This document shows, piece by piece, positions 1-64,000 of a stretch of 64,000 bases of DNA; positions within the stretch are counted from its first letter, which is position 1; each line of letters begins with the position of its first letter. A program made the translations under genes and the position numbers. The DNA is taken from positions 1-64,000 of the forward strand of contig JAAHGS010000021.1 in NCBI GenBank assembly GCA_010692645.1, given 5' to 3'. The notes beneath the pieces are model-generated. The model made no database searches, was not told the origin of the DNA, and saw nothing but the letters and a program-made list of their open reading frames with translations. The DNA is from Symploca sp. SIO2E9 (GTDB lineage: Bacteria > Cyanobacteriota > Cyanobacteriia > Cyanobacteriales > Coleofasciculaceae).

Positions 1-70
1 TATTTTCTATCCACCCGGTGTTGTTGACAACTAAATCTTAATTTTAGGAGTCTTGCTCATAGTTTTTTCA

Positions 71-100
71 CTACACCCTACACCCCACACCCCACACCCT
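71..100. repeat. STRR-like short tandem repeat (cacaccc units)
   Basis: Consecutive 7-8 bp units of the type caccccacac lie in the intergenic stretch downstream of gnd. Such short tandemly repeated sequences are typical of filamentous and other large-genome cyanobacteria. No coding potential is seen. Confidence 0.6.
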
Positions 101-135
101 GTATCGACTTTAACCTGCTTGTCACCCGGTGAGTG

Positions 136-158
136 CCAATCCCCTTTAAGGGGATTGG
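136..158 (-). terminator. Hairpin downstream of gnd
   Basis: A perfect inverted repeat has 9-bp arms (CCAATCCCC and GGGGATTGG) around a 5-nt loop. It begins 32 bp beyond the gnd stop codon. There is no strong T-run on the gnd-sense side, so it may act as a factor-assisted terminator or RNA-stabilising hairpin. Confidence 0.5.
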
Positions 159-189
159 TTTCAGGAACTTGACAAAATGGACTTATCTT

Positions 190-1608
190 TTAGCTGTCTT
201 GAGTCCATTGAGTATGGAATATGCCCTCTTTATCTGTGCGCTCGTAAGTGTGAGCACCAAAGTAGTCACGCTGGGCTTGGGTGAGGTTTTGCGGTAGGGA
301 AGCGCTGCGGTAGCTGTCGAAGTAATCTAGGGAAGCGCTGAAAGCAGGAACGGCAATACCCAATTTATTCGCTAATACTACCACTTCTCGCCAAGCATCC
401 TGGCGGTCAAGAATTGTCTGCTTAAATTCGGGCGCTAACAGCAGGTTGGGCAGCTTGGGATTTTCATCAAAAGCATGCTTAATCTTATCCAAGAAGCCAG
501 CGCGAATGATGCAGCCACCTTTCCAGATTCTAGCCGTTTCACCCAGGTTGAGATTGTAGTTAAACTGCTCTGATGCCTTCTTCAACAGTGCCATGCCCTG
601 AGCATAGGAACACATTTTGGAGCAATAAAGGGCATCACGAACTTTATTAATGAACTCCTTGACATCTCCTTGATACTTGCCAGTAGGGCCTGTCAGCTGT
701 TGAGAAGCTGCTACCCGCTCTTGCTTGTAGGAGGACATCACGCGAGCATTCACAGCTGCATACATAGTTGGGATTGGTACACCCAATTCTAGGGAGCTGA
801 CTACTGTCCAGCGCCCTGTTCCCTTTTGCCCAGCAGCATCTAGAATTAAGTCTACCAGATGAGTATTGGTTTCCTTGTCAATATACTTAAAGATATCGGC
901 GGTGATCTCAATTAAGAAAGAATTTAACTCATCGGTGGTGTTCCATTGGGCAAACACCTCGTGCAACTGCTGGTTGTCGAGTCCCAAGCCGTTTTTGAGG
1001 ACATCGTAAGCCTCTGCAATTAACTGCATATCGCCATACTCAATCCCATTGTGTACCATCTTCACATAGTGACCTGCACCACCAGGTCCGACGTAGGTAA
1101 CACAAGGGCCATCATTGACTTGAGCTGCAATTTTGGTCAGAATTGGCTCTAACTCTTTGTAAGCAGTATCAGTTCCTCCCGGCATTAGAGAAGGACCATT
1201 GAGGGCACCCTCTTCGCCACCACTGACACCCATGCCGACAAATCCTAGTCCTGTGGCTTCTAATTCTTTAGTGCGCCGCTCAGTATCTTCGTAGAGAGAG
1301 TTGCCACCATCAATAATCATATCCCCAGGCTCTAGCAGGGGCTTGAGGTCTTGGATGACTTTGTCAACCGGATTACCTGCTTTTACCATTACTAGAACTT
1401 TGCGAGGACGTTCTAGGCATTTCACAAATTCTTCCAGAGAGTAGGCGTCTTTGACATCCTTGCCCTGAGCTCGCTTCTCCATAAAATCTTTGGTTTTGGT
1501 GGCGGTACGGTTGTAAACCGCGATGGGAAAACCACGACTTTCCACGTTAAGGGCTAGGTTTTCCCCCATAACAGCCAAACCAATTACGCCGAAGGTTCTT
1601 TTCGTCAT
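190..1608 (-). CDS. gnd: 6-phosphogluconate dehydrogenase, decarboxylating
   Basis: This cytosolic enzyme of the oxidative pentose phosphate pathway converts 6-phosphogluconate and NADP+ to ribulose 5-phosphate, CO2 and NADPH. The 472-residue length is normal for the long form. The N-terminal Rossmann segment reads GVIGLAVMGENLALN (residues 7-21). The substrate-binding signatures VSGGEEGALNGPS and GHYVKMVHNGIEYGD, the latter with the catalytic lysine, are present, and the all-alpha C-terminal domain is complete. The ATG start gives the expected MTKRTFGVIGLAVMG N-terminus. It is transcribed alone, with a hairpin after its stop. In cyanobacteria this enzyme supplies NADPH in the dark. Nothing in the sequence looks damaged. 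Confidence 0.97.
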   Translation of the reverse strand: MTKRTFGVIGLAVMGENLALNVESRGFPIAVYNRTATKTKDFMEKRAQGKDVKDAYSLEEFVKCLERPRKVLVMVKAGNPVDKVIQDLKPLLEPGDMIIDGGNSLYEDTERRTKELEATGLGFVGMGVSGGEEGALNGPSLMPGGTDTAYKELEPILTKIAAQVNDGPCVTYVGPGGAGHYVKMVHNGIEYGDMQLIAEAYDVLKNGLGLDNQQLHEVFAQWNTTDELNSFLIEITADIFKYIDKETNTHLVDLILDAAGQKGTGRWTVVSSLELGVPIPTMYAAVNARVMSSYKQERVAASQQLTGPTGKYQGDVKEFINKVRDALYCSKMCSYAQGMALLKKASEQFNYNLNLGETARIWKGGCIIRAGFLDKIKHAFDENPKLPNLLLAPEFKQTILDRQDAWREVVVLANKLGIAVPAFSASLDYFDSYRSASLPQNLTQAQRDYFGAHTYERTDKEGIFHTQWTQDS

Positions 1609-2340
1609 AAAAATATCTGCAAACTCTGCAAGTTAGTATTTCTCATTTCACTTTTAGATTAGCCCGTTCTCAGGAGTAGTTCCCTAAAAAAATTCTTAAT
1701 AAATTAAGGAATGACGATATACATCAAATAACTAGATTTGAAGATATTTTGCTGCTCTGAACAAGGCATAATAAAAATTTAAGAAGATGAATTTAGGAAT
1801 TTAACCCTTTGCCAACCTAGGAAAGGGTTTAGTTATTAATTGCCAGGAAGAAGGTTATAAGTAAAGAGACTTAATTAATTTTCAGATTGGTAGAGCAAGA
1901 GCAAACTTCATCAAATCAATACCATGGTTGGGTTGAGTAACAAAACCCAAGCAACAATATGTGTTCAGTTTAATTATGTCCATCTACTTAGATTTCCATC
2001 AGGATTTAGATGGGATGTAATAATATCAAGACATATATGCCTTGCCATTGCTGAGTTTGCTAAGTTCTAAGCTATGTTCCTTAAATTCAAGCTTAAAGTT
2101 TCTAAATGTGTACTTGGTAAATATACTTAAACTAGTTTAGTCCATCTATAATTCTAGTACATATCTCCAACTAGATGCCAATCAGCTTGGCAATTGCAGC
2201 AATCTTTTAATCTATGCCTTGGCTAATCAATTAAAAAGCGATAACACAAGACAAGTAACAGCGGATTAACTAATATTTGTATTGCAGAGAACAATTTCGC
2301 GCCAGAATCTAGAGAGATATAGTAAGGAGTAGCCATAACC
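1609..2340. other. Intergenic region upstream of gnd and ycf66
   Basis: This 730-bp AT-rich gap separates the divergent gnd and ycf66 genes and should hold both promoters. I see no convincing ORF or tRNA. One small inverted repeat (arms AACCCTTT and AAAGGGTT, 1803-1829) followed by a T-rich run might end a short untranslated RNA, but no independent evidence supports that. Confidence 0.4.
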
Positions 2341-3030
2341 ATGTTGTCATATGTCCTCGCCTTAGCAATTGCTCTTGGTAGCATTGCCTTTTACATGTCA
2401 GCTTTCTTGTTTCCAGAAATCCACCGTAAGCAAGATTTTTACTGGAGCGGAGTAGGAATGTTCTACGCTCTGATTTTATGGGTGTGTGCTCGACGCATTA
2501 CTGGCGGTGTTCTCCTGGGACAATTGGCAAGTGTATCCTTGTTGTACTGGTTGGGCTGGCAAACCTTTAGTTTGCGGCAAGAGTTGACTTCACCAGAGGA
2601 GAAAACTCAGATTTCTCCAGAAGTAAAAGAAAAAATAGCCAGTTTCTCTTTTACTGACTTGGGAGGGAAACTACTAAAACCAGTCACAAATTTATTTGGC
2701 AAGGGGAAATCCACCGCAGAAGTCTTAACTAAGGAAGAGGAAGCCGTAACAGCAGAAGTTGTAGATACTGAAACGGCACAGGAAGTAGCTACTATAGAGT
2801 CATCTACTACCGAAGTTTCAGAGCCTCAGCAAGCAGTTCCTCCTAAGCCAGCTGAACCTCAATTGCAAGCAGATGCCCAAAAGGAAAGCTCAACTCAAAC
2901 CCCAGATTCTAAGCCAAAAGCCTCAACACCAATAGAAGAAATAGCTCCGGAAGTGGAATTAGCACCACCAGCTGAGCCAACCGGTGATGGGGATCCAAGG
3001 ATGAGACAAAATCCACCTGAATCAACTTGA
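2341..3030 (+). CDS. ycf66: Ycf66 family membrane protein
   Basis: Ycf66 is conserved in cyanobacteria and some plastids; its function is unknown. The 229-residue product has hydrophobic segments at about residues 1-22, 34-52 and 54-72, including the Ycf66-like stretch FYWSGVGMFYALILWVCARR. A long acidic, Pro/Glu/Ala-rich and probably disordered tail follows. The tail is low complexity and likely varies between species. An AAGGAG-type ribosome binding site precedes the ATG. The gene lies 52 bp upstream of ileS on the same strand, so the two may be co-transcribed. The family assignment rests on the N-terminal third only. Confidence 0.85.
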   Translation: MLSYVLALAIALGSIAFYMSAFLFPEIHRKQDFYWSGVGMFYALILWVCARRITGGVLLGQLASVSLLYWLGWQTFSLRQELTSPEEKTQISPEVKEKIASFSFTDLGGKLLKPVTNLFGKGKSTAEVLTKEEEAVTAEVVDTETAQEVATIESSTTEVSEPQQAVPPKPAEPQLQADAQKESSTQTPDSKPKASTPIEEIAPEVELAPPAEPTGDGDPRMRQNPPEST

Positions 3031-3082
3031 AGATGCAGTAAATTCTTGTTGATAATATAGAGTGGAGTTACCCGGTTAAACT

Positions 3083-5959
3083 GTGACAGCATCAAACACT
3101 TACAAAGAAACCGTTAACCTGCCTAAGACCAAATTTGAAATGCGGGCTAACGCCGTCAGGCGGGAACCTGAATTACACAAGTTTTGGGAAGAACACGGAA
3201 TTTATGAGCGACTGTCACAGCACAATCCGGGCGAGATTTTTGTTCTGCACGATGGCCCTCCCTATGCCAATGGCTCGCTGCATATGGGACATGCCCTCAA
3301 TAAAATTCTCAAGGATATCATTAATAAATATCAGCTGTTGCAAGGGCGTAAGGTGCGCTATGTCCCTGGTTGGGACTGTCATGGCTTGCCAATTGAGCTC
3401 AAAGTACTGCAAAATATTAAGTCAAAGGAGCGGCAGCAGCTGACACCTTTGAAGTTGCGCCATAAAGCCCGTAATTTTGCTCTCAAAGCTAAGGAAGAAC
3501 AGAGTCTGGGCTTTCAACGCTATGGCATCTGGGGAGATTGGGAGCACCCTTATCTGACGCTGAAGCCAGAATATGAAGCGGCTCAGATTGCTGTTTTTGG
3601 TCAGATGCTACTCAAAGGCTATATATATCGAGGTTTGAAGCCGGTTCACTGGAGTCCAAGTTCACAAACGGCGCTGGCAGAAGCGGAGTTGGAATATCCA
3701 GAAGGACATACCTCTCGCAGCATTTATGCGGCTTTTAAAATAACTAAGTTGCCAGCAGCAGCAACAGAACAATTACAGCCTTTCCTGCCACAGTTGGCTG
3801 TAGCAATCTGGACAACAACTCCTTGGACGATTCCGGGGAATTTGGCAGTTGCTGTTAATCCTGAACTCAATTACGCTGTGGTTGAGGTAAATCAAGCTAG
3901 CCCAACTCAATATTTGATTGTAGCGGCAGATTTGGTGGAGCGCTTGTCAGAAATTCTGGGAACTAAGCTGAGTGTAAAGACAACTATGCCAGGAAAGGCA
4001 TTGGAACATTGCACCTATAAGCATCCCCTATTTGAGCGCGAGAGTGAGGTTGTAATTGGTGGCGATTACATTACTACTGAGTCTGGTACTGGTTTAGTTC
4101 ATACCGCCCCTGGTCATGGTCAAGAAGATTATATCGTTGGTCAACGCTATGACCTACCAATTCTATCGCCAGTGGATGATAAAGGTAATTTCACTGAGGA
4201 GGCGGGGCCCTTTGCCGGGTTAAATGTACTCAAAGACGCTAATCAGGCGATTATTGAGGCGCTGACAGCAGCAGATGCTTTACTTAAAGAAGAAGCTTAC
4301 CTGCACAAATATCCCTATGACTGGCGCACCAAAAAGCCGACAATTTTTAGGGCAACTGAGCAGTGGTTTGCTTCGGTGGAGGGATTCCGCCAAGAAGCAC
4401 TCCAGGCGATCGCTCAGGTAAAATGGGTTCCTGCCCAAGGGGAAAATCGCATTATGGCGATGGTTGCGGATCGTTCCGATTGGTGTATTTCCCGCCAACG
4501 TAGCTGGGGGGTGCCAATCCCAGTATTCTATGACGAAGAGACTAATGAGCCGCTGCTGACGCCAGAAACAATAGCCCACGTCCAAGCAATTATTGCCGAG
4601 AAAGGCTCTGATGCCTGGTGGGAACTTTCAGTAGAAGAACTATTACCCGAACAATATCGTAACAATGGCAAATCATACCGCCGGGGTACTGATACGATGG
4701 ATGTCTGGTTTGATTCTGGTTCTTCTTGGGCAGCAGTAGCCAAGGGAAGAGAAGAACTAAAATATCCTGCTGATATTTATTTAGAAGGCTCAGATCAACA
4801 CCGAGGTTGGTTCCAATCTAGTTTACTTACCAGCGTTGCTATTAATGGCTGTGCCCCTTACAAAACCGTCTTAACTCACGGTTTTACCATCGATGAACAG
4901 GGTCGCAAGATGAGTAAATCTCTGGGGAACGGGATTGACCCCATGGAGATTATAGAAGGAGGTAACAATAAAAAGCAAGATCCAGCCTACGGAGCAGATG
5001 TGCTGCGTTTATGGGTTTCCTCGGCAGACTATTCCTCAGATATAGCTCTGAGCAAGAATATCATTAAACAGCAGGGGGATATCTATCGTAAAATTCGCAA
5101 CACGGCGCGATTCCTACTGGGCAATCTCCATGACTTTGATCCTGCTAAACATACAGTAACCTATGAGCAGTTGCCGGAATTAGACCGCTATATGCTACAC
5201 CGGATTACTGAGGTTTTTGGTGAAGTTACAGAGGCGATGGAGAGTTATCAATTCTTCCGCTTTTTCCAAACTGTGCAGAATTTCTGTGTAGTTGACTTGT
5301 CTAATTTTTATCTGGATATTGCTAAGGACCGCCTCTATATTTCTCATCCAGATTCTATCCGCCGCCGCAGTTGTCAGACTGTATTGCAAGTAGCGCTGGA
5401 GAATTTGGCAAGGGCAATCGCGCCTGTACTGTGCCATATGGCAGAGGATATCTGGCAATACCTCCCCTACGAAACGCCCTATCAGTCTGTGTTTGAATCT
5501 GGTTGGGTGAAGTTAGAACCCCAATGGTACCAGCCTCAATTGACTCAAACTTGGGACACTTGGCGCAATATCCGTACTGAGGTTAATAAAGTCATGGAGC
5601 AAGCTAGGATTGAGAAGATGATTGGTTCTTCTCTGGAAGCTAAGGTGTTGCTCTATGTTTCTGATGCCGATTTAGGCAGGCAGTTGCAAGCGTTTAATCG
5701 AGAAGATAGTCTCAGTGGTAATCGCGTTGATGAGTTACGCTACCTGTTTTTGGCTTCTCAGGTAGAAATTTTAGACTCGCCCGAGGCAATCGGCAAGCTT
5801 GATTACAACAGTGAGTCGGAGACAATAGCAGTTGGCGTTGTCAAAGCAGACGGTGAAAAGTGCGATCGCTGTTGGAATTATTCTACCCATGTTGGGGAGT
5901 TAAAGGATCATCCTAGCTTGTGTGAGCGTTGCCATGGGGCTTTGAATGGTGAATTTTAA
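3083..5959 (+). CDS. ileS: Isoleucyl-tRNA synthetase
   Basis: This class I aminoacyl-tRNA synthetase charges tRNA-Ile and edits misactivated valine. The 958-residue protein shows the HIGH-type signature (PPYANGSLHMGHALNK), the editing-domain start TTPWTIPGN, the WFDSGSSW and SDQHRGWFQSS blocks, and KMSKS in GRKMSKSLGNG. A C-terminal zinc-binding segment carries two Cys pairs (CDRC and CERC). The start is GTG at 3083, giving MTASNTYKETVNLPKTKF, which fits family N-termini. The length is usual for bacterial-type IleRS. The gene follows ycf66 closely and ends in a repeat-rich spacer that may terminate transcription. Confidence 0.98.
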   Translation: MTASNTYKETVNLPKTKFEMRANAVRREPELHKFWEEHGIYERLSQHNPGEIFVLHDGPPYANGSLHMGHALNKILKDIINKYQLLQGRKVRYVPGWDCHGLPIELKVLQNIKSKERQQLTPLKLRHKARNFALKAKEEQSLGFQRYGIWGDWEHPYLTLKPEYEAAQIAVFGQMLLKGYIYRGLKPVHWSPSSQTALAEAELEYPEGHTSRSIYAAFKITKLPAAATEQLQPFLPQLAVAIWTTTPWTIPGNLAVAVNPELNYAVVEVNQASPTQYLIVAADLVERLSEILGTKLSVKTTMPGKALEHCTYKHPLFERESEVVIGGDYITTESGTGLVHTAPGHGQEDYIVGQRYDLPILSPVDDKGNFTEEAGPFAGLNVLKDANQAIIEALTAADALLKEEAYLHKYPYDWRTKKPTIFRATEQWFASVEGFRQEALQAIAQVKWVPAQGENRIMAMVADRSDWCISRQRSWGVPIPVFYDEETNEPLLTPETIAHVQAIIAEKGSDAWWELSVEELLPEQYRNNGKSYRRGTDTMDVWFDSGSSWAAVAKGREELKYPADIYLEGSDQHRGWFQSSLLTSVAINGCAPYKTVLTHGFTIDEQGRKMSKSLGNGIDPMEIIEGGNNKKQDPAYGADVLRLWVSSADYSSDIALSKNIIKQQGDIYRKIRNTARFLLGNLHDFDPAKHTVTYEQLPELDRYMLHRITEVFGEVTEAMESYQFFRFFQTVQNFCVVDLSNFYLDIAKDRLYISHPDSIRRRSCQTVLQVALENLARAIAPVLCHMAEDIWQYLPYETPYQSVFESGWVKLEPQWYQPQLTQTWDTWRNIRTEVNKVMEQARIEKMIGSSLEAKVLLYVSDADLGRQLQAFNREDSLSGNRVDELRYLFLASQVEILDSPEAIGKLDYNSESETIAVGVVKADGEKCDRCWNYSTHVGELKDHPSLCERCHGALNGEF

Positions 5960-5961
5960 GT

Positions 5962-6058
5962 AATAAGGAATAAGTAATAAGTAATAAGTAATAAGTGATA
6001 ACAATAACATTTATTTCTTTTTACTTAAAGCTTTTTACTTAAAGCTTTTTACTTAAAA
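5962..6058. repeat. AAGTAAT heptamer repeat element (family D, copy 1)
   Basis: Tandem aagtaat/aagtaataagt units follow the ileS stop and face partly complementary tttactt and acttaaagctttttactt units, giving a potential hairpin. Related copies follow other genes at about 10591-10645 and 46160-46246. It lies between the convergent ileS and ParA genes and could act as a bidirectional terminator. Confidence 0.55.
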
Positions 6059-6059
6059 A

Positions 6060-6965
6060 CTATGCAGTGGTAGTTTTCAATGACTCTAGTTTCTCTAAAA
6101 ATTCTTCTGTTAACTTAGTGAATGCTCTAGCCCCAGAGCAATTGGGAGAAGCGAGAACTACTGGCTGAAAACAGTCTATAGCTTTGGCAACGTTCACATC
6201 CATAGGAATACGAGTATTGAAAAGTTGATCAGGAGTGAAATCGTCATTAACTCGCTTCATCACTTGATTATAATACCTACCGAGGAGATTACCGCCTGAT
6301 AAAATAAAGGCAATTCCTAATAATTTTAAGTTAAGCATGCCGTTGTATTTATGACTTTCTTTTAACTTAGTAATTCTTCTTTCCAACAACTGAATACCGA
6401 CAATTGATAAAGGTTCGGGGCGAGCAGGCAGTAAATAAAAATCACTAGCAACAATACCACTTCTAGTTAAAAGATTATAGCCAGGAGCGCAGTCTAAAAG
6501 AATAAAGTCATAGTCATTAATTACAGGCTCTAAAACTGTCTTGATTAAGAGTACTTCAAAACGATTCCAAATCTCACCAAAGTGAGTCTCTGTTTCAATG
6601 ACTGCTTGTTCATGGAGCATTTCCGAGACTAAATACTCATCGTATAATTCAATATCTCCTGGCAATAAATCAAGTCCTTCAATCTGACAAATGTGCGATA
6701 CAATAATATCTTTAATAGTTAATCTTGTCTGATTTTTAGGATTAATTACTTTAGCAATAAGTCTACTTAAGGTGCGGTTTGTTCTCCTAGATTTAGCAAA
6801 ATCTTGAGGAACCATCAAGCTAAGAGTGGCACTAATTTGCGTATCTAAATCTACAACTAAAACACGCTTACGGTGATTTCTTGCTAAGCAAGTAGCTAAG
6901 TTGACTGTGAGAGTAGTCTTCCCAACACCGCCTTTCATATTAACCGTGGCAATAACAAAACCCAT
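6060..6965 (-). CDS. ParA-family ATPase (paralogue 1)
   Basis: This is a P-loop ATPase of the ParA/Soj/MinD class, whose members position DNA or protein cargo by ATP-dependent dimerisation. The 301-residue protein opens with VNMKGGVGKTTLTVNLAT, a deviant Walker A motif that keeps the signature lysine (KGGVGKTT). Walker A-prime is VDLDTQ and Walker B is FILLDCAPG. The N-terminus lacks a DNA-binding helix-turn-helix, as in chromosomal-type ParA. It is closely similar to the gene 41 bp upstream on the same strand, suggesting tandem duplication and co-transcription. No ParB follows directly; a ParB-like gene lies in the divergent unit at 9748. The cargo is unknown. Confidence 0.85.
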   Translation of the reverse strand: MGFVIATVNMKGGVGKTTLTVNLATCLARNHRKRVLVVDLDTQISATLSLMVPQDFAKSRRTNRTLSRLIAKVINPKNQTRLTIKDIIVSHICQIEGLDLLPGDIELYDEYLVSEMLHEQAVIETETHFGEIWNRFEVLLIKTVLEPVINDYDFILLDCAPGYNLLTRSGIVASDFYLLPARPEPLSIVGIQLLERRITKLKESHKYNGMLNLKLLGIAFILSGGNLLGRYYNQVMKRVNDDFTPDQLFNTRIPMDVNVAKAIDCFQPVVLASPNCSGARAFTKLTEEFLEKLESLKTTTA

Positions 6966-7006
6966 AAAGATAATCCTCTCACATTCAGCTGGTTTTTAAT
7001 GGCATT

Positions 7007-7894
7007 CTACCCAGTATACTTGGAAAGGATCTGCAAAAATTCCTTAGTTAACTCAATGAAGGCTGTAGAACCAGAAGCCTTGGGTTCTGTTAGCAATACT
7101 GGCTGGTACTCATCAACAGCTTTGGCTACAGCTACATTCCTAGGAATTTCTGTCTGAAAAATTTTGTCTTCTCCAAAATCATCGATAACTCTGTTTCTGA
7201 CTGTTTGAGCTAAATTTGTGGCATGCCCAAGAGATGAAAAAACAATCCCAAGGAGTTGGATATGGGAGCGATTATTCTGTTTTAATTTGTTGATATGACC
7301 TTCAAGAATTCCCATACCCACCACTGATAATGGTTCTGGTTTAGCAGGTATTATATAAAAATCGCTGGCAATTAAGCCACTGCGAGTCAGCAGATAATCC
7401 CCGGGAGGAAAATCTAATAAAATGAAATTATAATTGCTGAGCACTGGCGAGAGAATACTTTTCAATAAGGCGTTTTCTAACTGAGTCCAGTTATCTGCAA
7501 ACTCCTTACGATTGATATTAGAACGAGAATAGAGGAGTGCTGCCAGCAAAAAATCATTATATAGTTCTATATCTCCGGGCAAGAGGTCAAAACCTTTAAC
7601 TTTACACATATCATGCAAAATTACCTTTTGAATGGGGAGGTTCAGCTGAGTTTTAGGTTGAATTACTTGATGAATTAATTGTTTTAAGGTGCGTTGCTCT
7701 TTTCTGAGCTGAGTAAAATGCATTGGCGGCATTAGGCTAAGGGTAGCATTAATCTGCGTATCTAAATCAACAACTAATACTCGCATACCATGATCTTTAG
7801 CAAGACTTGTCGCCAAGTTGACGGTGAGAGTAGTTTTCCCAACTCCGCCTTTCATATTTACTATGGAGATTACGTATCCCATCAACTCTGCCAT
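7007..7894 (-). CDS. ParA-family ATPase (paralogue 2)
   Basis: This second ParA-type ATPase has 295 residues with KGGVGKTTLTVNLATSLA, VDLDTQINATLSLM and FILLDFPPG motifs. It resembles its downstream neighbour along its whole length, including the unusual LLPGDIELY and LLTRSG blocks, so the pair probably arose by duplication and may form heterodimers or act on different cargo. An alternative ATG at 7882 (MGYVISIVN) matches the paralogue start better than the listed one. The gene is divergent from the HsdR_N-ParA fusion at 8333, with a shared 440-bp upstream region. Confidence 0.85.
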   Translation of the reverse strand: MAELMGYVISIVNMKGGVGKTTLTVNLATSLAKDHGMRVLVVDLDTQINATLSLMPPMHFTQLRKEQRTLKQLIHQVIQPKTQLNLPIQKVILHDMCKVKGFDLLPGDIELYNDFLLAALLYSRSNINRKEFADNWTQLENALLKSILSPVLSNYNFILLDFPPGDYLLTRSGLIASDFYIIPAKPEPLSVVGMGILEGHINKLKQNNRSHIQLLGIVFSSLGHATNLAQTVRNRVIDDFGEDKIFQTEIPRNVAVAKAVDEYQPVLLTEPKASGSTAFIELTKEFLQILSKYTG

Positions 7895-7977
7895 TTTTAG
7901 AAGATGTTATTGATCTTAATCGGAGTTGTCAAATATATAGAGCATCGATGCAGTAATCTTAAAACTCGGTATTTTAG

Positions 7978-8043
7978 GTAAGGGGAGAGGGGGGGATGGC
8001 TCGGGGAGAGGGGGGGGGATAGGGAGAGGGGGAGATGGGGAGA
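7978..8043. repeat. G-rich low-complexity repeat
   Basis: Imperfect gggagaggggg units fill this part of the spacer between the divergent ParA genes. The G-runs could form quadruplex-like structure on the plus strand. It may be simple replication slippage. Confidence 0.5.
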
Positions 8044-8332
8044 ATAAAATCTATATATTTACTGTTAGTTTATACATCAGCTTCTTGGTAAATTTTTATT
8101 ATAAAATTAATGTTTCGTCCAACCGGCTAGATGAATTTTAATTTTGTTTTTTTACCTGTATTTGTGATGAATCTATAGCTATAGCTCGCTGAAGCTTGCT
8201 AATAAATAAGTAAATCATAGTGTATCTAAGGATTAGTGATAATCTGTACTCTACGATCTTCACTGTAGTAGACGATTGTATAAAGTTGAAGTTATCCTCA
8301 AATAGTTTGATCTAAATTAAGGAAGGATACAG

Positions 8333-9748
8333 TTGAGTTTCGATCCGGAACTTTGCCGCAACGAAAGCGAAGTAGAAAGCAAACTCATTGTCCAGTATTT
8401 ACTGCCAAAGTTAGGATATTCTCCTGACACTTGGTATCAAGAGGTTAGCTTTGAAAGCATTCGCTTAGATTTTTTAGCATTTGCTAAGCCAGTGGTTCCT
8501 TTTGTCTGGGAGGGGAATTTACCTTTAAGTATCCTGATTGAGGCAAAGCACCCCAGTATAAATCTAAATATCCACGTTCATCGATTGCGTCATTATCTCA
8601 AGAGTTTGAATGTGCGGTATGGCCTGCTAACTAATGGCAAGGAAATTAGGATTTACGAGAGTTCAAAATATGATATTCAACAGGTATTTCAGTGTTCTGG
8701 CAAAGAGGTTAATACTAGACTGGATGAGATTAAAGCTTTAATTGGCAGAGATAGCCTACAGCAAGAGAAAACTAAAATTTATTCAGAGATTAGTCCCTTA
8801 CAAAATAATCTTATTCTTTCTAAAGATATTTCTAATCACACTTGCACAGAAAAGAGGCAAAATACCATGAAGACGATCGCGATATATCATCATAAGGGTG
8901 GTGTCGGTAAGACAACAGTTTCAGTTAACTTGGCAGCAGCACTAAGCAAGCGAGGTAAAAGAGTTCTACTGATTGATATAGATGCCCAAGCTAACACAAC
9001 TTTTGCTACGGGTTTGATCAAGTTTCAGTTCGATGAAGATGATAATTTAAAAAACCGCAATGTTTATCACTTACTAGAGTCTACAAAGTATGAACATAAT
9101 TTTATTCCAGGTATTGTCAAAAAATCTCACTGTTTTAATCAGCCAGAAATTGATGTAATTCCTTCCCATATCAGCTTAATTGCTCGTCAGCAGGAACTCA
9201 TTACTTCTTCAGCTAGTCGATGGAGGCTATCTAAAAAACTAGATCAAGTCAAAAGTGATTATGATATCGTCATCATTGACACTCCTCCATCGCTAGATTT
9301 GTATGCTCAAGCTGCACTAACGGCAGCTGATTACCTGATCATTCCTTCAGATTTAAAATCATTTTCAAACCAAGGTTTAGTCAGTGTCAAAAATTTTATA
9401 GCACAAGAGATTGCTGAAACTAAAGAAGGTGTGGGTAAGCCAGATATTATAATTATGGGTGTCTTGCCATCAAAAATATCTACGAATTCTCAATATCTCA
9501 AGCATACTTATATCAAGCATAAATCTTTGATTTCAGAGCGCTATAACTTACCCCTCATGGATAGTATGATTTCAGAAAGAACAGCTTTATCAAAGTGTAT
9601 TCATAAGACTTTCCCTATGGGTAACTTAGATATTCCTGATCCTAAGTCTATACTAGATTATGCCAAAAAAGAACCCGAGGCTAATGTCTCAGCAGCAGAA
9701 TTTGAAGCTCTAGCTATGGAAGTTTTGGAAAAAATGGAGATGCAGTAA
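8333..9748 (+). CDS. Fusion of HsdR N-terminal-like nuclease domain and ParA ATPase
   Basis: The protein has 471 residues in two parts. Residues 1-140 look like the type I restriction HsdR N-terminal (HSDR_N) fold: RLDF with D46, then ILIEAK with E70 and K72 as a PD-(D/E)xK site, then YGLLTNGKEIRIYE. After a polar linker, a complete ParA begins near residue 179, with KGGVGKTT at 188-195, IDIDAQANTT and IIDTPPS. The TTG start is favoured by AAGGAAGG six bases upstream. An internal ATG at 8867 could give ParA alone, but its ribosome site is weak. The stop overlaps the ParB-like ATG by one base. I infer a partition or surveillance ATPase with an attached nuclease; the function is unproven. Confidence 0.75.
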   Translation: MSFDPELCRNESEVESKLIVQYLLPKLGYSPDTWYQEVSFESIRLDFLAFAKPVVPFVWEGNLPLSILIEAKHPSINLNIHVHRLRHYLKSLNVRYGLLTNGKEIRIYESSKYDIQQVFQCSGKEVNTRLDEIKALIGRDSLQQEKTKIYSEISPLQNNLILSKDISNHTCTEKRQNTMKTIAIYHHKGGVGKTTVSVNLAAALSKRGKRVLLIDIDAQANTTFATGLIKFQFDEDDNLKNRNVYHLLESTKYEHNFIPGIVKKSHCFNQPEIDVIPSHISLIARQQELITSSASRWRLSKKLDQVKSDYDIVIIDTPPSLDLYAQAALTAADYLIIPSDLKSFSNQGLVSVKNFIAQEIAETKEGVGKPDIIIMGVLPSKISTNSQYLKHTYIKHKSLISERYNLPLMDSMISERTALSKCIHKTFPMGNLDIPDPKSILDYAKKEPEANVSAAEFEALAMEVLEKMEMQ

Positions 9749-10485
9749 TGACTAAATTATTTAGAGTAGAAATTGAAAGTATTAGCTCAAGTAAATCTCG
9801 CTCAGACTTTTCAGAAGTAGATTTAGATTTAGTTGCTGAGAAGATTTTGGAATCTGGCGGAATTATTAAACCTTTAGTTTTAAAGAAAACTGGCTTTGAG
9901 AAATATGAGGTAGTAGAAGGGCATTTTGAATATTACGCGGCGGTAAGAGCCTATGAGAAGAATAATCATGAAACAGAAGTTAATGCTGTAGTTATCTCAC
10001 CTGAGAGTGAAGAAGCAGTATTAAAACAAGTAGAAGCTTTCAGAAAACTTGAGAAATCGAATCAACCAATTACAACAACATCTCCGGGAACAAATACAGA
10101 CTCACGCCTCACCAGTCTTGAGCTACGCTTGGAAAACGCGATTAATGATTTAAAGACTGAACAAAAGAGAGATAGGCAAAAGTTTGAAGATGAACTCAAA
10201 GAAATTAAAGGCAAAAGGTCAAAATCAATGGCACCACTAGAAGTATTTAATACTCTCAATATAGTTGAATTGACCTTCAGATTAAAAAGTGCGGGAAAGA
10301 GTGATAAAGACGCTGTTAAGATTGCCGAAAGTATTGAAAATGAACGTCAGAAACGTGAATTTAACTCCTTGAGTGATGTCGTAGCACGGGTTAGAATTTC
10401 CCATGGCAAAGGAATGCAAAAAGGTATAAGCAGTGAAAAAATGGTAGAAATAATTGATAGTTGGTCAAAACTCTCATTTAACTAA
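9748..10485 (+). CDS. ParB-like protein
   Basis: This 245-residue protein is translationally coupled to the upstream ParA fusion (one-base overlap). Residues 1-95 resemble the ParB/Srx N-terminal domain: a predicted strand, a helix with VAEKILESGGIIKPLVLKK, then YEVVEGHFEYYAAVRAYE, which corresponds to the IxGxRRxxAA region of classical ParB. The arginines of the CTP-binding GxRR motif are missing, so CTPase activity is doubtful. A charged coiled-coil linker spans about 120-155. A C-terminal region, about 170-240, has no clear helix-turn-helix. It probably pairs with one or more of the nearby ParA proteins. I do not recognise a parS site nearby. Confidence 0.65.
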   Translation: MTKLFRVEIESISSSKSRSDFSEVDLDLVAEKILESGGIIKPLVLKKTGFEKYEVVEGHFEYYAAVRAYEKNNHETEVNAVVISPESEEAVLKQVEAFRKLEKSNQPITTTSPGTNTDSRLTSLELRLENAINDLKTEQKRDRQKFEDELKEIKGKRSKSMAPLEVFNTLNIVELTFRLKSAGKSDKDAVKIAESIENERQKREFNSLSDVVARVRISHGKGMQKGISSEKMVEIIDSWSKLSFN

Positions 10486-10590
10486 TTATTTCTAATTCAC
10501 AGCAGTCACTTTAGTACCCCCTGTACTTTGTCGCACCCTCAACTCTCTATATCGATATGGGTCAATGTTCGCTACAAATATTTTTCAAGA

Positions 10591-10645
10591 CAAGTAACAA
10601 GTAATAAATGTTCTCATTGTTACTTATTACTTATTACTTATTACT
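10591..10645. repeat. AAGTAAT/ACTTATT heptamer repeat (family D, copy 2)
   Basis: An aagtaacaagtaataa block faces about five acttatt units, giving a hairpin. It sits between the 3' end of the parB-like gene and the 3' end of the convergent old-yellow-enzyme gene, where a bidirectional terminator would be expected. Confidence 0.55.
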
Positions 10646-10654
10646 TATTACTTA

Positions 10655-11767
10655 TCAAACACCAGAGGCTTGATAAACCGGAAAATCCGTATAGCCTTCT
10701 TGTTCAAAAGAATACCAAATATTTTGCTCAGCCGGAGGATTCAGCTCCCAACCATTGGTAAAACGCTCAACCAAATCTGGATTACTAATAAAAGGTCGTC
10801 CAAAGCCGATTAAATCAGCATTTCCTTCTTTAATTGCAGCTTCAGCAGTTTCCTGTGTATACCCACAGTTACCCATAAGTGGCCCTTCAAACACAGCTCT
10901 AAACTCAGCCAAAGTCATAGGCTCTCCTAATTGATGAAAACCAAAACCCAAACCATCTAGAAAATGAAGGTAAGCCAGCCCGTAAGCATTCAGTTGCTTG
11001 GCTATATAAAGAAAGTTTTCCCTAAAATCAGGCGAACCCATGTCATTAAAAATACCGTTAGGAGACAAACGAATACCTACTCTGTTGGCAGGCCATACAG
11101 TTAAAATTACTTCCACAACTTCTTGGAGAAAACGATATCGATTCTCAACACTGCCACCGTATACATCTGTGCGGTGGTTAGTTTTAGACTGCAGAAATTG
11201 GTCAATTAAATAGCCATTAGCAGCGTGAATCTCTACCCCATCAAAACCAGCAGCTTTAGCTCGAACTGCCGCCTGACGATAATCCTCTATAATCAAAGGA
11301 ATTTCTTCAATCTCTAAAGCCCTAGGTGTCTCGTAGTTTTGTTTACCAAGGGGTGTATGAATATACTCTCCATTGAGCTTAATTGCAGAAGGAGCTACTG
11401 GCAGTTGAGCATTTTCCTGAAAACTACTGTGAGAGGCTCGCCCACAGTGCCAAAGTTGAAGTAAAATCGGCGTGCCTTTGGCTTGAACTACATCTACAAC
11501 TTGCTTCCAGGCTGTTGCCTGTTCATCTGAGTAAATACCAGGGGTGTTTTGCCATCCATTAGCTTGTTTAGAAATCACGGTAGCTTCCGTAATAATTAAA
11601 CCAGCGGTAGCTCGTTGAGCGTAATACTCAGCCATCAAAGCGTTTGGCATGCGTTCAATTCCTGCCCTAGAGCGAGTCATGGGAGCCATTACAACTCGGT
11701 TTTTGAGAGGCAGATTTCCCAACTCAAAAGAGCTAAGTAGTGCTGGTGAAAGCGTTTGAGTGATCAT
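10655..11767 (-). CDS. Old yellow enzyme family alkene reductase
   Basis: This FMN-dependent ene-reductase of the NemA/xenobiotic reductase group reduces activated C=C bonds of enals, enones, maleimides or nitro compounds with NAD(P)H. Evidence is the N-terminal LKNRVVMAPMTRSRAG, the substrate-binding GVEIHAANGYLIDQFLQ with its His/Asn-type site, KTNHRTDVYGGSVENRYRFL, and the C-terminal FMN-phosphate region DLIGFGRPFISNPDL. The start is placed at the ATG giving MITQTLSPALL because GGAG lies about ten bases upstream; an in-frame ATG at 11791 would add eight residues. The physiological substrate is unknown; such enzymes are often induced by electrophile stress. Confidence 0.93.
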   Translation of the reverse strand: MITQTLSPALLSSFELGNLPLKNRVVMAPMTRSRAGIERMPNALMAEYYAQRATAGLIITEATVISKQANGWQNTPGIYSDEQATAWKQVVDVVQAKGTPILLQLWHCGRASHSSFQENAQLPVAPSAIKLNGEYIHTPLGKQNYETPRALEIEEIPLIIEDYRQAAVRAKAAGFDGVEIHAANGYLIDQFLQSKTNHRTDVYGGSVENRYRFLQEVVEVILTVWPANRVGIRLSPNGIFNDMGSPDFRENFLYIAKQLNAYGLAYLHFLDGLGFGFHQLGEPMTLAEFRAVFEGPLMGNCGYTQETAEAAIKEGNADLIGFGRPFISNPDLVERFTNGWELNPPAEQNIWYSFEQEGYTDFPVYQASGV

Positions 11768-11884
11768 TAACTTTTGGTCTCCACAACCCATATCTACAGA
11801 TGATATTTTGACATTTTCTCTCGTTATACTTGCCAGAGTTAGCTATGCCAACCGTAGAATTACTGAAACATCGATTCACTAATA

Positions 11885-11974
11885 GAATTGGAATTTTAAT
11901 TCTCCGCGTCTGGAGCGTCTGGAGCGTCTGGAGCGTCTGCTTACTTGTTCCCCCACCCTTTTTTTCGCTCACCC
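11885..11974. mobile_element. Short element, family C (degenerate copy)
   Basis: It matches the family C pattern seen at 17064, 36102 and 60450: a left part like ggaattttaattctccgcg, three gcgtctgga-type 9-bp units, then a right end tttttcgctcaccc. The left terminal inverted repeat is eroded, and no target duplication could be recognised here. Confidence 0.6.
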
Positions 11975-11990
11975 CCATCTCCCCTACTCC

Positions 11991-13463
11991 CTACTCCCTA
12001 CTCCCTTCTTTAACGCCAACGACAAAAAATGTTTGACACTTATGCCGTTGAGGACAAATATCGCAAAGAAGTTCAGCTTGAGACGTTGGCGGCGGTGGAT
12101 TAGGTTGAGAATGTTCCCAGCCAGCCCATTGACGCATTTGCTGTAATGTCTGTGGAATCAGTTGATGCAGTGTGTGAGCTAGCTGATGCTGGGAAAAAGT
12201 CAGTTCTTGCCATTCAGGCACAATAGTACAGACGACCGAATTAATTGACAATGTGAGTTGTTCCCGCAACATATAGCTGTAAAGGGCAACTTGAGCTAGT
12301 TGAGCTGATTTGTCTGGCAATTTATAGGTTTGATATTCCACCAAGTACAAGCGGCGATTTTCAAAATCGTAAGCTAAGCTATCCAATCTCCTTGTTAACA
12401 GCTGCTGCGTACCATTAGCTAAGGAAAAATTATATTCAACTCCCGGTTCGTGAATTATAAAAGTTTTCCTAATAACTTCCTGTGAACTACAATAACGCCG
12501 ATTACCCAACAGCAATCCTGCCCAGCGCTGAATTAATTTGCTTAACTCCTGCCAAAGTTGAGAGACTGCTTCCGCTCTACCAGGATTTTTTTCCATAAAT
12601 GTTTGCAAGTAAGGAAAGAAAGCAAATTGATAAAACAGTTCTTGCATTTTCGCTGCTATTTGCTCTACCTGTAGCTGTTCAGGATGCGGCTCAAACAAGG
12701 CGCAAAATTGAGGTTCTTGCTGAGCAATGTGTACAAATTGCTCGGATAAGTCATTAAAGGCACTACCAAGATAAACAGATTTACCAGACGGCACAAACAT
12801 AGTTTTCCTTCGGAAGCGATACCCAAAATAAAATAGGCGCGGGCATTCTAAAGCAACTCGGACATGAGTAACGCTGAAGGGGATGTGTTGAAACTTCTCT
12901 ACTTTTCTTTGGGCAGCTAGTTCTAGTAAACGGCGATGGACGTGAGCTAAATAGACAGTATCCATCTTGGCATACTTTAGCTGTTTTTCGGTTAGGGGTC
13001 GCTGTCCCCAGTCACTTGTTTGTTCTTGGGCATCTACATTAGAAAATTGACAAAGTTCTACTGCTAAAGTTTTGAGTTTTTTATTAGATACTTTTAGGGG
13101 ATTGCAGCGTTTTTTTTGGGTCAATTTCTTGACCAAATTAAAGGTGCAAGTGACATTTTTAGCCTGCTTTTTTCCACCAAGATAATGGAGGTCACATTTA
13201 GCATAGTGAAAGACTTTCTCAATGTTAGGATTTGCCATAATTTGGTTAACAAAAATTGTCACCAACTCTGGTTTATCCAACACATCTAGGACATAAGCAC
13301 AATCACCATTGATGTCTGTAGGCTCAGCTAAGAGTTGAATCAAAGATAGTCTGGGGTTGGGGCTATCCCAGTCAGCCACTTCTGTATCCGCCCAGATAAT
13401 TTTAGCGGTGGCAAATTTGGTGATGGTAGCTAGGATTTTGGCTGCTTCTGTCAGATATGGCAT
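11991..13463 (-). CDS. RNase D-like 3'-5' exonuclease fused to Cas4/RecB-like domain
   Basis: The 490-residue protein joins two nuclease folds. The N-terminal DEDDy domain keeps all expected residues: D26 and E28 (ADTEV), D91 (AKCDLHYL), and Y164 with D168 (YAKMDTVYL). The C-terminal half resembles Cas4/AddB-type PD-(D/E)xK nucleases. It has C208 in LECPRLF, D362 in RRLDSLAYD and E377 in LVEYQTYK, where the usual lysine is Q379. The CDICPQRHKC cluster (C468, C471, C477) would complete a four-cysteine Fe-S site. The first domain therefore looks active, while the second may bind DNA without cutting, or K382 may substitute. The role is unknown; RNA or DNA end processing is plausible. Confidence 0.8.
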   Translation of the reverse strand: MPYLTEAAKILATITKFATAKIIWADTEVADWDSPNPRLSLIQLLAEPTDINGDCAYVLDVLDKPELVTIFVNQIMANPNIEKVFHYAKCDLHYLGGKKQAKNVTCTFNLVKKLTQKKRCNPLKVSNKKLKTLAVELCQFSNVDAQEQTSDWGQRPLTEKQLKYAKMDTVYLAHVHRRLLELAAQRKVEKFQHIPFSVTHVRVALECPRLFYFGYRFRRKTMFVPSGKSVYLGSAFNDLSEQFVHIAQQEPQFCALFEPHPEQLQVEQIAAKMQELFYQFAFFPYLQTFMEKNPGRAEAVSQLWQELSKLIQRWAGLLLGNRRYCSSQEVIRKTFIIHEPGVEYNFSLANGTQQLLTRRLDSLAYDFENRRLYLVEYQTYKLPDKSAQLAQVALYSYMLREQLTLSINSVVCTIVPEWQELTFSQHQLAHTLHQLIPQTLQQMRQWAGWEHSQPNPPPPTSQAELLCDICPQRHKCQTFFVVGVKEGSRE

Positions 13464-13617
13464 TGGTGAAGATAGCCTAGTCTTCTGGAGGGAAATGTTA
13501 ATATTAACCTATTTGATTAACTTTTAACTATCCTGAAATCGTATGCACAAAGAAATAGAGTTACCTTGCCCAGAGGCTAGCAGGGTGCAATCTCTAACTT
13601 ACAGCAACACTTTTAAA

Positions 13618-13950
13618 CTAGCTGTGCTGCAATTTCACAGCCGTACCGGTAGCGGTAATGAGCAATAGCACTCCTGTCTGATCGACGTTAATTGTGCCAG
13701 TATCAATCTCAATTCCAATCACAGCATCTGCTCCTAAACGCTGGGCGCGCTCTTCTAATTCCCTGATGGCTTCAAGTTGTCCTTGTTCAAATATCCGTTC
13801 ATAACTACCAGTACGTCCTCCAATAAAATCTCGAATTCCAGCGAAGAAATCTCGCAAGACATTAGTGCCATAGACTACTTCAGCAGTGACAACTCCTAAG
13901 TAAGCTTCAATGATAGCGCCTTGGATCACATCAGTTGTGGTTACAATCAT
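13618..13950 (-). CDS. YbjQ/DUF74 family protein
   Basis: This is a small cytosolic protein of the YbjQ family, which forms pentamers and is sometimes called a heavy-metal-binding domain protein. Its biochemical role is not established. The 110-residue form starts MIVTTTDVIQGAIIEAYLGVV and contains the family blocks GSYERIFEQGQLEAIRELEERAQRLGADAVIGIEID. I place the start at the ATG at 13950, which has AAGAGG nearby upstream. An upstream in-frame ATG at 14016 adds 22 residues of unrelated, hydrophobic and basic sequence. It is transcribed alone. Confidence 0.88.
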   Translation of the reverse strand: MIVTTTDVIQGAIIEAYLGVVTAEVVYGTNVLRDFFAGIRDFIGGRTGSYERIFEQGQLEAIRELEERAQRLGADAVIGIEIDTGTINVDQTGVLLLITATGTAVKLQHS

Positions 13951-14224
13951 TGGTTCTAACCTCTTCCTTAAACTTAGTTTGTACTTATATACTACAAAGA
14001 TTAGGCCTAGTTGCAATCACCTCTTGATCAGAAAAACTAGTATCCAGTACTAAGGTTGCCAAGGTACACAAAACAATAGTTAATACTCCTTTTAAGTGCC
14101 CATGATCAAAGAATCTTACCTAAAATATAGCGATCGCGGCTCAATTGAGCAAGTTTCCAGGTGCATTCAATCCCTCCAATGAGGAAAATCCTTACCATAA
14201 TCTTTGAGCTAATTTGGAAGTACA

Positions 14225-14683
14225 TCACTTGCTCCGACCAATTATCAGAATTCTTTGAGCAACTTTCTCCAGCACTGGCATTACCGATAAGCGATTTCCT
14301 CGCTTGACTGCTAAGAGTTCCTCAGCGTTAAATTCTTGCTTGAGCATAGATAGGGAGATAGTCTGAGGAAAAACCTCAACAAACTGCACAACAACTGTTT
14401 GCCACCGAGGTGATTCTACAGTGGATTTTGGGTCATAGTACTGGCTGTTTGGATCAAATTGAGTTGGGTCAGTAATACCAGTTTTAGTAATGCTTGTCAA
14501 CCCTACAATACCAGGAATTTTAGTATTAGAATGATAAAAAAATGCCCAGTCTCCTTCATTCATTTTGCGCAAAAAATTGCGAGCCTGAAAGTTCCTAACC
14601 CCGTCCCAAATTGTTTCTTGTTCTTGTTCAAGATCAGTAAGACTATAGACTTTTGGTTCCGATTTCATCAACCAGTAATTCAC
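14225..14683 (-). CDS. EVE domain-containing protein
   Basis: EVE domains have a PUA-like fold and bind modified nucleic acid bases; bacterial single-domain members are often next to metabolic or repair genes. The 152-residue product opens with MNYWLMKSEPKVYSLTDLE and has WDGVRNFQARNFLRKMNEGDWAFFYHS, the classic EVE signature. Later comes SPRWQTVVVQFVEVFP. It starts 20 bp after the stop of the C15-like peptidase gene on the same strand, so the two probably share a transcript. No partner methylase or restriction gene lies nearby, so a housekeeping role is as likely as defence. Confidence 0.92.
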   Translation of the reverse strand: MNYWLMKSEPKVYSLTDLEQEQETIWDGVRNFQARNFLRKMNEGDWAFFYHSNTKIPGIVGLTSITKTGITDPTQFDPNSQYYDPKSTVESPRWQTVVVQFVEVFPQTISLSMLKQEFNAEELLAVKRGNRLSVMPVLEKVAQRILIIGRSK

Positions 14684-14703
14684 TACTTAAAAATCCGCTA
14701 AAC

Positions 14704-15237
14704 TCAAGATGCCTGTTGAATCTTGGCAAAAGATGCAACTCTCTGGATAATCAAACTGAAATCTGCCATAATTTCAGACAAATTAGTTGCACTCAGAGGT
14801 GGTACGTGAACAAAGATACAGTACTTGTTACACTTATGCTCTCGCAGATACTTTAAGACTTGGTAATAAAGTCCCTCACAGACAAACTTACCAGCATCAT
14901 GGCTAATCTCTGTCCCAGCTGATTGAGCTAACAATTTGTTTAAATCTAGCGCAGTTTGAATTAAGGCATCTCCACAAGTAGCACCAGATTCAACCGTTAA
15001 TTTTAAACGCTTCCGAGCCAGACCACAACAAATAATTGCCTCAGGTTGCAGTTCTTCAATTTTGCTAATTACTCGACTACTGGCTTGGGCAATATCAACT
15101 GGTAGCTTTCTCAAGAAGCTTAAAGAAACTGGAAAATCCTCTAACTGGGAAATTTTCCCCAATAAATCATCTGAGGAGTTAGATACCTGATCAGGTAGCC
15201 AGGTGTCAAAAGACGTCAGAAGAATTTGGTTGTGCAT
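14704..15237 (-). CDS. Pyroglutamyl-peptidase I-like (C15) protein
   Basis: This is a 177-residue relative of pyroglutamyl peptidase I, a cysteine peptidase that removes N-terminal pyroglutamate. The N-terminus ILLTSFDTWLPDQVSNSS resembles the family TGFxPF start. The block HDAGKFVCEGLYYQVL corresponds to the catalytic-cysteine region, and CIFVHVPPLSA holds the expected histidine. The protein is shorter than typical members (about 200 residues), and the canonical glutamate region is not clear, so activity is uncertain. It lies directly upstream of the EVE gene and is divergent from hisH. Confidence 0.75.
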   Translation of the reverse strand: MHNQILLTSFDTWLPDQVSNSSDDLLGKISQLEDFPVSLSFLRKLPVDIAQASSRVISKIEELQPEAIICCGLARKRLKLTVESGATCGDALIQTALDLNKLLAQSAGTEISHDAGKFVCEGLYYQVLKYLREHKCNKYCIFVHVPPLSATNLSEIMADFSLIIQRVASFAKIQQAS

Positions 15238-15307
15238 GTTAGGATGAGCAGCAACTTACAATAAAGACGGGGCATCATATAGTGTAAAATAAGGGGAAGC
15301 AGCTTCA

Positions 15308-15943
15308 ATGCCAATTATTGCTGTTGTAGACTACGATATGGGAAACCTGCACTCTGCCTGCAAAGGTTTAGAGAAAGCTGGCGCCACCACTAAAGTTACT
15401 GATTCGCCAGCAGAGATTGAACGGGCAGATGCTGTAGTACTACCCGGAGTTGGTTCTTTTGACCCAGCGGTGCAACATTTGCGTACGCGCCAACTAGAAG
15501 AACCTATCAAACAAGCCATTGCCAGTGGCAAACCCTTCCTTGGCATTTGCTTGGGACTACAGATTTTGTTTGAAGCTAGTGAAGAAGGCAAGGAACCAGG
15601 ATTAGGGATTGTTGCTGGTACTGTACGCCGATTCCTTTCTGAACCTGGACTCACCATTCCCCACATGGGTTGGAACCAGTTAGAGTTGACTCAACCACAC
15701 TCTCCACTTTTGCAGCACTTATCTAGCAATCGGCAAGTATATTTCGTTCATTCCTACTACGTTGACCCAGTTGATCCCGACATCAGGGCAGCAACAGTCA
15801 CCCACGGTTCTCAGACAGTAACAGCTGCAATCGCCCAGAATAACTTAATGGCTTTACAGTTTCACCCAGAGAAGTCTTCTACTACTGGTTTGCAAATATT
15901 ATCTAATTTCGTTTCCCAAGTCAAGGCACAAATACTAGTTTAA
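15308..15943 (+). CDS. hisH: Imidazole glycerol phosphate synthase, glutaminase subunit
   Basis: HisH hydrolyses glutamine and channels ammonia to HisF, which makes imidazole glycerol phosphate and AICAR in histidine biosynthesis. The 211-residue protein is a class I glutamine amidotransferase. The nucleophile is C81 in PFLGICLGLQILF, with H185 and E187 in LQFHPEKSS completing the triad. The N-terminal IAVVDYDMGNLHSACKGLE and LPGVGSFDPAVQHL are typical. hisF is not nearby, as is usual in cyanobacteria, where his genes are dispersed. AAGGGGAAGC before the ATG provides a ribosome site. Confidence 0.97.
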   Translation: MPIIAVVDYDMGNLHSACKGLEKAGATTKVTDSPAEIERADAVVLPGVGSFDPAVQHLRTRQLEEPIKQAIASGKPFLGICLGLQILFEASEEGKEPGLGIVAGTVRRFLSEPGLTIPHMGWNQLELTQPHSPLLQHLSSNRQVYFVHSYYVDPVDPDIRAATVTHGSQTVTAAIAQNNLMALQFHPEKSSTTGLQILSNFVSQVKAQILV

Positions 15944-15950
15944 CCTTTAA

Positions 15951-16068
15951 TGTTCATAGTTCATTGTTGATTGTTCATTGGGAATGTATATCACAACTGT
16001 CGAATACAAACCCAATGTTTGCGCAGCATGTGCGGAGCGCGTACCATGAGCCATGAACCATGAACAAA
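15951..16068. repeat. Repeat family E (gttcat/atgaac termini)
   Basis: The sequence starts with gttcatagttcattgttgattg and ends with accatgagccatgaaccatg and aac, so the ends are inverted. Related sequence occurs at 31699-31765, sharing tttgcgcagcat and ccatgagccatga, and flanks the family C insertion at 60450. It is probably a non-autonomous or slippage-driven intergenic repeat. Confidence 0.5.
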
Positions 16069-16082
16069 AACTCAATTCTATT

Positions 16083-16311
16083 AAGCTGTTACGCATTTAA
16101 ATCATATATTTATTTAAAATAATAGCAATCGCCAAGGCGGTTAAGACATTAAAAAAGTCCCAAACTCAGATAGAAATTGGCTTTTCCTCCAGCATCGGGC
16201 CCTGGAGCCTCCTGCCTCCTGCTATAGTTAATGACCCAAACTCTTGTACCTTCTGCCTCCTGCCTTCTGCCTCCTGCCTTGCTGTTGTGCATTTTTAATG
16301 CACAACAGCTT
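16083..16311. mobile_element. Element A, copy 1, interrupted by element B
   Basis: Terminal inverted repeats are aagctgttacgcatt at left and aatgcacaacagctt at right, 13 of 15 matching. The right part is a perfect hairpin with 13-bp arms (gctgttgtgcatt, aatgcacaacagc) and a ttt loop. The same element lies at 62696-62820, uninterrupted at 125 bp. Removing the 106-bp element B from this copy brings it to about the same length. The right end lies 14 bp before the rsmD ATG. Confidence 0.8.
16121..16226 (+). mobile_element. Element B, copy 1 (nested in A)
   Basis: This 106-bp sequence has ends atagca and tgctata. A nearly identical copy lies in reverse orientation at 58409-58514, sharing the caatcgccaaggyggttaag, gtcccaaactcagatag and cctccagcatcgggccct blocks. 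Its absence from the second A copy shows that it inserted into A. Confidence 0.8.
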
Positions 16312-16329
16312 AAACCGAACTTGAGATGA
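16231..16329 (+). CDS. Element-encoded 32-residue ORF coupled to rsmD
   Basis: An ATG at the junction of elements B and A opens a frame reading MTQTLVPSASCLLPPALLLC followed by IFNAQQLKPNLR. Its TGA overlaps the rsmD ATG in the arrangement ATGA. The same peptide, apart from a few substitutions, forms the N-terminus of MntB at 62740, where the second element A copy sits. There is no clear ribosome binding site in front of this ATG, so whether it is translated is unknown. If it is, it would couple translation to rsmD. The sequence is hydrophobic and may be a by-product of the repeat. Confidence 0.4.
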   Translation: MTQTLVPSASCLLPPALLLCIFNAQQLKPNLR

Positions 16330-16862
16330 GAATTTACGGCAATCGCCAGTTAAAAACTCTCTCAGGTCAAACCATCCGTCCAACACCAGCACGGGTGCGA
16401 GAAGCAGTATTTAATATTTGGCGAGATAAAATTTCAGGCTGCCGATGGCTTGATTTATGTGCTGGCAATGGCTCCATGGGAGCTGAAGCCTTGTGTCGGG
16501 GAGCTTCGGATGTGGTAGGTATTGACAAATGGTCAAAGGCGTGTATTACAATTCGGCAGAACTGGCAACAGCTTGCCGAGACCGAACAAAAATTTAAGGT
16601 GTTGCGGGGAGATGTCCTAGGGCGAATCAAAGACCTTAATGGTCAAAAGTTTGATCTAATTTACTTCGATCCCCCTTACGCTAGTGACTTATACCAACCC
16701 GTATTAGAAGCGATCGCTAACTATCAGCTACTAGGGGAGGATGGGGAAATAGCTGTAGAGCATAGCACCAAACACTGGAGGATGCAAGAGGTTCCCCAAC
16801 TTGAAATCTGCCGCCAAAAGGTTTATGGCAACACTGCCTTGACCTTCTACAGCAGAGTTTGA
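16326..16862 (+). CDS. rsmD: 16S rRNA (guanine(966)-N2)-methyltransferase
   Basis: RsmD methylates G966 of 16S rRNA with S-adenosylmethionine. The 178-residue protein has the family start MRIYGNRQLKTLSGQTIRPT and ARVREAVFNIW. The SAM-binding motif I is WLDLCAGNGSMGAEALCRGA (residues 39-58), and the catalytic motif IV is DLIYFDPPYA. The length is normal. The 5' region is unusual: element A ends 14 bp before the ATG, so the native promoter and ribosome binding site have been displaced or are supplied by the element. The ATG overlaps the stop of the element ORF. Confidence 0.93.
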   Translation: MRIYGNRQLKTLSGQTIRPTPARVREAVFNIWRDKISGCRWLDLCAGNGSMGAEALCRGASDVVGIDKWSKACITIRQNWQQLAETEQKFKVLRGDVLGRIKDLNGQKFDLIYFDPPYASDLYQPVLEAIANYQLLGEDGEIAVEHSTKHWRMQEVPQLEICRQKVYGNTALTFYSRV

Positions 16863-17063
16863 GCAATAAATTGATCTCTGCTGGCGTTAAAACTGAATGC
16901 GTCACTCTCCCTCGAAGTTCTTCTTTTGTTTGTTCTCAACAAAGGCAGAAGACAGAAGGTTATGAAAACCCAATTGCCATTTTCCTTCTCGTCAGGGCAA
17001 AAGGAGGAAGAAGGATAGGAAAGTTTGAGAGGCTTGAAGAGGGAGGGGGTAGTTTGTGGGGGG

Positions 17064-17177
17064 TGAAGAAATTTTGCGTGGGATTTGAATTCTCCGCGTC
17101 TGGGCGTCTGGGCGTCTGGGCATCTCCGCGTCTGGGCGTCTGCTTACTCCTTGCCCCACGCCTTTTTTCGCTCACCC
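17064..17177. mobile_element. Short element, family C, with target duplication
   Basis: The element runs from ggtgaagaaattttgcgtgg to cttttttcgctcaccc. The inside carries repeated gcgtctggg and tctccgcg units. It is flanked by gtttgtgggg on the left and gtgtgtggga on the right, 8 of 10 matching, consistent with a decayed 10-bp target duplication like the perfect one at 60440. It lies between rsmD and petG. Confidence 0.7.
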
Positions 17178-17281
17178 GTGTGTGGGAGCTGGGAAGGGGG
17201 GAGGAATCTGTATACAAAAATCCCCCTTATGTTCCCCCTCTCCCCTCTCTTGCCAAACTCTCTTGTCTCCCTCTCTCTTAG

Positions 17282-17395
17282 TTAACCTCCCAGTTGGCTG
17301 CCCCGCTTGTACTGCATGTAAGCAGCGACAAATAGACCAGCAAGGGTAACAGGAACTAAGCCAAGTACGATTCCTACAAGCAGCGGTTCAACCAC
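17282..17395 (-). CDS. petG: Cytochrome b6-f complex subunit V
   Basis: PetG is a single-span membrane subunit needed for stability of the cytochrome b6-f complex in the thylakoid. The 37-residue product begins [20 protein letters not shown] and continues [17 protein letters not shown], which matches the highly conserved cyanobacterial and plastid sequence almost end to end. The start is GTG at 17395. A GGAG lies a few bases upstream on the minus strand. It stands alone, divergent from the cytochrome cM-like gene, so two photosynthetic or respiratory electron-transport genes share this promoter region. Confidence 0.95.
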
Positions 17396-17666
17396 GTTTG
17401 TCTCCTCAATAAGTTTTTTTACCTTTTTCTCATCCTACTAGCTCTCTGGTGGCTACAGACAAGAGAGTTGTGTTGCCTTGCAGAGACTCAAGGATGAGAC
17501 CGGTCACAACTTGCCTTATTAATCCATAAAATTTAAGCTAGGTTTATTAATCGAAATACTTTTCGAGAAACAATTATGGTGAGTGAGCCGCACACTGACC
17601 CTACGGTTACAGTTTAGGCTTCTAGCTAAAAGAGCTAACAGCCACTTAGATCACTCAATCAGTTGA

Positions 17667-18101
17667 GTGATCTGCTCTAAATTAACTAAAAGCACTGTGG
17701 AAATTCCTAACTTGACACGAGCCCCCTTGGATAACCAGCTTGCCCAACCCGAAGTTATAGTTCGTCAGATTACCTTGATGGTAATCGTGATGATGCTGGT
17801 TATTTCTACAGGAATCCTAGGCTGTCACCTGCTTCGGGTTTCAGACCCCTATGTAAAAAGTGTCTTGTCGCTCAAGGGAAATTCAGAGCAAGGCCATGCT
17901 ATGTTCCAAATCAACTGTTCTGACTGTCATGGCTTACAAGGACATGGTAAAGTTGGACCAAGCTTGACAGGTATCTCTAAACGTAAGTCCAAGATTGATC
18001 TTATTCATCAAGTAACAGACGGCAACACACCGCCAATGCCAAAATTCCAACCTAGCCCTCAGGAGATGGCAGACCTTTTGAGCTACTTAGAGGAATTGTA
18101 G
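17667..18101 (+). CDS. cytM: Cytochrome cM-like membrane-anchored c-type cytochrome
   Basis: This is a small monoheme cytochrome with one N-terminal membrane anchor. CytM is known from most cyanobacteria, where it modulates photosynthetic and respiratory electron flow. The anchor is at about residues 32-56 (QITLMVIVMMLVISTGILGC). The heme site is CSDCHG in FQINCSDCHGLQGHGKVGPS, and the distal methionine lies in PPMPKFQPSPQEMADLLSYL. The GTG at 17667 is the farthest start; a second GTG at 17697 gives a length of 134, closer to the family. The last 50 bp overlap the convergent glycosidase gene. Confidence 0.88.
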   Translation: MICSKLTKSTVEIPNLTRAPLDNQLAQPEVIVRQITLMVIVMMLVISTGILGCHLLRVSDPYVKSVLSLKGNSEQGHAMFQINCSDCHGLQGHGKVGPSLTGISKRKSKIDLIHQVTDGNTPPMPKFQPSPQEMADLLSYLEEL

Positions 18102-19011
18102 GTGCTTGGTAAGCGTTAGCGTAAAATCCTAAATGGTTGGCAATAGGACGCTCATTCATTGGCAATTTGTTTTGAATAGGAGAATTTAATAAGGTTGAGC
18201 CATTAGAAGTTGCCATTACCAGTGTGCTTGAACCACCACCATCAAGGTTGAGAGCTGTATGAGCACCTAGTTCTCTGACAATCTCTGTTAACTCAAGCAT
18301 CGTCACTCCCTCACTGTAGAACGGCTGCTTGCCATCGACTACAATCAACCACAGTTTATGCCCCTCTTCGTTGAGGGCCACTGCAGCACGCGCATAAGGT
18401 TTATCTTTCGCTGAGCTTTGGGCTAATTTTACAGGAATGCCATCCTTGAGTAAAATCTGATTTCCGGCAATTGCCATCTGAGTCCCTTGAGGACAATCTC
18501 CACTCTCCAAGATTTGAGCGCGATTGTTGTTCACAAAGCACAAGACAGGCCAGCTTGCCTCTGCAGAAGAATATTGATCTCCGTTGGAAATTGCTTGTCC
18601 GACTAAGTTAACGCCATCGCCACTGTGAGGATAATAGTCCCAGGGGGAATTTTCCCGGAAGGGATAGAAGAAGTTAGCATTCATTGCCAACTGTACCTGG
18701 AACTCCCTAACAAATTCTGAGGTGGTTCGTGCTTGGGATTGTTCGTGTTCAAGAGTTGTTTTAGCTGGCGTGACTAGTACCCTTACTCCTGGCTTTGTCA
18801 AGTCAACTGCAATCAGATGAATAATCTGAGGGCGCGGTGTTGAGTGAACCTGACGTTGATAAACAATGCCGTCAAACAAAACTCGTTGTTGGTTGGTTGA
18901 GGGGGGACGTAGGAAAAATAGCCTGCTGTAGAGTATTAGTGGCAGTAAAAATAGAACAGTAACCACACCTAGACCCAATCGCTTGCTATACACTTGGTAT
19001 CGATGCTTCAT
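18052..19011 (-). CDS. Phosphodiester glycosidase (NAGPA) family protein
   Basis: The domain is related to mammalian N-acetylglucosamine-1-phosphodiester alpha-N-acetylglucosaminidase (COG4632). Bacterial members are linked to exopolysaccharide or cell-wall sugar turnover. The 319-residue protein has an N-terminal signal anchor (residues 10-33, LGLGVVTVLFLLPLILYSRL). Family blocks are AMNANFFYPF, VGQAISNGDQY, LWLIVVDGKQPFYSEGVT and the signature NLDGGGSSTLV. It should face the periplasm. Its 3' end overlaps the convergent cytM gene by 50 bp, so the two mRNAs are partly antisense. The substrate is not known. Confidence 0.85.
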   Translation of the reverse strand: MKHRYQVYSKRLGLGVVTVLFLLPLILYSRLFFLRPPSTNQQRVLFDGIVYQRQVHSTPRPQIIHLIAVDLTKPGVRVLVTPAKTTLEHEQSQARTTSEFVREFQVQLAMNANFFYPFRENSPWDYYPHSGDGVNLVGQAISNGDQYSSAEASWPVLCFVNNNRAQILESGDCPQGTQMAIAGNQILLKDGIPVKLAQSSAKDKPYARAAVALNEEGHKLWLIVVDGKQPFYSEGVTMLELTEIVRELGAHTALNLDGGGSSTLVMATSNGSTLLNSPIQNKLPMNERPIANHLGFYANAYQAPTIPLSSSKGLPSPEG

Positions 19012-19139
19012 TGCTAGATTTGTGCGACAGTAATTGCCTCTGGCTCAATAACAATTATAATTTATAGCTAAGACTAGTAAGTTGGCAATCAGCCTGCTCC
19101 AGAGTCAGAATTATTAGCAACTATTTCCTATACTTAGTT

Positions 19140-19958
19140 ATGACCGATTCATCCCCTGTTAACTTTGCTAACCAGGACTTGCGTAATCGCTCTTTCTATG
19201 GTCAGAACTTAAAAGGTGCCAATTTCATCAGTTGTGATCTTCGCGGTTGTGATTTTAGTTATGCCCAATTGCAGGGGGCCAATTTTGAGCGAGTCAGAAT
19301 CGGTCAAACCAAACTAAAACTAGTTACTGCTGTAGCGGTAGCTGTTGGAATTACGTTATTAGATGCCCATGCTATTAGTTTAATGATCTTCGGTATCTTG
19401 GGAGTTACCCCGCAAGAATCAACCTTGGCTTATGCGATCGCTTTATACATAATTTTAGCTCTAGCTGGGGTTAGTGCCGGAGTTAGGGGCTTAATGAAGA
19501 CTCAATCAATGCTTGGGCGTATGGTTACAGCAGTTTCTGCTGCGGCATCTGGAGCTTTGCTGGGTTTTTTTTATGGCGGCAGTACAACCAACAATAATCC
19601 ACAAGTAGCAACTACAGCGGCGATAATTGCCGCTGTAGTTGGAATTTTAGCTAGTGAGAAAGCCAGAGGTAGATTTGTCGTCGTGGCGATAGCCGTAGCG
19701 GGGGCAATTGCAGCCTATGGCTTTACATTCTTAGCGGTAGGGACATCAAGTGCGTTTTTGAGTGTACACAAAGTAAGTTGGGGAGTACTCTGGAGCATTG
19801 TTGCTCTCAGTCAGATTATCCTTACCCTGAGAGCTTTTACTGTGAGTTTTAAAGAAATTAGAGCTGCCTGTAGAACCTCTTTCAGAGGTGCGAATTTAAG
19901 CAATGCGAAGTTTGAAGAAGTCAGACTAGGGAATACTGATTTTTCTGAAACCTTGTGA
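19140..19958 (+). CDS. Pentapeptide-repeat membrane protein
   Basis: This 272-residue protein has pentapeptide repeats at both ends and membrane spans between. Residues 6-52 carry A(N/D)LxX-type repeats (NFANQDLRNRSFYGQNLKGA). About six hydrophobic segments occupy residues 62-235. Residues 242-272 resume with FRGANLSNAKFEEVRLGNTD. Pentapeptide repeats fold as a right-handed quadrilateral helix and are abundant in cyanobacteria; their roles are mostly unknown. Both repeat blocks would face the same side if the number of spans is even. I cannot assign a function. Confidence 0.8.
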   Translation: MTDSSPVNFANQDLRNRSFYGQNLKGANFISCDLRGCDFSYAQLQGANFERVRIGQTKLKLVTAVAVAVGITLLDAHAISLMIFGILGVTPQESTLAYAIALYIILALAGVSAGVRGLMKTQSMLGRMVTAVSAAASGALLGFFYGGSTTNNNPQVATTAAIIAAVVGILASEKARGRFVVVAIAVAGAIAAYGFTFLAVGTSSAFLSVHKVSWGVLWSIVALSQIILTLRAFTVSFKEIRAACRTSFRGANLSNAKFEEVRLGNTDFSETL

Positions 19959-20026
19959 CATTAAACTTGGGGATAAAAGTGGAGTATTTGACAGTTAAAC
20001 TCCTCAGGAAATTGTTGTTTTTTTAA

Positions 20027-21136
20027 TTAAATTCTAGTAAAACGAATGGTCGGTCTTTTTCTAGTATATGTGTTGCTTTGATACATCCAGTAGTAAATTG
20101 AGGAGAAGAGGACAAACACAAATAAAGAGGAATAGATTACCGTGGTGTTTATAGGGATAAGCAGCATGGAACTAACTAGTTCTATTAAAATCAACCCCAG
20201 GAGTATTTTGACAACCGTTTTCCGCTTAAATAAGCTGAATATAATCGCACCTGCAGGTGCACCGACTACAACCACAGGTACAGCTGCTAGCCAATAACTA
20301 AGCACAGGTTCAACAAAGTCACCCACGAAATATTTGTGCAGAATAAAGCCCACGACGGCATTAATAGCCATCAAAATGACAGAAGTAGGCGTACTAATCT
20401 TTTCTGACAGGCCAAATAACACAACCAATACAGAAAAAGCAAAAATATCCATACCACTGCCAACTAAACCGCTAATCATGCCCCCGAATAGTCCCACTGC
20501 CAGTGCAATTTTTCGTTCTCGTTTTCCCCAAGAAGGAATAGCAAAATTTCGTTTTCTCCCAGTTCGATTTAATACCAACAAAATCACAGCAAAGCTAGTG
20601 ACCATCATCGTGAAAGAAAACTTGACTACAGTTGGAGGTAAAATGGGAGCTAACAAGACTGAGCCAATGATAATCCCTGGGATACCTCCCAAACTTGCCC
20701 AACGAATGAACCGCCACTCAACTTTAGTACCCATAGCCACAATGGTCAATGAAGCTGCAGTCATACCAATAGTTTGAATAGCTAAAGAGAATACCTTAGC
20801 CTCGTGTGGCGGTACGTGAAGCACCTTAGTAAAAACTGGAAAGGCAACTGCTCCCCCACCCATACTGGTGCCACCAGCAACCATGGAGCCAAAAACCATA
20901 GTTAAAGCAGCTTCCCAGTTAGCACTCATAATCGAAAATGCTGTACTTGGACCGACTAAAGTTAACCATAGAATCCAAACAACCACAGCAGATAGCAAAC
21001 TAACACGAATAAAGCGTTGAGAAAGCAAATTCTTGTTAGTCAGGCAAAGCATTTTATCAATAAATTTAAGTATTTTTTTGATTGTGCTTGGTTCTGTTTG
21101 CCAATTTTGTTGTTTCTGAAGCATGCTTTTTCTCAT
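20027..21136 (-). CDS. TauE/SafE family sulfite or organic anion exporter
   Basis: This integral membrane transporter of the TauE/SafE (DUF81) family has members that export sulfite, sulfoacetate or other small anions. The 369-residue protein has about eight predicted spans. Two related halves carry the family glycine and proline motifs, for example GSMVAGGTSMGGGAVAFPVF and LFGGMISGLVGSGMDIFAF. A hydrophilic basic N-terminus of about 40 residues precedes the first span and could be trimmed: the ATG codon at residue 29 is a candidate alternative start. The substrate is not predictable. It is monocistronic, between the pentapeptide gene and the halogenase-like gene. Confidence 0.87.
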   Translation of the reverse strand: MRKSMLQKQQNWQTEPSTIKKILKFIDKMLCLTNKNLLSQRFIRVSLLSAVVVWILWLTLVGPSTAFSIMSANWEAALTMVFGSMVAGGTSMGGGAVAFPVFTKVLHVPPHEAKVFSLAIQTIGMTAASLTIVAMGTKVEWRFIRWASLGGIPGIIIGSVLLAPILPPTVVKFSFTMMVTSFAVILLVLNRTGRKRNFAIPSWGKRERKIALAVGLFGGMISGLVGSGMDIFAFSVLVVLFGLSEKISTPTSVILMAINAVVGFILHKYFVGDFVEPVLSYWLAAVPVVVVGAPAGAIIFSLFKRKTVVKILLGLILIELVSSMLLIPINTTVIYSSLFVFVLFSSIYYWMYQSNTYTRKRPTIRFTRI

Positions 21137-21383
21137 GTAGTTGAATGTCTTGATTTCTTAGAAAGTTTGCTCTGATCAAGGATTGAAATTGCCAGAATAC
21201 GAATCTACAGCAATTGATAAAAGCTATCTTCCTCTGGGTCAGCTAAACTAAGCATGCATGTCTTAGAATTACATCAGTGCTTCAGATTACCATATAACCT
21301 CAAAATAAGGAAAACAGCTTTAATAAATGCCGAGTAGTTATTGCTAATGAACCACGCATTTAGGATAATTTCGTTCTGGATTA

Positions 21384-21427
21384 CAGGACTTTGGCAAAAA
21401 TTAAATCTTTAATTCACCAAAGTCCTG
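21384..21427 (-). terminator. Inverted repeat downstream of halogenase-like gene
   Basis: Perfect 11-bp arms (CAGGACTTTGG and CCAAAGTCCTG) enclose a 22-nt AT-rich loop. It lies about 77 bp after the stop codon of the minus-strand gene at 21504, a fitting place for a transcription stop. Confidence 0.5.
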
Positions 21428-21503
21428 CTGATTATAGTTTTGAGGTCAAATTAATCGGTAAGCTTAGAAATCCCCACCATCAATAAGCTTGAATTAACTC
21501 AAT

Positions 21504-22970
21504 CTATTTAACAAACCCAAACAAATTGATTAGACCTTGGGAAAAGTTTTTTCCAAAACTCCCGATTCCTGATTGCCGACTTCCAACTCCTACCAGAACT
21601 TTATCCTCTACTTTCGCATCCGTAGGAAGTGATTGTAGGAAATCATCTACAGGGGTAAGGTTAGCTAGATCTGCGGCTCTATAGTGATTATCTGGATAGA
21701 TGGGGCAATCATAAACCATATCAAAAGGCTTCTTGAAAGTTGCCCATTCTTCTTTAGAACGGAGGTACTCCATGACAGGCTGGTCTTGATCAGCCCAGAA
21801 ATCCCCAGCAAAGGTCTGTAGTACAAAGCGGAAACCGCCTGGTAGCTCTAGACCCATGCGATTCATGTCTCTGTCGAACTCGTAGTAGAAAGCGTAGACC
21901 ACTCGGAAGTAAGAGTCGTAACCTGTCTTGCAGAAGTTGTCAAAGTGCTTATATGCTTCCTGTTCATCCTTGCCCTTGGAAATGTCGAGAATTGCCTCAG
22001 CTGCTTTCATTCCACAGGTCATACTGAGAAAAACTCCTCCAGAAAATAGAGGATCTACGAAGCAGGCAGCATCGCCAACCATAAAATATCCAGGACCGGC
22101 AAATTGCTCTGTATAGTAACAAAAATCCAGTTCTACTTTCGGGTTCTCAAAGGTTGGAGTTGCGCCTTCTATAGCCTGTTTGATGCGGGGAGCCCGGTCT
22201 GTATGCTTTTTAAACATGTCTTTCGGATTGCTCTGTTTGAGCAAACTTAAGGGCATGACAGCTCCAACGCTGAACACGTCTGCTTCAATGGGAATACCCC
22301 AGAGCCAACCTTCTTTATGTGAGCTGAAAATTACATCTCCTTGAACACCTGGATTGTTTTCTGGAACCACATCTGTAAAGTGCTGATAGACAGCAACATT
22401 TTCCAGTTTGTGATTCATGATTCTGTGGTTGAAATGCTTGGAAATTAACCCAGCCCGACCACTAGCATCTACTACATAAGGAGCTCTGGCTTCATGCCTT
22501 TGACCTTGATATTGATATTCGACTCCAGCAACTCTTTCGCCATCGAATAAAATCTTCTTAACATCTGCTTGCTGTAGTACTTTAGCACCTGTATCCCTAG
22601 CATGGTCAAGTAAGACTTTGTCAAAACGGGCGCGATTAAGGTTGTATGTACGCTTGCTTTGCCCTTCTGCTAAGTTGCTGAAGTTCTGCCGCCTCAGGTC
22701 ATCGTTGTGTGTAGCAAAGAATTCAACTCCAGACTTCCGCACGAAATGAGCTTCCTGAACTTTTTCAGAGACGCCCATCATCTCCAGCAGTCTAGATAGG
22801 TAAGGAACCATAGATTCGCCGATATGAAATCGGGGAAAATTGGCTTTTTCTAATAACAGGACTGAGCGACCTTCTGATGCTAGTTTATAAGCCGCACTTG
22901 ACCCAGCTGGACCTCCACCAATAACAATTGCGTCGAACGATTCATATTGCCCTGAACCATTAAGTGTCAT
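21504..22970 (-). CDS. Flavin-dependent halogenase-like FAD oxidoreductase
   Basis: The 488-residue FAD protein has the dinucleotide motif AIVIGGGPAGSSAAYKLA (residues 14-31) and a second flavin motif MVGDAACFVDPLFSGGVFL. Three halogenase hallmarks appear. WLWGIP at 222-227 fits the WxWxIP signature that blocks monooxygenase chemistry. K79 in VRKSGVEFF falls where the catalytic lysine of tryptophan and pyrrole halogenases lies. FVDPLFSGG resembles the halide-site loop. These enzymes use FADH2, O2 and chloride or bromide to make HOX, which the lysine delivers to an aromatic substrate. A geranylgeranyl-reductase-like oxidoreductase is the alternative. It is divergent from a quinone-handling gene set, so a phenol or quinone substrate is a reasonable guess. 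Confidence 0.75.
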   Translation of the reverse strand: MTLNGSGQYESFDAIVIGGGPAGSSAAYKLASEGRSVLLLEKANFPRFHIGESMVPYLSRLLEMMGVSEKVQEAHFVRKSGVEFFATHNDDLRRQNFSNLAEGQSKRTYNLNRARFDKVLLDHARDTGAKVLQQADVKKILFDGERVAGVEYQYQGQRHEARAPYVVDASGRAGLISKHFNHRIMNHKLENVAVYQHFTDVVPENNPGVQGDVIFSSHKEGWLWGIPIEADVFSVGAVMPLSLLKQSNPKDMFKKHTDRAPRIKQAIEGATPTFENPKVELDFCYYTEQFAGPGYFMVGDAACFVDPLFSGGVFLSMTCGMKAAEAILDISKGKDEQEAYKHFDNFCKTGYDSYFRVVYAFYYEFDRDMNRMGLELPGGFRFVLQTFAGDFWADQDQPVMEYLRSKEEWATFKKPFDMVYDCPIYPDNHYRAADLANLTPVDDFLQSLPTDAKVEDKVLVGVGSRQSGIGSFGKNFSQGLINLFGFVK

Positions 22971-23080
22971 AAAAAACCTCAGAAAAAATGCTAGTATTGT
23001 CAGTGATTGTGTATTTTAAAATCTACAAAAACTGACGGTTAACTTAACTCAAAAAAAGTTTAATTACTTCACATAAAAAA

Positions 23081-23094
23081 AGTCAAATAGTTTA
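23081..23094 (-). promoter_or_regulatory. Mirrored -35/operator block, halogenase side
   Basis: On the minus strand this reads taaactatttgact, including the -35-like TTGACT, about 110 bp before the halogenase-like ATG. With one more base it forms a 15-bp block that occurs perfectly inverted at 23277-23291. A spaced -10 (such as TAAACT, 18 nt away) is plausible but weak. Confidence 0.5.
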
Positions 23095-23276
23095 TTCTTA
23101 TAATTTTAATAATTATTAACTAAATGGGTGTTTTTTAGTTAAAATAAAGATTAAGTTAAGTGCAATTATGCTCTCAGAGAATTAACAAGATTAAAATTTT
23201 ATGTATTGATTGGATATTACTTTAATAGTGATATACGAAAACGAATTAATATAAAAAAACTATTGTTTTATAAAAT

Positions 23277-23319
23277 TAAACTATTTGACTTATGATTGCT
23301 TCCTTAATAAAATTGGATT
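23277..23319 (+). promoter_or_regulatory. Promoter of SDR-azoreductase operon with shared block
   Basis: TTGACT (23285-23290), 17 nt, then TAAAAT (23308-23313) make a good sigma-70-type promoter about 60 bp before the dehydrogenase ATG. The -35 lies inside the 15-bp block taaactatttgactt, which is repeated in inverse orientation at 23080-23094 in front of the divergent gene. The shared block suggests one regulator for both directions. Confidence 0.6.
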
Positions 23320-23372
23320 GTGACAATAGCAGGAAATAATATCCTGTTTTGTAAGCTAAAAGGACAATCATC

Positions 23373-24122
23373 ATGTCAAGACTAGAGGGTAAAACAGCAC
23401 TAATTACTGGCGCTACGAGTGGTATCGGTCTAGCGACAGCTAAACTCTTTCACAAAGAAGGAGCGCGCCTCGTGATTACCGGACAGAATCAAGAGCGCCT
23501 CAATCAAGCTGCTCAGGAATTGGGGAGTGAGACGCTTGCCATTCGCGTCGATGTCCGCTCACTGGCTGATATCGAAACCATGGTAAGCAAGATCGAATCT
23601 CATTTTGGTAGTCTTGACGTGCTTTTCGTCAATGCAGGTATCGCTAAACTCGGACCGATGATTGATGCTAGTGAAGAACTCATTGATGAGGTTATGAGCA
23701 TTAACTTCAAAGGTGCCTTTCTTACTATCCAGAAGGCAGCCACGATTATGCACAATCAAGGCAGCATTGTTCTCAATACCTCAGTCAATAACCAGATGGG
23801 GATGGCAAATTCTAGCATCTATGCAGCCTCTAAAGCAGCGCTGCGTTCACTGGCACGGACGCTTAGTGCAGAGCTGATTGAGCGTGGTATTAGGGTAAAT
23901 GCAGTTAGTCCTGGTCCTGTGATGACTCCAATCTACGGAAAACTGGGTGTACCACAGGAGCATCTCAATGAGTTTGCAGGGCAGCTTCAGCAGCAGATCC
24001 CAATGAAGCGATTCGGTAATCCCGAAGAAATCGCCAAGGCAGTACTGTTCTTAGCTAGTGACGATTCATCCTTTGTGCTCGGAGAAGAATTGGTAGTTGA
24101 TGGAGGTTGGACTGAGCTGTGA
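23373..24122 (+). CDS. Short-chain dehydrogenase/reductase
   Basis: This is a classical NAD(P)-dependent SDR of 249 residues. The cofactor motif is TGATSGIGLATAKLF (residues 14-28), with NAG in FVNAGIAKLG. The catalytic serine (LNTSVNN) and YxxxK (YAASK) are in order, followed by VNAVSPGPVMTPIYGKLG and the C-terminal FVLGEELVVDGGWTEL. Close relatives are annotated as glucose or 3-oxoacyl reductases, but the substrate cannot be read from sequence. It heads a run of redox genes transcribed away from the halogenase-like gene. Its last 4 bp overlap a GTG that may start the azoreductase frame, so coupling is likely. Confidence 0.93.
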   Translation: MSRLEGKTALITGATSGIGLATAKLFHKEGARLVITGQNQERLNQAAQELGSETLAIRVDVRSLADIETMVSKIESHFGSLDVLFVNAGIAKLGPMIDASEELIDEVMSINFKGAFLTIQKAATIMHNQGSIVLNTSVNNQMGMANSSIYAASKAALRSLARTLSAELIERGIRVNAVSPGPVMTPIYGKLGVPQEHLNEFAGQLQQQIPMKRFGNPEEIAKAVLFLASDDSSFVLGEELVVDGGWTEL

Positions 24123-24178
24123 AGCAGTTGTGGAAGGGTGAAAGGGGAGGCAATGTCATCACTGCAGAACCCAACACC

Positions 24179-24790
24179 ATGATTACACCAAATCTTCTCA
24201 GGATTGATGCCAGTGGGCGTTATCACCAATCGATGAGCCGTCAGCTTACCGATTACCTAATCGACCATCTTCAGCGACTCTATCCAGATGCAAGGGTGAT
24301 TACACGTGACCTTGCTCAAGGATTGCCATATCTCGATGAGGAGATGATCATTGCCTACAATACTCCAGAAGAGAAGCGCACGAGCAATCAAAAGGAGCTT
24401 CTTCAAATATCTGACGAATTAGTCGAGGAACTGAAAGTTACTGATATTCTAGTCATAGGCGTGCCGATGTACAATTTCACGATTCCTGCTACGCTTAAAG
24501 CCTACTTGGATTTAGTTGTCCGTTCCCGCCTTACCTTCCGTTATACCGAGAATGGTCCTAAAGGACTTTTGTCAGATAAGAAAACCTATATCTTAGCTAC
24601 GACTGCTGGTACAAAGCTTTTCGGACCACTCGATTATATGTCCGATTACTTGCGGCACATTCTTGGTTTCATGGGCATTCACGATGTAGAGATTATTGCT
24701 GCTGATGGTCTCATCAAAGGCGGTGAGGGAAAAATTGCTGCGATATACAGGCAAATCGATACCCTGATCACAGAATTCCAAGCCTTATAA
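24179..24790 (+). CDS. FMN-dependent NADH-azoreductase / quinone reductase
   Basis: This is a flavodoxin-fold enzyme of the AzoR/NQO type that reduces quinones and azo compounds by two electrons, avoiding semiquinones. Evidence is LLRIDASGRYHQSMSRQLTD near the start, VIGVPMYNFTIPATLKAYLD (the FMN-binding loop) and RSRLTFRYTENGPKGLLSDK. The start chosen is the ATG at 24179, matching where family members begin. The open frame extends to a GTG at 24119 that overlaps the SDR stop and has GGGGAGG within it, so a longer form with 20 extra residues is possible. The product fits a quinone-detoxification or quinone-tailoring role with its neighbours. Confidence 0.9.
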   Translation: MITPNLLRIDASGRYHQSMSRQLTDYLIDHLQRLYPDARVITRDLAQGLPYLDEEMIIAYNTPEEKRTSNQKELLQISDELVEELKVTDILVIGVPMYNFTIPATLKAYLDLVVRSRLTFRYTENGPKGLLSDKKTYILATTAGTKLFGPLDYMSDYLRHILGFMGIHDVEIIAADGLIKGGEGKIAAIYRQIDTLITEFQAL

Positions 24791-24938
24791 ACTGAATTTG
24801 CTCCTGAGTCAATTAGACATCAACTATTATCTATTATCCCGAGAGACTTTCAAGAATGCTTAGAGTCGCCATTACTGGGTGCATTTGGTGAAACCTATAA
24901 GTTATAGAGTTCGCATTTGAAGTTTAAGGATTTAAGTT

Positions 24939-25835
24939 ATGGCTGTAGAGAAAGCTCTCAAAACTCAAAAGGGTGCCGATACTAGTTGTACTCGTCCGGT
25001 GGTTTTGAGTGTCCAAGGGCTACTGACCTCGGATGGTGATGGAGTCAAGTTGAGGCGGTTCATTGGTTCGTCAACTTTGTCTATGCTCGACCCATTTCTT
25101 TTGCTCGACGCCTTCGATTCCGATGAACCCCGTGATTATTTAGGAGGGTTTCCAGAGCATCCTCACCGGGGTTTCGAGACAGTCACCTATGTTCTAGCTG
25201 GGCGCGTACGTCATCAGGATAATAGGGGAAACAATGGCGTGATTGAGGCTGGTGGGGTGCAATGGATGACAGCAGGGCGAGGCATAATTCATTCCGAGAT
25301 GCCTGAGCAACACAATGGGCTGCTATCAGCTTTTCAACTCTGGGTGAATCTACCAGCTGCTCAAAAGATGAGACAACCCCAATACCAAGAGTTCTCAGCT
25401 GCACAGATTCCGGTAGAATATGGTCTCGACGGCTCTGAAGTAAGGGTTATAGCTGGTGAGACTAGCACCGGTACTATCGGTCCAATTAAAAATGTGCCCA
25501 CAGAACCAATCTATTTCGATGTTGCTGTTAGACCGAGAGGCTCATTTGTGGAAGCATTACCACCAACTCACAACAGCTTTATTAGCGTTTATGAAGGTAG
25601 TGTTGTGATTTCAGGTGGTAGTTTTGGGAGGGACAAAGTTGTTGAAGCAGGAACTTTAGCAGTTCTCGGTGCAGGCAATCACGTTCATGTTACTAGCAAG
25701 GATACAGGTGCAAAATTTCTGTTGATTGCTGGTAAACCTCTCAATGAGCCGATTGCTCATGGTGGTCCGTTTGTTATGAATACAAGGGCTGAGGTTATGC
25801 AAGCTTTCCAAGATTTCTGGGCTGGGCGCTTCTGA
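24939..25835 (+). CDS. Pirin family bicupin
   Basis: Pirins are iron-binding bicupins; bacterial members include quercetin 2,3-dioxygenases and regulators of metabolic enzymes. The 298-residue protein carries the signature HPHRGFETVTYVLAGRVRHQ with the metal-ligand histidines, then AGGVQWMTAGRGIIHSEMPE supplying the last His and Glu. The C-terminal pirin_C half includes YEGSVVISGGSF. The intact ligand set suggests oxygenase or metal-dependent activity on phenols. It follows the azoreductase by 148 bp and precedes the glutathionyl-hydroquinone reductase by 35 bp. Confidence 0.92.
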   Translation: MAVEKALKTQKGADTSCTRPVVLSVQGLLTSDGDGVKLRRFIGSSTLSMLDPFLLLDAFDSDEPRDYLGGFPEHPHRGFETVTYVLAGRVRHQDNRGNNGVIEAGGVQWMTAGRGIIHSEMPEQHNGLLSAFQLWVNLPAAQKMRQPQYQEFSAAQIPVEYGLDGSEVRVIAGETSTGTIGPIKNVPTEPIYFDVAVRPRGSFVEALPPTHNSFISVYEGSVVISGGSFGRDKVVEAGTLAVLGAGNHVHVTSKDTGAKFLLIAGKPLNEPIAHGGPFVMNTRAEVMQAFQDFWAGRF

Positions 25836-25870
25836 TTGCTATTTTTAATTGTGAATTAAAGGGAAAAAAC

Positions 25871-26866
25871 ATGGGACTTTTGATTGACGGTGTCTGGCAT
25901 GATTATTGGTATGACACAGAAAAGACAAAGGGTCATTTTATGCGGCAGGGAGCGCAGTTTCGGAACTGGGTAACTGCCGATGGTAGTGCAGGCTCATCTG
26001 GAAAGGCTGGCTTTAAAGCTGAACCAGGGCGGTACCATCTTTATGTCTCCTATGCCTGTCCTTGGGCTCACCGTACCCTGATCTTTAGAGCGCTTAAGGG
26101 TTTGGAAGAAATTATTCCTGTTTCCATCGTCCATTGGCTAATGCGGGAAGAGGGCTGGACTTTTCAAAGTGGCGAAGGCGTTATCCCCGATACCGTGAAC
26201 CACGCCCAGTTTTTGCGTGAACTCTACATTAAGACGGAGCCAACCTATACTGGTCGCGTAACCGTACCAGTACTATGGGATAAGAAAAATGGCACTATCG
26301 TCAACAACGAATCATCGGAAATCATCCGCATGTTCAATAGTTCTTTTGATAGTGTCGGAGCGCTTCCCGGGGACTATTATCCTGAGGCACTACGCGATGA
26401 GATTGATGCTGTGAACAACCGCATCTATAATACCGTAAATAACGGGGTTTACAAAGCTGGCTTTGCCACGACTCAGGAGGCTTACGAACAAGGGTTTCAC
26501 CCCCTATTTGAGACCCTTGACTGGCTTGAGGATCGACTCTCACAACGTCGCTATCTAACTGGAGAACAGATTACTGAAGCTGACTGGCGACTATTCACAA
26601 CCTTAGTTCGCTTTGATTCTGTCTATGTGGGACACTTCAAATGCAACAAGCGGCAGCTAGTTGATTACTCAAACCTGTGGGCGTATGTTCGCGAACTCTA
26701 TCAGATGCCTAAGGTTGCTGAGACTGTAAATTTCCAGCATATCAAGGGCCACTATTACCAGAGCCAAGTCTCAATAAATCCAACCCAAGTTGTACCAATT
26801 GGTCCTGAGATTGATTTCACTGCGCCTCATGGTCGTGATGCAAAACCTTACGCACAGGCAGCATAA
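25871..26866 (+). CDS. Glutathionyl-hydroquinone reductase (Xi-class GST)
   Basis: This is the YqjG/ECM4/PcpF type. These enzymes use a catalytic cysteine to strip glutathione from glutathionyl-hydroquinones, including chlorinated ones in PcpF. The 331-residue protein has the site YVSYACPWAHRTLIFRALKG with C63, the substrate-side block VHWLMREEGWTF, and the GST C-terminal helix EADWRLFTTLVRFDSVYVGHFK. The N-terminal GAQFRNWVTADG is also typical of the group. A purine-rich GGGAAAAAAC precedes the ATG. It ends the redox set begun at 23373 and is the strongest sign that the set handles quinones. Confidence 0.94.
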   Translation: MGLLIDGVWHDYWYDTEKTKGHFMRQGAQFRNWVTADGSAGSSGKAGFKAEPGRYHLYVSYACPWAHRTLIFRALKGLEEIIPVSIVHWLMREEGWTFQSGEGVIPDTVNHAQFLRELYIKTEPTYTGRVTVPVLWDKKNGTIVNNESSEIIRMFNSSFDSVGALPGDYYPEALRDEIDAVNNRIYNTVNNGVYKAGFATTQEAYEQGFHPLFETLDWLEDRLSQRRYLTGEQITEADWRLFTTLVRFDSVYVGHFKCNKRQLVDYSNLWAYVRELYQMPKVAETVNFQHIKGHYYQSQVSINPTQVVPIGPEIDFTAPHGRDAKPYAQAA

Positions 26867-27406
26867 AATTTAAAATCTATTGAGTTGACAATTTCCTTAT
26901 TTACTGCATAACTTAATCCCATGGCTCTGTAAAAGGGAAACCGAGTAGAGGAGCGTCATTTTAATGCGCTCCGCAACCGTTTGAATCCTCATCGTTTTAA
27001 CGGGAGGAGAGGTCAATTTGGCTTAATTCAGCTTATCTATTTATTTTAAACTCAATTGCAGTTTGATATTGAGCTATATGTTAAGCAACAGCAATATTTT
27101 TTCTGCATAAGTGAAGGATCGCGAAGCGAAACAGACTTTGTAATCGTGAATAAGCTTTACTCTCTGATCAGAGTTTTCCAGTCGAGGTTATTGATCTTGC
27201 TGCTTTGTCGATAAATTTACTCATTTATTTTTTTCAGAAATCGCTGTAAAAAATTGAAGTATCCACTAAGCAAGTCAAGGTAAAAAAACTTACACATAGG
27301 AGGAATAGCAACTCATGCTTAAGGATTACTAAGTTAATCTCGTTTCACTTCGCAAACTTTTCAAACACACTCTTAGAAATCTAGTAACAACAGAGGTTTA
27401 TTTAAC
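26867..27406. other. Intergenic region with short leader ORF
   Basis: This 540-bp AT-rich gap lies before the cupin/RTX gene. It includes a small hairpin-like sequence (ggagcg with gcgctcc near 26950-26975). Near the 3' end, GGAGGAAT precedes a 5-codon ORF (MLKDY, 27315-27332). No tRNA or pseudogene was recognised. Confidence 0.4.
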
Positions 27407-29833
27407 ATGGCACACCCTCAACCTAATAGAAGAGTCATCCCATCAGGTTCATTTCAGCAAACTGAAGTGATTGAAAACTACCTAGTTGTAACACAGGATG
27501 ATCCAGAGCGGCCAGCATTTCACGTTGCTGGTGACAGGTACACAATCTTGGCAACAACACAAGAGACTAACTTTGATTTCAATGTTATCGATTTCTTTAT
27601 TCCAGTTGGTGGTGGTCCACCAGCACACGCCCACTTCTTTGAACATGAAATCTGGCGAGTAGTTGACGGAGAACTTCAATTTAACTTAGGTAATCAGGGA
27701 GAGCTTAGTTTATCGCTGCCTGAAGATACGGTGGTTTTTGGTCCTAGAGATAGAACCCACGGCTTTTTTAATCTTGACTCAACGGCATCAATATCGGGAA
27801 TAACTCCAGGGGCAAGAGCTCTTTCAATGACTACTCCTGGAGCGCTGGACCTCTTATTTGAAGTTGCCGGTAACCAAGTAATAGACCGGCAGCAACCGAT
27901 ACCTGGTTTTGCTGATTCTACAGATTCAGGTTTTATAGACCTGATAAGTATGGTTAAGTTTGGAGCACGCATCAACGCTGGCTTCTTATTTGTAGGACTA
28001 GGTCTAGATCCAGACTATCAAGCTCCTGAAGATGCTCTTGATTATGTCATAGTGCTTCCAGAAGAAGTAGAAAAAGAGGTAGTACAAGAAGCTTTGGCAC
28101 TGTCAGAGCTTGATGGTTTTAGCATCTGGACAACTGGCAATCAAGCAGGACTGCCGACGCGACCTAATTTTACTGGTCCTTTTGGGATCGAATACACTTC
28201 TTTGCTCACCCTAGAAGAATCAGGAAATGAATTTTCATACAACCAGTTTTCCTTGGATCAGCAAGACCCTGAGACTTTTGATACCTTCACCCAAGCTAAC
28301 TTAGAAGGAGGCCAAGTAGTAGAACCAACATCATCACTAGCAACTGGCTTTTTAACTTTGGAACTCAATCCTAGAGATGAGATTAACTATGAATTGACAG
28401 TAACTGGTCTTGATTTTGGAGAATTGGTAGATAGTGGTACTCCCCAAACACTTAATAATAATGACGATGTTACCGCTATCCACATTCATTCTGGTCAACG
28501 AGGTAATAATGGTTCCCACACATTTAATATTGTCGATCCGAACCAACAGCATGAACATGACCTAAGTATCACTTTCAATGAAGATGGTTCTACTACCCTT
28601 AGCGGCACCTGGAATCATACCGAGAAAGAGATTCCCGAAAATTTGATTGAGTTTTTTGCTGGCGGTGTACCGGGTACAGAAAGCAACTTCTACTTACAAA
28701 TCCACACTGAAGGAAATCCCAATGGCGAGATTCGGGGTCAAATTGCTCGCACTACTGATGCTGATAATTTCCCCGATTCGGTTGTAAGTGATGACCATCA
28801 ACTTTTCTATGTAGAAGAAGGAAAATTATCGGTCAAAATTGGAGATGAAATTAGAGTTGCAGAGGAAGATACTTTTGTTTATATTGCACCAGGGAACGAG
28901 TATTCAATCGCTAATTTTGGAGATGAAACAGTAGAGTCGCTAGCAATTACAGTAGTCAACCAGGAAGAATCAGAGATAGGAAGTAACGAGATCTTCCCCT
29001 CACCCTTAAACCCCAGTGATGGTATATTGCCTAACGAGCTTGTCTTCCTTGACGATGATGCTAACTTCTTCAATGATTTGTCAGTACAAGAGTTAGAGAG
29101 TCGCCGTCGAATCTACGGTGGAGATGGTAATGATGAACTCTTCGCGATTAGGGAAGACCGCTTGTTTGGCGGAGAGGGCAATGATCTTCTTGATGCTTCT
29201 ACAGGTCAAGGTAGAAATCGACTTTATGGGGAAGATGGCAATGATGAAATCTTAGTCAATTTTGAAGATCGTGCCTTTGGCGGCGATGGAGATGACCTCC
29301 TTGATGCTTCTTTCGGTGATAGTCAACCAGGACTTGATCAGGGTAGTCATAACCTCCTTGATGGTGGCAATGGTAATGATCTTCTCATTGCAGGCAGCAA
29401 TGGTCAACTGGTTGGGAATGAAGGAGATGACATCCTCTACATTAATCATGGCGGCAATAACCTTCTTTATGGAGGTTCTGGTGCAGACCAGTTTCGGATT
29501 ATTAATGGTAGTTTACCTAATGTAGTTGAGGTTCAATATTCAGAAGAGGTAAATTCTCTGTTGCCAGATGGTCTATCCTTACCAGATTTGGTGGATACGA
29601 GGAACACAATTATGGACTTTGAACAGGGTATCGACAAGATTTTTATTCTTGGTATAGAGGAAATCGTTTCCTCCTTTGATGACCTAGAGTTTTTGCCAGC
29701 CTTCGGAGATTTCAGAAGTACAAGCATTATTGCTAAGTTTACAGAAGATGGTATAGAGAAGGAGATATCTCTAGCAAATGTATCAGGTTTTATTTTCAAC
29801 CAATTTAATGCTGATGACTTCGTTTTTGGATAG
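27407..29833 (+). CDS. Cupin-CHRD-cupin-RTX multidomain protein
   Basis: This 808-residue acidic protein has four regions. Residues 35-145 form a cupin (PPAHAHFFEHEIWRVVDGEL). Residues 270-450 contain a CHRD domain (AIHIHSGQRGNNGSH, NFYLQIHTEGNPNGEIRGQI), a fold found in chordin and in extracellular bacterial proteins. A second cupin spans about 465-520 (FYVEEGKLSVKIGDEIR). From about 560 come RTX calcium-binding nonapeptides (GGDGNDELF, GGEGNDLLD). RTX repeats imply export by a type I system and calcium-dependent folding outside the cell. No signal peptide is visible, and no type I transporter genes adjoin. The cupins may bind metal; no enzymatic activity can be named. Confidence 0.8.
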   Translation: MAHPQPNRRVIPSGSFQQTEVIENYLVVTQDDPERPAFHVAGDRYTILATTQETNFDFNVIDFFIPVGGGPPAHAHFFEHEIWRVVDGELQFNLGNQGELSLSLPEDTVVFGPRDRTHGFFNLDSTASISGITPGARALSMTTPGALDLLFEVAGNQVIDRQQPIPGFADSTDSGFIDLISMVKFGARINAGFLFVGLGLDPDYQAPEDALDYVIVLPEEVEKEVVQEALALSELDGFSIWTTGNQAGLPTRPNFTGPFGIEYTSLLTLEESGNEFSYNQFSLDQQDPETFDTFTQANLEGGQVVEPTSSLATGFLTLELNPRDEINYELTVTGLDFGELVDSGTPQTLNNNDDVTAIHIHSGQRGNNGSHTFNIVDPNQQHEHDLSITFNEDGSTTLSGTWNHTEKEIPENLIEFFAGGVPGTESNFYLQIHTEGNPNGEIRGQIARTTDADNFPDSVVSDDHQLFYVEEGKLSVKIGDEIRVAEEDTFVYIAPGNEYSIANFGDETVESLAITVVNQEESEIGSNEIFPSPLNPSDGILPNELVFLDDDANFFNDLSVQELESRRRIYGGDGNDELFAIREDRLFGGEGNDLLDASTGQGRNRLYGEDGNDEILVNFEDRAFGGDGDDLLDASFGDSQPGLDQGSHNLLDGGNGNDLLIAGSNGQLVGNEGDDILYINHGGNNLLYGGSGADQFRIINGSLPNVVEVQYSEEVNSLLPDGLSLPDLVDTRNTIMDFEQGIDKIFILGIEEIVSSFDDLEFLPAFGDFRSTSIIAKFTEDGIEKEISLANVSGFIFNQFNADDFVFG

Positions 29834-30048
29834 GACTAAGACCATGGTATCTATTTGAATTAGATAGGCATCTCCATTAATTAACCTAAAATTCTTGTAC
29901 TAGGGTTGTTGAATCTTAATTTCTGGAGATGTCTAATGAAACAGCCCTGGTCAAAATTAGGCTTTCAGAGGATCCAAGAGGTTTATTTTGTATTATTTGC
30001 TATACATTTCAACTCATATCCGGGAAAGCCGAGAAAATTTAAGCTGCA

Positions 30049-31119
30049 CTAAACACAGACAGCTTCTATGACACTTATCGGAGAAGCAGTTGGAATAATG
30101 CGAGTCATCTTGAAACCAGCAGCAGCCAGTAACTCATGATATTCGTCTACAGTCCGTTCCTTGCCTGCTCTATACATAATCATCATGCAGATATCCATAA
30201 GCTTACCAAAGTGCGGCTCATTAGCAAGAGGAACAACCATTTCTACAATCAGTAACTTGCCCTCTTTGGCGATACTTTGATGAATATTTTTGAGGAATCG
30301 GATACAATTCTCATCACCCCAATCATGAACAATATGCGACATAATGTAGGCGTCTGCGCCTTCAGGTACGGTCTCAAAAAAACTACCACCCAATGTGTTG
30401 CAGCGATCAGCTACGCCTTCTTTTATGAGGATCAGATCGGCATTCTCTACCACATGGGGTAAATCAAACAGCGTCCCTTGCAGATGAGAATTTGCCGCCA
30501 AAATTGCAGCAATCAGAGTACCATGACCTCCAGCAATATCCACAATGTGCTTTATCCCAGAGAAGTCATAGGCCTCAACAACAGCTGTATGAACTATTTT
30601 TGACCAAGCAGTCATGGCATTGTTAAAAATTTCACCTGATTCTGGATTCTTGGTGAGATAATCGAATGTCTCATCTACATTATGTAGATGCTTCATCGGT
30701 GGTTCGCCAGTTTTTATCACATAGAGAATGTCCCCCCAAGAACTCCAATGCCAGTAGTCACTGAGCATCATGGAAGTGTATCGCAGGCTTCCTGGTACAT
30801 CACTGCGTAAATATTGCGCCATTTCGGTCAAGGCAAATTCCCGAGGCGCAACCTCTACAAAAATCTCAACGCTGGCAAGCGCTCTCAGGACACGATAAAG
30901 ATTTTGCTCATGGGAGGAGGTTTCTCGCGCTAACGCCTCGACACTCTTGGGTCTATCCTTGAGTAAATCTGCAATACCTAGAGATGCAGCTACATAGATA
31001 GACTGAGCCACCCAAGTGGCAGTAATCATTTGGTGAAGCCGCATCACTGGTGATGCAAGATTAGGAGATGGCGTACTCGGTAGATTCGATAATTGTCCAG
31101 ACAATTTATTTAACCTCAA
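30049..31119 (-). CDS. SAM-dependent O-methyltransferase (plant-OMT-like family)
   Basis: This enzyme of the acetylserotonin/hydroxyneurosporene O-methyltransferase family (Methyltransf_2) methylates hydroxyl groups of aromatic or polyene natural products. The 356-residue protein has an N-terminal winged-helix dimerisation domain (residues 25-110). The SAM motif is HIVDIAGGHGTLIAAIL (191-207), then TLFDLPHVVENA, and the catalytic His is H265 in YIMSHIVHDWGDENC. The fold is complete and the active site intact. It lies 215 bp past the RTX protein gene on the opposite strand. Its place in a region with a halogenase-like enzyme suggests secondary metabolism, though no PKS or NRPS is in the window. 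Confidence 0.88.
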   Translation of the reverse strand: MRLNKLSGQLSNLPSTPSPNLASPVMRLHQMITATWVAQSIYVAASLGIADLLKDRPKSVEALARETSSHEQNLYRVLRALASVEIFVEVAPREFALTEMAQYLRSDVPGSLRYTSMMLSDYWHWSSWGDILYVIKTGEPPMKHLHNVDETFDYLTKNPESGEIFNNAMTAWSKIVHTAVVEAYDFSGIKHIVDIAGGHGTLIAAILAANSHLQGTLFDLPHVVENADLILIKEGVADRCNTLGGSFFETVPEGADAYIMSHIVHDWGDENCIRFLKNIHQSIAKEGKLLIVEMVVPLANEPHFGKLMDICMMIMYRAGKERTVDEYHELLAAAGFKMTRIIPTASPISVIEAVCV

Positions 31120-31204
31120 AGAATATTGAACAAAAAAAGTAAGTAAGTTTCATCCTCAAAAGATGGCTTACTCAACTGTAAGCTTTTCAAAGAGCCACCA
31201 ATCT

Positions 31205-31245
31205 CGGTGACAATTAAAGACGCGGGGACACGGTGACACGGGGAC
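31205..31245. repeat. Tandem gacacgggg/gacgcgggg units
   Basis: Repeats of 8-9 bp (gacgcgggga, cacggtgaca, cggggacgcg) lie upstream of the methyltransferase gene. They resemble the internal units of family C but lack its termini. Confidence 0.5.
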
Positions 31246-31555
31246 GCGGGGACAAATTGGATGGGGATTTGACCCCAACCAATTTTATGCACCGTATAGA
31301 CAGTGGGGTATTTAACCCAAATTAATTTCGATAAATAAGAACACTAATTAATAGCTAAGTATTTATGGCTAACATTGGTCATAATTGATGGGTGTTCATA
31401 TACAATTAGACATCATATCTTGAATATTGGATTTGTTAAAGTCCAATATCTAAAATATGTGTCTGCTTGTACTTTGTCTTAACCAGATCGTACGCTCTTA
31501 ACGACAGCCTACGTTATCACAAAAGCCACACAACAACCTACCCGATCTCCTGTTC

Positions 31556-31698
31556 TTAAAGATCACGTAAGAGTGCCAAATCATATTCATCTTCAAAAAT
31601 ACGACCAGTTAATTCATGAGTCTTCAGTTGATGCCATTCCGATTCAATGAGATTCATCTCTGAAGAATACTTGGGCAGTTGGAACAGATACAGACCTT
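31556..31698 (-). pseudogene. IS630-family transposase remnant (C-terminus)
   Basis: The minus-strand frame reads LYLFQLPKYSSEMNLIESEW followed by HQLKTHELTGRIFEDEYDLA and LLRDL before a TAA. This matches the C-terminal end of IS630-type DDE transposases, where the third acidic residue lies in LPxYSPELNPIExxW. A stop codon and repeat family E sequence lie immediately upstream, so only about 46 codons remain. It is a dead scrap marking an old insertion. Confidence 0.75.
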
Positions 31699-31765
31699 AT
31701 GAACCATGTTTGCGCAGCATCGGCGTAGCATGTACCATGAGCCATGAGCCGTGAACCATGATCAA
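31699..31765. repeat. Repeat family E (copy 2)
   Basis: The blocks gaaccatgtttgcgcagcat and ccatgagccatgagccgtga match the copy at 15951-16068. It directly abuts the transposase remnant. Confidence 0.5.
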
Positions 31766-31781
31766 TAAGACTGGTTATCCT

Positions 31782-32942
31782 TCAATCACCAACGGTTACT
31801 AACTTAGGTATTAGCCTTTCTAAAACTTGCTTAAGTACCATTGCCGTCCAATCAACATCAGCTTCTTTAGTATCCTTTCCTAAAGTCAAACGAATACCAC
31901 CCAAAGCCTCAGAATCAGAATATCCCATCGCCAACAATATAGGACTAGGACTGAGTTTTCCACTATGGCAAGCTGAACCAGCACTAATACCAATCCCTGC
32001 TAAATTAAGTTGACGTACCAGAGTTTTGCCCGTAACTTTGCCACCACCAATAACACGAAAACTAGCGTGATGAGGCAAACGGTGAATTAAAGAACCGGTG
32101 GGCTTCAAGTATATGCTATCAGCTAACTTTTGGAACAAGCGATCGCGTAATTTAATTAACCTAGGCGTCTCCTTTACTATCTCCATTGCTGCTAATTCTG
32201 CCGCCATTCCAAAACCTGCAATCATTGGTACAGCTTGGGTTCCAGAACGTAAACGCGCTTCTTGCCCCCCGCCCGACAACAACGGCACTAACTCAACACC
32301 TTTGCGGACATAGAGCGCCCCTACCCCCTGAGGACCATAAATCTTGTGACTAGACATAGAAAGCAAATCCACTCTTAGCTCTCTGAGATCAATGGGCAGA
32401 CGCCCCGCAACCTGCACAGCATCAGTGTGAAACAAGACTCCTTGAGAACGAGCAATTTCACTCAGTTTTGCGATCGGTTGGAGGGTGCCGACTTCACTTT
32501 GACCATAAATTACCGAAACTAAAACAGTATTCGGCAGCAATGCATCCTCTAAATCACTGGGATTAACTCGCCCCTGAGCATCTACTGGCAGCCTAGTCAC
32601 CTTCCAGCCCCGCTGCTCCAATAAGCGTACTGGTTCTGCTACCGCTGAATGCTCAACACTAGAAATGATGATATGCTGAGGTATAATTGAGGCTTGAGCC
32701 ACACCCAAAATTGCCAGGTTATCCGCCTCCGTACCTCCAGACGTAAAGATAATAGACTCTGGAGAGGCTTTAATTAGCCCTGCAACCTGCATTCTCGCCT
32801 GTTCTACAATTGTTGCTGTCCGCTGTCCCCACTCGTGTAGACTGGAAGGATTGCCCCAATTTTGCGTGAGGACTTCTTGCATGATTTTTATTACTTCTGG
32901 CCGCGGCGGTGTCGTGGCGCTGTAGTCCAGATAAATTTGCAT
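31782..32942 (-). CDS. Cysteine desulfurase (NifS/IscS family)
   Basis: This PLP-dependent enzyme takes sulfur from cysteine for Fe-S cluster and thiocofactor assembly. The 386-residue protein starts MQIYLDYSATTPPRPEVI. The PLP lysine lies in LLSMSSHKIYGPQGVGALYV, and GGTEADNLAI and HTDAVQVAGRL are present. The catalytic-cysteine loop reads GISAGSACHSGKLSPSPILL, typical of class I desulfurases (SAGSAC). The Zn-ribbon/RelE-like gene lies 51 bp upstream on the same strand, so co-transcription is likely. No isc, suf or nif scaffold genes are nearby. The family is firm; the choice between IscS and NifS is not. Confidence 0.93.
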   Translation of the reverse strand: MQIYLDYSATTPPRPEVIKIMQEVLTQNWGNPSSLHEWGQRTATIVEQARMQVAGLIKASPESIIFTSGGTEADNLAILGVAQASIIPQHIIISSVEHSAVAEPVRLLEQRGWKVTRLPVDAQGRVNPSDLEDALLPNTVLVSVIYGQSEVGTLQPIAKLSEIARSQGVLFHTDAVQVAGRLPIDLRELRVDLLSMSSHKIYGPQGVGALYVRKGVELVPLLSGGGQEARLRSGTQAVPMIAGFGMAAELAAMEIVKETPRLIKLRDRLFQKLADSIYLKPTGSLIHRLPHHASFRVIGGGKVTGKTLVRQLNLAGIGISAGSACHSGKLSPSPILLAMGYSDSEALGGIRLTLGKDTKEADVDWTAMVLKQVLERLIPKLVTVGD

Positions 32943-32993
32943 GTTTTTTTAGGCAAGAGGCTGTCTCTACTTCCAGGATATAGTTTCTGTTGG

Positions 32994-33374
32994 CTAACAA
33001 CCCGGTTTATCCACGTTGTATTGTTCGTGAGACAAAACAGCCTCTGGTATTAAGAGACTACCGCAATCACGGCAGATCATTCGATAGTTGCGGGTAACGG
33101 GAATACTTATAATCCAGCGATTGTGGCGGAGACGCTTGCCATTAAAATCCCTGTAATTCTTCTGACTCTCCAAGCCAGCAATGATCGAACGAGCCTTAAC
33201 TACTACATGAGCCGGAAGATTTTTTAAATCAATGGGATCCCTATCAAAAGTAGATTCCCACCTCTGCTTTTGCTGTTTTTTCTCTGCAATCACTTTATTT
33301 TGTTGATCGCATCGATGGCAAACTCTGCCATACCCTTTATGACCACACGGAAATGTTTTTCTTCTTCTCGACAT
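32994..33374 (-). CDS. Small protein with Zn-ribbon and RelE-like region
   Basis: This 126-residue, very basic protein is of a kind common in cyanobacteria with unknown function. The N-terminus holds a zinc-ribbon-like cluster, C10, H12, C19 and C22 (FPCGHKGYGRVCHRC). Residues 60-125 resemble a RelE/ParE-type fold (NRWIISIPVTRNYRMICRD, then PEAVLSHEQYN) and carry another CxxC (CRDC). The gene sits upstream of the cysteine desulfurase on the same strand. No antitoxin gene is adjacent, so a classical toxin-antitoxin pair is unlikely. A role in RNA binding or in delivering metal or sulfur is a guess. Confidence 0.6.
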   Translation of the reverse strand: MSRRRKTFPCGHKGYGRVCHRCDQQNKVIAEKKQQKQRWESTFDRDPIDLKNLPAHVVVKARSIIAGLESQKNYRDFNGKRLRHNRWIISIPVTRNYRMICRDCGSLLIPEAVLSHEQYNVDKPGC

Positions 33375-33460
33375 AAAAAAGCCGCAAGGGCTGAACCCCC
33401 TAGCCCCACAATCTTGCTACATCTTGAGAACTTCCCCAAAATTAGGTGGCTAAACAAGCT

Positions 33461-33546
33461 GCGATTAGCCTTTCGGGGCAGCGCCAGAGGCGATTAGCCT
33501 TTGAGGACAGCGCCAGAGGCAATTAGCCTTTCAGGACCGGCCGTTG
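33461..33546. repeat. Three tandem 29-bp repeats
   Basis: The unit gcgattagcctttcggggca plus gcgccagag occurs about three times with increasing divergence. The lack of constant repeats with unique spacers rules out a CRISPR. It lies between the RelE-like gene and the PLD gene. Confidence 0.6.
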
Positions 33547-33898
33547 GCAATCACAAATCCATCCATAGTTTATGTTAATTCAACAGGGGCAATTTTTTGA
33601 ACTATAAAGCGGTATTTTCCAAACTCAAGAAAGTAGACCCAATAGGATAAGCTGCTTTGTATCTAAATTGTACTTTCGACTGTTTGGGGAAAACTCGCTT
33701 CACCTCTCCCCCTCCCTCCCCTCTATCTAAAGATTCAAGTTAAATGGGTGATAGCTTATCGGTGTGACACCGGAATCTAGTCCTAGCAAAACTTCTACCG
33801 ACAGGAGCAAAATATAAAACTTGTAATCAAACATTATTATTGCGATAATAATTTTAGAGAAAATTTTAACAGTTATTCTAGAAGATAGAAGCCTTTAC

Positions 33899-35302
33899 TT
33901 GAAAATTTGTCAATGGCGTTTGTACAGTAATTTGCTGATACTGCTGGGCTTGTCAGCTTGCCAAAAGATTGAGCCTGAGGTGTATCGTCCAACACCCCTG
34001 CCTCAAGATCCTTTGGTGCAAGTTTACTTTAATCATTCCTTGACAACCGAGTACACAGAGCCTTATCGGCAACTCACTCGCTCAGGAGACGACTTAGAAC
34101 AGTTGATTGTAGCAGCAATCACCTCGGCTCAATCAACAGTAGATGTAGCAGTTCAAGAATTGCGTTTGCCCAAGATTGCCCAAGCCCTAGTTGAGCGTTA
34201 TCAAGCTGGCGTCAAGGTGAGAGTCATCTTGGAAAGTAACTATAGCCGCCCTTGGAGTGATTTGAGTGTCACTGATGTAGCGAAACTGAAGCCCAGAGAG
34301 CGACAGCGTTACCGTGAAGCGTTAAAACTCATAGACAGTAACGGCAATACTCAGCTGAGTCAGGATGAAATTAATCAAGCTGATGCCCTGGTAATCCTGC
34401 GCAATGCCAAGGTACCGATAATTGATGATACAGCTGACGGTTCCAAAGGCAGCGGCTTGATGCATCACAAGTTTCTCGTTATCGATGGTCGCCTGTCAAT
34501 TGTTACCTCAGCCAACTTCACTACTAGTGGTATACATGGAGACTTTAGGACAGCTGAAAGTCGCGGTAATGCTAACAATCTCTTAAAAATCGATAGTTCA
34601 GATTTGGCTAATCTGTTGCTCGAGGAATTTAACCTAATGTGGGGAGATGGCCCCGGTGGTAAACCAGACAGCAAGTTTGGAATTAACAAGCCGTGGCGAC
34701 AAGTGCAGCAAGTCCAACTGGGAAATACTGGCATCTCTGTGCATTTTTCTCCAACTTCTGCGACACAACCTTGGAATCAGAGCAGTAATGGTTTCATTGG
34801 TAAAACTCTAACTAGAGCTACCAAGAATATTGACTTAGCCCTATTTGTGTTCTCAGAACAGCGCCTTGCTAATATCTTAGAAACATCCCATCAACAAGGT
34901 ATTGAGATACGAGCATTGATCGATTCAAGCTTTGCCTATCGCAACTATTCTGAGGCACTTGATTTAATGGGGGTAGCTCTCAGCAAAGAATGCGAATATG
35001 AACAGGGAAACCATCCTTGGCAAAACCCGATTACTACTATCGGCGTGCCTCAGTTACCCAAGGGTGATCTCTTGCATCACAAATTTGCGATTATTGATGG
35101 GCAAACGGTAATTACAGGTTCTCAAAACTGGTCGTGGGCAGCCAATACTAATAATGATGAAACAGTTTTGATAATTAACAACCCTACCGTTGCCGCCCAT
35201 TTTCAGCGCGAGTTTGAGAGCCTCTACGCCAAGGCTGTCCTAGGAATACCAATGGCTCTTGGGCAAAAAATTAAGGCACAGCAGCAAAAATGCCCACTTT
35301 AA
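33899..35302 (+). CDS. PLD-like lipoprotein with inserted EF-hand
   Basis: This phospholipase D superfamily protein has two HxK(x4)D motifs: H189/K191/D196 in MHHKFLVIDG, and LLHHKFAIIDG near residue 400. Each is followed by the SxNxT or SQNWS block. The N-terminus has a signal sequence with lipobox LSAC (C21), so it should be a membrane-anchored envelope protein. Between the first PLD strand and the first HKD motif, residues 146-157 form a canonical EF-hand loop, D-S-N-G-N-T-Q-L-S-Q-D-E, with ligands at 1, 3, 5, 9 and 12. Calcium may therefore gate the first half-site. The start is TTG at 33899. The substrate could be phospholipid or DNA. Confidence 0.83.
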   Translation: MKICQWRLYSNLLILLGLSACQKIEPEVYRPTPLPQDPLVQVYFNHSLTTEYTEPYRQLTRSGDDLEQLIVAAITSAQSTVDVAVQELRLPKIAQALVERYQAGVKVRVILESNYSRPWSDLSVTDVAKLKPRERQRYREALKLIDSNGNTQLSQDEINQADALVILRNAKVPIIDDTADGSKGSGLMHHKFLVIDGRLSIVTSANFTTSGIHGDFRTAESRGNANNLLKIDSSDLANLLLEEFNLMWGDGPGGKPDSKFGINKPWRQVQQVQLGNTGISVHFSPTSATQPWNQSSNGFIGKTLTRATKNIDLALFVFSEQRLANILETSHQQGIEIRALIDSSFAYRNYSEALDLMGVALSKECEYEQGNHPWQNPITTIGVPQLPKGDLLHHKFAIIDGQTVITGSQNWSWAANTNNDETVLIINNPTVAAHFQREFESLYAKAVLGIPMALGQKIKAQQQKCPL

Positions 35303-35356
35303 CTTTAGTGCCATTGAAGCAATGAACAATCAACCAAATTAGAGGATGGGTAATCC

Positions 35357-35980
35357 CTAATCGGATAAAAGTAGCTGCCCTAGGTAGCCCGTAACAATGC
35401 GACTGCCATCTTTAAGAACGTGTACTTCAGTTTGGTCACTAGCCCAAGTTATTCGGTCTTTTAATGCCAAATTAAAGACATGAACTCGCTGATTGTTGGA
35501 AGAAACTGGAGATTCAGGAGAATTCATCGCTAAAGATTGAATATAAGGACCATCAATTAAAATATCGAGTTGAGCCAATAAATCCTGAGAACCAGCAGGA
35601 GCATATTCAGATTGCAGTTTCTCTAAGGTAAATCCAGTAAATGACATCACATTTAGTCCTCTAGCTTTAACTTTACAAGCTAAGTCGGCTAAAGCTGAAG
35701 CTTGCCAGAAAGGTTCTCCTCCTGAAAAAGTAACGCCCTCATGGCGAGGATTACTAGTTATTTTCTCAACCAAGGTATCTACTGCCATTAATTGATTGAT
35801 TTCAAATGACCAGGAGTCGGGATTGAAACAACCAGGACATTCCTGCAAGCATCCCTGCACCCAGATTACAGCGCGACATCCAGGACCATTCACTTCTGAT
35901 TGATCTACATAACCCATGAGGTTGAGATATCCAGGGGGAATTTCTATCAGCTTTAAATAAGGATTTTTTTTGAGTGTCAT
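35357..35980 (-). CDS. Radical SAM activase-like protein (NrdG-type)
   Basis: This 207-residue protein has the NrdG/PflA-like CxxxCxxC cluster C44-C48-C51 in WVQGCLQECPGCFNPDSWSF, which holds a [4Fe-4S] cluster and SAM. GVTFSGGEPFWQASALADL matches the GGEP motif. NrdG activates anaerobic ribonucleotide reductase by making a glycyl radical, but no nrdD or other glycyl-radical enzyme is in the window. The C-terminal 45 residues (NQRVHVFNLALKDRITWASD) are an addition seen in cyanobacterial relatives. The target protein is unknown. The gene is convergent with the PLD gene. Confidence 0.85.
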   Translation of the reverse strand: MTLKKNPYLKLIEIPPGYLNLMGYVDQSEVNGPGCRAVIWVQGCLQECPGCFNPDSWSFEINQLMAVDTLVEKITSNPRHEGVTFSGGEPFWQASALADLACKVKARGLNVMSFTGFTLEKLQSEYAPAGSQDLLAQLDILIDGPYIQSLAMNSPESPVSSNNQRVHVFNLALKDRITWASDQTEVHVLKDGSRIVTGYLGQLLLSD

Positions 35981-36101
35981 TATTCTTACAGAAAGTTTTC
36001 TTCAGAGGTTTTGAAAAATTGCAGAATCAACAATCAAAATAAAAGTCGTAATAAGTATCTGCGACGGAGCTTTGCTCAAAAATCAGGTAAACCAACCCAG
36101 G

Positions 36102-36194
36102 GGTGAACGAAATTTTGCGTGGGATTTGAGTTCTCCGCGTCTCCGCGTCTCCGCGTCTGCTTAATTATTTCCCCACACCTTTTTTCGCTCACCC
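36102..36194. mobile_element. Short element, family C, with target duplication
   Basis: The element runs from ggtgaacgaaattttgcg to ttttcgctcaccc, with three tctccgcg units inside. It is flanked by ccaacccagg and ccagcccaga, 8 of 10 matching. Length 93 bp; the number of internal units explains the length difference from the copies at 17064 and 60450. Confidence 0.7.
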
Positions 36195-36209
36195 CCAGCC
36201 CAGAGGGTC

Positions 36210-36245
36210 GAACGGTTTGTACTGAAGTCACAATACAAACCGTTC
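36210..36245 (-). terminator. Hairpin downstream of DUF4347 gene
   Basis: Perfect 12-bp arms (GAACGGTTTGTA and TACAAACCGTTC) enclose a 12-nt loop, 41 bp past the stop of the minus-strand gene. No T-run follows, so it may be a factor-dependent stop or an RNA-stabilising stem. Confidence 0.5.
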
Positions 36246-36285
36246 AGGGCAACTAAAAGCCACTGCCTTCTAGGCATAGAGTAGT

Positions 36286-38541
36286 TTACATAGGAGTAAT
36301 CTGAAGACTCACATCATCAAAGCTAAGATCTCCTCCTAAGAAGTCATCCTCATATTTCAATATGCCGTCCATTAGGCGTGTCTGATCAACTCCACCTGGG
36401 TTAGCATCAGGGGCACCGAAGTAGAAGTTGGGTCCTCCACTCTCATTGTCAGGATTACTAACTAGAATGTCTTTAATGTTGCCCTCACTAATAATGTAGG
36501 ACGATAGGTATCCACCGCCTGGCAGCATCTCCACCATACTTACAGTCTCACCAGCTCCTAGGAAAGTTTCAAACACGGTAGCATCTAGGGCTGCTTCAAA
36601 ATAATCATCATCCCCTGGCAAGACACCGTTAATCTCTCCTGTGATGGGATCATCTACCTCGAACATTTGGACAAAATTGTTAGAACTCGAGTTACTAACG
36701 AGTTCAACGCTAGCTAATAAGTTGGATAACCCTGTCAAGTCAATAAATTCTCCTGCTCCTCCAGGAATCTCTTGGAACAGTGATGGCTCTGGTGCAGGTG
36801 CAGGTGCGGGTGCTGGTGCAGGTGCGGGTGCGGGTGCTGGTGTGGGTTCTGGTACAGGTGCGGGTGCGGGTGCTGGTGTGGGTTCTGGTACAGGTGCGGG
36901 TGCGGGTGCTGGTGTAGGTGCTGGTGTAGGTGCTGGTGTAGGTTCTGGCGTGGGCGTAGGCTCTGGTGCTGGTGTAGGTGCGGGTTCTGGTGCTGGTGTA
37001 GGTTCTGGCGTGGGCGTAGGCTCTGGTGCAGGTGCGGGTGTAGGTGTAGGTTCTGGCGTGGGTATAGGTGTAGGTTCTGGTGTAGGGGTAAGATCTGGTG
37101 TAGGTGTAGGGGTAGGTTCTGGTGTGGGTGCCGGTGTTGGTGTAGGTGCCGGTGTTGGTGCAGGTTCTGGCGGTGCTGGAACTCCTTCATCAAGTTCGAC
37201 TTGTAGCAAGTTAAATTCTGAACCTGCATCTGTGGTGAAGTCACCAATAGAAATTGAGTTGGGTGATTCTAAGGTATCTGGTAGAGCTGGTACAAATGCA
37301 CTAAATTGTCCCGGAGCAGGCTCAATAGTAATCTCAAAAGCGCTATAGTCGCGTAAATCACCAGTCAAAATCTCATTGCCATCGGCCAACAAGACATAGC
37401 TGTCTCCTTGAACTGCTAGATCATACTCGGTAAGAGCAGTGGTATCAAAGGCAACAGATTCCCCTGCTACTTCTACGAAAGAGACGTTGTCAGCGCCCAC
37501 CTCCTGAGCGAAGATTCGATCTTCCAAAAAAGCTAATCTGATGCCCTGTAAGTCATCGCTAACAGTAGAAACAGTCAAACCGGCATCGCTTGCACCTAAG
37601 CTTGAGCTAACAACTTGCTTTGTCCAGCCGAGGGTGTATCCAGTAGAACGATCAAGTGTAACGTCATTCTGACCGTAGCCCCCATAACTGTCTAGAAAAT
37701 CATTACTGTTGAAGTTGGTAAAGTTCTCGACTGGATCGAAAGTTTGTACTACATCACTATTGATGCCTTGATAGACAGGCTCAATAACAGCAATACCTGC
37801 ATTAAAAGTAGTAGGTACACTATTAAATCCAAAACCACTGGTGGGAGGTAATGGTTGGGGTAGTGGAGTAGGTACAGCACCCGCAGTTACACCATCATAA
37901 AGGACTACCATAACGTGTTCGTAATTCTCCCTAACTGACTCTTCAAACGCTAGTGGTGTATTAATCTCACCAGTAGTAAACTCTAATTCCCAGTTGCCAC
38001 CTTTGGCCGCATTACCTGTCTTACTGGTGGAAGCAGCAATATTAGCTCCTGTCAACTCACTCAGCCGTTGCACAAAAGCAGCACCAGTTTCACCTGCAGC
38101 CACATTGCAGCCGTATAGGAGAATATCGGCTTCAGGTGCAAGGGCATTTGCCCACTGCTTAATAGTTTCACGATTGTGTACCCCTGCATCTAGCTCTAAA
38201 TCGGCCAGACTTAGCATTGCCGAACCCAGTTGTAAATGTCCTGGAGCACCGTGAGAAACTATGTGGATGCTGGAAAGTCCATTACAAATTGCTAGAAACT
38301 CACTGATTTGCTCTACCCCATCCTGTGTCGGGCTCAGAACAACTACCTCTGTGCTAGGTTCGACACTAATCGTGAGACTCTCGTAATCTTCAACTTTTGA
38401 GTCAATAAAAACAACACTTTTGCTTTGTTCTACCTCTAGCCAATCAAAAACTGGCATAAAATCATACTCATCAGTGATGTCTTCGTGGGAGTGGTGTAAG
38501 TCATGACTTGGGGAATAGAGTTGATTTAAAACGTCGCGCAC
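36286..38541 (-). CDS. DUF4347 / proline-repeat / DUF4114-like surface protein
   Basis: This 751-residue modular protein is of a type seen in cyanobacterial adhesins. Residues 42-195 match DUF4347, with conserved [15 protein letters not shown] (H97) and [11 protein letters not shown] (C145). That His/Cys pair recalls the caspase-like CHAT fold and might be a peptidase dyad. Residues 200-450 are beta-rich. Residues 450-590 are a Pro-Thr-Ala-Glu repeat linker. The C-terminus (590-751) resembles DUF4114 ([30 protein letters not shown]), acidic and probably calcium-binding. There is no classical signal peptide, as in other type I-exported proteins with DUF4347. Export and surface location are inferred. 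Confidence 0.75.
36779..37180. repeat. Coding tandem repeats for Pro-rich linker
   Basis: Six- to twelve-base units of the type ggtgcaggtgcg and ggttctggtgta encode PTPAPEP-like repeats on the minus strand. They make a strong but spurious Gly-rich frame on the plus strand. Length variation between strains is likely. Confidence 0.8.
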
Positions 38542-39594
38542 TTCGTTAACCTCCTATAAAACAATCTTCGTGCGTTGCCTAACAACAAAAAGAGAAACGG
38601 ATAAAAACGTTTTTGGTAGCGAGGAAAAATCAGGCCGCAAGTAATAAAAAACACCACATTTATTCTTTATAAAACATGTAGTATTTATAACCATTTGTAG
38701 CCACTTATACTCCGTATGCACCCTGAACGTGCAAGCATCTTCAATGAATTTCCTATTGACAGAGTTTTATAGGAAATTGGCTCTGTTTGGCTGTCTTCCG
38801 CTTAAAGGCAAACCCTCTAAATGCCTAGATCAAAAAGCAGGAAGTCAGCCACAGGGCTATTTGATTAAAGGCTTAACCAGCAATACCTTGCCAGAATTTT
38901 TATTATCTGTAAGGTTAGATTTTGGTTTGCCTAACTGCAAGCTCAGATAAATTACTAAAAGGCTGCTTCATGATTAGCAATCTTTTTTTGAGTTTACTCA
39001 ACTTGCAGTCTGTAAGTCAAAATTAGCTTACTTGGGCTATGTTACTTAATGAATAAATAAAGTTTGTATCAAAAAATACTGTTAATTGATAAGGCTAGCT
39101 AGCTGTGCTTGATAGCAGCAATCCTTACTTAATTAAAAAAATAAAAATTGTATCGAAAAATACTGTTACTTATGTTAATCAAAGAGTTAATCTTAGCAAG
39201 AGTAATCCTTAGTGGTAAAGCTTCTGAGAGGTAATCTATGTCTTTTTTGGGGATTAGATTGATCAAAAATGCCTCTATCATCCAAATAATTCTCACGATA
39301 TTATTTAACAGGTATTGAAGTTGCTGATCGTGCTGACAAAGAATCTTCGAGACTGGCCAACTTATGTCAGCAATGGGCTGGGAGTGAAAGGGGATCGAAT
39401 CGAGAAAGGGGAAAGGTTAAGAGAGAACAATTGAGATTTGTTAAAATGTACTTAGTTAAGTTCAATCTGAACATCTCGGAGACTTGCTGAGGCACTAATT
39501 CAATTTGATTTGAATTTAACTGCATCGTAAAGATTGATACAGCCTTGTTATCCTGTAAAGTAGTTGCTCGACTTGGACGTCCACCAATTGAACG
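38542..39594. other. Intergenic region with 21-bp direct repeats
   Basis: This 1.05-kb AT-rich stretch lies between the divergent DUF4347 gene and ndbB. It holds direct repeats of ttgtatcaaaaaatactgtt at 39064 and 39148 (one mismatch in 21, 84 bp apart). A weak 73-codon frame at 38729 has no ribosome site and no recognisable homology. No RNA gene was recognised. Confidence 0.45.
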
Positions 39595-40794
39595 ATGACA
39601 GAACAACCTACCCACATCTGTATTCTCGGTGGAGGCTTTGGGGGGCTTTATACTGCCCTGCGCTTGAGCCAACTACCTTGGGAAAAGCATAAACAACCAC
39701 AAATCACCCTAGTTGATCGTAATGATCGGTTTCTGTTTTCGCCGTTACTTTATGAACTTCTCACCGGCGAATTGCACACCTGGGAAATTGCCCCGCCTTT
39801 TGAAGAACTGCTAGCAAACACGAGCGTGCGTTTCACCCAAGCAGCAGTGGCAGGAATTGAGGTCACAGAGCAGCGAGTACAGCTACAAAATGGTCAAGAA
39901 CTTGCTTATGATCGCCTAGTATTGGCTCTCGGCGGAGAAACGCCCCTTGATATGGCACCGGGAGTAGACGAGTATGGGATTCCTTTCCGTACTGTAACTG
40001 ATGCCTATCGGCTGGAAGAACGACTGCGGGTTTTAGAAGAGTCTGATGCCGATAAAATCCGAGTAGCGATAGTAGGAGCTGGTTATAGTGGTGTAGAATT
40101 AGCTTGTAAACTAGCAGAGCGCTTGGGTAAACGGGGCAGGCTGCGCTTAATAGAAATTAGCGATTCGATTCTTAAAACATCGGCTGAATTTAACCGCACT
40201 ACAGCCAAGAAAGCCTTGGATGAACGAAATGTCTGGATTGATTTGGAAACTAAGGTTGAGTCTGTAGGTGCAGATAGGATTTCTTTGCTATACAAAGGAC
40301 AGGTAGATACCATACCTGTTGATGTAGTGTTGTGGACAGTGGGAACAAAAGTAGCATCGGTAATTAGTTCACTCCCACTCAAGCAAAACCAGCGCTTTCA
40401 GCTGAAAACAACAGCGACTCTACAAATTGTTGATCATCCGGAAATCTTTGCCTTGGGAGATTTAGCCGATTGCCAAGACGCAGGGGGGCAGAAAGTTCCT
40501 AGTACAGCGCAAGCTGCCTTCCAGCAGGCAGATTATGCTGCCTGGAATATCTGGGCTTCTTTGACTGGGCGTCCTTTGCTTCCCTTCCGCTATCAGCAAT
40601 TGGGAGAAATGATGACTTTGGGTATAGATAACGCTACTCTCACTGGTTTAGGAGTAAAGCTTGATGGTACAATCGCTCATATAGCTAGGCGTCTAGCCTA
40701 TTTATATCGCCTGCCTACCCTAGAGCACCAACTGAGAGTCGGCTTGAATTGGATTGCTCAACCAATAGTTGAATTGATTTCTGGAAAGGAGTAA
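39595..40794 (+). CDS. ndbB: Type II NAD(P)H dehydrogenase, NdbB-like (demethylphylloquinone reductase)
   Basis: This flavoprotein of the NDH-2 family has 399 residues. FAD motif CILGGGFGGLYTALRLSQL is at the N-terminus and NAD(P) motif VAIVGAGYSGVELACKLAER near residues 157-176. The third flavin motif is IFALGDLADCQD. The segment DRFLFSPLLYELLTGELHTW and WEIAPPFEEL are characteristic of the NdbB group, whose Synechocystis member reduces demethylphylloquinone during vitamin K1 synthesis. Association with the thylakoid or plasma membrane surface is expected. The 3' end overlaps the frame of a degraded defence-gene remnant by 37 bp. Confidence 0.9.
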   Translation: MTEQPTHICILGGGFGGLYTALRLSQLPWEKHKQPQITLVDRNDRFLFSPLLYELLTGELHTWEIAPPFEELLANTSVRFTQAAVAGIEVTEQRVQLQNGQELAYDRLVLALGGETPLDMAPGVDEYGIPFRTVTDAYRLEERLRVLEESDADKIRVAIVGAGYSGVELACKLAERLGKRGRLRLIEISDSILKTSAEFNRTTAKKALDERNVWIDLETKVESVGADRISLLYKGQVDTIPVDVVLWTVGTKVASVISSLPLKQNQRFQLKTTATLQIVDHPEIFALGDLADCQDAGGQKVPSTAQAAFQQADYAAWNIWASLTGRPLLPFRYQQLGEMMTLGIDNATLTGLGVKLDGTIAHIARRLAYLYRLPTLEHQLRVGLNWIAQPIVELISGKE

Positions 40795-41192
40795 ATGCTG
40801 TGTCCTACTCCTGAGTAGGACTCGTAGATGTGTTCATACACTTCATTACACTTGCGGGAGTAAACTTCGGCGCAATAGCTTTCTGGCAGTTGATCTAAAA
40901 CCTCCTCAATTGCCAACTTGACTGCTGCCCTTGACTGCTGCCGATTGCGCCAATCCAGCACTAGTTTTTCTTGCTTGAGGTGTGATACCCTATTTTTCAT
41001 CCCAATAATTTGCCTCCAAGGGATTTCTGGTACTTGTGCTTGTTTTTCCCTAGATACACGAGACGCCGCTTCACCGATAATTTCCAACAGCATAACCAAA
41101 GACAGTGCTAACATTCGCCCTGTATTAAGCGATTCTCTAGTTTTACCTTGGATAAACAAAGAAGCCTCTTGTGCTGCATCCAATAAAGTCAC
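40758..41192 (-). pseudogene. Chimeric remnant: HepT N-terminus joined to HsdR C-terminus
   Basis: One 144-codon frame from GTG is built of two unrelated pieces. Residues 1-71 match HepT (MNT/HEPN toxin), including LLEIIGEAASRVS and EIPWRQIIGMKNRVSH. It breaks off at the active-site RxxxxHxY, whose Tyr is absent. Residues 77-135 match the extreme C-terminus of type I restriction HsdR: DWRNRQQSRAAVKLAIEEVL, then CAEVYSRKCNEVYEHIYESY and SIYS. No mntA antitoxin or hsdMS is present. It appears to be a deletion junction between a toxin-antitoxin locus and a restriction locus; the product is probably non-functional. Confidence 0.65.
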
Positions 41193-41193
41193 A

Positions 41194-41844
41194 ATGCAAA
41201 AACCAAAAGTTATTTTTCTCGATGCTGTCGGTACACTGTTCGGTGTTCGGGGGAGTGTAGGCGAGATTTATGGTACGTTTGCTCGCGAGTATGGTGTCCA
41301 AGTCAAAGACGCTAGCCTCAATGAGTCTTTTTTAAGAGCCTTTACATCCGCCAAGCCTCCTGTTTTTCCTGGTGCAGATCCTGACGAGATTCCTGAGCAA
41401 GAATTTGAATGGTGGCGAATGGTTGCCCTGAAAACCTTTGAAGATGCAGGTGTTCTAGAGCAATTTGCCGACTTTACTGATTTTTTTGACCAACTATACC
41501 ACCAGTTCGCCACAGCTCAACCTTGGTTCATCTATCCCGATGTCATTCCAGCTTTGGAAAAGTGGCAAGCTGTTGGGATTGGATTAGGAATCATCTCTAA
41601 TTTTGATTCACGCCTGAACTTAGTCTTGAAAGAGCTCAAACTCGATAAGTTTTTCACCTCCGTTACCATTTCTACACTTACAGGTGCCGCCAAGCCTGAA
41701 CCACAAATTTTTGCCACTGCCTTACAAAAACATCACTGTCAGCCTGAAGAGGCATGGCACATTGGTGATTCTTATCAACAAGACTATCAAGGCGCTAGGG
41801 CAGCAGGGCTGAGAGCTATATTACTTGATCGCTCCGCAGCTTAA
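41194..41844 (+). CDS. HAD-superfamily hydrolase
   Basis: This 216-residue haloacid dehalogenase-type phosphatase begins at the ATG giving MQKPKVIFLDAVGTLFG. The nucleophile is the Asp of FLDAVGTL. The second motif is LGIISNFDSRLNL, the lysine motif AAKPEPQIFATAL, and the acidic motif WHIGDSYQQDYQGARAAG. The cap is the small alpha-helical type, close to the REG-2-like/HDHD3 group. The frame is open far upstream, but that part lies antisense to the HepT remnant and should not be included. The substrate is unknown. Confidence 0.92.
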   Translation: MQKPKVIFLDAVGTLFGVRGSVGEIYGTFAREYGVQVKDASLNESFLRAFTSAKPPVFPGADPDEIPEQEFEWWRMVALKTFEDAGVLEQFADFTDFFDQLYHQFATAQPWFIYPDVIPALEKWQAVGIGLGIISNFDSRLNLVLKELKLDKFFTSVTISTLTGAAKPEPQIFATALQKHHCQPEEAWHIGDSYQQDYQGARAAGLRAILLDRSAA

Positions 41845-42035
41845 CAAAAATCTTTAAAGAGAGGGGGAGCAAGGAAGAGGGGTAATAATTGGGATGGGGA
41901 ACACAGCAACACTAAGCAACTTCGATTGAGTAAAATATAGGCTTACCTCATAAAAACCTATCTATGTCAGATATTAGAGTGCATAAGTTCATCTGGCTTT
42001 ATACTATACCTTGAGATCTAGGGGTGTTAGCTGTC

Positions 42036-43289
42036 ATGGATTCCTGGTCACACTACTATAATCGACAGACAACTTTAGAGGAGAAGGCACTGTACTCTCA
42101 TCTTTACCAATGTGCTGAAGTAGAGTCCCCCGATATGCTCATCGAGCGCTTTCGCCTCCTGTTTATTGAGGGGATCGAATACTATCCCTCCCAAATATTG
42201 CGAACTTTGGGCAAACTTGTCAACTCTGAATTTGCCCAGAGGGAATTTCAATTTATTCTTAACCGCAGTTGCTATATCTTGATTAACCGATGGTGGCAGC
42301 ACCCTCGACTTAAAAGCGCAATTCCTGAGTTAATCGCTCTTTTTGAAACTTATCCAGTCAGAGTAGCTCACTCTCGAACCACTAAACGCCTGCGTGAGTT
42401 AGTGCGTCGTTTCCCGCAAACTGAGCAGTATCGGGCACTGCGGCATTTAGCTCAAGTAATCAATCAAAAGCAAGAACACGACAGCCCCGCAGGTAGCAAA
42501 CCTTTAAGTACTTTCCTAAATCGATATCCCTGTCTGTATGAACATTGTCTACTGACTCAGGATAGCACCTACGAGCAGCGACAAAAAGTTAGGTTACTAC
42601 GAGAGCAACAACAGTGGCAGTATGAACTAGATTTATCCCGCTATATCACCTATCAGAAGTTGTACAAGAATTCTCCCTATGTGAAAAACCCAACCCTGTT
42701 GAGCGATCGCCAACTGGATCTAGCCCTAAAACAGTTTACAGGTAAAATTGATGGCGATAACAGCTACCGGGACTTGGCAGAGCAATTCCGCACCTATAGT
42801 CGCTTGAGTCCCTGCTTTAGAGCTTTTAAACAAGAGTTTTACGAATACCTAACTGTTGCCATCGACTCAAAATATACTAGAGGCGAGTTTAGTCAGCGTT
42901 TATACAAGCAATTACAAACTACCTTGTCTCAGCACGATCATGAGAAACTAAACCAGGCTTTGTTAGAGGGGACTTGCAAAAAAATGCTGAATTTCCTAGT
43001 GGTTGAGAGTTCCCAAAACCCAAGGCATTATGTTTTTTCTGACCTCACCAGTAACCTAGGCACTACTCCCACCATTGGTATCCTACTGAAGATTGTGCTG
43101 TTATGTCGCCAAGTCAAGAACTATCTAGAACAGAGGTTTTCAATTTTATTTAACCACTATGAGACTCACGCCAATGACACAATTAACTGGTTGGTGGAAT
43201 CCCTGGAAAACTTGAATATTGCTTTGAGTACTAACTTTGGGAAACTGACGCTCTGCCCTTTCCACATCTTACCTCTGGTACCCCAATAG
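42036..43289 (+). CDS. Conserved cyanobacterial protein of unknown function
   Basis: I do not recognise a domain in this protein of about 417 residues. It is alpha-helical, soluble and rich in Arg, Gln and Tyr, starting MDSWSHYYNRQTTLEEKALY. A repeat-like helical region spans residues 30-130, including ILRTLGKLVNSEFAQREFQF. No transmembrane segment, signal or catalytic motif stands out. I chose the ATG at 42036, 12 bp inside a GTG-led frame, because aggggt lies about ten bases upstream. It sits between a HAD phosphatase and aas on the same strand with gaps of 190 and 250 bp, so it is probably transcribed separately. Confidence 0.7.
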   Translation: MDSWSHYYNRQTTLEEKALYSHLYQCAEVESPDMLIERFRLLFIEGIEYYPSQILRTLGKLVNSEFAQREFQFILNRSCYILINRWWQHPRLKSAIPELIALFETYPVRVAHSRTTKRLRELVRRFPQTEQYRALRHLAQVINQKQEHDSPAGSKPLSTFLNRYPCLYEHCLLTQDSTYEQRQKVRLLREQQQWQYELDLSRYITYQKLYKNSPYVKNPTLLSDRQLDLALKQFTGKIDGDNSYRDLAEQFRTYSRLSPCFRAFKQEFYEYLTVAIDSKYTRGEFSQRLYKQLQTTLSQHDHEKLNQALLEGTCKKMLNFLVVESSQNPRHYVFSDLTSNLGTTPTIGILLKIVLLCRQVKNYLEQRFSILFNHYETHANDTINWLVESLENLNIALSTNFGKLTLCPFHILPLVPQ

Positions 43290-43540
43290 TTGAGTTTCCC
43301 TAATGTAGACTCTCACATGGACAAAAGCAAGTGTGTCCACTAAGTATTTATCAAGCCTAGACACGGGAGTATTGTTGAAAAATAATTCAAGAAGTGGAAA
43401 GCTACTGCACTCAGCTGAGCTAACAGCATCGAGAAATTCTGCTGTTCACTAAGCTTCTAGAGGAAGATGCACTTTTTGAAAACTTCTGCCACCGAAGGTG
43501 GGTAAAAACACAAGCAAGTAACCCTTCTGGGTATTGATTT

Positions 43541-45574
43541 ATGTTAAAACAGAGCCCTGCTAAGCATAATAGTTTAGGTCTAAGCCAGCAAGAGCGTGCT
43601 AATCTCAAACGCGCTACTGATTACACTTCAGTGCAATCCATACCAGAAATCTGGTCTATTGCTGCCCAGTGCTTTGGAAACTTAATTGCCTTAAATGATC
43701 CCCACGCTGTCGGTTCCCAGCAGGGGGGTGCCTCACAAATCACCTATAGCCAGTTATATCAACAAATTCAGCAATTTGCTGCTGGCTTACAAGCAATGGG
43801 CTTCCAGCCGGAATTAGACGAAACAGGTATTCCTACTCGCATCGCCCTATTTGCTGACAACAGTCCCCGATGGCTAATCGCGGATCAAGGAATCATGAGT
43901 GCTGGTAGTGCCAATGTTGTGCGTAGCTCTCAGGCAGAGTGTCAAGAATTGCTCTATCTTCTCAAAGATAGCGGCAGCAGCGCTTTGGTGGTTGAAGACC
44001 TCAAAACTCTTAACAAATTACGCCCTGAGTTGGATGACTTAGCGATTAGACTGATAATCCTGCTCTCGAAAGAAAAGCCCCCTACAACTGAAGCCCTACA
44101 AATTATCAACTACCACCAGCTAATAACAGCTGGAGCATCCTACCAACTTAGAAAGCCTAACCATAATCGCCAAACTTTAGCAACACTAATCTACACCTCA
44201 GGAACCACTGGCAAACCCAAGGGCGTGATGTTGACTCACGGCAACCTACTTTATGAGGTGACAACCTGTGGGGCAATATTAGTACCGCAGCCTAGTGATA
44301 GCGTCCTTTCTATTCTCCCTACTTGGCACGCCTACGAGCGTACAGTTGAATATTATCTCCTCTCTCAGGGTTGCACACAGACCTATACTAACCTACGCAA
44401 TGTAAAAAAAGACCTGAAAACATATAAACCGTGCTATATGGTGGCGGTGCCGCGACTGTGGGAATCAATTTACGAAGGAGTTCAAAAACAGTTCCGTGAA
44501 CAGCCCCCCAGTAAACAGCGACTAGTACAAAACTTTCTCTCCCTCTCTCAAAGCTATATTGAGGCAAAGCGTCTAGCGCTAGGGTTGAATTTGGACAATC
44601 TGAACCCACCCCTCAACCAACGCCTAATTGCTGGTGTCAAGGCAGCTGCACTCTGGTGTTTACATAAACTGGCAGATAAGTTGGTCTATCAACAAGTGCG
44701 CCAAGCCACAGGGGGAAAAATCAAACAAGTAATCAGCGGTGGGGGTTCCCTCGCCAGACACCTAGACGACTTCTTTGAGATTATTGGTGTTGAAGTACTT
44801 GTCGGTTACGGTTTAACAGAAACTTCTCCCATCGCCAGTGTACGCCGTTACTGGCATAACCTGCGTTTTTCAGCAGGACTACCGATGCCGGAGACTCAAA
44901 TTCGGATTATTGATCCTGAAACTCGTCAACCTCTACCCCTAGGAGAGCGGGGTTTGGTCATGATCCGTGGTCCACTGGTAATGCAGGGTTATTACAAAAA
45001 TCCAGAAGCAACAGCTAAAGCGATTGATTCAGAAGGTTGGTTTGATTCTGGCGATTTGGGTTGGTTGACACCAAATAATAATTTGGTACTTACCGGACGA
45101 GCAAAAGATACGATCGTGCTTACTAATGGGGAAAATATCGAGCCACAGCCAATTGAAGATGCTTGTATCCGGAGTACTTATATTGACCAAATTATGCTCG
45201 TGGGTCAAGATCAAAAAGCACTTGCTGCCTTAATAGTGCCCAATCTCGAGGCTCTGCAAAATTGGGCACTATCCAAGAATCTTTACCTGAATTTGCCAGA
45301 AGGAAGCAAACAAGAGGAAATTAGCGCTCCTCCAGAAAGGTTCCGGACAGTAATTGAACTCGACGGTAAAGAAATTCATGACTTATTACGCAGTGAATTG
45401 AATCGGGAAGTGAAAAATCGTCCTGGATATCGCCCTGACGACCGCATTAGCACTTTTAGACTGATTCTAGAGCCGTTTTCCATTGAAAATGGCATGATGA
45501 CTCAAACCTTGAAAATTCGACGACCTGTTGTTACTCAATGCTATCGCGAGCTAATTAACGAAATGTTTGCCTGA
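43541..45574 (+). CDS. aas: Long-chain acyl-ACP synthetase / AMP-binding protein
   Basis: This enzyme of the ANL superfamily reactivates free fatty acids by forming acyl-AMP and transferring the acyl group to acyl carrier protein. It is required for fatty acid recycling in cyanobacteria. The 677-residue protein has the AMP-binding motif LIYTSGTTGKPKGVMLTHGN, VLVGYGLTETSPIAS, and the hinge and adenylate motifs GWFDSGDLGWL and GRAKDTIVLTNGENI. The C-terminal lysine region reads MTQTLKIRRPVV. The length matches Synechocystis Aas (about 696). The start gives MLKQSPAKHNSLGLSQQERA. Peripheral membrane attachment is likely. Confidence 0.92.
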   Translation: MLKQSPAKHNSLGLSQQERANLKRATDYTSVQSIPEIWSIAAQCFGNLIALNDPHAVGSQQGGASQITYSQLYQQIQQFAAGLQAMGFQPELDETGIPTRIALFADNSPRWLIADQGIMSAGSANVVRSSQAECQELLYLLKDSGSSALVVEDLKTLNKLRPELDDLAIRLIILLSKEKPPTTEALQIINYHQLITAGASYQLRKPNHNRQTLATLIYTSGTTGKPKGVMLTHGNLLYEVTTCGAILVPQPSDSVLSILPTWHAYERTVEYYLLSQGCTQTYTNLRNVKKDLKTYKPCYMVAVPRLWESIYEGVQKQFREQPPSKQRLVQNFLSLSQSYIEAKRLALGLNLDNLNPPLNQRLIAGVKAAALWCLHKLADKLVYQQVRQATGGKIKQVISGGGSLARHLDDFFEIIGVEVLVGYGLTETSPIASVRRYWHNLRFSAGLPMPETQIRIIDPETRQPLPLGERGLVMIRGPLVMQGYYKNPEATAKAIDSEGWFDSGDLGWLTPNNNLVLTGRAKDTIVLTNGENIEPQPIEDACIRSTYIDQIMLVGQDQKALAALIVPNLEALQNWALSKNLYLNLPEGSKQEEISAPPERFRTVIELDGKEIHDLLRSELNREVKNRPGYRPDDRISTFRLILEPFSIENGMMTQTLKIRRPVVTQCYRELINEMFA

Positions 45575-45700
45575 TTCCGATTAGAAGGTTAGAGTATCCC
45601 AAGGTATTGGCATCAGCTTAGAGCTGTAACCCGTAGTCTTTGAGTTTTAACTGTAAACAGACACAATTTTTAATCTTTAGATCTACCTAGCACAACGTAT

Positions 45701-46159
45701 ATGACTAATGTAGACGAATCAAAATCGAGCCTTCTCTTAAAGAGACCAATTAATATCAAAGTGGTGGTGACACCTCGGTGGAAGGAGGAGGTACAGCAAC
45801 AACTCCAGAACCAAATCAACCAAATTGACTCTCAGATACAACAGCTTGATAAGCAAGGACAGCAGGCAATTACGGCAATCCAAAATCAAGGTGTCAAGCC
45901 CGCCGGACCTAAAGAAACTCAACAAATCGAAAGTATTCAAGTTCAGGTCAATCAGAAGAAAAGCGAACTGCTTGAGCAAAAAAATCAGCAGCTACAGCAA
46001 CTGCAACAGGTGCAGATGCTGGAACTTGACCAAGAGGTTAGTCAAGGTCAGATTGAAAGCTTTTTCCACGTCGAGCGGGGAGATAACCTAGTTCGCAAAA
46101 TGAACGTGGAAATTCTCCTGCGTGATGGAGTAGTCGAAGAAATTCGCGGCGACATCTAA
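45701..46159 (+). CDS. YlqD family protein
   Basis: This 152-residue protein of the YlqD family is conserved in cyanobacteria and Firmicutes, function unknown. The N-terminal block reads LLLKRPINIKVVVTPRWKEE. The middle (residues 32-110) is a Gln-rich coiled coil, IDSQIQQLDKQGQQAITAIQ and onward. The C-terminal beta-rich domain holds ESFFHVERGDNLVRKMNVE and DGVVEEIRGDI. It is probably cytosolic and oligomeric. It follows aas by 126 bp. Nothing in the sequence suggests catalysis. Confidence 0.85.
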   Translation: MTNVDESKSSLLLKRPINIKVVVTPRWKEEVQQQLQNQINQIDSQIQQLDKQGQQAITAIQNQGVKPAGPKETQQIESIQVQVNQKKSELLEQKNQQLQQLQQVQMLELDQEVSQGQIESFFHVERGDNLVRKMNVEILLRDGVVEEIRGDI

Positions 46160-46246
46160 GAATTAAGTAAGAAGTAATAAGTAAGAAGTAATAAGTGAGA
46201 AATGTTTTTGTTATCACTTATTACTTTTTTCTTGTTGCTTAAGACT
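46160..46246. repeat. AAGTAAT heptamer repeat (family D, copy 3)
   Basis: The gaagtaataagtaagaagta units face acttattacttttttcttg after a short spacer, forming a stem with a T-run on the plus side. It begins right after the ylqD stop, so it can serve as its terminator. Confidence 0.6.
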
Positions 46247-46345
46247 AGATTCTTTGTAGCATTTTTTTTTCTATTTGCTATTACAACCAAGATAGAGCAC
46301 TATAATCTTGATACCACGCCCCAGTTGATATTTTTACTGGGATAG

Positions 46346-46453
46346 GACTTACGCATTTGCACCCTAAATCCCCCAATCCTGGGGGACTTTGAAGATATGT
46401 TCCACCCAAAGTTGGGGGGTCAGGGGGGCTAACTAGATTCAACTGTGTAAGTC
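46346..46453. mobile_element. Short element, family G, gacttacgca termini
   Basis: Ends gacttacgca and tgtgtaagtc are inverted with two mismatches. The interior has the cccccaatcctgggggactt and aaagttggggggtcaggggg blocks common in Nostocales intergenic repeats. It lies 38 bp before the lipase ATG. No transposase is encoded, so it is a MITE-like element. Confidence 0.6.
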
Positions 46454-46491
46454 ACTTAATTAAATCGCACTTCTACAAAAAAAGTTCTGTC

Positions 46492-48099
46492 ATGGCAAAT
46501 CCAGATTTACTTCCATCTCAATTACAGGCTCAATTTTATCCGAGTCAACCGCAAGGTCCATTTCCTGAGATGACAAACCCCCGCTATCAGCCAGGTTCTG
46601 AACACCCCTTTGGTGTCTGCTTCTCAGGCGGGGGTATGCGCTCGTTTTCTGCCTCCCTTGGTCAGATGCGCGGTCTCAATTCCTTAGGTTTACTGGACAC
46701 AGTGGGGGCAATTTCCTGCGTGTCTGGTGGCACCTGGTTCGGCGCTCTTGCTAGCTACGCTCCCACTAGCACTGATGATACGGTCCTATTGGGACCAGTG
46801 ATACCACCAGAACAACTCACTCTTGATAACGTCAGCGAAATTGACCAGAGGAACATAGCGTCGCCGTTACCTCGCATAACTAATATAACGATCTCCGCCT
46901 TGTTAACATCGCTGTACTTTCAATACAAGCTCGGTAAACTGCCATTGAACCGAATCTATTCGCGAATAATTGGTGGGCTGCTACTAGAGCCATTTAGTCT
47001 CAATAGTTCCGATACTTACTTTTCCCTGGATGCTGACTCTGTAAATAGCATAGTGGAACGTAATCCAGACTTGACAAAGAGTAACTTTTACACCATACGC
47101 CCTAATCGACCTTATTTCATTGCTGGCGCGACGCAAATCTATCCCCTGGGTACAAATAAGACCATGCGGCTATTTGAATACTCCTCTCTGTATGTTGGTA
47201 CGCCACAACTATTTCCAAAAATCGGTCCTCAAGCTCAGGACTTTGGAGGCGGCTTCTTGGAGAGTTTTGCCTTTGACTCAGACACCCCTAGCCAAGTTAA
47301 TTCAAACTACGCGACAGTAGTAACTCCAGAACCGCCATTTCTACTTTCTGATCTCATGGGCAGTAGTGGGGCGGCTCCTGCCATTATCTTCGCTATAATT
47401 AATGAGCCCGACTATTTTCCGGAGTTCTGCTATTGGCCAGTGCAAAACGTTGGCACGGAGGCAGCGACTAGCTACAGCTTTGCCGATGGGGGCTCTCTAG
47501 AAAATACCGGTATCGTGTCCCTGCTCTATCGCCAATACCCGGTGATTCTAGCATTTGTCAATACCTCCACTCCCCTAGGTTCTACGGATCCTTTGAATGC
47601 CTACGAAGGTGTTACTGAACAGATTACCCGCCTGTTTGGTTTCAAGCCAGAAAATCCAGGCTTCAATACACAGGACACGCAGATTTTCCCTTCTGATAAA
47701 TTCCAAGCCCTAGCCGACGGTTTAAAAGCTGCTAAAGCACAGGGTAAACCTACTTACTTTAAAGATACCTACACAATCAAGCCAAACAATACTTTTGATA
47801 TTCCGCCCTATCCAGGCAATGGCGAAGTGACTATTGTGTGGTTCTACAATGACATCAACCAAGAGTGGAAGAACAAGATTTCTGACTCTGGCGTAAAAGA
47901 ATTACTCGAGAGCAACAATCCAGAGAACTTTTTTGGCAATTTCCCCAACTACAAGACGACCTTCCAAAACAAAAGTGATTTAGGAATCCCAGAAATACTA
48001 AAGCTAACTCCTCAACAAGTCAACCTTCTGGCTCACATGACTTGCTATACAGTGATCAACGCTGAAGAAATGCTGAAGTCTCTCTCCTGCTCCATCTAA
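46492..48099 (+). CDS. cPLA2/patatin-like lysophospholipase
   Basis: This 535-residue protein has a cytosolic phospholipase A2-type catalytic fold. The oxyanion motif CFSGGGMRSFSASLG (GGG at 46-48, R50) precedes the nucleophile elbow ISCVSGGTWFG with S78. The acidic partner of the Ser/Asp dyad lies in FADGGSLENTGIVSLLYRQY. The CVSGGTW form is closer to eukaryotic PLA2_B lysophospholipases than to ordinary bacterial patatins. No signal peptide is visible. It would deacylate glycerophospholipids or galactolipids; cyanobacterial homologues are not characterised to my knowledge. Element G occupies its promoter region. Confidence 0.75.
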   Translation: MANPDLLPSQLQAQFYPSQPQGPFPEMTNPRYQPGSEHPFGVCFSGGGMRSFSASLGQMRGLNSLGLLDTVGAISCVSGGTWFGALASYAPTSTDDTVLLGPVIPPEQLTLDNVSEIDQRNIASPLPRITNITISALLTSLYFQYKLGKLPLNRIYSRIIGGLLLEPFSLNSSDTYFSLDADSVNSIVERNPDLTKSNFYTIRPNRPYFIAGATQIYPLGTNKTMRLFEYSSLYVGTPQLFPKIGPQAQDFGGGFLESFAFDSDTPSQVNSNYATVVTPEPPFLLSDLMGSSGAAPAIIFAIINEPDYFPEFCYWPVQNVGTEAATSYSFADGGSLENTGIVSLLYRQYPVILAFVNTSTPLGSTDPLNAYEGVTEQITRLFGFKPENPGFNTQDTQIFPSDKFQALADGLKAAKAQGKPTYFKDTYTIKPNNTFDIPPYPGNGEVTIVWFYNDINQEWKNKISDSGVKELLESNNPENFFGNFPNYKTTFQNKSDLGIPEILKLTPQQVNLLAHMTCYTVINAEEMLKSLSCSI

Positions 48100-48281
48100 A
48101 GAAACATGGTTGTTTATTAGAAGTAGTCCTACAAGGGGAAAGTCAAAACTATCACCGCCTCACCCCATTTCCCAAGACCTTTTTTCACTCACCCCTTGCT
48201 CCCCCTTCGCCCTTCTCTTTTTAACTTCCAGTGCTTACTAGTTTTGGCTGGGTGTTTTTTTTTGCAACTCGATGCGGTATC

Positions 48282-48383
48282 TATAGCGCTGCGCGCTGGT
48301 GTGTTTACAAATCACAAATCGAGCCTTTATGAGCAAAGGCTTAGAACATTTGTACTGTAAGTAGACGAGAGCGCACTGCTATA
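48282..48383. mobile_element. B-like short element with tatagc/tgctata ends
   Basis: The left end tatagcgctgcgcgct and right end agcgcactgctata are inverted and nearly complementary. Length 102 bp, like element B, but the interior differs. It lies in the gap after the lipase gene. Confidence 0.5.
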
Positions 48384-48551
48384 GCACACCGTACAACTAG
48401 AGACTTCGCCTAAACCCTAAAGATATTTAATTCCTTAAATCAAGAGCCTGACAAACTGACTCTTAAGGAGAAGTTAATCAAGGTTTCTTAATTAGTTCTA
48501 TAGCTCGAAAACTTTTCGACTTCGAGCAGAAGTTAGGTGTGAGATCAAAGA

Positions 48552-48629
48552 TATAGCAATCGACATGTCGGTTAGGACATCGTATTTTGATTCAAAGGGA
48601 ACAAGGGTTTTGAGACGTCAGATGCTATA
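48552..48629. mobile_element. Short B-related element
   Basis: The left end tatagcaatcg and the following cggttaggaca resemble element B (tatagcaatcgccaaggcgg then ttaagaca). The right end is tgctata. At 78 bp it may be a deletion derivative. It overlaps the hairpin region 48594-48684. Confidence 0.5.
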
Positions 48630-48684
48630 ACCTTGCACTTGTAAGCGTAAAAACAGGCTCAAAACCCTTGTCTGGCATCCCTTT
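48594..48684. other. Large inverted repeat, candidate structured RNA
   Basis: The 14-bp arms acaagggttttgag (48601-48614) and ctcaaaacccttgt (48658-48671) are perfectly complementary and extended by aaaggga/tcccttt after a 6-nt bulge. The 43-nt loop has no coding sense. It is longer than a usual terminator and stands about 500 bp from the nearest gene, so a small RNA or mobile-element hairpin is possible. Confidence 0.45.
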
Positions 48685-48699
48685 TACATTAATTCAGCA

Positions 48700-49610
48700 A
48701 GCCCTAAGTAAGTGTGCATAAATAAACGTAAAACCCGAAAAGCAAATTTATCTACTGTACAAGACTTATAGCTTTCGGCATTGTTATTTTCATTCTGACT
48801 ACCTACTTAGCTGTTTTCCGATATATTGCCAATTCATGACCTCAAATAATCCTCTTTAGTTTGAACATTGCCTTTAAGACTCCTACCATGGGCATAAATA
48901 AACTAGAGCAGATGTTCTGTACTTTACTGCTACGCAAAAGCGGAAGGGTAGGCTAGGGTAAGAGAATTGTCATTAAAGTAATATTGCTCACTCAATTGAC
49001 ACTCTAGCCATAATTCCTCTGCTGATAGTAATCTGACTCAAAAGTGTTCATTTGCCTGGATTTTTGGGAATATTATCAATAAGCAATAGGCTATTTTTAG
49101 CCAGTTTGCCAGCAAATCTCTCTCCTAGTAAGGGTTTTAAGGCTGGAGACTGCCTCGAAACCCTTAGTTACTGTTGCACACAAATTCAGGTCATGGATAA
49201 TTTTCATCAGATCTTCATAATACTGGCTTACTCTCAAGATAAATCCTTTACAGATTAGGAATTAGTCTAAGGTTAGAACTATTCTAGAGAGTTGTTATTA
49301 CCTGTGTACGAAAAACCTTCTCAAGTTTTCCACCAATTCCTGAACAGGGCACTGAAGTTAACAAGCTAGAGGTTTTTCTGCTGGCAGAGTCTTAGCTGCT
49401 CAAGTCAAGACTGTTAAGGTTTTTTCTAAGCTCAATACGAGGGCATATCTACGTCAATCTACTTTGTAAAAAAATGTAAACTAAGAACGGTACTAAGCAT
49501 AAAACGAGTCATTCAGAACTGACAAATATTTAGAAGCTTAACACCAAAGATTGTGAAGCCTGACATAAGTGACCATTACCTAGAACATCCTCCTTAGAAA
49601 TCAAGAGCAA
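48700..49610. other. Long AT-rich intergenic stretch
   Basis: No gene could be supported between the hairpin at 48.6 kb and the small ORF at 49611. A 68-codon plus-strand frame at 49052 has no ribosome site and no recognisable motif. Promoters for the small gene or for purL may lie here. Confidence 0.4.
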
Positions 49611-49841
49611 ATGAAGACGCAATGGAAAAAGATATGTTTTAAAGTTACTGCTTGGCTAGTAAGCGAGATAGTCCTGAACATGCTTGGACTCGATGATCTA
49701 GCCGACTATAGCGAATTCGTCTTCGATTTAGAGGTCACAATTGTCAACAATCACCCTCAAGTAACACTGGTATTTCCGCCTGAGTGCCCTCAGTTTAATC
49801 ATGCTCTGCCCTGTGGTTACACAATTGGTCAACAGGCTTGA
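49611..49841 (+). CDS. Small conserved-looking protein upstream of purL
   Basis: This 76-residue ORF starts MKTQWKKICFKVTAWLVSEI, with ATG after gagcaa. The N-terminal half is amphipathic (WLVSEIVLNMLGLDDLADYS) and the C-terminal half beta-like and proline-rich. I recall similar short cyanobacterial hypothetical proteins with the LGLDDLADYSEF block, but cannot name a function. It lies 50 bp before purL on the same strand, so the two may be co-transcribed. It could be a small membrane-associated protein or a purL leader. Confidence 0.5.
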   Translation: MKTQWKKICFKVTAWLVSEIVLNMLGLDDLADYSEFVFDLEVTIVNNHPQVTLVFPPECPQFNHALPCGYTIGQQA

Positions 49842-49891
49842 GAAAAAATTAGCAGATAATCCTTCAGATAAGCCACAAATATCGATAAAAT

Positions 49892-52351
49892 ATGGCTCTG
49901 TCCGATTCTGCCAAGCCTCCTATGTCTAGCATCTACTCTGCACCCTTTTCTGCCGAAGAAATTGCCGCCGAAGGTTTAAAGCCTGAAGAATACGAAGAAA
50001 TAGTCAAGCGCTTGAGGCGTCATCCCAACAAGGCTGAACTAGGAATGTTCGGCGTGATGTGGTCAGAACATTGCTGCTATAAGAATTCACGTCCCTTACT
50101 TAAACAATTTCCCACAACAGGCGATCGCATTCTAGTTGGTCCAGGAGAAAATGCCGGAGTTGTAGACTTAGGAGCAGGAGAGTACCTTGCTTTTAAGATT
50201 GAATCCCACAACCACCCTTCAGCAGTTGAACCCTTTCAAGGTGCCGCCACAGGAGTAGGAGGGATACTGCGAGATATTTTTACCATGGGAGCTCGTCCCA
50301 TTGCCATTTTGAACTCCCTGCGCTTTGGTTCCCTAGAAGATGCCAAAACCAGGCGGCTGTTCAATGGTGTAGTCGAAGGAATCTCCCATTACGGTAATGC
50401 AGTTGGGGTACCCACCGTCGGTGGAGAAGTTTACTTTGAGCCTGCCTATACTGGCAACCCCCTAGTAAATGTCATGGCACTGGGGTTGATGGAAACTCCA
50501 GAAATCGTCAAATCTGGAGCCTCTGGTATTGGTAATCCAGTATTATATGTGGGTTCCACTACTGGCAGGGATGGCATGGGCGGCGCAAGTTTTGCCAGTG
50601 CCGAGCTAACTAATCAGTCTATAGATGACCGTCCTGCTGTGCAAGTGGGCGATCCCTTCCTAGAAAAGTCCCTAATTGAAGCTTGCCTGGAAGCTTTTAA
50701 AACTGGTGCTGTAGTTGCGGCACAGGATATGGGAGCAGCTGGCATTACCTGTTCCACCTCAGAAATGGCAGCTAAAGGCGGCGTCGGGATTGAGTTGGAT
50801 TTAGATTTGATCCCAGTGCGAGAAAGCGAAATGCTGCCCTATGAATACCTGCTTTCAGAATCCCAGGAGCGAATGCTCTTTGTTGCCCACAAGGATCGCC
50901 AACAGGAATTAATCGATATTTTCCATCGCTGGGGACTCCATGCTGTAGTGGCAGGCACAGTCATTGAGGAGCCAATTGTACGTATTCTTTTCCAGGGCAA
51001 GGTGGCAGCAGAAATTCCAGCCACAGCTTTAGCAGATAATACCCCCATTTATCACCGGGAAGTATTGACAAAACCACCGGAATATGCTATAAAAGCTTGG
51101 GAATGGACAGCCCAATCTCTCCCCCCTTGCACCAGAGCTGGCATTGAGATCGAAGGCAATTACAAAAGCTGGAATGACATCCTCCTGCAACTGCTTGATA
51201 CCCCCTCCATCGCCTCCAAACGCTGGGTTTATCGTCAATACGATTATCAAGTACAAAACAACACTGTGAGCTTACCAGGTAGTGCGGATGCGGCTGTAGT
51301 TAGGTTACGCCCCGTTGCTGAGTTTCAGAGGAACACAGGAGAAGAGGGAGATAATGACCAATCTCCGATCCCCAGAACCCAACGCGGTGTGGCTGCTACT
51401 GTCGATTGCAATTCTCGCTACGTCTATCTTGACCCCTATGAAGGAGCAAAAACAGTTGTGGCAGAAGCTGCTCGCAACCTGATTTGTGTAGGTGCCGAAC
51501 CTCTAGCTGTTACTGATAATCTCAATTTTGGCTCTCCAGAAAAGCCTGTGGGATATTGGCAGCTGGCATCTGCTTGTCAGGGTATCGCCGAAGCTTGTCA
51601 GCAAATGAAAACACCTGTGACTGGGGGCAATGTCTCCCTCTATAACGAAACTGTTGATGCCACAGGCACTCCCCAACCCATATACCCAACTCCAGTTATC
51701 GGTATGGTGGGATTAATTGAGGATCTAAACCTTGCCTGCACTCAAGGTTGGCAAGCCCCAGGAGATTTAATTTATCTATTGGGATTACCTATTAACTTAA
51801 AGCTTTTGCAGATAACCTCTCCACAATCGGCAAAGTCTCTACAATCCTTGGGAGGTTCTGAATACCTGGCAACAGTTCATGGCATAGTTGCTGGTAAACC
51901 ACCAGTGGTAGATTTTGACTTAGAGCGTAGTACCCAAGCAGTAACCTTGGAGGGCATTCGTCAAGGTTGGGTGCGTTGTGCTCATGATTGTGCTGAAGGA
52001 GGATTAGCAGTTGCTCTGGCAGAATCTTGTATAGCTGGTGGCTTGGGTGCAGAAATTATAATCGATGTAGAGACACAAAATGTTGCCTCTGTGGAAGGAT
52101 GCCGGTGGGATGAGATTCTTTTCGCTGAAAGCGCCAGTCGCATTCTGGTTGGTGTCAGTCCCAAACAAAAGTCTAACTGGGAATCTTACCTCAGTAAACA
52201 CTGTCAGCACTGGCAAAAGCTAGGTATGGTTACTGGCGAAAACTCCCATTTCCGAGTTATTACAGCTGATCAACAAACCGTAATCTCACTCAAGATTACA
52301 GAAGTGAGCGCTCTCTTCTTCAAAGCAATTGAACGGCGCTTGAAATTTTAA
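49892..52351 (+). CDS. purL: Phosphoribosylformylglycinamidine synthase, subunit PurL
   Basis: PurL of the PurS/PurL/PurQ complex converts FGAR, ATP and ammonia to FGAM in purine biosynthesis. The 819-residue small-type PurL has the conserved start [18 protein letters not shown]. The HxxN/K region is [20 protein letters not shown], with [20 protein letters not shown] and [15 protein letters not shown] following. The second half repeats the AIRS fold ([28 protein letters not shown]). It is somewhat longer than the usual 740-780 residues, with a hydrophilic insert near [16 protein letters not shown]. purF follows after 181 bp. Confidence 0.97.
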
Positions 52352-52532
52352 CTTTGCCTCAAAAGCTTAGCAAAGTAAGGTCTAAGGCAACAGCAGTAAC
52401 CTTAACAAGCATCGTTTAAGTTATGTTAATAAGTGTTATTGTTAATGAATCGTTAACTTTAGTTAACAAACAAGAGTTGATTCTCTTTGATCAAAGTTCC
52501 ACTGAACTTATTGCCATAATCAGGAGCAAGCA

Positions 52533-54035
52533 TTGGATATGATGCCCCAGCAACCCCTTTCCTCTGACAAGTATCCTGTTGCCTCTCAGGCGCCAGATGC
52601 ACAGCGAATTGATAAGCCAGAGGAAGCCTGCGGAGTCTTCGGCGTTTATGCACCGGGAGAAGATATCGCCAAATTAGCTTATTTTGGTCTTTATGCCCTA
52701 CAGCACCGGGGTCAAGAAGCAGCAGGGATGGCTACCTTTGAGAACCAGCAGGTGCATTTATATAAAGGTATGGGTCTAGTATCCCATGTTTTTCATCATG
52801 AAGAGATTTTAAGCAAACTGCCAGGAGATATAGCAGTAGGTCATACTCGTTACTCTACCACTGGCTCTAGTCATATAGACAATACCCAGCCAGTAGTTGT
52901 GGAAACCCGTTTGGGTTCTTTGGCTCTAGCTCATAACGGCAACCTGGTAAATGTCAAAGAGTTGCGCGAGTATTTGCTTAGTCGCAATTGTAACTTTGTG
53001 ACTACAACTGATTCAGAGATGATTGCGATCGCGATCGCTGCTGAAGTTGACAGTGGCAAAGACTGGCTTGAGGCTGCCATCAGTGCCTTTAGTCATTGTC
53101 AGGGGGCCTATAGTTTGGTAATTGGCACACCTGCTGGTTTAATGGGTGTTCGGGATATCAATGGCATTCGTCCTCTGGTAATTGGCACCTTGGGCAGTAA
53201 TCCTGTGCGCTATGTACTGGCATCAGAAACCTGTGGCTTAGACATCATCGGGGCCAAGTATTTGCGGGATGTTGAACCTGGAGAGTTAGTTTGGATTACC
53301 TCAGAAGGCATGAGCTCCCAGCGCTGGAGTAAAAAGCAAGAACGAAAGCTTTGTGTTTTTGAGATGATTTACTTTGCTAGGCCTGATAGCCTCATGCATG
53401 ACGAAACTTTGTTTAGCTATCGCTTGCGTTTGGGGCGTCAACTGGCAAAAGAATCAACTCCTGATGCTGACATTGTGATTGCCGTACCCGACTCTGGGGT
53501 ACCAGCAGCAATCGGCTTTTCCAGGGCATCTGGTATTCCGTACGGTGAAGGACTAATTAAAAATCGCTATGTTGGTCGTACCTTCATCCAACCTACCCAA
53601 AGTATGCGAGAAGTTGGTATCCGCATGAAGCTTAATCCACTCAAGGATGTCTTGGGAGGAAAACGAGTCGTACTTGTAGATGACTCGATTGTCAGGGGAA
53701 CTACCAGCCGCAAAATTATCAAAGCCCTGCGGGAGACTGGTGCCACCGAAGTACATATGCGAATTTCTTCGCCCCCAGTGACTCACCCCTGCTTCTATGG
53801 CATTGATACTGACAGCCAAGACCAACTAATTGCTTCAACTAAGTCAGTGGAAGAGATTGCTGCTCATATTGGCGTTAATTCCTTAGCTTATCTCAGTTGG
53901 GAAGGGATGATGATTGCCACAGGTGAAGAACCCAAAACTTTCTGTTCTGCCTGTTTCACTGGTAATTATCCAGTTCCTGTTCCAGAAATGCTCCAGCGTT
54001 CTAAGCGGATGCTTGAAGAGTTGAAAGCTGTGTAA
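52533..54035 (+). CDS. purF: Amidophosphoribosyltransferase
   Basis: PurF makes 5-phosphoribosylamine from PRPP and glutamine, the first step of purine synthesis. The 500-residue protein carries a short propeptide ending EEA before the N-terminal nucleophile C33 (CGVFGVYAPGE). The glutaminase block is LQHRGQEAAGMAT and the PRPP motif VVLVDDSIVRGTTSRKI. C-terminal cysteines (CSACFTGNYPVP) fit the Fe-S-containing PurF type. The start is uncertain: TTG at 52533 has AGGAG six bases upstream, while ATGs at 52539 and 52542 are alternatives. It is adjacent to purL on the same strand. Confidence 0.97.
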   Translation: MDMMPQQPLSSDKYPVASQAPDAQRIDKPEEACGVFGVYAPGEDIAKLAYFGLYALQHRGQEAAGMATFENQQVHLYKGMGLVSHVFHHEEILSKLPGDIAVGHTRYSTTGSSHIDNTQPVVVETRLGSLALAHNGNLVNVKELREYLLSRNCNFVTTTDSEMIAIAIAAEVDSGKDWLEAAISAFSHCQGAYSLVIGTPAGLMGVRDINGIRPLVIGTLGSNPVRYVLASETCGLDIIGAKYLRDVEPGELVWITSEGMSSQRWSKKQERKLCVFEMIYFARPDSLMHDETLFSYRLRLGRQLAKESTPDADIVIAVPDSGVPAAIGFSRASGIPYGEGLIKNRYVGRTFIQPTQSMREVGIRMKLNPLKDVLGGKRVVLVDDSIVRGTTSRKIIKALRETGATEVHMRISSPPVTHPCFYGIDTDSQDQLIASTKSVEEIAAHIGVNSLAYLSWEGMMIATGEEPKTFCSACFTGNYPVPVPEMLQRSKRMLEELKAV

Positions 54036-54056
54036 ACTACCCAAACCAAGCTTAGG

Positions 54057-54926
54057 CTAATAGCTTTCGGCATGGGCTTGGCGTAGGGTTTGGACTTGTT
54101 TACGTCCAAATGTATAAAAAATGGTGACATCGTTCCAAATTCCTTGTTCAGTCTCTAACATCTCTAATTCGACATCAAATTCCACCTTAGCTTGTGCTAA
54201 TTGCTCAGATGAGAGTTTCAACAAGGGATTTGGATACTGTCCTGGTATTGGAGATGACCCATTATCCAACCACATCCCTTTGGCTTTCTCTAAACTGATG
54301 TAGCTACCATCTTGTTCTGTTTGAATATCAATTTCCTCAAAACCTGCTTGTAGCAACAAGTCATAGCACTTCTCTACTGTTCCAGTTGGCTTGCTAAATA
54401 AAAGAGAAACACCATACTTTTCAAGCACCTTCTGTTCTATAACTCCTCCAACAAAAGCAGTGTCTGCAAAGGCATGGAAGCTAAGTAATCCTCCTGGTTT
54501 GAGAAATCGATGCCAAAGTCGCAATGCACCGACTAAGTCAGACATCCAAATTAGTGCAGATGAACAAAAAATGTGATCGAAACTGTTGGCTGGTAAATTC
54601 AAGGCTTCGGCATCTGCAAGCAGAAACTCAATGTTACTCAAACCGAGTGCCTTAGTTTTTCGTTTAGCCTGTGAGAGCATCCCTGGTGATATATCAATCC
54701 CAATCACTTGACCCTCAGTTCCTACAATTTGAGAGGCTTCAATGGCAACCATGCCTGTCCCAGTGGCAAGATCTAAAATTTGCTGTCCAGGGCTAAGTTT
54801 TGCGTATTTAACAAGATGGTGAGCAATTTGCCGATGCCAATCACTGTTATCATAGCTAGAACTCCTCTGATTATATAGATTTGCAATCTGCTGCTTATAG
54901 TCATTGAGTTCTGCTTGGTAATTCAC
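54057..54926 (-). CDS. Class I SAM-dependent methyltransferase
   Basis: This 289-residue enzyme resembles the UbiE/MenG-like group. The SAM motif I is ILDLATGTGMVAIEASQIVG and motif II VIGIDISPGML. IEFLLADAEALNLPANSFDH gives motif III, with SFDHIFCSSALIWMSDLVGA following. An aromatic C-terminal region closes the fold. The substrate is unknown; quinones, lipids or small natural products are all possible. It is convergent with purF and lies on the same strand as the DyP operon with a 50-bp gap, so it could be the last gene of that unit. Confidence 0.88.
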   Translation of the reverse strand: MNYQAELNDYKQQIANLYNQRSSSYDNSDWHRQIAHHLVKYAKLSPGQQILDLATGTGMVAIEASQIVGTEGQVIGIDISPGMLSQAKRKTKALGLSNIEFLLADAEALNLPANSFDHIFCSSALIWMSDLVGALRLWHRFLKPGGLLSFHAFADTAFVGGVIEQKVLEKYGVSLLFSKPTGTVEKCYDLLLQAGFEEIDIQTEQDGSYISLEKAKGMWLDNGSSPIPGQYPNPLLKLSSEQLAQAKVEFDVELEMLETEQGIWNDVTIFYTFGRKQVQTLRQAHAESY

Positions 54927-54978
54927 TTAGCCCTACTCCCAATTAATAACTTCGTTTTTACATAATTGTACAGGTTAC

Positions 54979-56205
54979 TTAAATTGATTTTCCGTTAAAC
55001 AAACTTGCACCGGGATAGGGTTCTAATTTTGGAGGAATTGCATAAAACCCTGCTGAAATCAATGACATTAACTCAATTGCAGGGGGACGCTTCACTTCAC
55101 CCTCTGGCCCACCAAAATTAACTCCCCCCATCCAATCAGGATCGCCAATTATATCACGAACAGCCTTAATTCGACGTTGAAAAGAGATAAAATTGAGTCC
55201 TACAGAAATACCCTTACCTTCCACCCAATCTAGAAATTCATAACCTTGACGAAAAATACGGTTATTTGAGTCTTGACCTGGATTGCCTCGATTTAGATTA
55301 CTACGGTGAATATGTGAGGATTGAATCAAAGAATCAGCAGATCGTGGAGGATTAAGAAAGGAATTTGGTGCATTATTAGGAATACTACCAGTCATTGGAC
55401 ATCCTGAAATTTCTGTTTTAGAGAGGCAATCACCAACTACATCGGCAGAATCAAGAGGACATCCTGTCAACTTATTACGACCCACCAAAATTTCCTGTTC
55501 AATCCGGCTTAATTTCCTCCAAGCCTTTAAATCGACCTCAATTTTAAAGAATGCCATGAAGGTTCCACCTGTCATCCAAGGCTGGTCTAAAAGTTTATAT
55601 TCGATTGCTTTGATTCGCTCCTTAGCAACCATATTGTTAATTCCATCATGGAATTCTATCCAGCTCCGTCTGTCTTCACGATGAAAACCTTGGTAGAACA
55701 CATTGATCGAAAGGGGTAAGTCCTGATCATCAATCAGTTTTTGTACTTCTACAACCGCACGATTGACAGCTAGTTCATTGACAGCGATGAACTGGAAAAC
55801 TAAATCTGATTGAGCAACTTCCGTATTGACATTTTTTCCCCAGTGTAAAGAGCGAAATGGTTGATTCTCTCCTGGAGGTAGTTTTAATCCCAGTTCATAA
55901 GGGCGGTCATCTGGTGAAATCCAATCGTTAGCATGACTGTGGAAATCAAAAATTCGACGACCATAACCAAGCAAAACTGTGAGCTTTCCCGTAGGCACTC
56001 GATAGTCAGGATCCCCTTGCTGTGAAGGCCTTAAGTCACGCACTATACCTTGCTTCAAATCTTGCAACATTCCCCATAACTTTAGTAAAGCATCATGGGC
56101 TTGTGTTCGAGTTGTTTCAGGACTAAAATTGAGAAATACTAAACGCAAGAAATCATCAGGACGTTCCTTGGAACGGAAATAAACTCCTTCTTGAATACTG
56201 TCCAT
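54979..56205 (-). CDS. Dye-decolourising peroxidase (DyP-type)
   Basis: This heme peroxidase uses H2O2 to oxidise phenols, dyes and other electron donors. With the ATG at 56205 the protein is 408 residues. The distal aspartate is D187 in WIEFHDGINNM (the GxxDG region). The proximal heme ligand is H298 in QSSHIHRSN, and the distal arginine is R316 in NNRIFRQGYEF. An insert with paired cysteine-proline motifs (TGCPLDS, SGCPMTG) precedes the heme histidine. An earlier ATG at 56340 overlaps the upstream gene and looks wrong. The start is 7 bp after the stop of the unknown partner gene. No signal peptide is seen. Confidence 0.9.
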   Translation of the reverse strand: MDSIQEGVYFRSKERPDDFLRLVFLNFSPETTRTQAHDALLKLWGMLQDLKQGIVRDLRPSQQGDPDYRVPTGKLTVLLGYGRRIFDFHSHANDWISPDDRPYELGLKLPPGENQPFRSLHWGKNVNTEVAQSDLVFQFIAVNELAVNRAVVEVQKLIDDQDLPLSINVFYQGFHREDRRSWIEFHDGINNMVAKERIKAIEYKLLDQPWMTGGTFMAFFKIEVDLKAWRKLSRIEQEILVGRNKLTGCPLDSADVVGDCLSKTEISGCPMTGSIPNNAPNSFLNPPRSADSLIQSSHIHRSNLNRGNPGQDSNNRIFRQGYEFLDWVEGKGISVGLNFISFQRRIKAVRDIIGDPDWMGGVNFGGPEGEVKRPPAIELMSLISAGFYAIPPKLEPYPGASLFNGKSI

Positions 56206-56212
56206 TTTGTTA

Positions 56213-57481
56213 CTAACCTCCAGTTCTTGTAGCAGTATTGGTAGTTGCAAAAAAGGCTGGAGTTGATTGGGTTTGCTCAAAAAATTCAAACACTTCTTGT
56301 ACGCGGTTACAGGCAAACTCGCTACTACAGTCTGGGACATTACCTACTGATATTTCTCGATCAGGAACCACTACAACCTCTGTACGAGAGGCTTTGGCGT
56401 AAAGTGCGATACTTACCTTGGCAGCAATTTGAGCACCAAAATCTATATTTCCTCCTGTTGTAGAGTCTAAAAGATCGCCAACTACAAAGTTTTGCTCAGG
56501 AGGAACTTCAAAGACTAATCTTTGAGCAAGGGATAAAGTTCGACCACTTTCTGTATCTATAATTTTGGAACCACGGCTAAAACGGAACCAATCTTGAGGA
56601 ATAGGAGTTGCTCCATCAGGTAAAAATATCGTCTCATTAGCAACACTTGCAATATAAAGACCAGGAGGATCCATCAAGGCAATTTTTCGCCGCTGTGCAG
56701 CAAAATTAATTACAGAACCGACAATTGTTGGGTCACTGTCACGGCAATCTTGGGCAGCTTGATCAGTAAAGCGAATAGCTTCGCGCCCAGTCAAAGGAGT
56801 TGTACTACCATTGACTCTTTTAACATAAGGAAAAGCTGCAAAAGCTGCAAGGAATAGAGCAGCACTGAGGGTATTGACACTATTTGCCATAAAGGCGATT
56901 GCTTTAACTCCATTGTTATAGGGGCTAGCAATTTGAGGTGCTCCACCAGCAGGTGGCAACATCATTTGCTTAAAAGCCTCCTCAAGTTGTTCAGGAGAAG
57001 ATGCCAAAGGATTGAGAGTTCCGTATACTTCTTGAAAAGGAGCTGGACCTGACTCTCTAGCAAATTCCCCCAAAATTTGTAAGGTTTTAGCTGGGTAATA
57101 TTTAGCTAAACGCAACCAATACTCTTGAAGTTCGCTTGTCATTTCAACACGAACAATTTTTCCGGCGGCATTACGCACAGTGCGCCATTCTAAATACTCT
57201 TCATGGGCTCCAAACAGACGACCATAGGGTTGGTTATTGAACTGCCAATCAAGCAGACGATTAGTCTTGAGAACACTGCGTAAGCATTCGCGGATGCGTA
57301 CAGGAAAAGCCGCCCAATCAATTACAACAACCCCAGATTCTAAGGATTCGTCGCCATCAGAGACTAGCTGAGTCGTTCCACTCCTATTAATTGCTTGATT
57401 TATCTGCTGTTCAACATAACGATCCCAATCTGCTTGTCCTTCACCACTAAGATCGTTTAGCATTCCCGGTTCCATCACCAT
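56213..57481 (-). CDS. Unknown protein paired with DyP peroxidase
   Basis: I do not recognise a family in this 422-residue protein. It is probably soluble and mainly helical in residues 1-240, with EYLEWRTVRNAAGKIVRVEM and TSELQEYWLRLAKYYPAKTL as the most distinctive stretches and WQFNNQPYGRLFGAHEEYLEW before them. A beta-rich half follows (QRLVFEVPPEQNFVVGD). The short spacing to dyp, 7 bp, makes co-translation and shared function likely. It could be a substrate-binding partner or a second redox protein. An operator-like palindrome lies 139 bp upstream. Confidence 0.6.
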   Translation of the reverse strand: MVMEPGMLNDLSGEGQADWDRYVEQQINQAINRSGTTQLVSDGDESLESGVVVIDWAAFPVRIRECLRSVLKTNRLLDWQFNNQPYGRLFGAHEEYLEWRTVRNAAGKIVRVEMTSELQEYWLRLAKYYPAKTLQILGEFARESGPAPFQEVYGTLNPLASSPEQLEEAFKQMMLPPAGGAPQIASPYNNGVKAIAFMANSVNTLSAALFLAAFAAFPYVKRVNGSTTPLTGREAIRFTDQAAQDCRDSDPTIVGSVINFAAQRRKIALMDPPGLYIASVANETIFLPDGATPIPQDWFRFSRGSKIIDTESGRTLSLAQRLVFEVPPEQNFVVGDLLDSTTGGNIDFGAQIAAKVSIALYAKASRTEVVVVPDREISVGNVPDCSSEFACNRVQEVFEFFEQTQSTPAFFATTNTATRTGG

Positions 57482-57619
57482 AATTGAGTCCCCTGATTAA
57501 AACATTAATAGAAATTATGCAGCTGACTATGACCTGTCTGCAAACTACAAAATAGGCCGTGGGTAAGCTGCTAATTATTACTCAGAATTACGTCTTAATT
57601 TTTTATGCAAAAGCAGGTT

Positions 57620-57642
57620 TGTTGTAAAAATTATTTACAACA
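57620..57642 (-). promoter_or_regulatory. Operator-like palindrome of the DyP operon
   Basis: Perfect 9-bp arms (TGTTGTAAA and TTTACAACA) around a 5-bp centre make a 23-bp palindrome. On the minus strand a -35-like TTTACA within it is followed by 17 nt and TAAAAA, giving a promoter that reads into the gene pair. A repressor of the Fur/PerR or TetR size class would fit. Confidence 0.55.
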
Positions 57643-57718
57643 CCGCTCGGTTAACCGCTGCATAATTGTGCGTTTCACTTACTCTCTGGGGAGGTGATGT
57701 CCGGATTTGTCAAGTTTT

Positions 57719-58384
57719 CTAGGAGTTTCTAGGAGCAGTTTCTCCAAGATACTTTTTCAAGTAGGGCGAAAAAACCTCATAAATTAGAGTCAGGGGCTTA
57801 CCATGATGCCAAAATAGATAATAGCGACCCCAAAAAGGCCCTTTCTCACCAAAACCAGACTCCAATACCGCTGACTTACCGTAATAAATTCCCTGAATAT
57901 CGCGGTATAACTCACTCCGCAGGCGAGCCAGACTTGCCCAAATTGGTAGATTACGATTCTGCAAATATTCATCTACATAGTTAGCATCCCACCAGGAAGC
58001 AGCATAGGCAAGTCGCTGCCCAGAGGCAGTGCGTAGCCACACTTGTCGCCGCAGCCTTGGACCTGGTACAGCTTGGATAGGCTTCGGGGCACCATCATCG
58101 CTCATCCCAATCTCAGACATATCGATTAAATCAACTTCCGTCGGTTCAGTCGTGAGTAGTTGCAGATGACGAGTGGGAGAACCATCTCCCAAAAGCAGGA
58201 TTTGCCAAGCCGGTGCCAACATACTATGGGGCAATCCTTGTTGAACAGTTTCTTCTCCACCCTCCCAGATGGGGCTGAGAGCGTACCAGGTAGTTGCCGG
58301 AGTGGCGCTGTCTAGAGTTTTCAACGTTGGAGAGCTTAGTCGTTTACAAAACTTAACTTTTATATTTAAGGTATCATAATCCAT
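57719..58384 (-). CDS. Chorismate lyase-like protein (DUF98)
   Basis: Cyanobacterial chorismate pyruvate-lyase makes 4-hydroxybenzoate, the head-group precursor of plastoquinone. The 221-residue protein has the DUF98/UbiC-like blocks WQILLLGDGSPTRHLQLLT and VPGPRLRRQVWLRTASGQRL with basic residues, then ASWWDANYVDEYLQNRNLPI and a C-terminal GPFWGRYYLFWHHGKPLTLI. This fits the cyanobacterial UbiC group rather than E. coli UbiC. The length is normal. Family D/E/B repeats and the palindrome of the DyP operon flank the gene. No other quinone-biosynthesis genes are adjacent. Confidence 0.85.
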   Translation of the reverse strand: MDYDTLNIKVKFCKRLSSPTLKTLDSATPATTWYALSPIWEGGEETVQQGLPHSMLAPAWQILLLGDGSPTRHLQLLTTEPTEVDLIDMSEIGMSDDGAPKPIQAVPGPRLRRQVWLRTASGQRLAYAASWWDANYVDEYLQNRNLPIWASLARLRSELYRDIQGIYYGKSAVLESGFGEKGPFWGRYYLFWHHGKPLTLIYEVFSPYLKKYLGETAPRNS

Positions 58385-58408
58385 TTATACCTAAATCGCC
58401 TTGGTTAG

Positions 58409-58514
58409 TATAGCAGGAGGCAGGAGGCTTCAGGGCCCGATGCTGGAGGAAAAGCCAAGTTCTATCTGAGTTTGGGACTTTTTTAATGTCTTAACCACCT
58501 TGGCGATTGCTATA
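58409..58514 (-). mobile_element. Element B, copy 2
   Basis: This 106-bp sequence, in reverse orientation, matches the copy at 16121-16226 with only a few base differences. Its ends are tatagca and tgctata. It sits between the chorismate lyase and HlyD genes. Its isolation here shows B moves independently of A. Confidence 0.8.
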
Positions 58515-58555
58515 ACTCAAAAAAGTATTTGTAACAAACATTCAGGTAATCGATA

Positions 58556-59887
58556 TCACCTCGCTGCAACACGCCTGCTATCCTCAATCTCTTCTGTCGG
58601 ATGGAGTATTACTACTTCACCTGCTTCAAGTCCCTGCTGAATCACTGCTTCAAAATCACTGCGCTTACTAATCTCAACCTGGCGTTTTTTAGCTCTGCCA
58701 TCCTCCACCACAAACACACACCAAGCTTGTTGACAGCGGAAAAGCGAACTTAAAGGCACTATTAGCAGTTCATGCCCTTCCCAAACCACAATCCGCCCCT
58801 CGATACGGTAGCCATCCCCTAGGGGAACAGGTGAATTAACAAACTCAGCAATCACATTAACGCGCTGCTCTTCTACACCAAGGGCAGAAATTTCGGTAAA
58901 AGCAGAGGGTTCAATATACCGCACCTTAGCCTCAAGGGTTTGCTCACCACCCCAGTGTTCAATCAGCATCTTTGTCCCTGGTTTCACTTTTACAGCATCT
59001 GTCGAGAGCAGATCAACTACCACCTCTACTTCTTCAGGATTGCCCAACTCTAATAGAGGAGTTCCCGCTTCCACATGTCGAGCACTCTCCTGCAGCACTC
59101 GCAGAACCTCTCCATCAACAGGGGATTTGATCTCAGTACGAGCAGCATCATCAGCAAGTCTAGCAAGTTCGGCTTCGGCACTAGCAATGCGGGCATCGTA
59201 AACATCTAGCATGTAGTCAGGATCCCTTTGTTCAGCGCGAAGGATAGAGAGTTCTTCTCTGGCAGCTGCTACTTCTGCTGCCGTACTCTCAGCCTCCCGT
59301 TGCTCTACCTCCAAATCTCTAGCACGGGTAACTTCTAACAACTGTGCGCTTTCCAATTCTTGACGGGAAATAGCACCATCTGCCGCTAACCTCTGAGCAC
59401 GCCGATGATCACGCTTTGACTGTTCAAGGGACGCCTGAACTTGCTCAACCTTTGCCTGGGCTTCGCGCTGCTTTGCCTGTGCTGCCCTAATCCGTGCTTG
59501 AGCTTGCAATAAAGCCTCCTGTTTTGGTCGCTGGGTTACTACTCCTGCTCGTTGTGCCTGCCATTCTCTCAGTTTGGCTTGAACTTCCCTAACTTGGGAA
59601 TTTAGGGGCAGAGGATCAATGCGAGCGATGATCAAACCCTGCTTGACTTTATCGCCTTCATCAAGATCGATTCTATTTAACCTACCAGCCACAGGTGTTG
59701 AAACTATAAAGCGGGAGCGGATGCGTGTTTTCCCCTCTTCATCAATAGTTACAAGCAAAGTACCACGCTTAGCTACTCCCAAGTCCACCTGGATCGGGGA
59801 AGGACGAAAGGCTAAAATCATTAAGGCGATCGCACCTAGTCCAGCCATAAGGTAAGTTAGCAGCCGAGGTAAATATTTCATCAGCAT
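58556..59887 (-). CDS. HlyD/RND-type periplasmic adaptor protein
   Basis: This membrane fusion protein links an inner-membrane exporter to an outer-membrane channel. The 443-residue protein has an N-terminal anchor (residues 6-27, RLLTYLMAGLGAIALMILAF), a biotinyl-lipoyl half (IVSTPVAGRLNRIDLDEGDK), then a long Gln/Ala/Glu coiled coil (residues 90-220). The second lipoyl half is EIKSPVDGEVLRVLQE, and a beta-barrel domain follows. No transporter or TolC gene adjoins; ccmK is upstream on the same strand by 138 bp. The cargo is unknown. Confidence 0.88.
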   Translation of the reverse strand: MLMKYLPRLLTYLMAGLGAIALMILAFRPSPIQVDLGVAKRGTLLVTIDEEGKTRIRSRFIVSTPVAGRLNRIDLDEGDKVKQGLIIARIDPLPLNSQVREVQAKLREWQAQRAGVVTQRPKQEALLQAQARIRAAQAKQREAQAKVEQVQASLEQSKRDHRRAQRLAADGAISRQELESAQLLEVTRARDLEVEQREAESTAAEVAAAREELSILRAEQRDPDYMLDVYDARIASAEAELARLADDAARTEIKSPVDGEVLRVLQESARHVEAGTPLLELGNPEEVEVVVDLLSTDAVKVKPGTKMLIEHWGGEQTLEAKVRYIEPSAFTEISALGVEEQRVNVIAEFVNSPVPLGDGYRIEGRIVVWEGHELLIVPLSSLFRCQQAWCVFVVEDGRAKKRQVEISKRSDFEAVIQQGLEAGEVVILHPTEEIEDSRRVAAR

Positions 59888-60025
59888 TCCAGGAAGGCAA
59901 CAATTCTCAACAATTAGGGCTTTGCCAATTCCATAATTCTTGAAAATAGTCCAATAAAGCTGGAGATCAAATCCCTCTAATTACCTATCATAAGCTGTCA
60001 TATTGTATTTTTTGGAAGTCCCTAA

Positions 60026-60337
60026 CTAAAAAGTTCGGAACCCTTCAGATTGCTCTGTGTAATCGATGGGTAAAACAGTTTCGACGTTTTCGTTGGGATT
60101 GGGAATGATGTAGTGTGAGGTTAACTGTGCACCGTAAGTTTTCCCTACAGCTTCTATTCCCGCTGCTACAGCAACTGTTACCTCAGATATCTTGCCTCGA
60201 ACAGTGACCATAAAGCGACCACTTTCATTTCTACCATAATCGGCTAGCGTGACTTCGCCAGCTTTGACCATGGCGTCTGCTGCTGCTAATACACCTGGAA
60301 AACCCAAAGTTTCAACTACTCCAACCGCCGCTGGCAT
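60026..60337 (-). CDS. ccmK: Carboxysome shell protein CcmK paralogue
   Basis: This single BMC-domain protein of 103 residues forms hexamers in the beta-carboxysome shell. The sequence MPAAVGVVETLGFPGVLAAA and the end SHYIIPNPNENVETVLPIDY are typical, closest by eye to the CcmK3/CcmK4-like minor paralogues. The pore-lining loop reads DYGRNESGRF where CcmK2 has YEKIGSGRV: K36 becomes Arg and two bulky or charged residues (N, E) appear in the pore. It stands away from a ccmKLMN operon, as satellite ccmK genes do. It may tune shell permeability as a hetero-oligomer. Confidence 0.9.
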   Translation of the reverse strand: MPAAVGVVETLGFPGVLAAADAMVKAGEVTLADYGRNESGRFMVTVRGKISEVTVAVAAGIEAVGKTYGAQLTSHYIIPNPNENVETVLPIDYTEQSEGFRTF

Positions 60338-60449
60338 GGCTAATATCCTGAGTAAACAAAATTACCGATTATGATTATACAATCCTTAGCTCTAGATATT
60401 GAAGAATACTTTGCCGTTCATGGTTAATGGTTAATGGCAATCAACAGTG

Positions 60450-60552
60450 GGTGAGCGAAAAAAAGAGTGGGGAAATAATTAAGCAGACGCTCCAGACGCT
60501 CCAGAAGCGGAGACGCGGAGAAATCAAATCCCACGCAAAATTTCGTTCACCC
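60450..60552 (-). mobile_element. Short element, family C, with perfect 10-bp target duplication
   Basis: This 103-bp element is bounded by ggtgagcgaaaa and ttttcgttcaccc and flanked by identical atcaacagtg direct repeats at 60440-60449 and 60553-60562. The surrounding sequence is repeat family E, so C inserted into E. Internal gcgtctccg and cagacgct units match other C copies in reverse. The duplication is good evidence of transposition. Confidence 0.8.
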
Positions 60553-60666
60553 ATCAACAGTGAACTATGAACAATCAACAAAGTTCAGGTACTCTCTTTC
60601 CCTAAAACCACAAGGCTTGCGCGTTCCTTAACTCCTTATACTCTACACCCTCTTTTAAACCTATCC

Positions 60667-60696
60667 TCATTTTTGCATGAAGAATGGCAAAAATGA
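60667..60696 (+). promoter_or_regulatory. Palindrome upstream of mntC
   Basis: Perfect 10-bp arms TCATTTTTGC and GCAAAAATGA surround a 10-bp centre, extended by cctat/atagg outside. It lies about 105 bp before the mntC ATG. It is a candidate operator for manganese control (ManR in other cyanobacteria is the known regulator; its site is not assumed here). Confidence 0.5.
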
Positions 60697-60801
60697 CCGA
60701 AAATAGGCTGAATCGAGCTACCTGAAAACTTTTTGTCCGTAACTCAAATTTGCTGCCATAATAAAATATGAAAAGAAAATGAGAACCGTTGGTAATCAAT
60801 A

Positions 60802-61776
60802 ATGAGAGTGATCGCTCAGCAGGAAAGCAAGGCAGGCAAATGGCAGATTGCAGTTGGGGTGTTGCTGTTACTATGGCTAAGTGGCTGCTCTCAACCAGTG
60901 GTGAATGGTTCATCATCACAACAATCATTTAACCAGGGAGAACAAAGCCAAAACACAGAAGGCAAAAAAGTTGTCTTGACAACCTTCACAGTCCTTGCAG
61001 ATATGGTTCGTAACGTTGCCGGGGACAAAGTGAATGTCGAGTCTCTAACCAAAATTGGGGCAGAAATACATGGTTATGAACCAACCCCTAGCGATTTGGT
61101 TAGGGCACAACAAGCTGATCTAATTATGGATAATGGCTTTGGACTAGAACGCTGGGCAAAGAAATTCTATAGCAATCTTAAGGATATTCCTCATGTCACT
61201 CTCAGCAAGGGTATCGATCCCATTTTGATTTCTGAGGATGCTTATGCTGGTAAACCTAATCCCCATGCCTGGATGTCACCTCAAAATGCTTTAGTCTATG
61301 TAGAAAATATCCGCCAAGCTCTAGTTGAACTTGACCCAAAGCATGCACCAACCTACAATGCCAATGCTAAAGTCTACAGCTCAAAGATTCAAAATCTAGA
61401 CCAGAAGTTGCGCCAGGAAATCTCAGCACTTCCTTCAAACCAACGCTATATGGTTACCTGTGAAGGAGCATTTTCTTATTTGACCCAAGATTACGCTCTC
61501 AAGGAAGTATATATCTGGGCTGTTAATTCTGAGCGACAAGCTACTCCTAAACAAGTTGAAAAAGTAATTAATACAGTCAAAACTAATAATATTCCTGTAA
61601 TCTTTTGTGAAAGTACGGTCAGCAATAAAGCTCAAAAGGAAGTTGCCAAGGCATCTGGAGCAAAGTTTGGTGGTGTTTTCTATGTCGATTCTCTATCTCA
61701 AACTGATGGACCTGTACCCAGTTATCTAGACTTAATGGAATACAACACTAAAACTCTGATTAAGGGTTTTAAATGA
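60802..61776 (+). CDS. mntC: Manganese ABC transporter, substrate-binding lipoprotein
   Basis: MntC binds Mn2+ in the periplasm and hands it to MntAB; this supplies the water-oxidising complex. The 324-residue protein has a signal ending in lipobox LSGC (C29). Ligands H90, H155, E221 and D296 are each one residue from the H89/H154/E220/D295 set of Synechocystis MntC as I recall it. Cysteines C220 and C269 correspond to its redox disulfide. Key blocks are GAEIHGYEPTPSDLVRA and KPNPHAWMSPQNALVYVENI. It heads the mntCAB operon in the usual order. Confidence 0.95.
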   Translation: MRVIAQQESKAGKWQIAVGVLLLLWLSGCSQPVVNGSSSQQSFNQGEQSQNTEGKKVVLTTFTVLADMVRNVAGDKVNVESLTKIGAEIHGYEPTPSDLVRAQQADLIMDNGFGLERWAKKFYSNLKDIPHVTLSKGIDPILISEDAYAGKPNPHAWMSPQNALVYVENIRQALVELDPKHAPTYNANAKVYSSKIQNLDQKLRQEISALPSNQRYMVTCEGAFSYLTQDYALKEVYIWAVNSERQATPKQVEKVINTVKTNNIPVIFCESTVSNKAQKEVAKASGAKFGGVFYVDSLSQTDGPVPSYLDLMEYNTKTLIKGFK

Positions 61777-61923
61777 TCAAGTATTTATAAATGATTTAGC
61801 TTAAAAATAAACTAAATCATTTATCTAATACCAATCTTGAAAATAACTGGAAACTGAGATCATATAAACAACAGTGTTGATTGCCAATATTGCAATTACT
61901 AATATTGAGTATTTGACTTTACT

Positions 61924-62676
61924 TTGAGAATAATTACTATGTCCCCCATCAGTATTCAAGTAGAAAATGTCACAGTTTCCTACAACAAAAAAATTGCCCT
62001 CTATGGTGCCAACTTAAAACTTTACCCTGGTTCAATTGGTGGGTTAGTGGGGATGAATGGTAGCGGCAAATCAACTCTGTTTAAGGCAATTATGGGTTTT
62101 GTTAAACCTAAAACAGGGCGAGTACTGATCAATGGTATGCCAATTAAAAAGGTGCAAAAACATAATCTTGTAGCTTATGTTCCCCAAACAGAGGAAGTGG
62201 ATTGGAATTTTCCCGTAAATGTTTGGGATGTAGTGATGATGGGTCGCTACGGCTACATGAATATTCTCAGGATTCCTAGTAAAACTGACCGTAAAATCGT
62301 AGCAGAAAGTCTCAATCGTGTCCAAATGAAAGAATTTCAAAATCGGCAGATTGGTGAACTTTCAGGTGGACAAAAAAAACGGGCTTTCCTTGCTCGTGCT
62401 CTAGCCCAAAAAGGACAGGTTATTTTGCTAGATGAACCTTTCACAGGGGTAGATATCAAAACAGAAAGAACGATTATTGACCTTTTGGTCGAATTGCGAG
62501 AATTGGGTCACACAATCTTGATTTCCACCCATGATCTTGACTCTGTTTCTACATTTTGTGACCAAGTAATACTAGTCAACCGTACTGTTTTAGCCTACGG
62601 TCCTACTGCTGAAGTATTTACCCAAGAAAATCTTAATCGTACCTTCGGTGGTACAATACCAAAGGTCTTATTCTAA
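61924..62676 (+). CDS. mntA: Manganese ABC transporter, ATP-binding protein
   Basis: This is the ATPase of the Mn transporter. The 250-residue protein has Walker [13 protein letters not shown]-loop [19 protein letters not shown], signature [17 protein letters not shown] and Walker [18 protein letters not shown], followed by the H-loop STHDLDSV. The block [20 protein letters not shown] is typical of Mn/Zn transport ATPases. It lies 147 bp after mntC and 63 bp before mntB. The spacing to mntB is now filled by element A, which may affect MntB translation. Confidence 0.95.
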
Positions 62677-62695
62677 CTGAGAATCTATGGAAATT

Positions 62696-62820
62696 AAGCT
62701 GTTACGCATTTAAATCATATATTTATTCGATATTATTTAATGGCCAAAACTCTTGTTCCTTCTGCCTCCTGCCTCCTGCCTTCTGTCTTGCTGTTGTGCA
62801 TTTTTAATGCACAACAGCTT
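62696..62820. mobile_element. Element A, copy 2, overlapping the start of mntB
   Basis: Uninterrupted 125-bp copy with ends aagctgttacgcatt and aatgcacaacagctt and the 13-bp-arm hairpin at 62790-62818. The last 81 bp encode residues 1-27 of the MntB reading frame. Compared with the copy at 16083, it lacks element B. Confidence 0.8.
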
Positions 62821-63672
62821 GGTAAAATTTGGGAATGGTTTGCGACTCCCTTACAACATGGGTTTATGATTAAGGCAGTTTTTGTAAGTGCCTTAGTTGG
62901 AATAATTTGTTCTGTTTTATCCTGCTATATGACCCTCAAGGGTTGGGCATTGATGGGGGATGCTGTTTCTCACGCAGTACTGCCGGGAGTAGTAATCGCC
63001 TACATTCTCAATATTCCCTTTGCAATTGGCGCTTTTGTATTTGGTTTAGGTTCAGTTATCGCTATCGGTTTTATTAAGGAAAAAACTAGGATCAAAGAAG
63101 ATACTGTAATTGGGTTAGTTTTCACAGGTTTCTTTGCTTTAGGACTGATACTAATCTCGAAGACGCCAAGTAATATAGACCTAATGCATATCCTCTTTGG
63201 TAATGTGCTGGGAATCTCAAATAGCGATATTATCCAGACGGCGATTATTGGCGTAATTACCATGGTAGTGTTAGCTTTGTTGCGCAGAGACTTACTACTT
63301 TTTTGTTTTGACCCAACCCATGCCCGTTCTATTGGCTTGAACACTACTGCCATTTACTATACTCTTCTAGGGTTGTTGGCTTTGACAATTGTGGCAGCAC
63401 AACAAACTGTAGGTATCATTCTGGTGATTGCGATGCTAGTTACTCCAGGTGCAACTGCCTATATGTTAAGCGATCGCTTCGACCAAATGACATTAATTGC
63501 TGTAATTTCTGGAGTTTTCTCAAGCGTCATGGGAACTTTAATCAGCTACCATATTGATGCTTCTACTGGGGGTTGCATTGTAGTCTTGCAGACTCTGTTA
63601 TTTATAGCGGCAATGATTTTTGCTCCCAAGCATGGTCTGTTGTTTAATTTTGCCCCTTTTTCAAAAGGATAA
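62740..63672 (+). CDS. mntB: Manganese ABC transporter, permease (N-terminus from element A)
   Basis: This membrane permease of the Mn/Zn ABC family has about eight spans in 310 residues. Family blocks are LKGWALMGDAVSHAVLPGVV, AQQTVGIILVIAMLVTPGAT and GCIVVLQTLLFIAAMIF. Residues 1-27 (AKTLVPSASCLLPSVLLLC and onward) come from element A and are not family sequence. The native protein would begin near the GKIWEWFATPLQHGFMIKAV segment, whose original ATG seems lost. An internal ATG gives MIKAVFV. The present protein may gain an extra hydrophobic segment. Confidence 0.88.
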   Translation: MAKTLVPSASCLLPSVLLLCIFNAQQLGKIWEWFATPLQHGFMIKAVFVSALVGIICSVLSCYMTLKGWALMGDAVSHAVLPGVVIAYILNIPFAIGAFVFGLGSVIAIGFIKEKTRIKEDTVIGLVFTGFFALGLILISKTPSNIDLMHILFGNVLGISNSDIIQTAIIGVITMVVLALLRRDLLLFCFDPTHARSIGLNTTAIYYTLLGLLALTIVAAQQTVGIILVIAMLVTPGATAYMLSDRFDQMTLIAVISGVFSSVMGTLISYHIDASTGGCIVVLQTLLFIAAMIFAPKHGLLFNFAPFSKG

Positions 63673-63897
63673 TTTTAAGCATTGAAGCTCTAAGACCATA
63701 GCGAAGCTTGGTCTTAGATTCCAAGAACACTCCTTGGAAGGCAACGTTTCAATAGCTCACTTGGGAGGTTTTAAACCGCTGGCACCAAGTTCCAAGTTTA
63801 GTAGTGTTGATCACGCCCAAATACTTCCCTAGTTTGGGTTTCTGTAATTTGAAACACTCCTACTGTTTTCCTATTCTCAGCTGTGTAGAACCTTACT

Positions 63898-64000
63898 TTA
63901 TGCTTTGAATACCATTGCTGGATCAAGGCGAGTAACCTTCTGAATCGCAAATACTGCTGAACCAACGCACATTACCACTGTTAGTCCAAAAACCCAGAGC
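63898..64000 (-). CDS. DevC-like ABC exporter permease (partial)
   Basis: Only the last 34 residues are in the window: LWVFGLTVVMCVGSAVFAIQ then KVTRLDPAMVFKA and a TAA stop at 63898-63900. A transmembrane helix followed by K-x5-DPAxVFK is the C-terminal signature of FtsX-like permeases, and the form is that of DevC of the DevBCA glycolipid/peptide exporters in cyanobacteria. The rest lies beyond the right edge, on the minus strand. Confidence 0.75.
   Translation of the reverse strand, partial: LWVFGLTVVMCVGSAVFAIQKVTRLDPAMVFKA

Follow-up and report, generated by a model that had tools for sequence, protein, structure and literature searches.

Where does translation begin in a gene whose first codons have been interrupted by a mobile repeat? 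This question is raised by the permease gene mntB, near the right end of the window analysed here, a stretch of 64,000 nucleotides from the marine filamentous cyanobacterium Symploca sp. SIO2E9 (contig JAAHGS010000021.1, positions 1 to 64,000). Two genes of the same predicted metal transporter precede it, encoding a substrate-binding lipoprotein (60802–61776, + strand; NCBIfam EfaA/MntC-type models, below cut-offs) and an ATP-binding subunit (61939–62676, +; NCBIfam Mn/Fe, MntA-type models, below cut-offs). The open mntB frame (62740–63672, +) encodes 310 residues, with a match to the ABC-3 permease family over residues 40–294 (Pfam, E 5e-90). A sequence-only reading had taken its first 27 codons to be repeat sequence, and they do belong to a multi-copy repeat, here termed element A (62740–62820, +; identified by translation and not seen in the homologues inspected). 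That reading further held that this MITE-like repeat donates the N-terminus of MntB and that the gene depends on an ATG within the element, a proposal which both empty sites and homologues support.

The uninterrupted form of the locus is found in a sister genome of the same genus, named Symploca sp. SIO3C6 on the strength of an identical 3846-bp stretch. Its mntB is an empty site reading AGAATCT ATG GAC ATT AGT GCA ATT TGG GAG TGG, where SIO2E9 reads AGAATCT ATG GAA ATT, then element A, then GGT AAA ATT TGG GAA TGG. Because the two align at this point, the native start of mntB, which the sequence-only reading had considered missing, can be placed at 62687–62689, a few bases from the left end of the element and 10 nt after the stop of the ATP-binding subunit gene. 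It now heads a dead ORF of eight codons (62687–62713, +), MEIKLLRI followed by a stop. The insertion has added a net 125 bp at codons 3–4 and shifts the frame; rejoining the flanks across one TA gives MEISKIWEWFATPLQ. It is bounded by a left TA (62695–62696) and by a right copy of the target duplication in which copy alignment indicates a change from TA to TG (62820–62821). The first in-frame ATG of mntB is at 62740, inside the element, giving the product MAKTLVPSASCLLPSVLLLCIFNAQQL-GKIWEW..., and this is the sole ATG in the frame of the rest of the gene before residue 43. The remaining 281 codons are intact and the insertion carries no private substitutions. At mntB the insertion and its position relative to the uninterrupted locus are thus direct observations, as are the dead frame of the native start and the open frame from element to gene.

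Element A has the features of a MITE, being short with many dispersed copies, terminal inverted repeats and a target-site duplication. The core at mntB (62697–62819, +) is 123 bp long and runs AGCTGTTACGCATTTAAATC...AATGCACAACAGCT; full-length copies measure about 107–142 bp. Alignment of the copies gives TAAGCTGTTACGCATTTAAATCATATATTTATTTGATATTA ... heptamers ... TTGCTGTTGTGCATTTTTAATGCACAACAGCTTA, with the terminal inverted repeat TAAGCTGTTRYGCATT at the left and right ends. The middle is a degenerate array of TGCCTCC-type heptamers, whose number varies and with it the frame. Support for the target-site duplication comes from five genes whose counterparts in the other genome are empty sites, and from TA...TA flanks in 48 of 57 full-length copies. 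A pattern search for the core found 60 matches in the SIO2E9 genome (7.75 Mb, with at least 40 scored BLAST copies) and none with the reversed-pattern control; SIO3C6 has 50 matches to the element. Among 25 relatives searched, full-length element A occurs only in these two congeneric genomes; in the family's other genera it is mainly the heptamer part that is matched. A scan of SIO2E9 for a mobilising transposase, covering the IS630-type (DDE_3), found three fragments and none with ends matching element A. One IS630-type (DDE_3) fragment, with a stop codon, is in the window at 31577–31735. Other short elements, at L233 and L235, have the same terminal repeats, and a further short inverted-repeat element is apparently nested in an element A copy (L227, 2000–2226). 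At one copy the flanks are identical in SIO2E9 (L002) and SIO3C6 (L079), which suggests from sequence an insertion common to both species that predates their split.

Element A contains several potential start codons. Of 56 copies, 52 have an outward-reading ATG (ATG CRY AAC AGC TTA) in the left terminal repeat and 46 have one in the right. At mntB the left one (62707–62709, − strand; ATG CGT AAC AGC TTA, MRNSL...) faces away from the gene, and mntB is out of frame with the right one (62807–62809, +; MHNSL...). The ATG at 62740 instead heads a peptide frame common to many copies, MAxTLVPSASCLL..LLLCIFNAQQL, which mostly closes soon past the element end; frames passing through it reach 218, 306 and 324 aa. 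This internal ATG heads a long frame in two copies besides that at mntB, the copy in a gene for a secreted/membrane protein (L008) and that in a prepilin-peptidase gene. A second copy in the window, with extra internal sequence (16082–16312, +), precedes rsmD and encodes the same peptide, MTQTLVPSASCLLPPALLLCIFNAQQL, as the sequence-only reading had stated. RsmD was rejected as a second fusion: the element frame closes five codons into the flank, and the ATG of rsmD itself is retained at 16326.

The predicted N-terminus of MntB from the element start contains the segment MAKTLVPSASCLLPSVLLLCIFNAQQLGK. Homologues free of the repeat might have carried the same peptide, which would have told against donation by the element; it was found neither at the same-genus empty site nor in any of about 80 MntB homologues inspected, which start within a few residues of a WF-PLQ-FM block. 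The added stretch is hydrophobic (19-residue Kyte–Doolittle mean 2.05) and could disturb the membrane topology of MntB; structure prediction of the chimeric protein reached a mean pLDDT of 42 and is not interpretable. By inspection, no Shine-Dalgarno-like sequence is evident ahead of 62740. The hairpin with 13-bp arms noted in the sequence-only reading is real, with perfectly paired arms at the right end of the element within the chimeric coding region (62790–62818, +). RNA folding of 62680–62840, which includes it, gives −37.8 kcal/mol (z −3.0), and no canonical terminator was found past the hairpin.

The N-terminus donor reading extends beyond mntB. Across SIO2E9 and SIO3C6, element A copies appear to have replaced the starts of at least four other genes, and for each of these the genome without the insertion supplies an empty site. 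The genes encode ThiL, a secreted/membrane protein, an ATPase-like protein and a CAP-domain protein. Three of the four would use the outward ATG of the terminal repeat (MRNSL/MRNNL/MHNSL). The SIO2E9 copy of thiL starts MRNSLSVQDVGEQ from a terminal-repeat ATG, and the SIO3C6 empty site reads MSVLVRDVGEQ. This start leaves the conserved DVGEQG block whole; the alternatives that follow in the same frame, TTG codons, lie past the block. Thiamine synthesis is expected to require ThiL. As ThiL also has a single strong match in the SIO2E9 genome, scoring above the equivalog cut-off of TIGR01379 (thiamine-phosphate kinase), this is the most telling case. In the secreted/membrane protein gene (L008 in SIO2E9; empty site L272 in SIO3C6) the native start is severed, with MNHFHLF...GLISPATAHKV at the empty site vs. 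MAETLVPSASYLLPPALLLCIFNAQQLNPAVAHKV at the filled one. In SIO3C6 the terminal-repeat ATG gives MRNNLRPYDNF for the ATPase-like gene (SIO2E9 empty site MAATVRPYDNF) and MHNSLRQQ for the CAP-domain gene (SIO2E9 empty site MVRQQ). The CAP-domain gene of SIO3C6 has ATA at the position of the native ATG, and we infer the direction of this ATG/ATA change from a comparison of these two genomes. Its element copy has 9 private substitutions and is therefore old.

Several further candidates were rejected as start replacements. A prepilin peptidase (L012; SIO2E9 C318), a uracil-permease-like protein (L109; SIO2E9 C145) and a GGDEF response regulator (L137; SIO3C6 C263) keep the native ATG exactly, because insertion took place exactly at TA|TG, where duplication of the target restores the start codon. 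At L007 and L232 the likely native ATG remains a few codons downstream.

The distribution of insertions was surveyed in 56 independent full-length copies, with fragments covered in part. Once the element is excised, seven of the 56 lie within ORFs of at least 150 aa: four are N-terminal, and the other three occupy the last 13%. Of random TA sites drawn from the same neighbourhoods, 66% land in ORFs of this size and 57% in their 10–90% interior; by this latter cut one observed copy counts as interior (residue 256 of 294). Counted per exit frame, the chance of an ATG-open exit is 51/168 at the left end and 70/168 at the right. At each of the four unbiased N-terminal insertions an element ATG is in frame (chance p about 0.016, from four sites); the CAP-domain case stands outside this figure because it was found by seeking frames that start in the element. 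As a separate observation, element A alters the C-terminus of the product at the three distal sites, L017, L120 and L123.

Judged by dN/dS between SIO2E9 and SIO3C6, the affected genes are constrained: mntB (0.066), thiL (0.13), the secreted/membrane (0.14) and ATPase-like (0.125) genes, and the CAP domain (0.27). In the CAP-domain protein (L357 in SIO3C6, L358 in SIO2E9) the first 28 residues are fast-evolving, with a dN/dS of 1.5. Neither the mntB nor the thiL insertion has private substitutions, so both are young, and the conservation of these two genes would therefore mostly predate insertion.

Our best explanation, to which we give as a whole a probability of roughly 0.7, is that element A is a non-autonomous MITE that targets TA sites and has replaced the start codons of mntB and four other genes; from the sequences we infer both use of the element ATGs and function of the proteins. 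MntB might instead start internally, at the ATG of residue 43 in the long frame (HGFM-IKAV), leaving the element codons untranslated. The first hydrophobic stretch of native sequence follows immediately after this ATG, and an MntB made from it would have a short N-terminus comparable to that of E. coli ZnuB. Such a protein would, however, lose the nearly invariant WF-PLQ-FM block (W33, F34, P37, L38, Q39, F42), and the thiL case, where the terminal-repeat ATG preserves the DVGEQG block and the in-frame TTG alternatives lie beyond it, argues against internal starts; this is considered unlikely.

The youth of the mntB insertion also fits a recent knock-out in which the open element frame is a coincidence and the loss is made up for by a paralogue of the permease or by a different route of uptake. 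A permease of 39% identity is encoded at C36:11215, and chance alone opens an ATG-headed exit in about a third of frames. Against this, element A is otherwise absent from gene middles among the copies surveyed, the 281 native codons of mntB are undamaged, and the outcome is the same in thiL, with its one strong genome match; we regard a knock-out as quite improbable. Lastly, the recurrence of the MAxTLVPSASCLL..LLLCIFNAQQL peptide in many copies might mean that the small peptide is itself a functional product of element A, the fusions being accidental by-products. Yet its frame usually closes shortly past the element, the variable heptamer count changes that frame, and terminal-repeat ATGs in other frames also yield fusions, so there is very little to recommend this idea.

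Each terminal inverted repeat of element A carries an outward-reading ATG, and in many copies a further ATG, 82 nt from the right end, heads a stop-free hydrophobic frame. Under start replacement, insertion among the opening codons of a gene would cut off the native start through stops or a frame shift, and the gene would survive when one of the element ATGs chances to be in frame. The MntB permease would then start MAKTLVPSASCLLPSVLLLCIFNAQQL, with ribosomes initiating at the element ATG, perhaps by re-initiation after the MEIKLLRI ORF, which ends 26 nt upstream. A more tentative extension is that the outward ATGs and the stop-free hydrophobic frame owe their maintenance to making near-start insertions tolerable, element A being a portable translation-start module which makes its transposition less costly and rewrites N-termini genome-wide. 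The two parts of this extension are judged together as possible but doubtful.

Comparison with known systems shows where element A differs. Rickettsia palindromic elements integrate in frame within ORFs (reviewed in PMC10969869), and the sequence-only reading had likened the repeat to these. The likeness stands in so far as element A is a short palindromic repeat, spread genome-wide, that would be translated within unrelated host proteins. It fails in that element A replaces the start codon, often shifting the frame as at mntB, and in that no examined copy sits in the middle of a gene, all seven of those in ORFs being near the ends. The enterobacterial repeats RU-1, RU-2 and RU-3 are MITE-like, 103–168 bp long, with open and hydrophobic frames (Delihas 2007, PMC2759123), and are fused to protein ends, including the predicted signal peptide of YPO1552 (PMC2759123). 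Element A shares with them an open frame fused to host ORFs, but several of its start replacements can be matched to an empty site in another genome. The term 'start codon' is absent from PMC2759123, and the passages searched there do not mention an outward start in terminal repeats. Cyanobacterial MITEs such as Nezha, MITEb and MITEe of Anabaena PCC 7120 and those of Microcystis, some with ORFs (cited in PMC10969869), are likewise non-autonomous, bounded by terminal inverted repeats and multi-copy, a likeness in description. Fusions of MITE-like repeats to ORFs are thus already known, as in enterobacteria (PMC2759123, PMC2229807). What seems new, relative to the passages searched of PMC2759123, PMC2229807 and PMC10969869, none of which describes start donation by terminal repeats, is the donation of start codons, outward terminal-repeat ATGs included; an earlier account from Anabaena (Wolk 2010) is possible. 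The heptamer array in the middle of element A also resembles the STRR heptamer repeats of cyanobacteria. Small dispersed repeats (SDRs) were reportedly described in cyanobacteria by Elhai in 2008; SDRs are much shorter than element A.

Mobile repeats have mostly been viewed as breakers of genes or donors of promoters. If true, the replacements described here, thiL included, would show clearly how start codons and signal sequences can turn over in nature. Annotated N-termini in repeat-rich cyanobacteria may, by extension, be recent transposon sequence.
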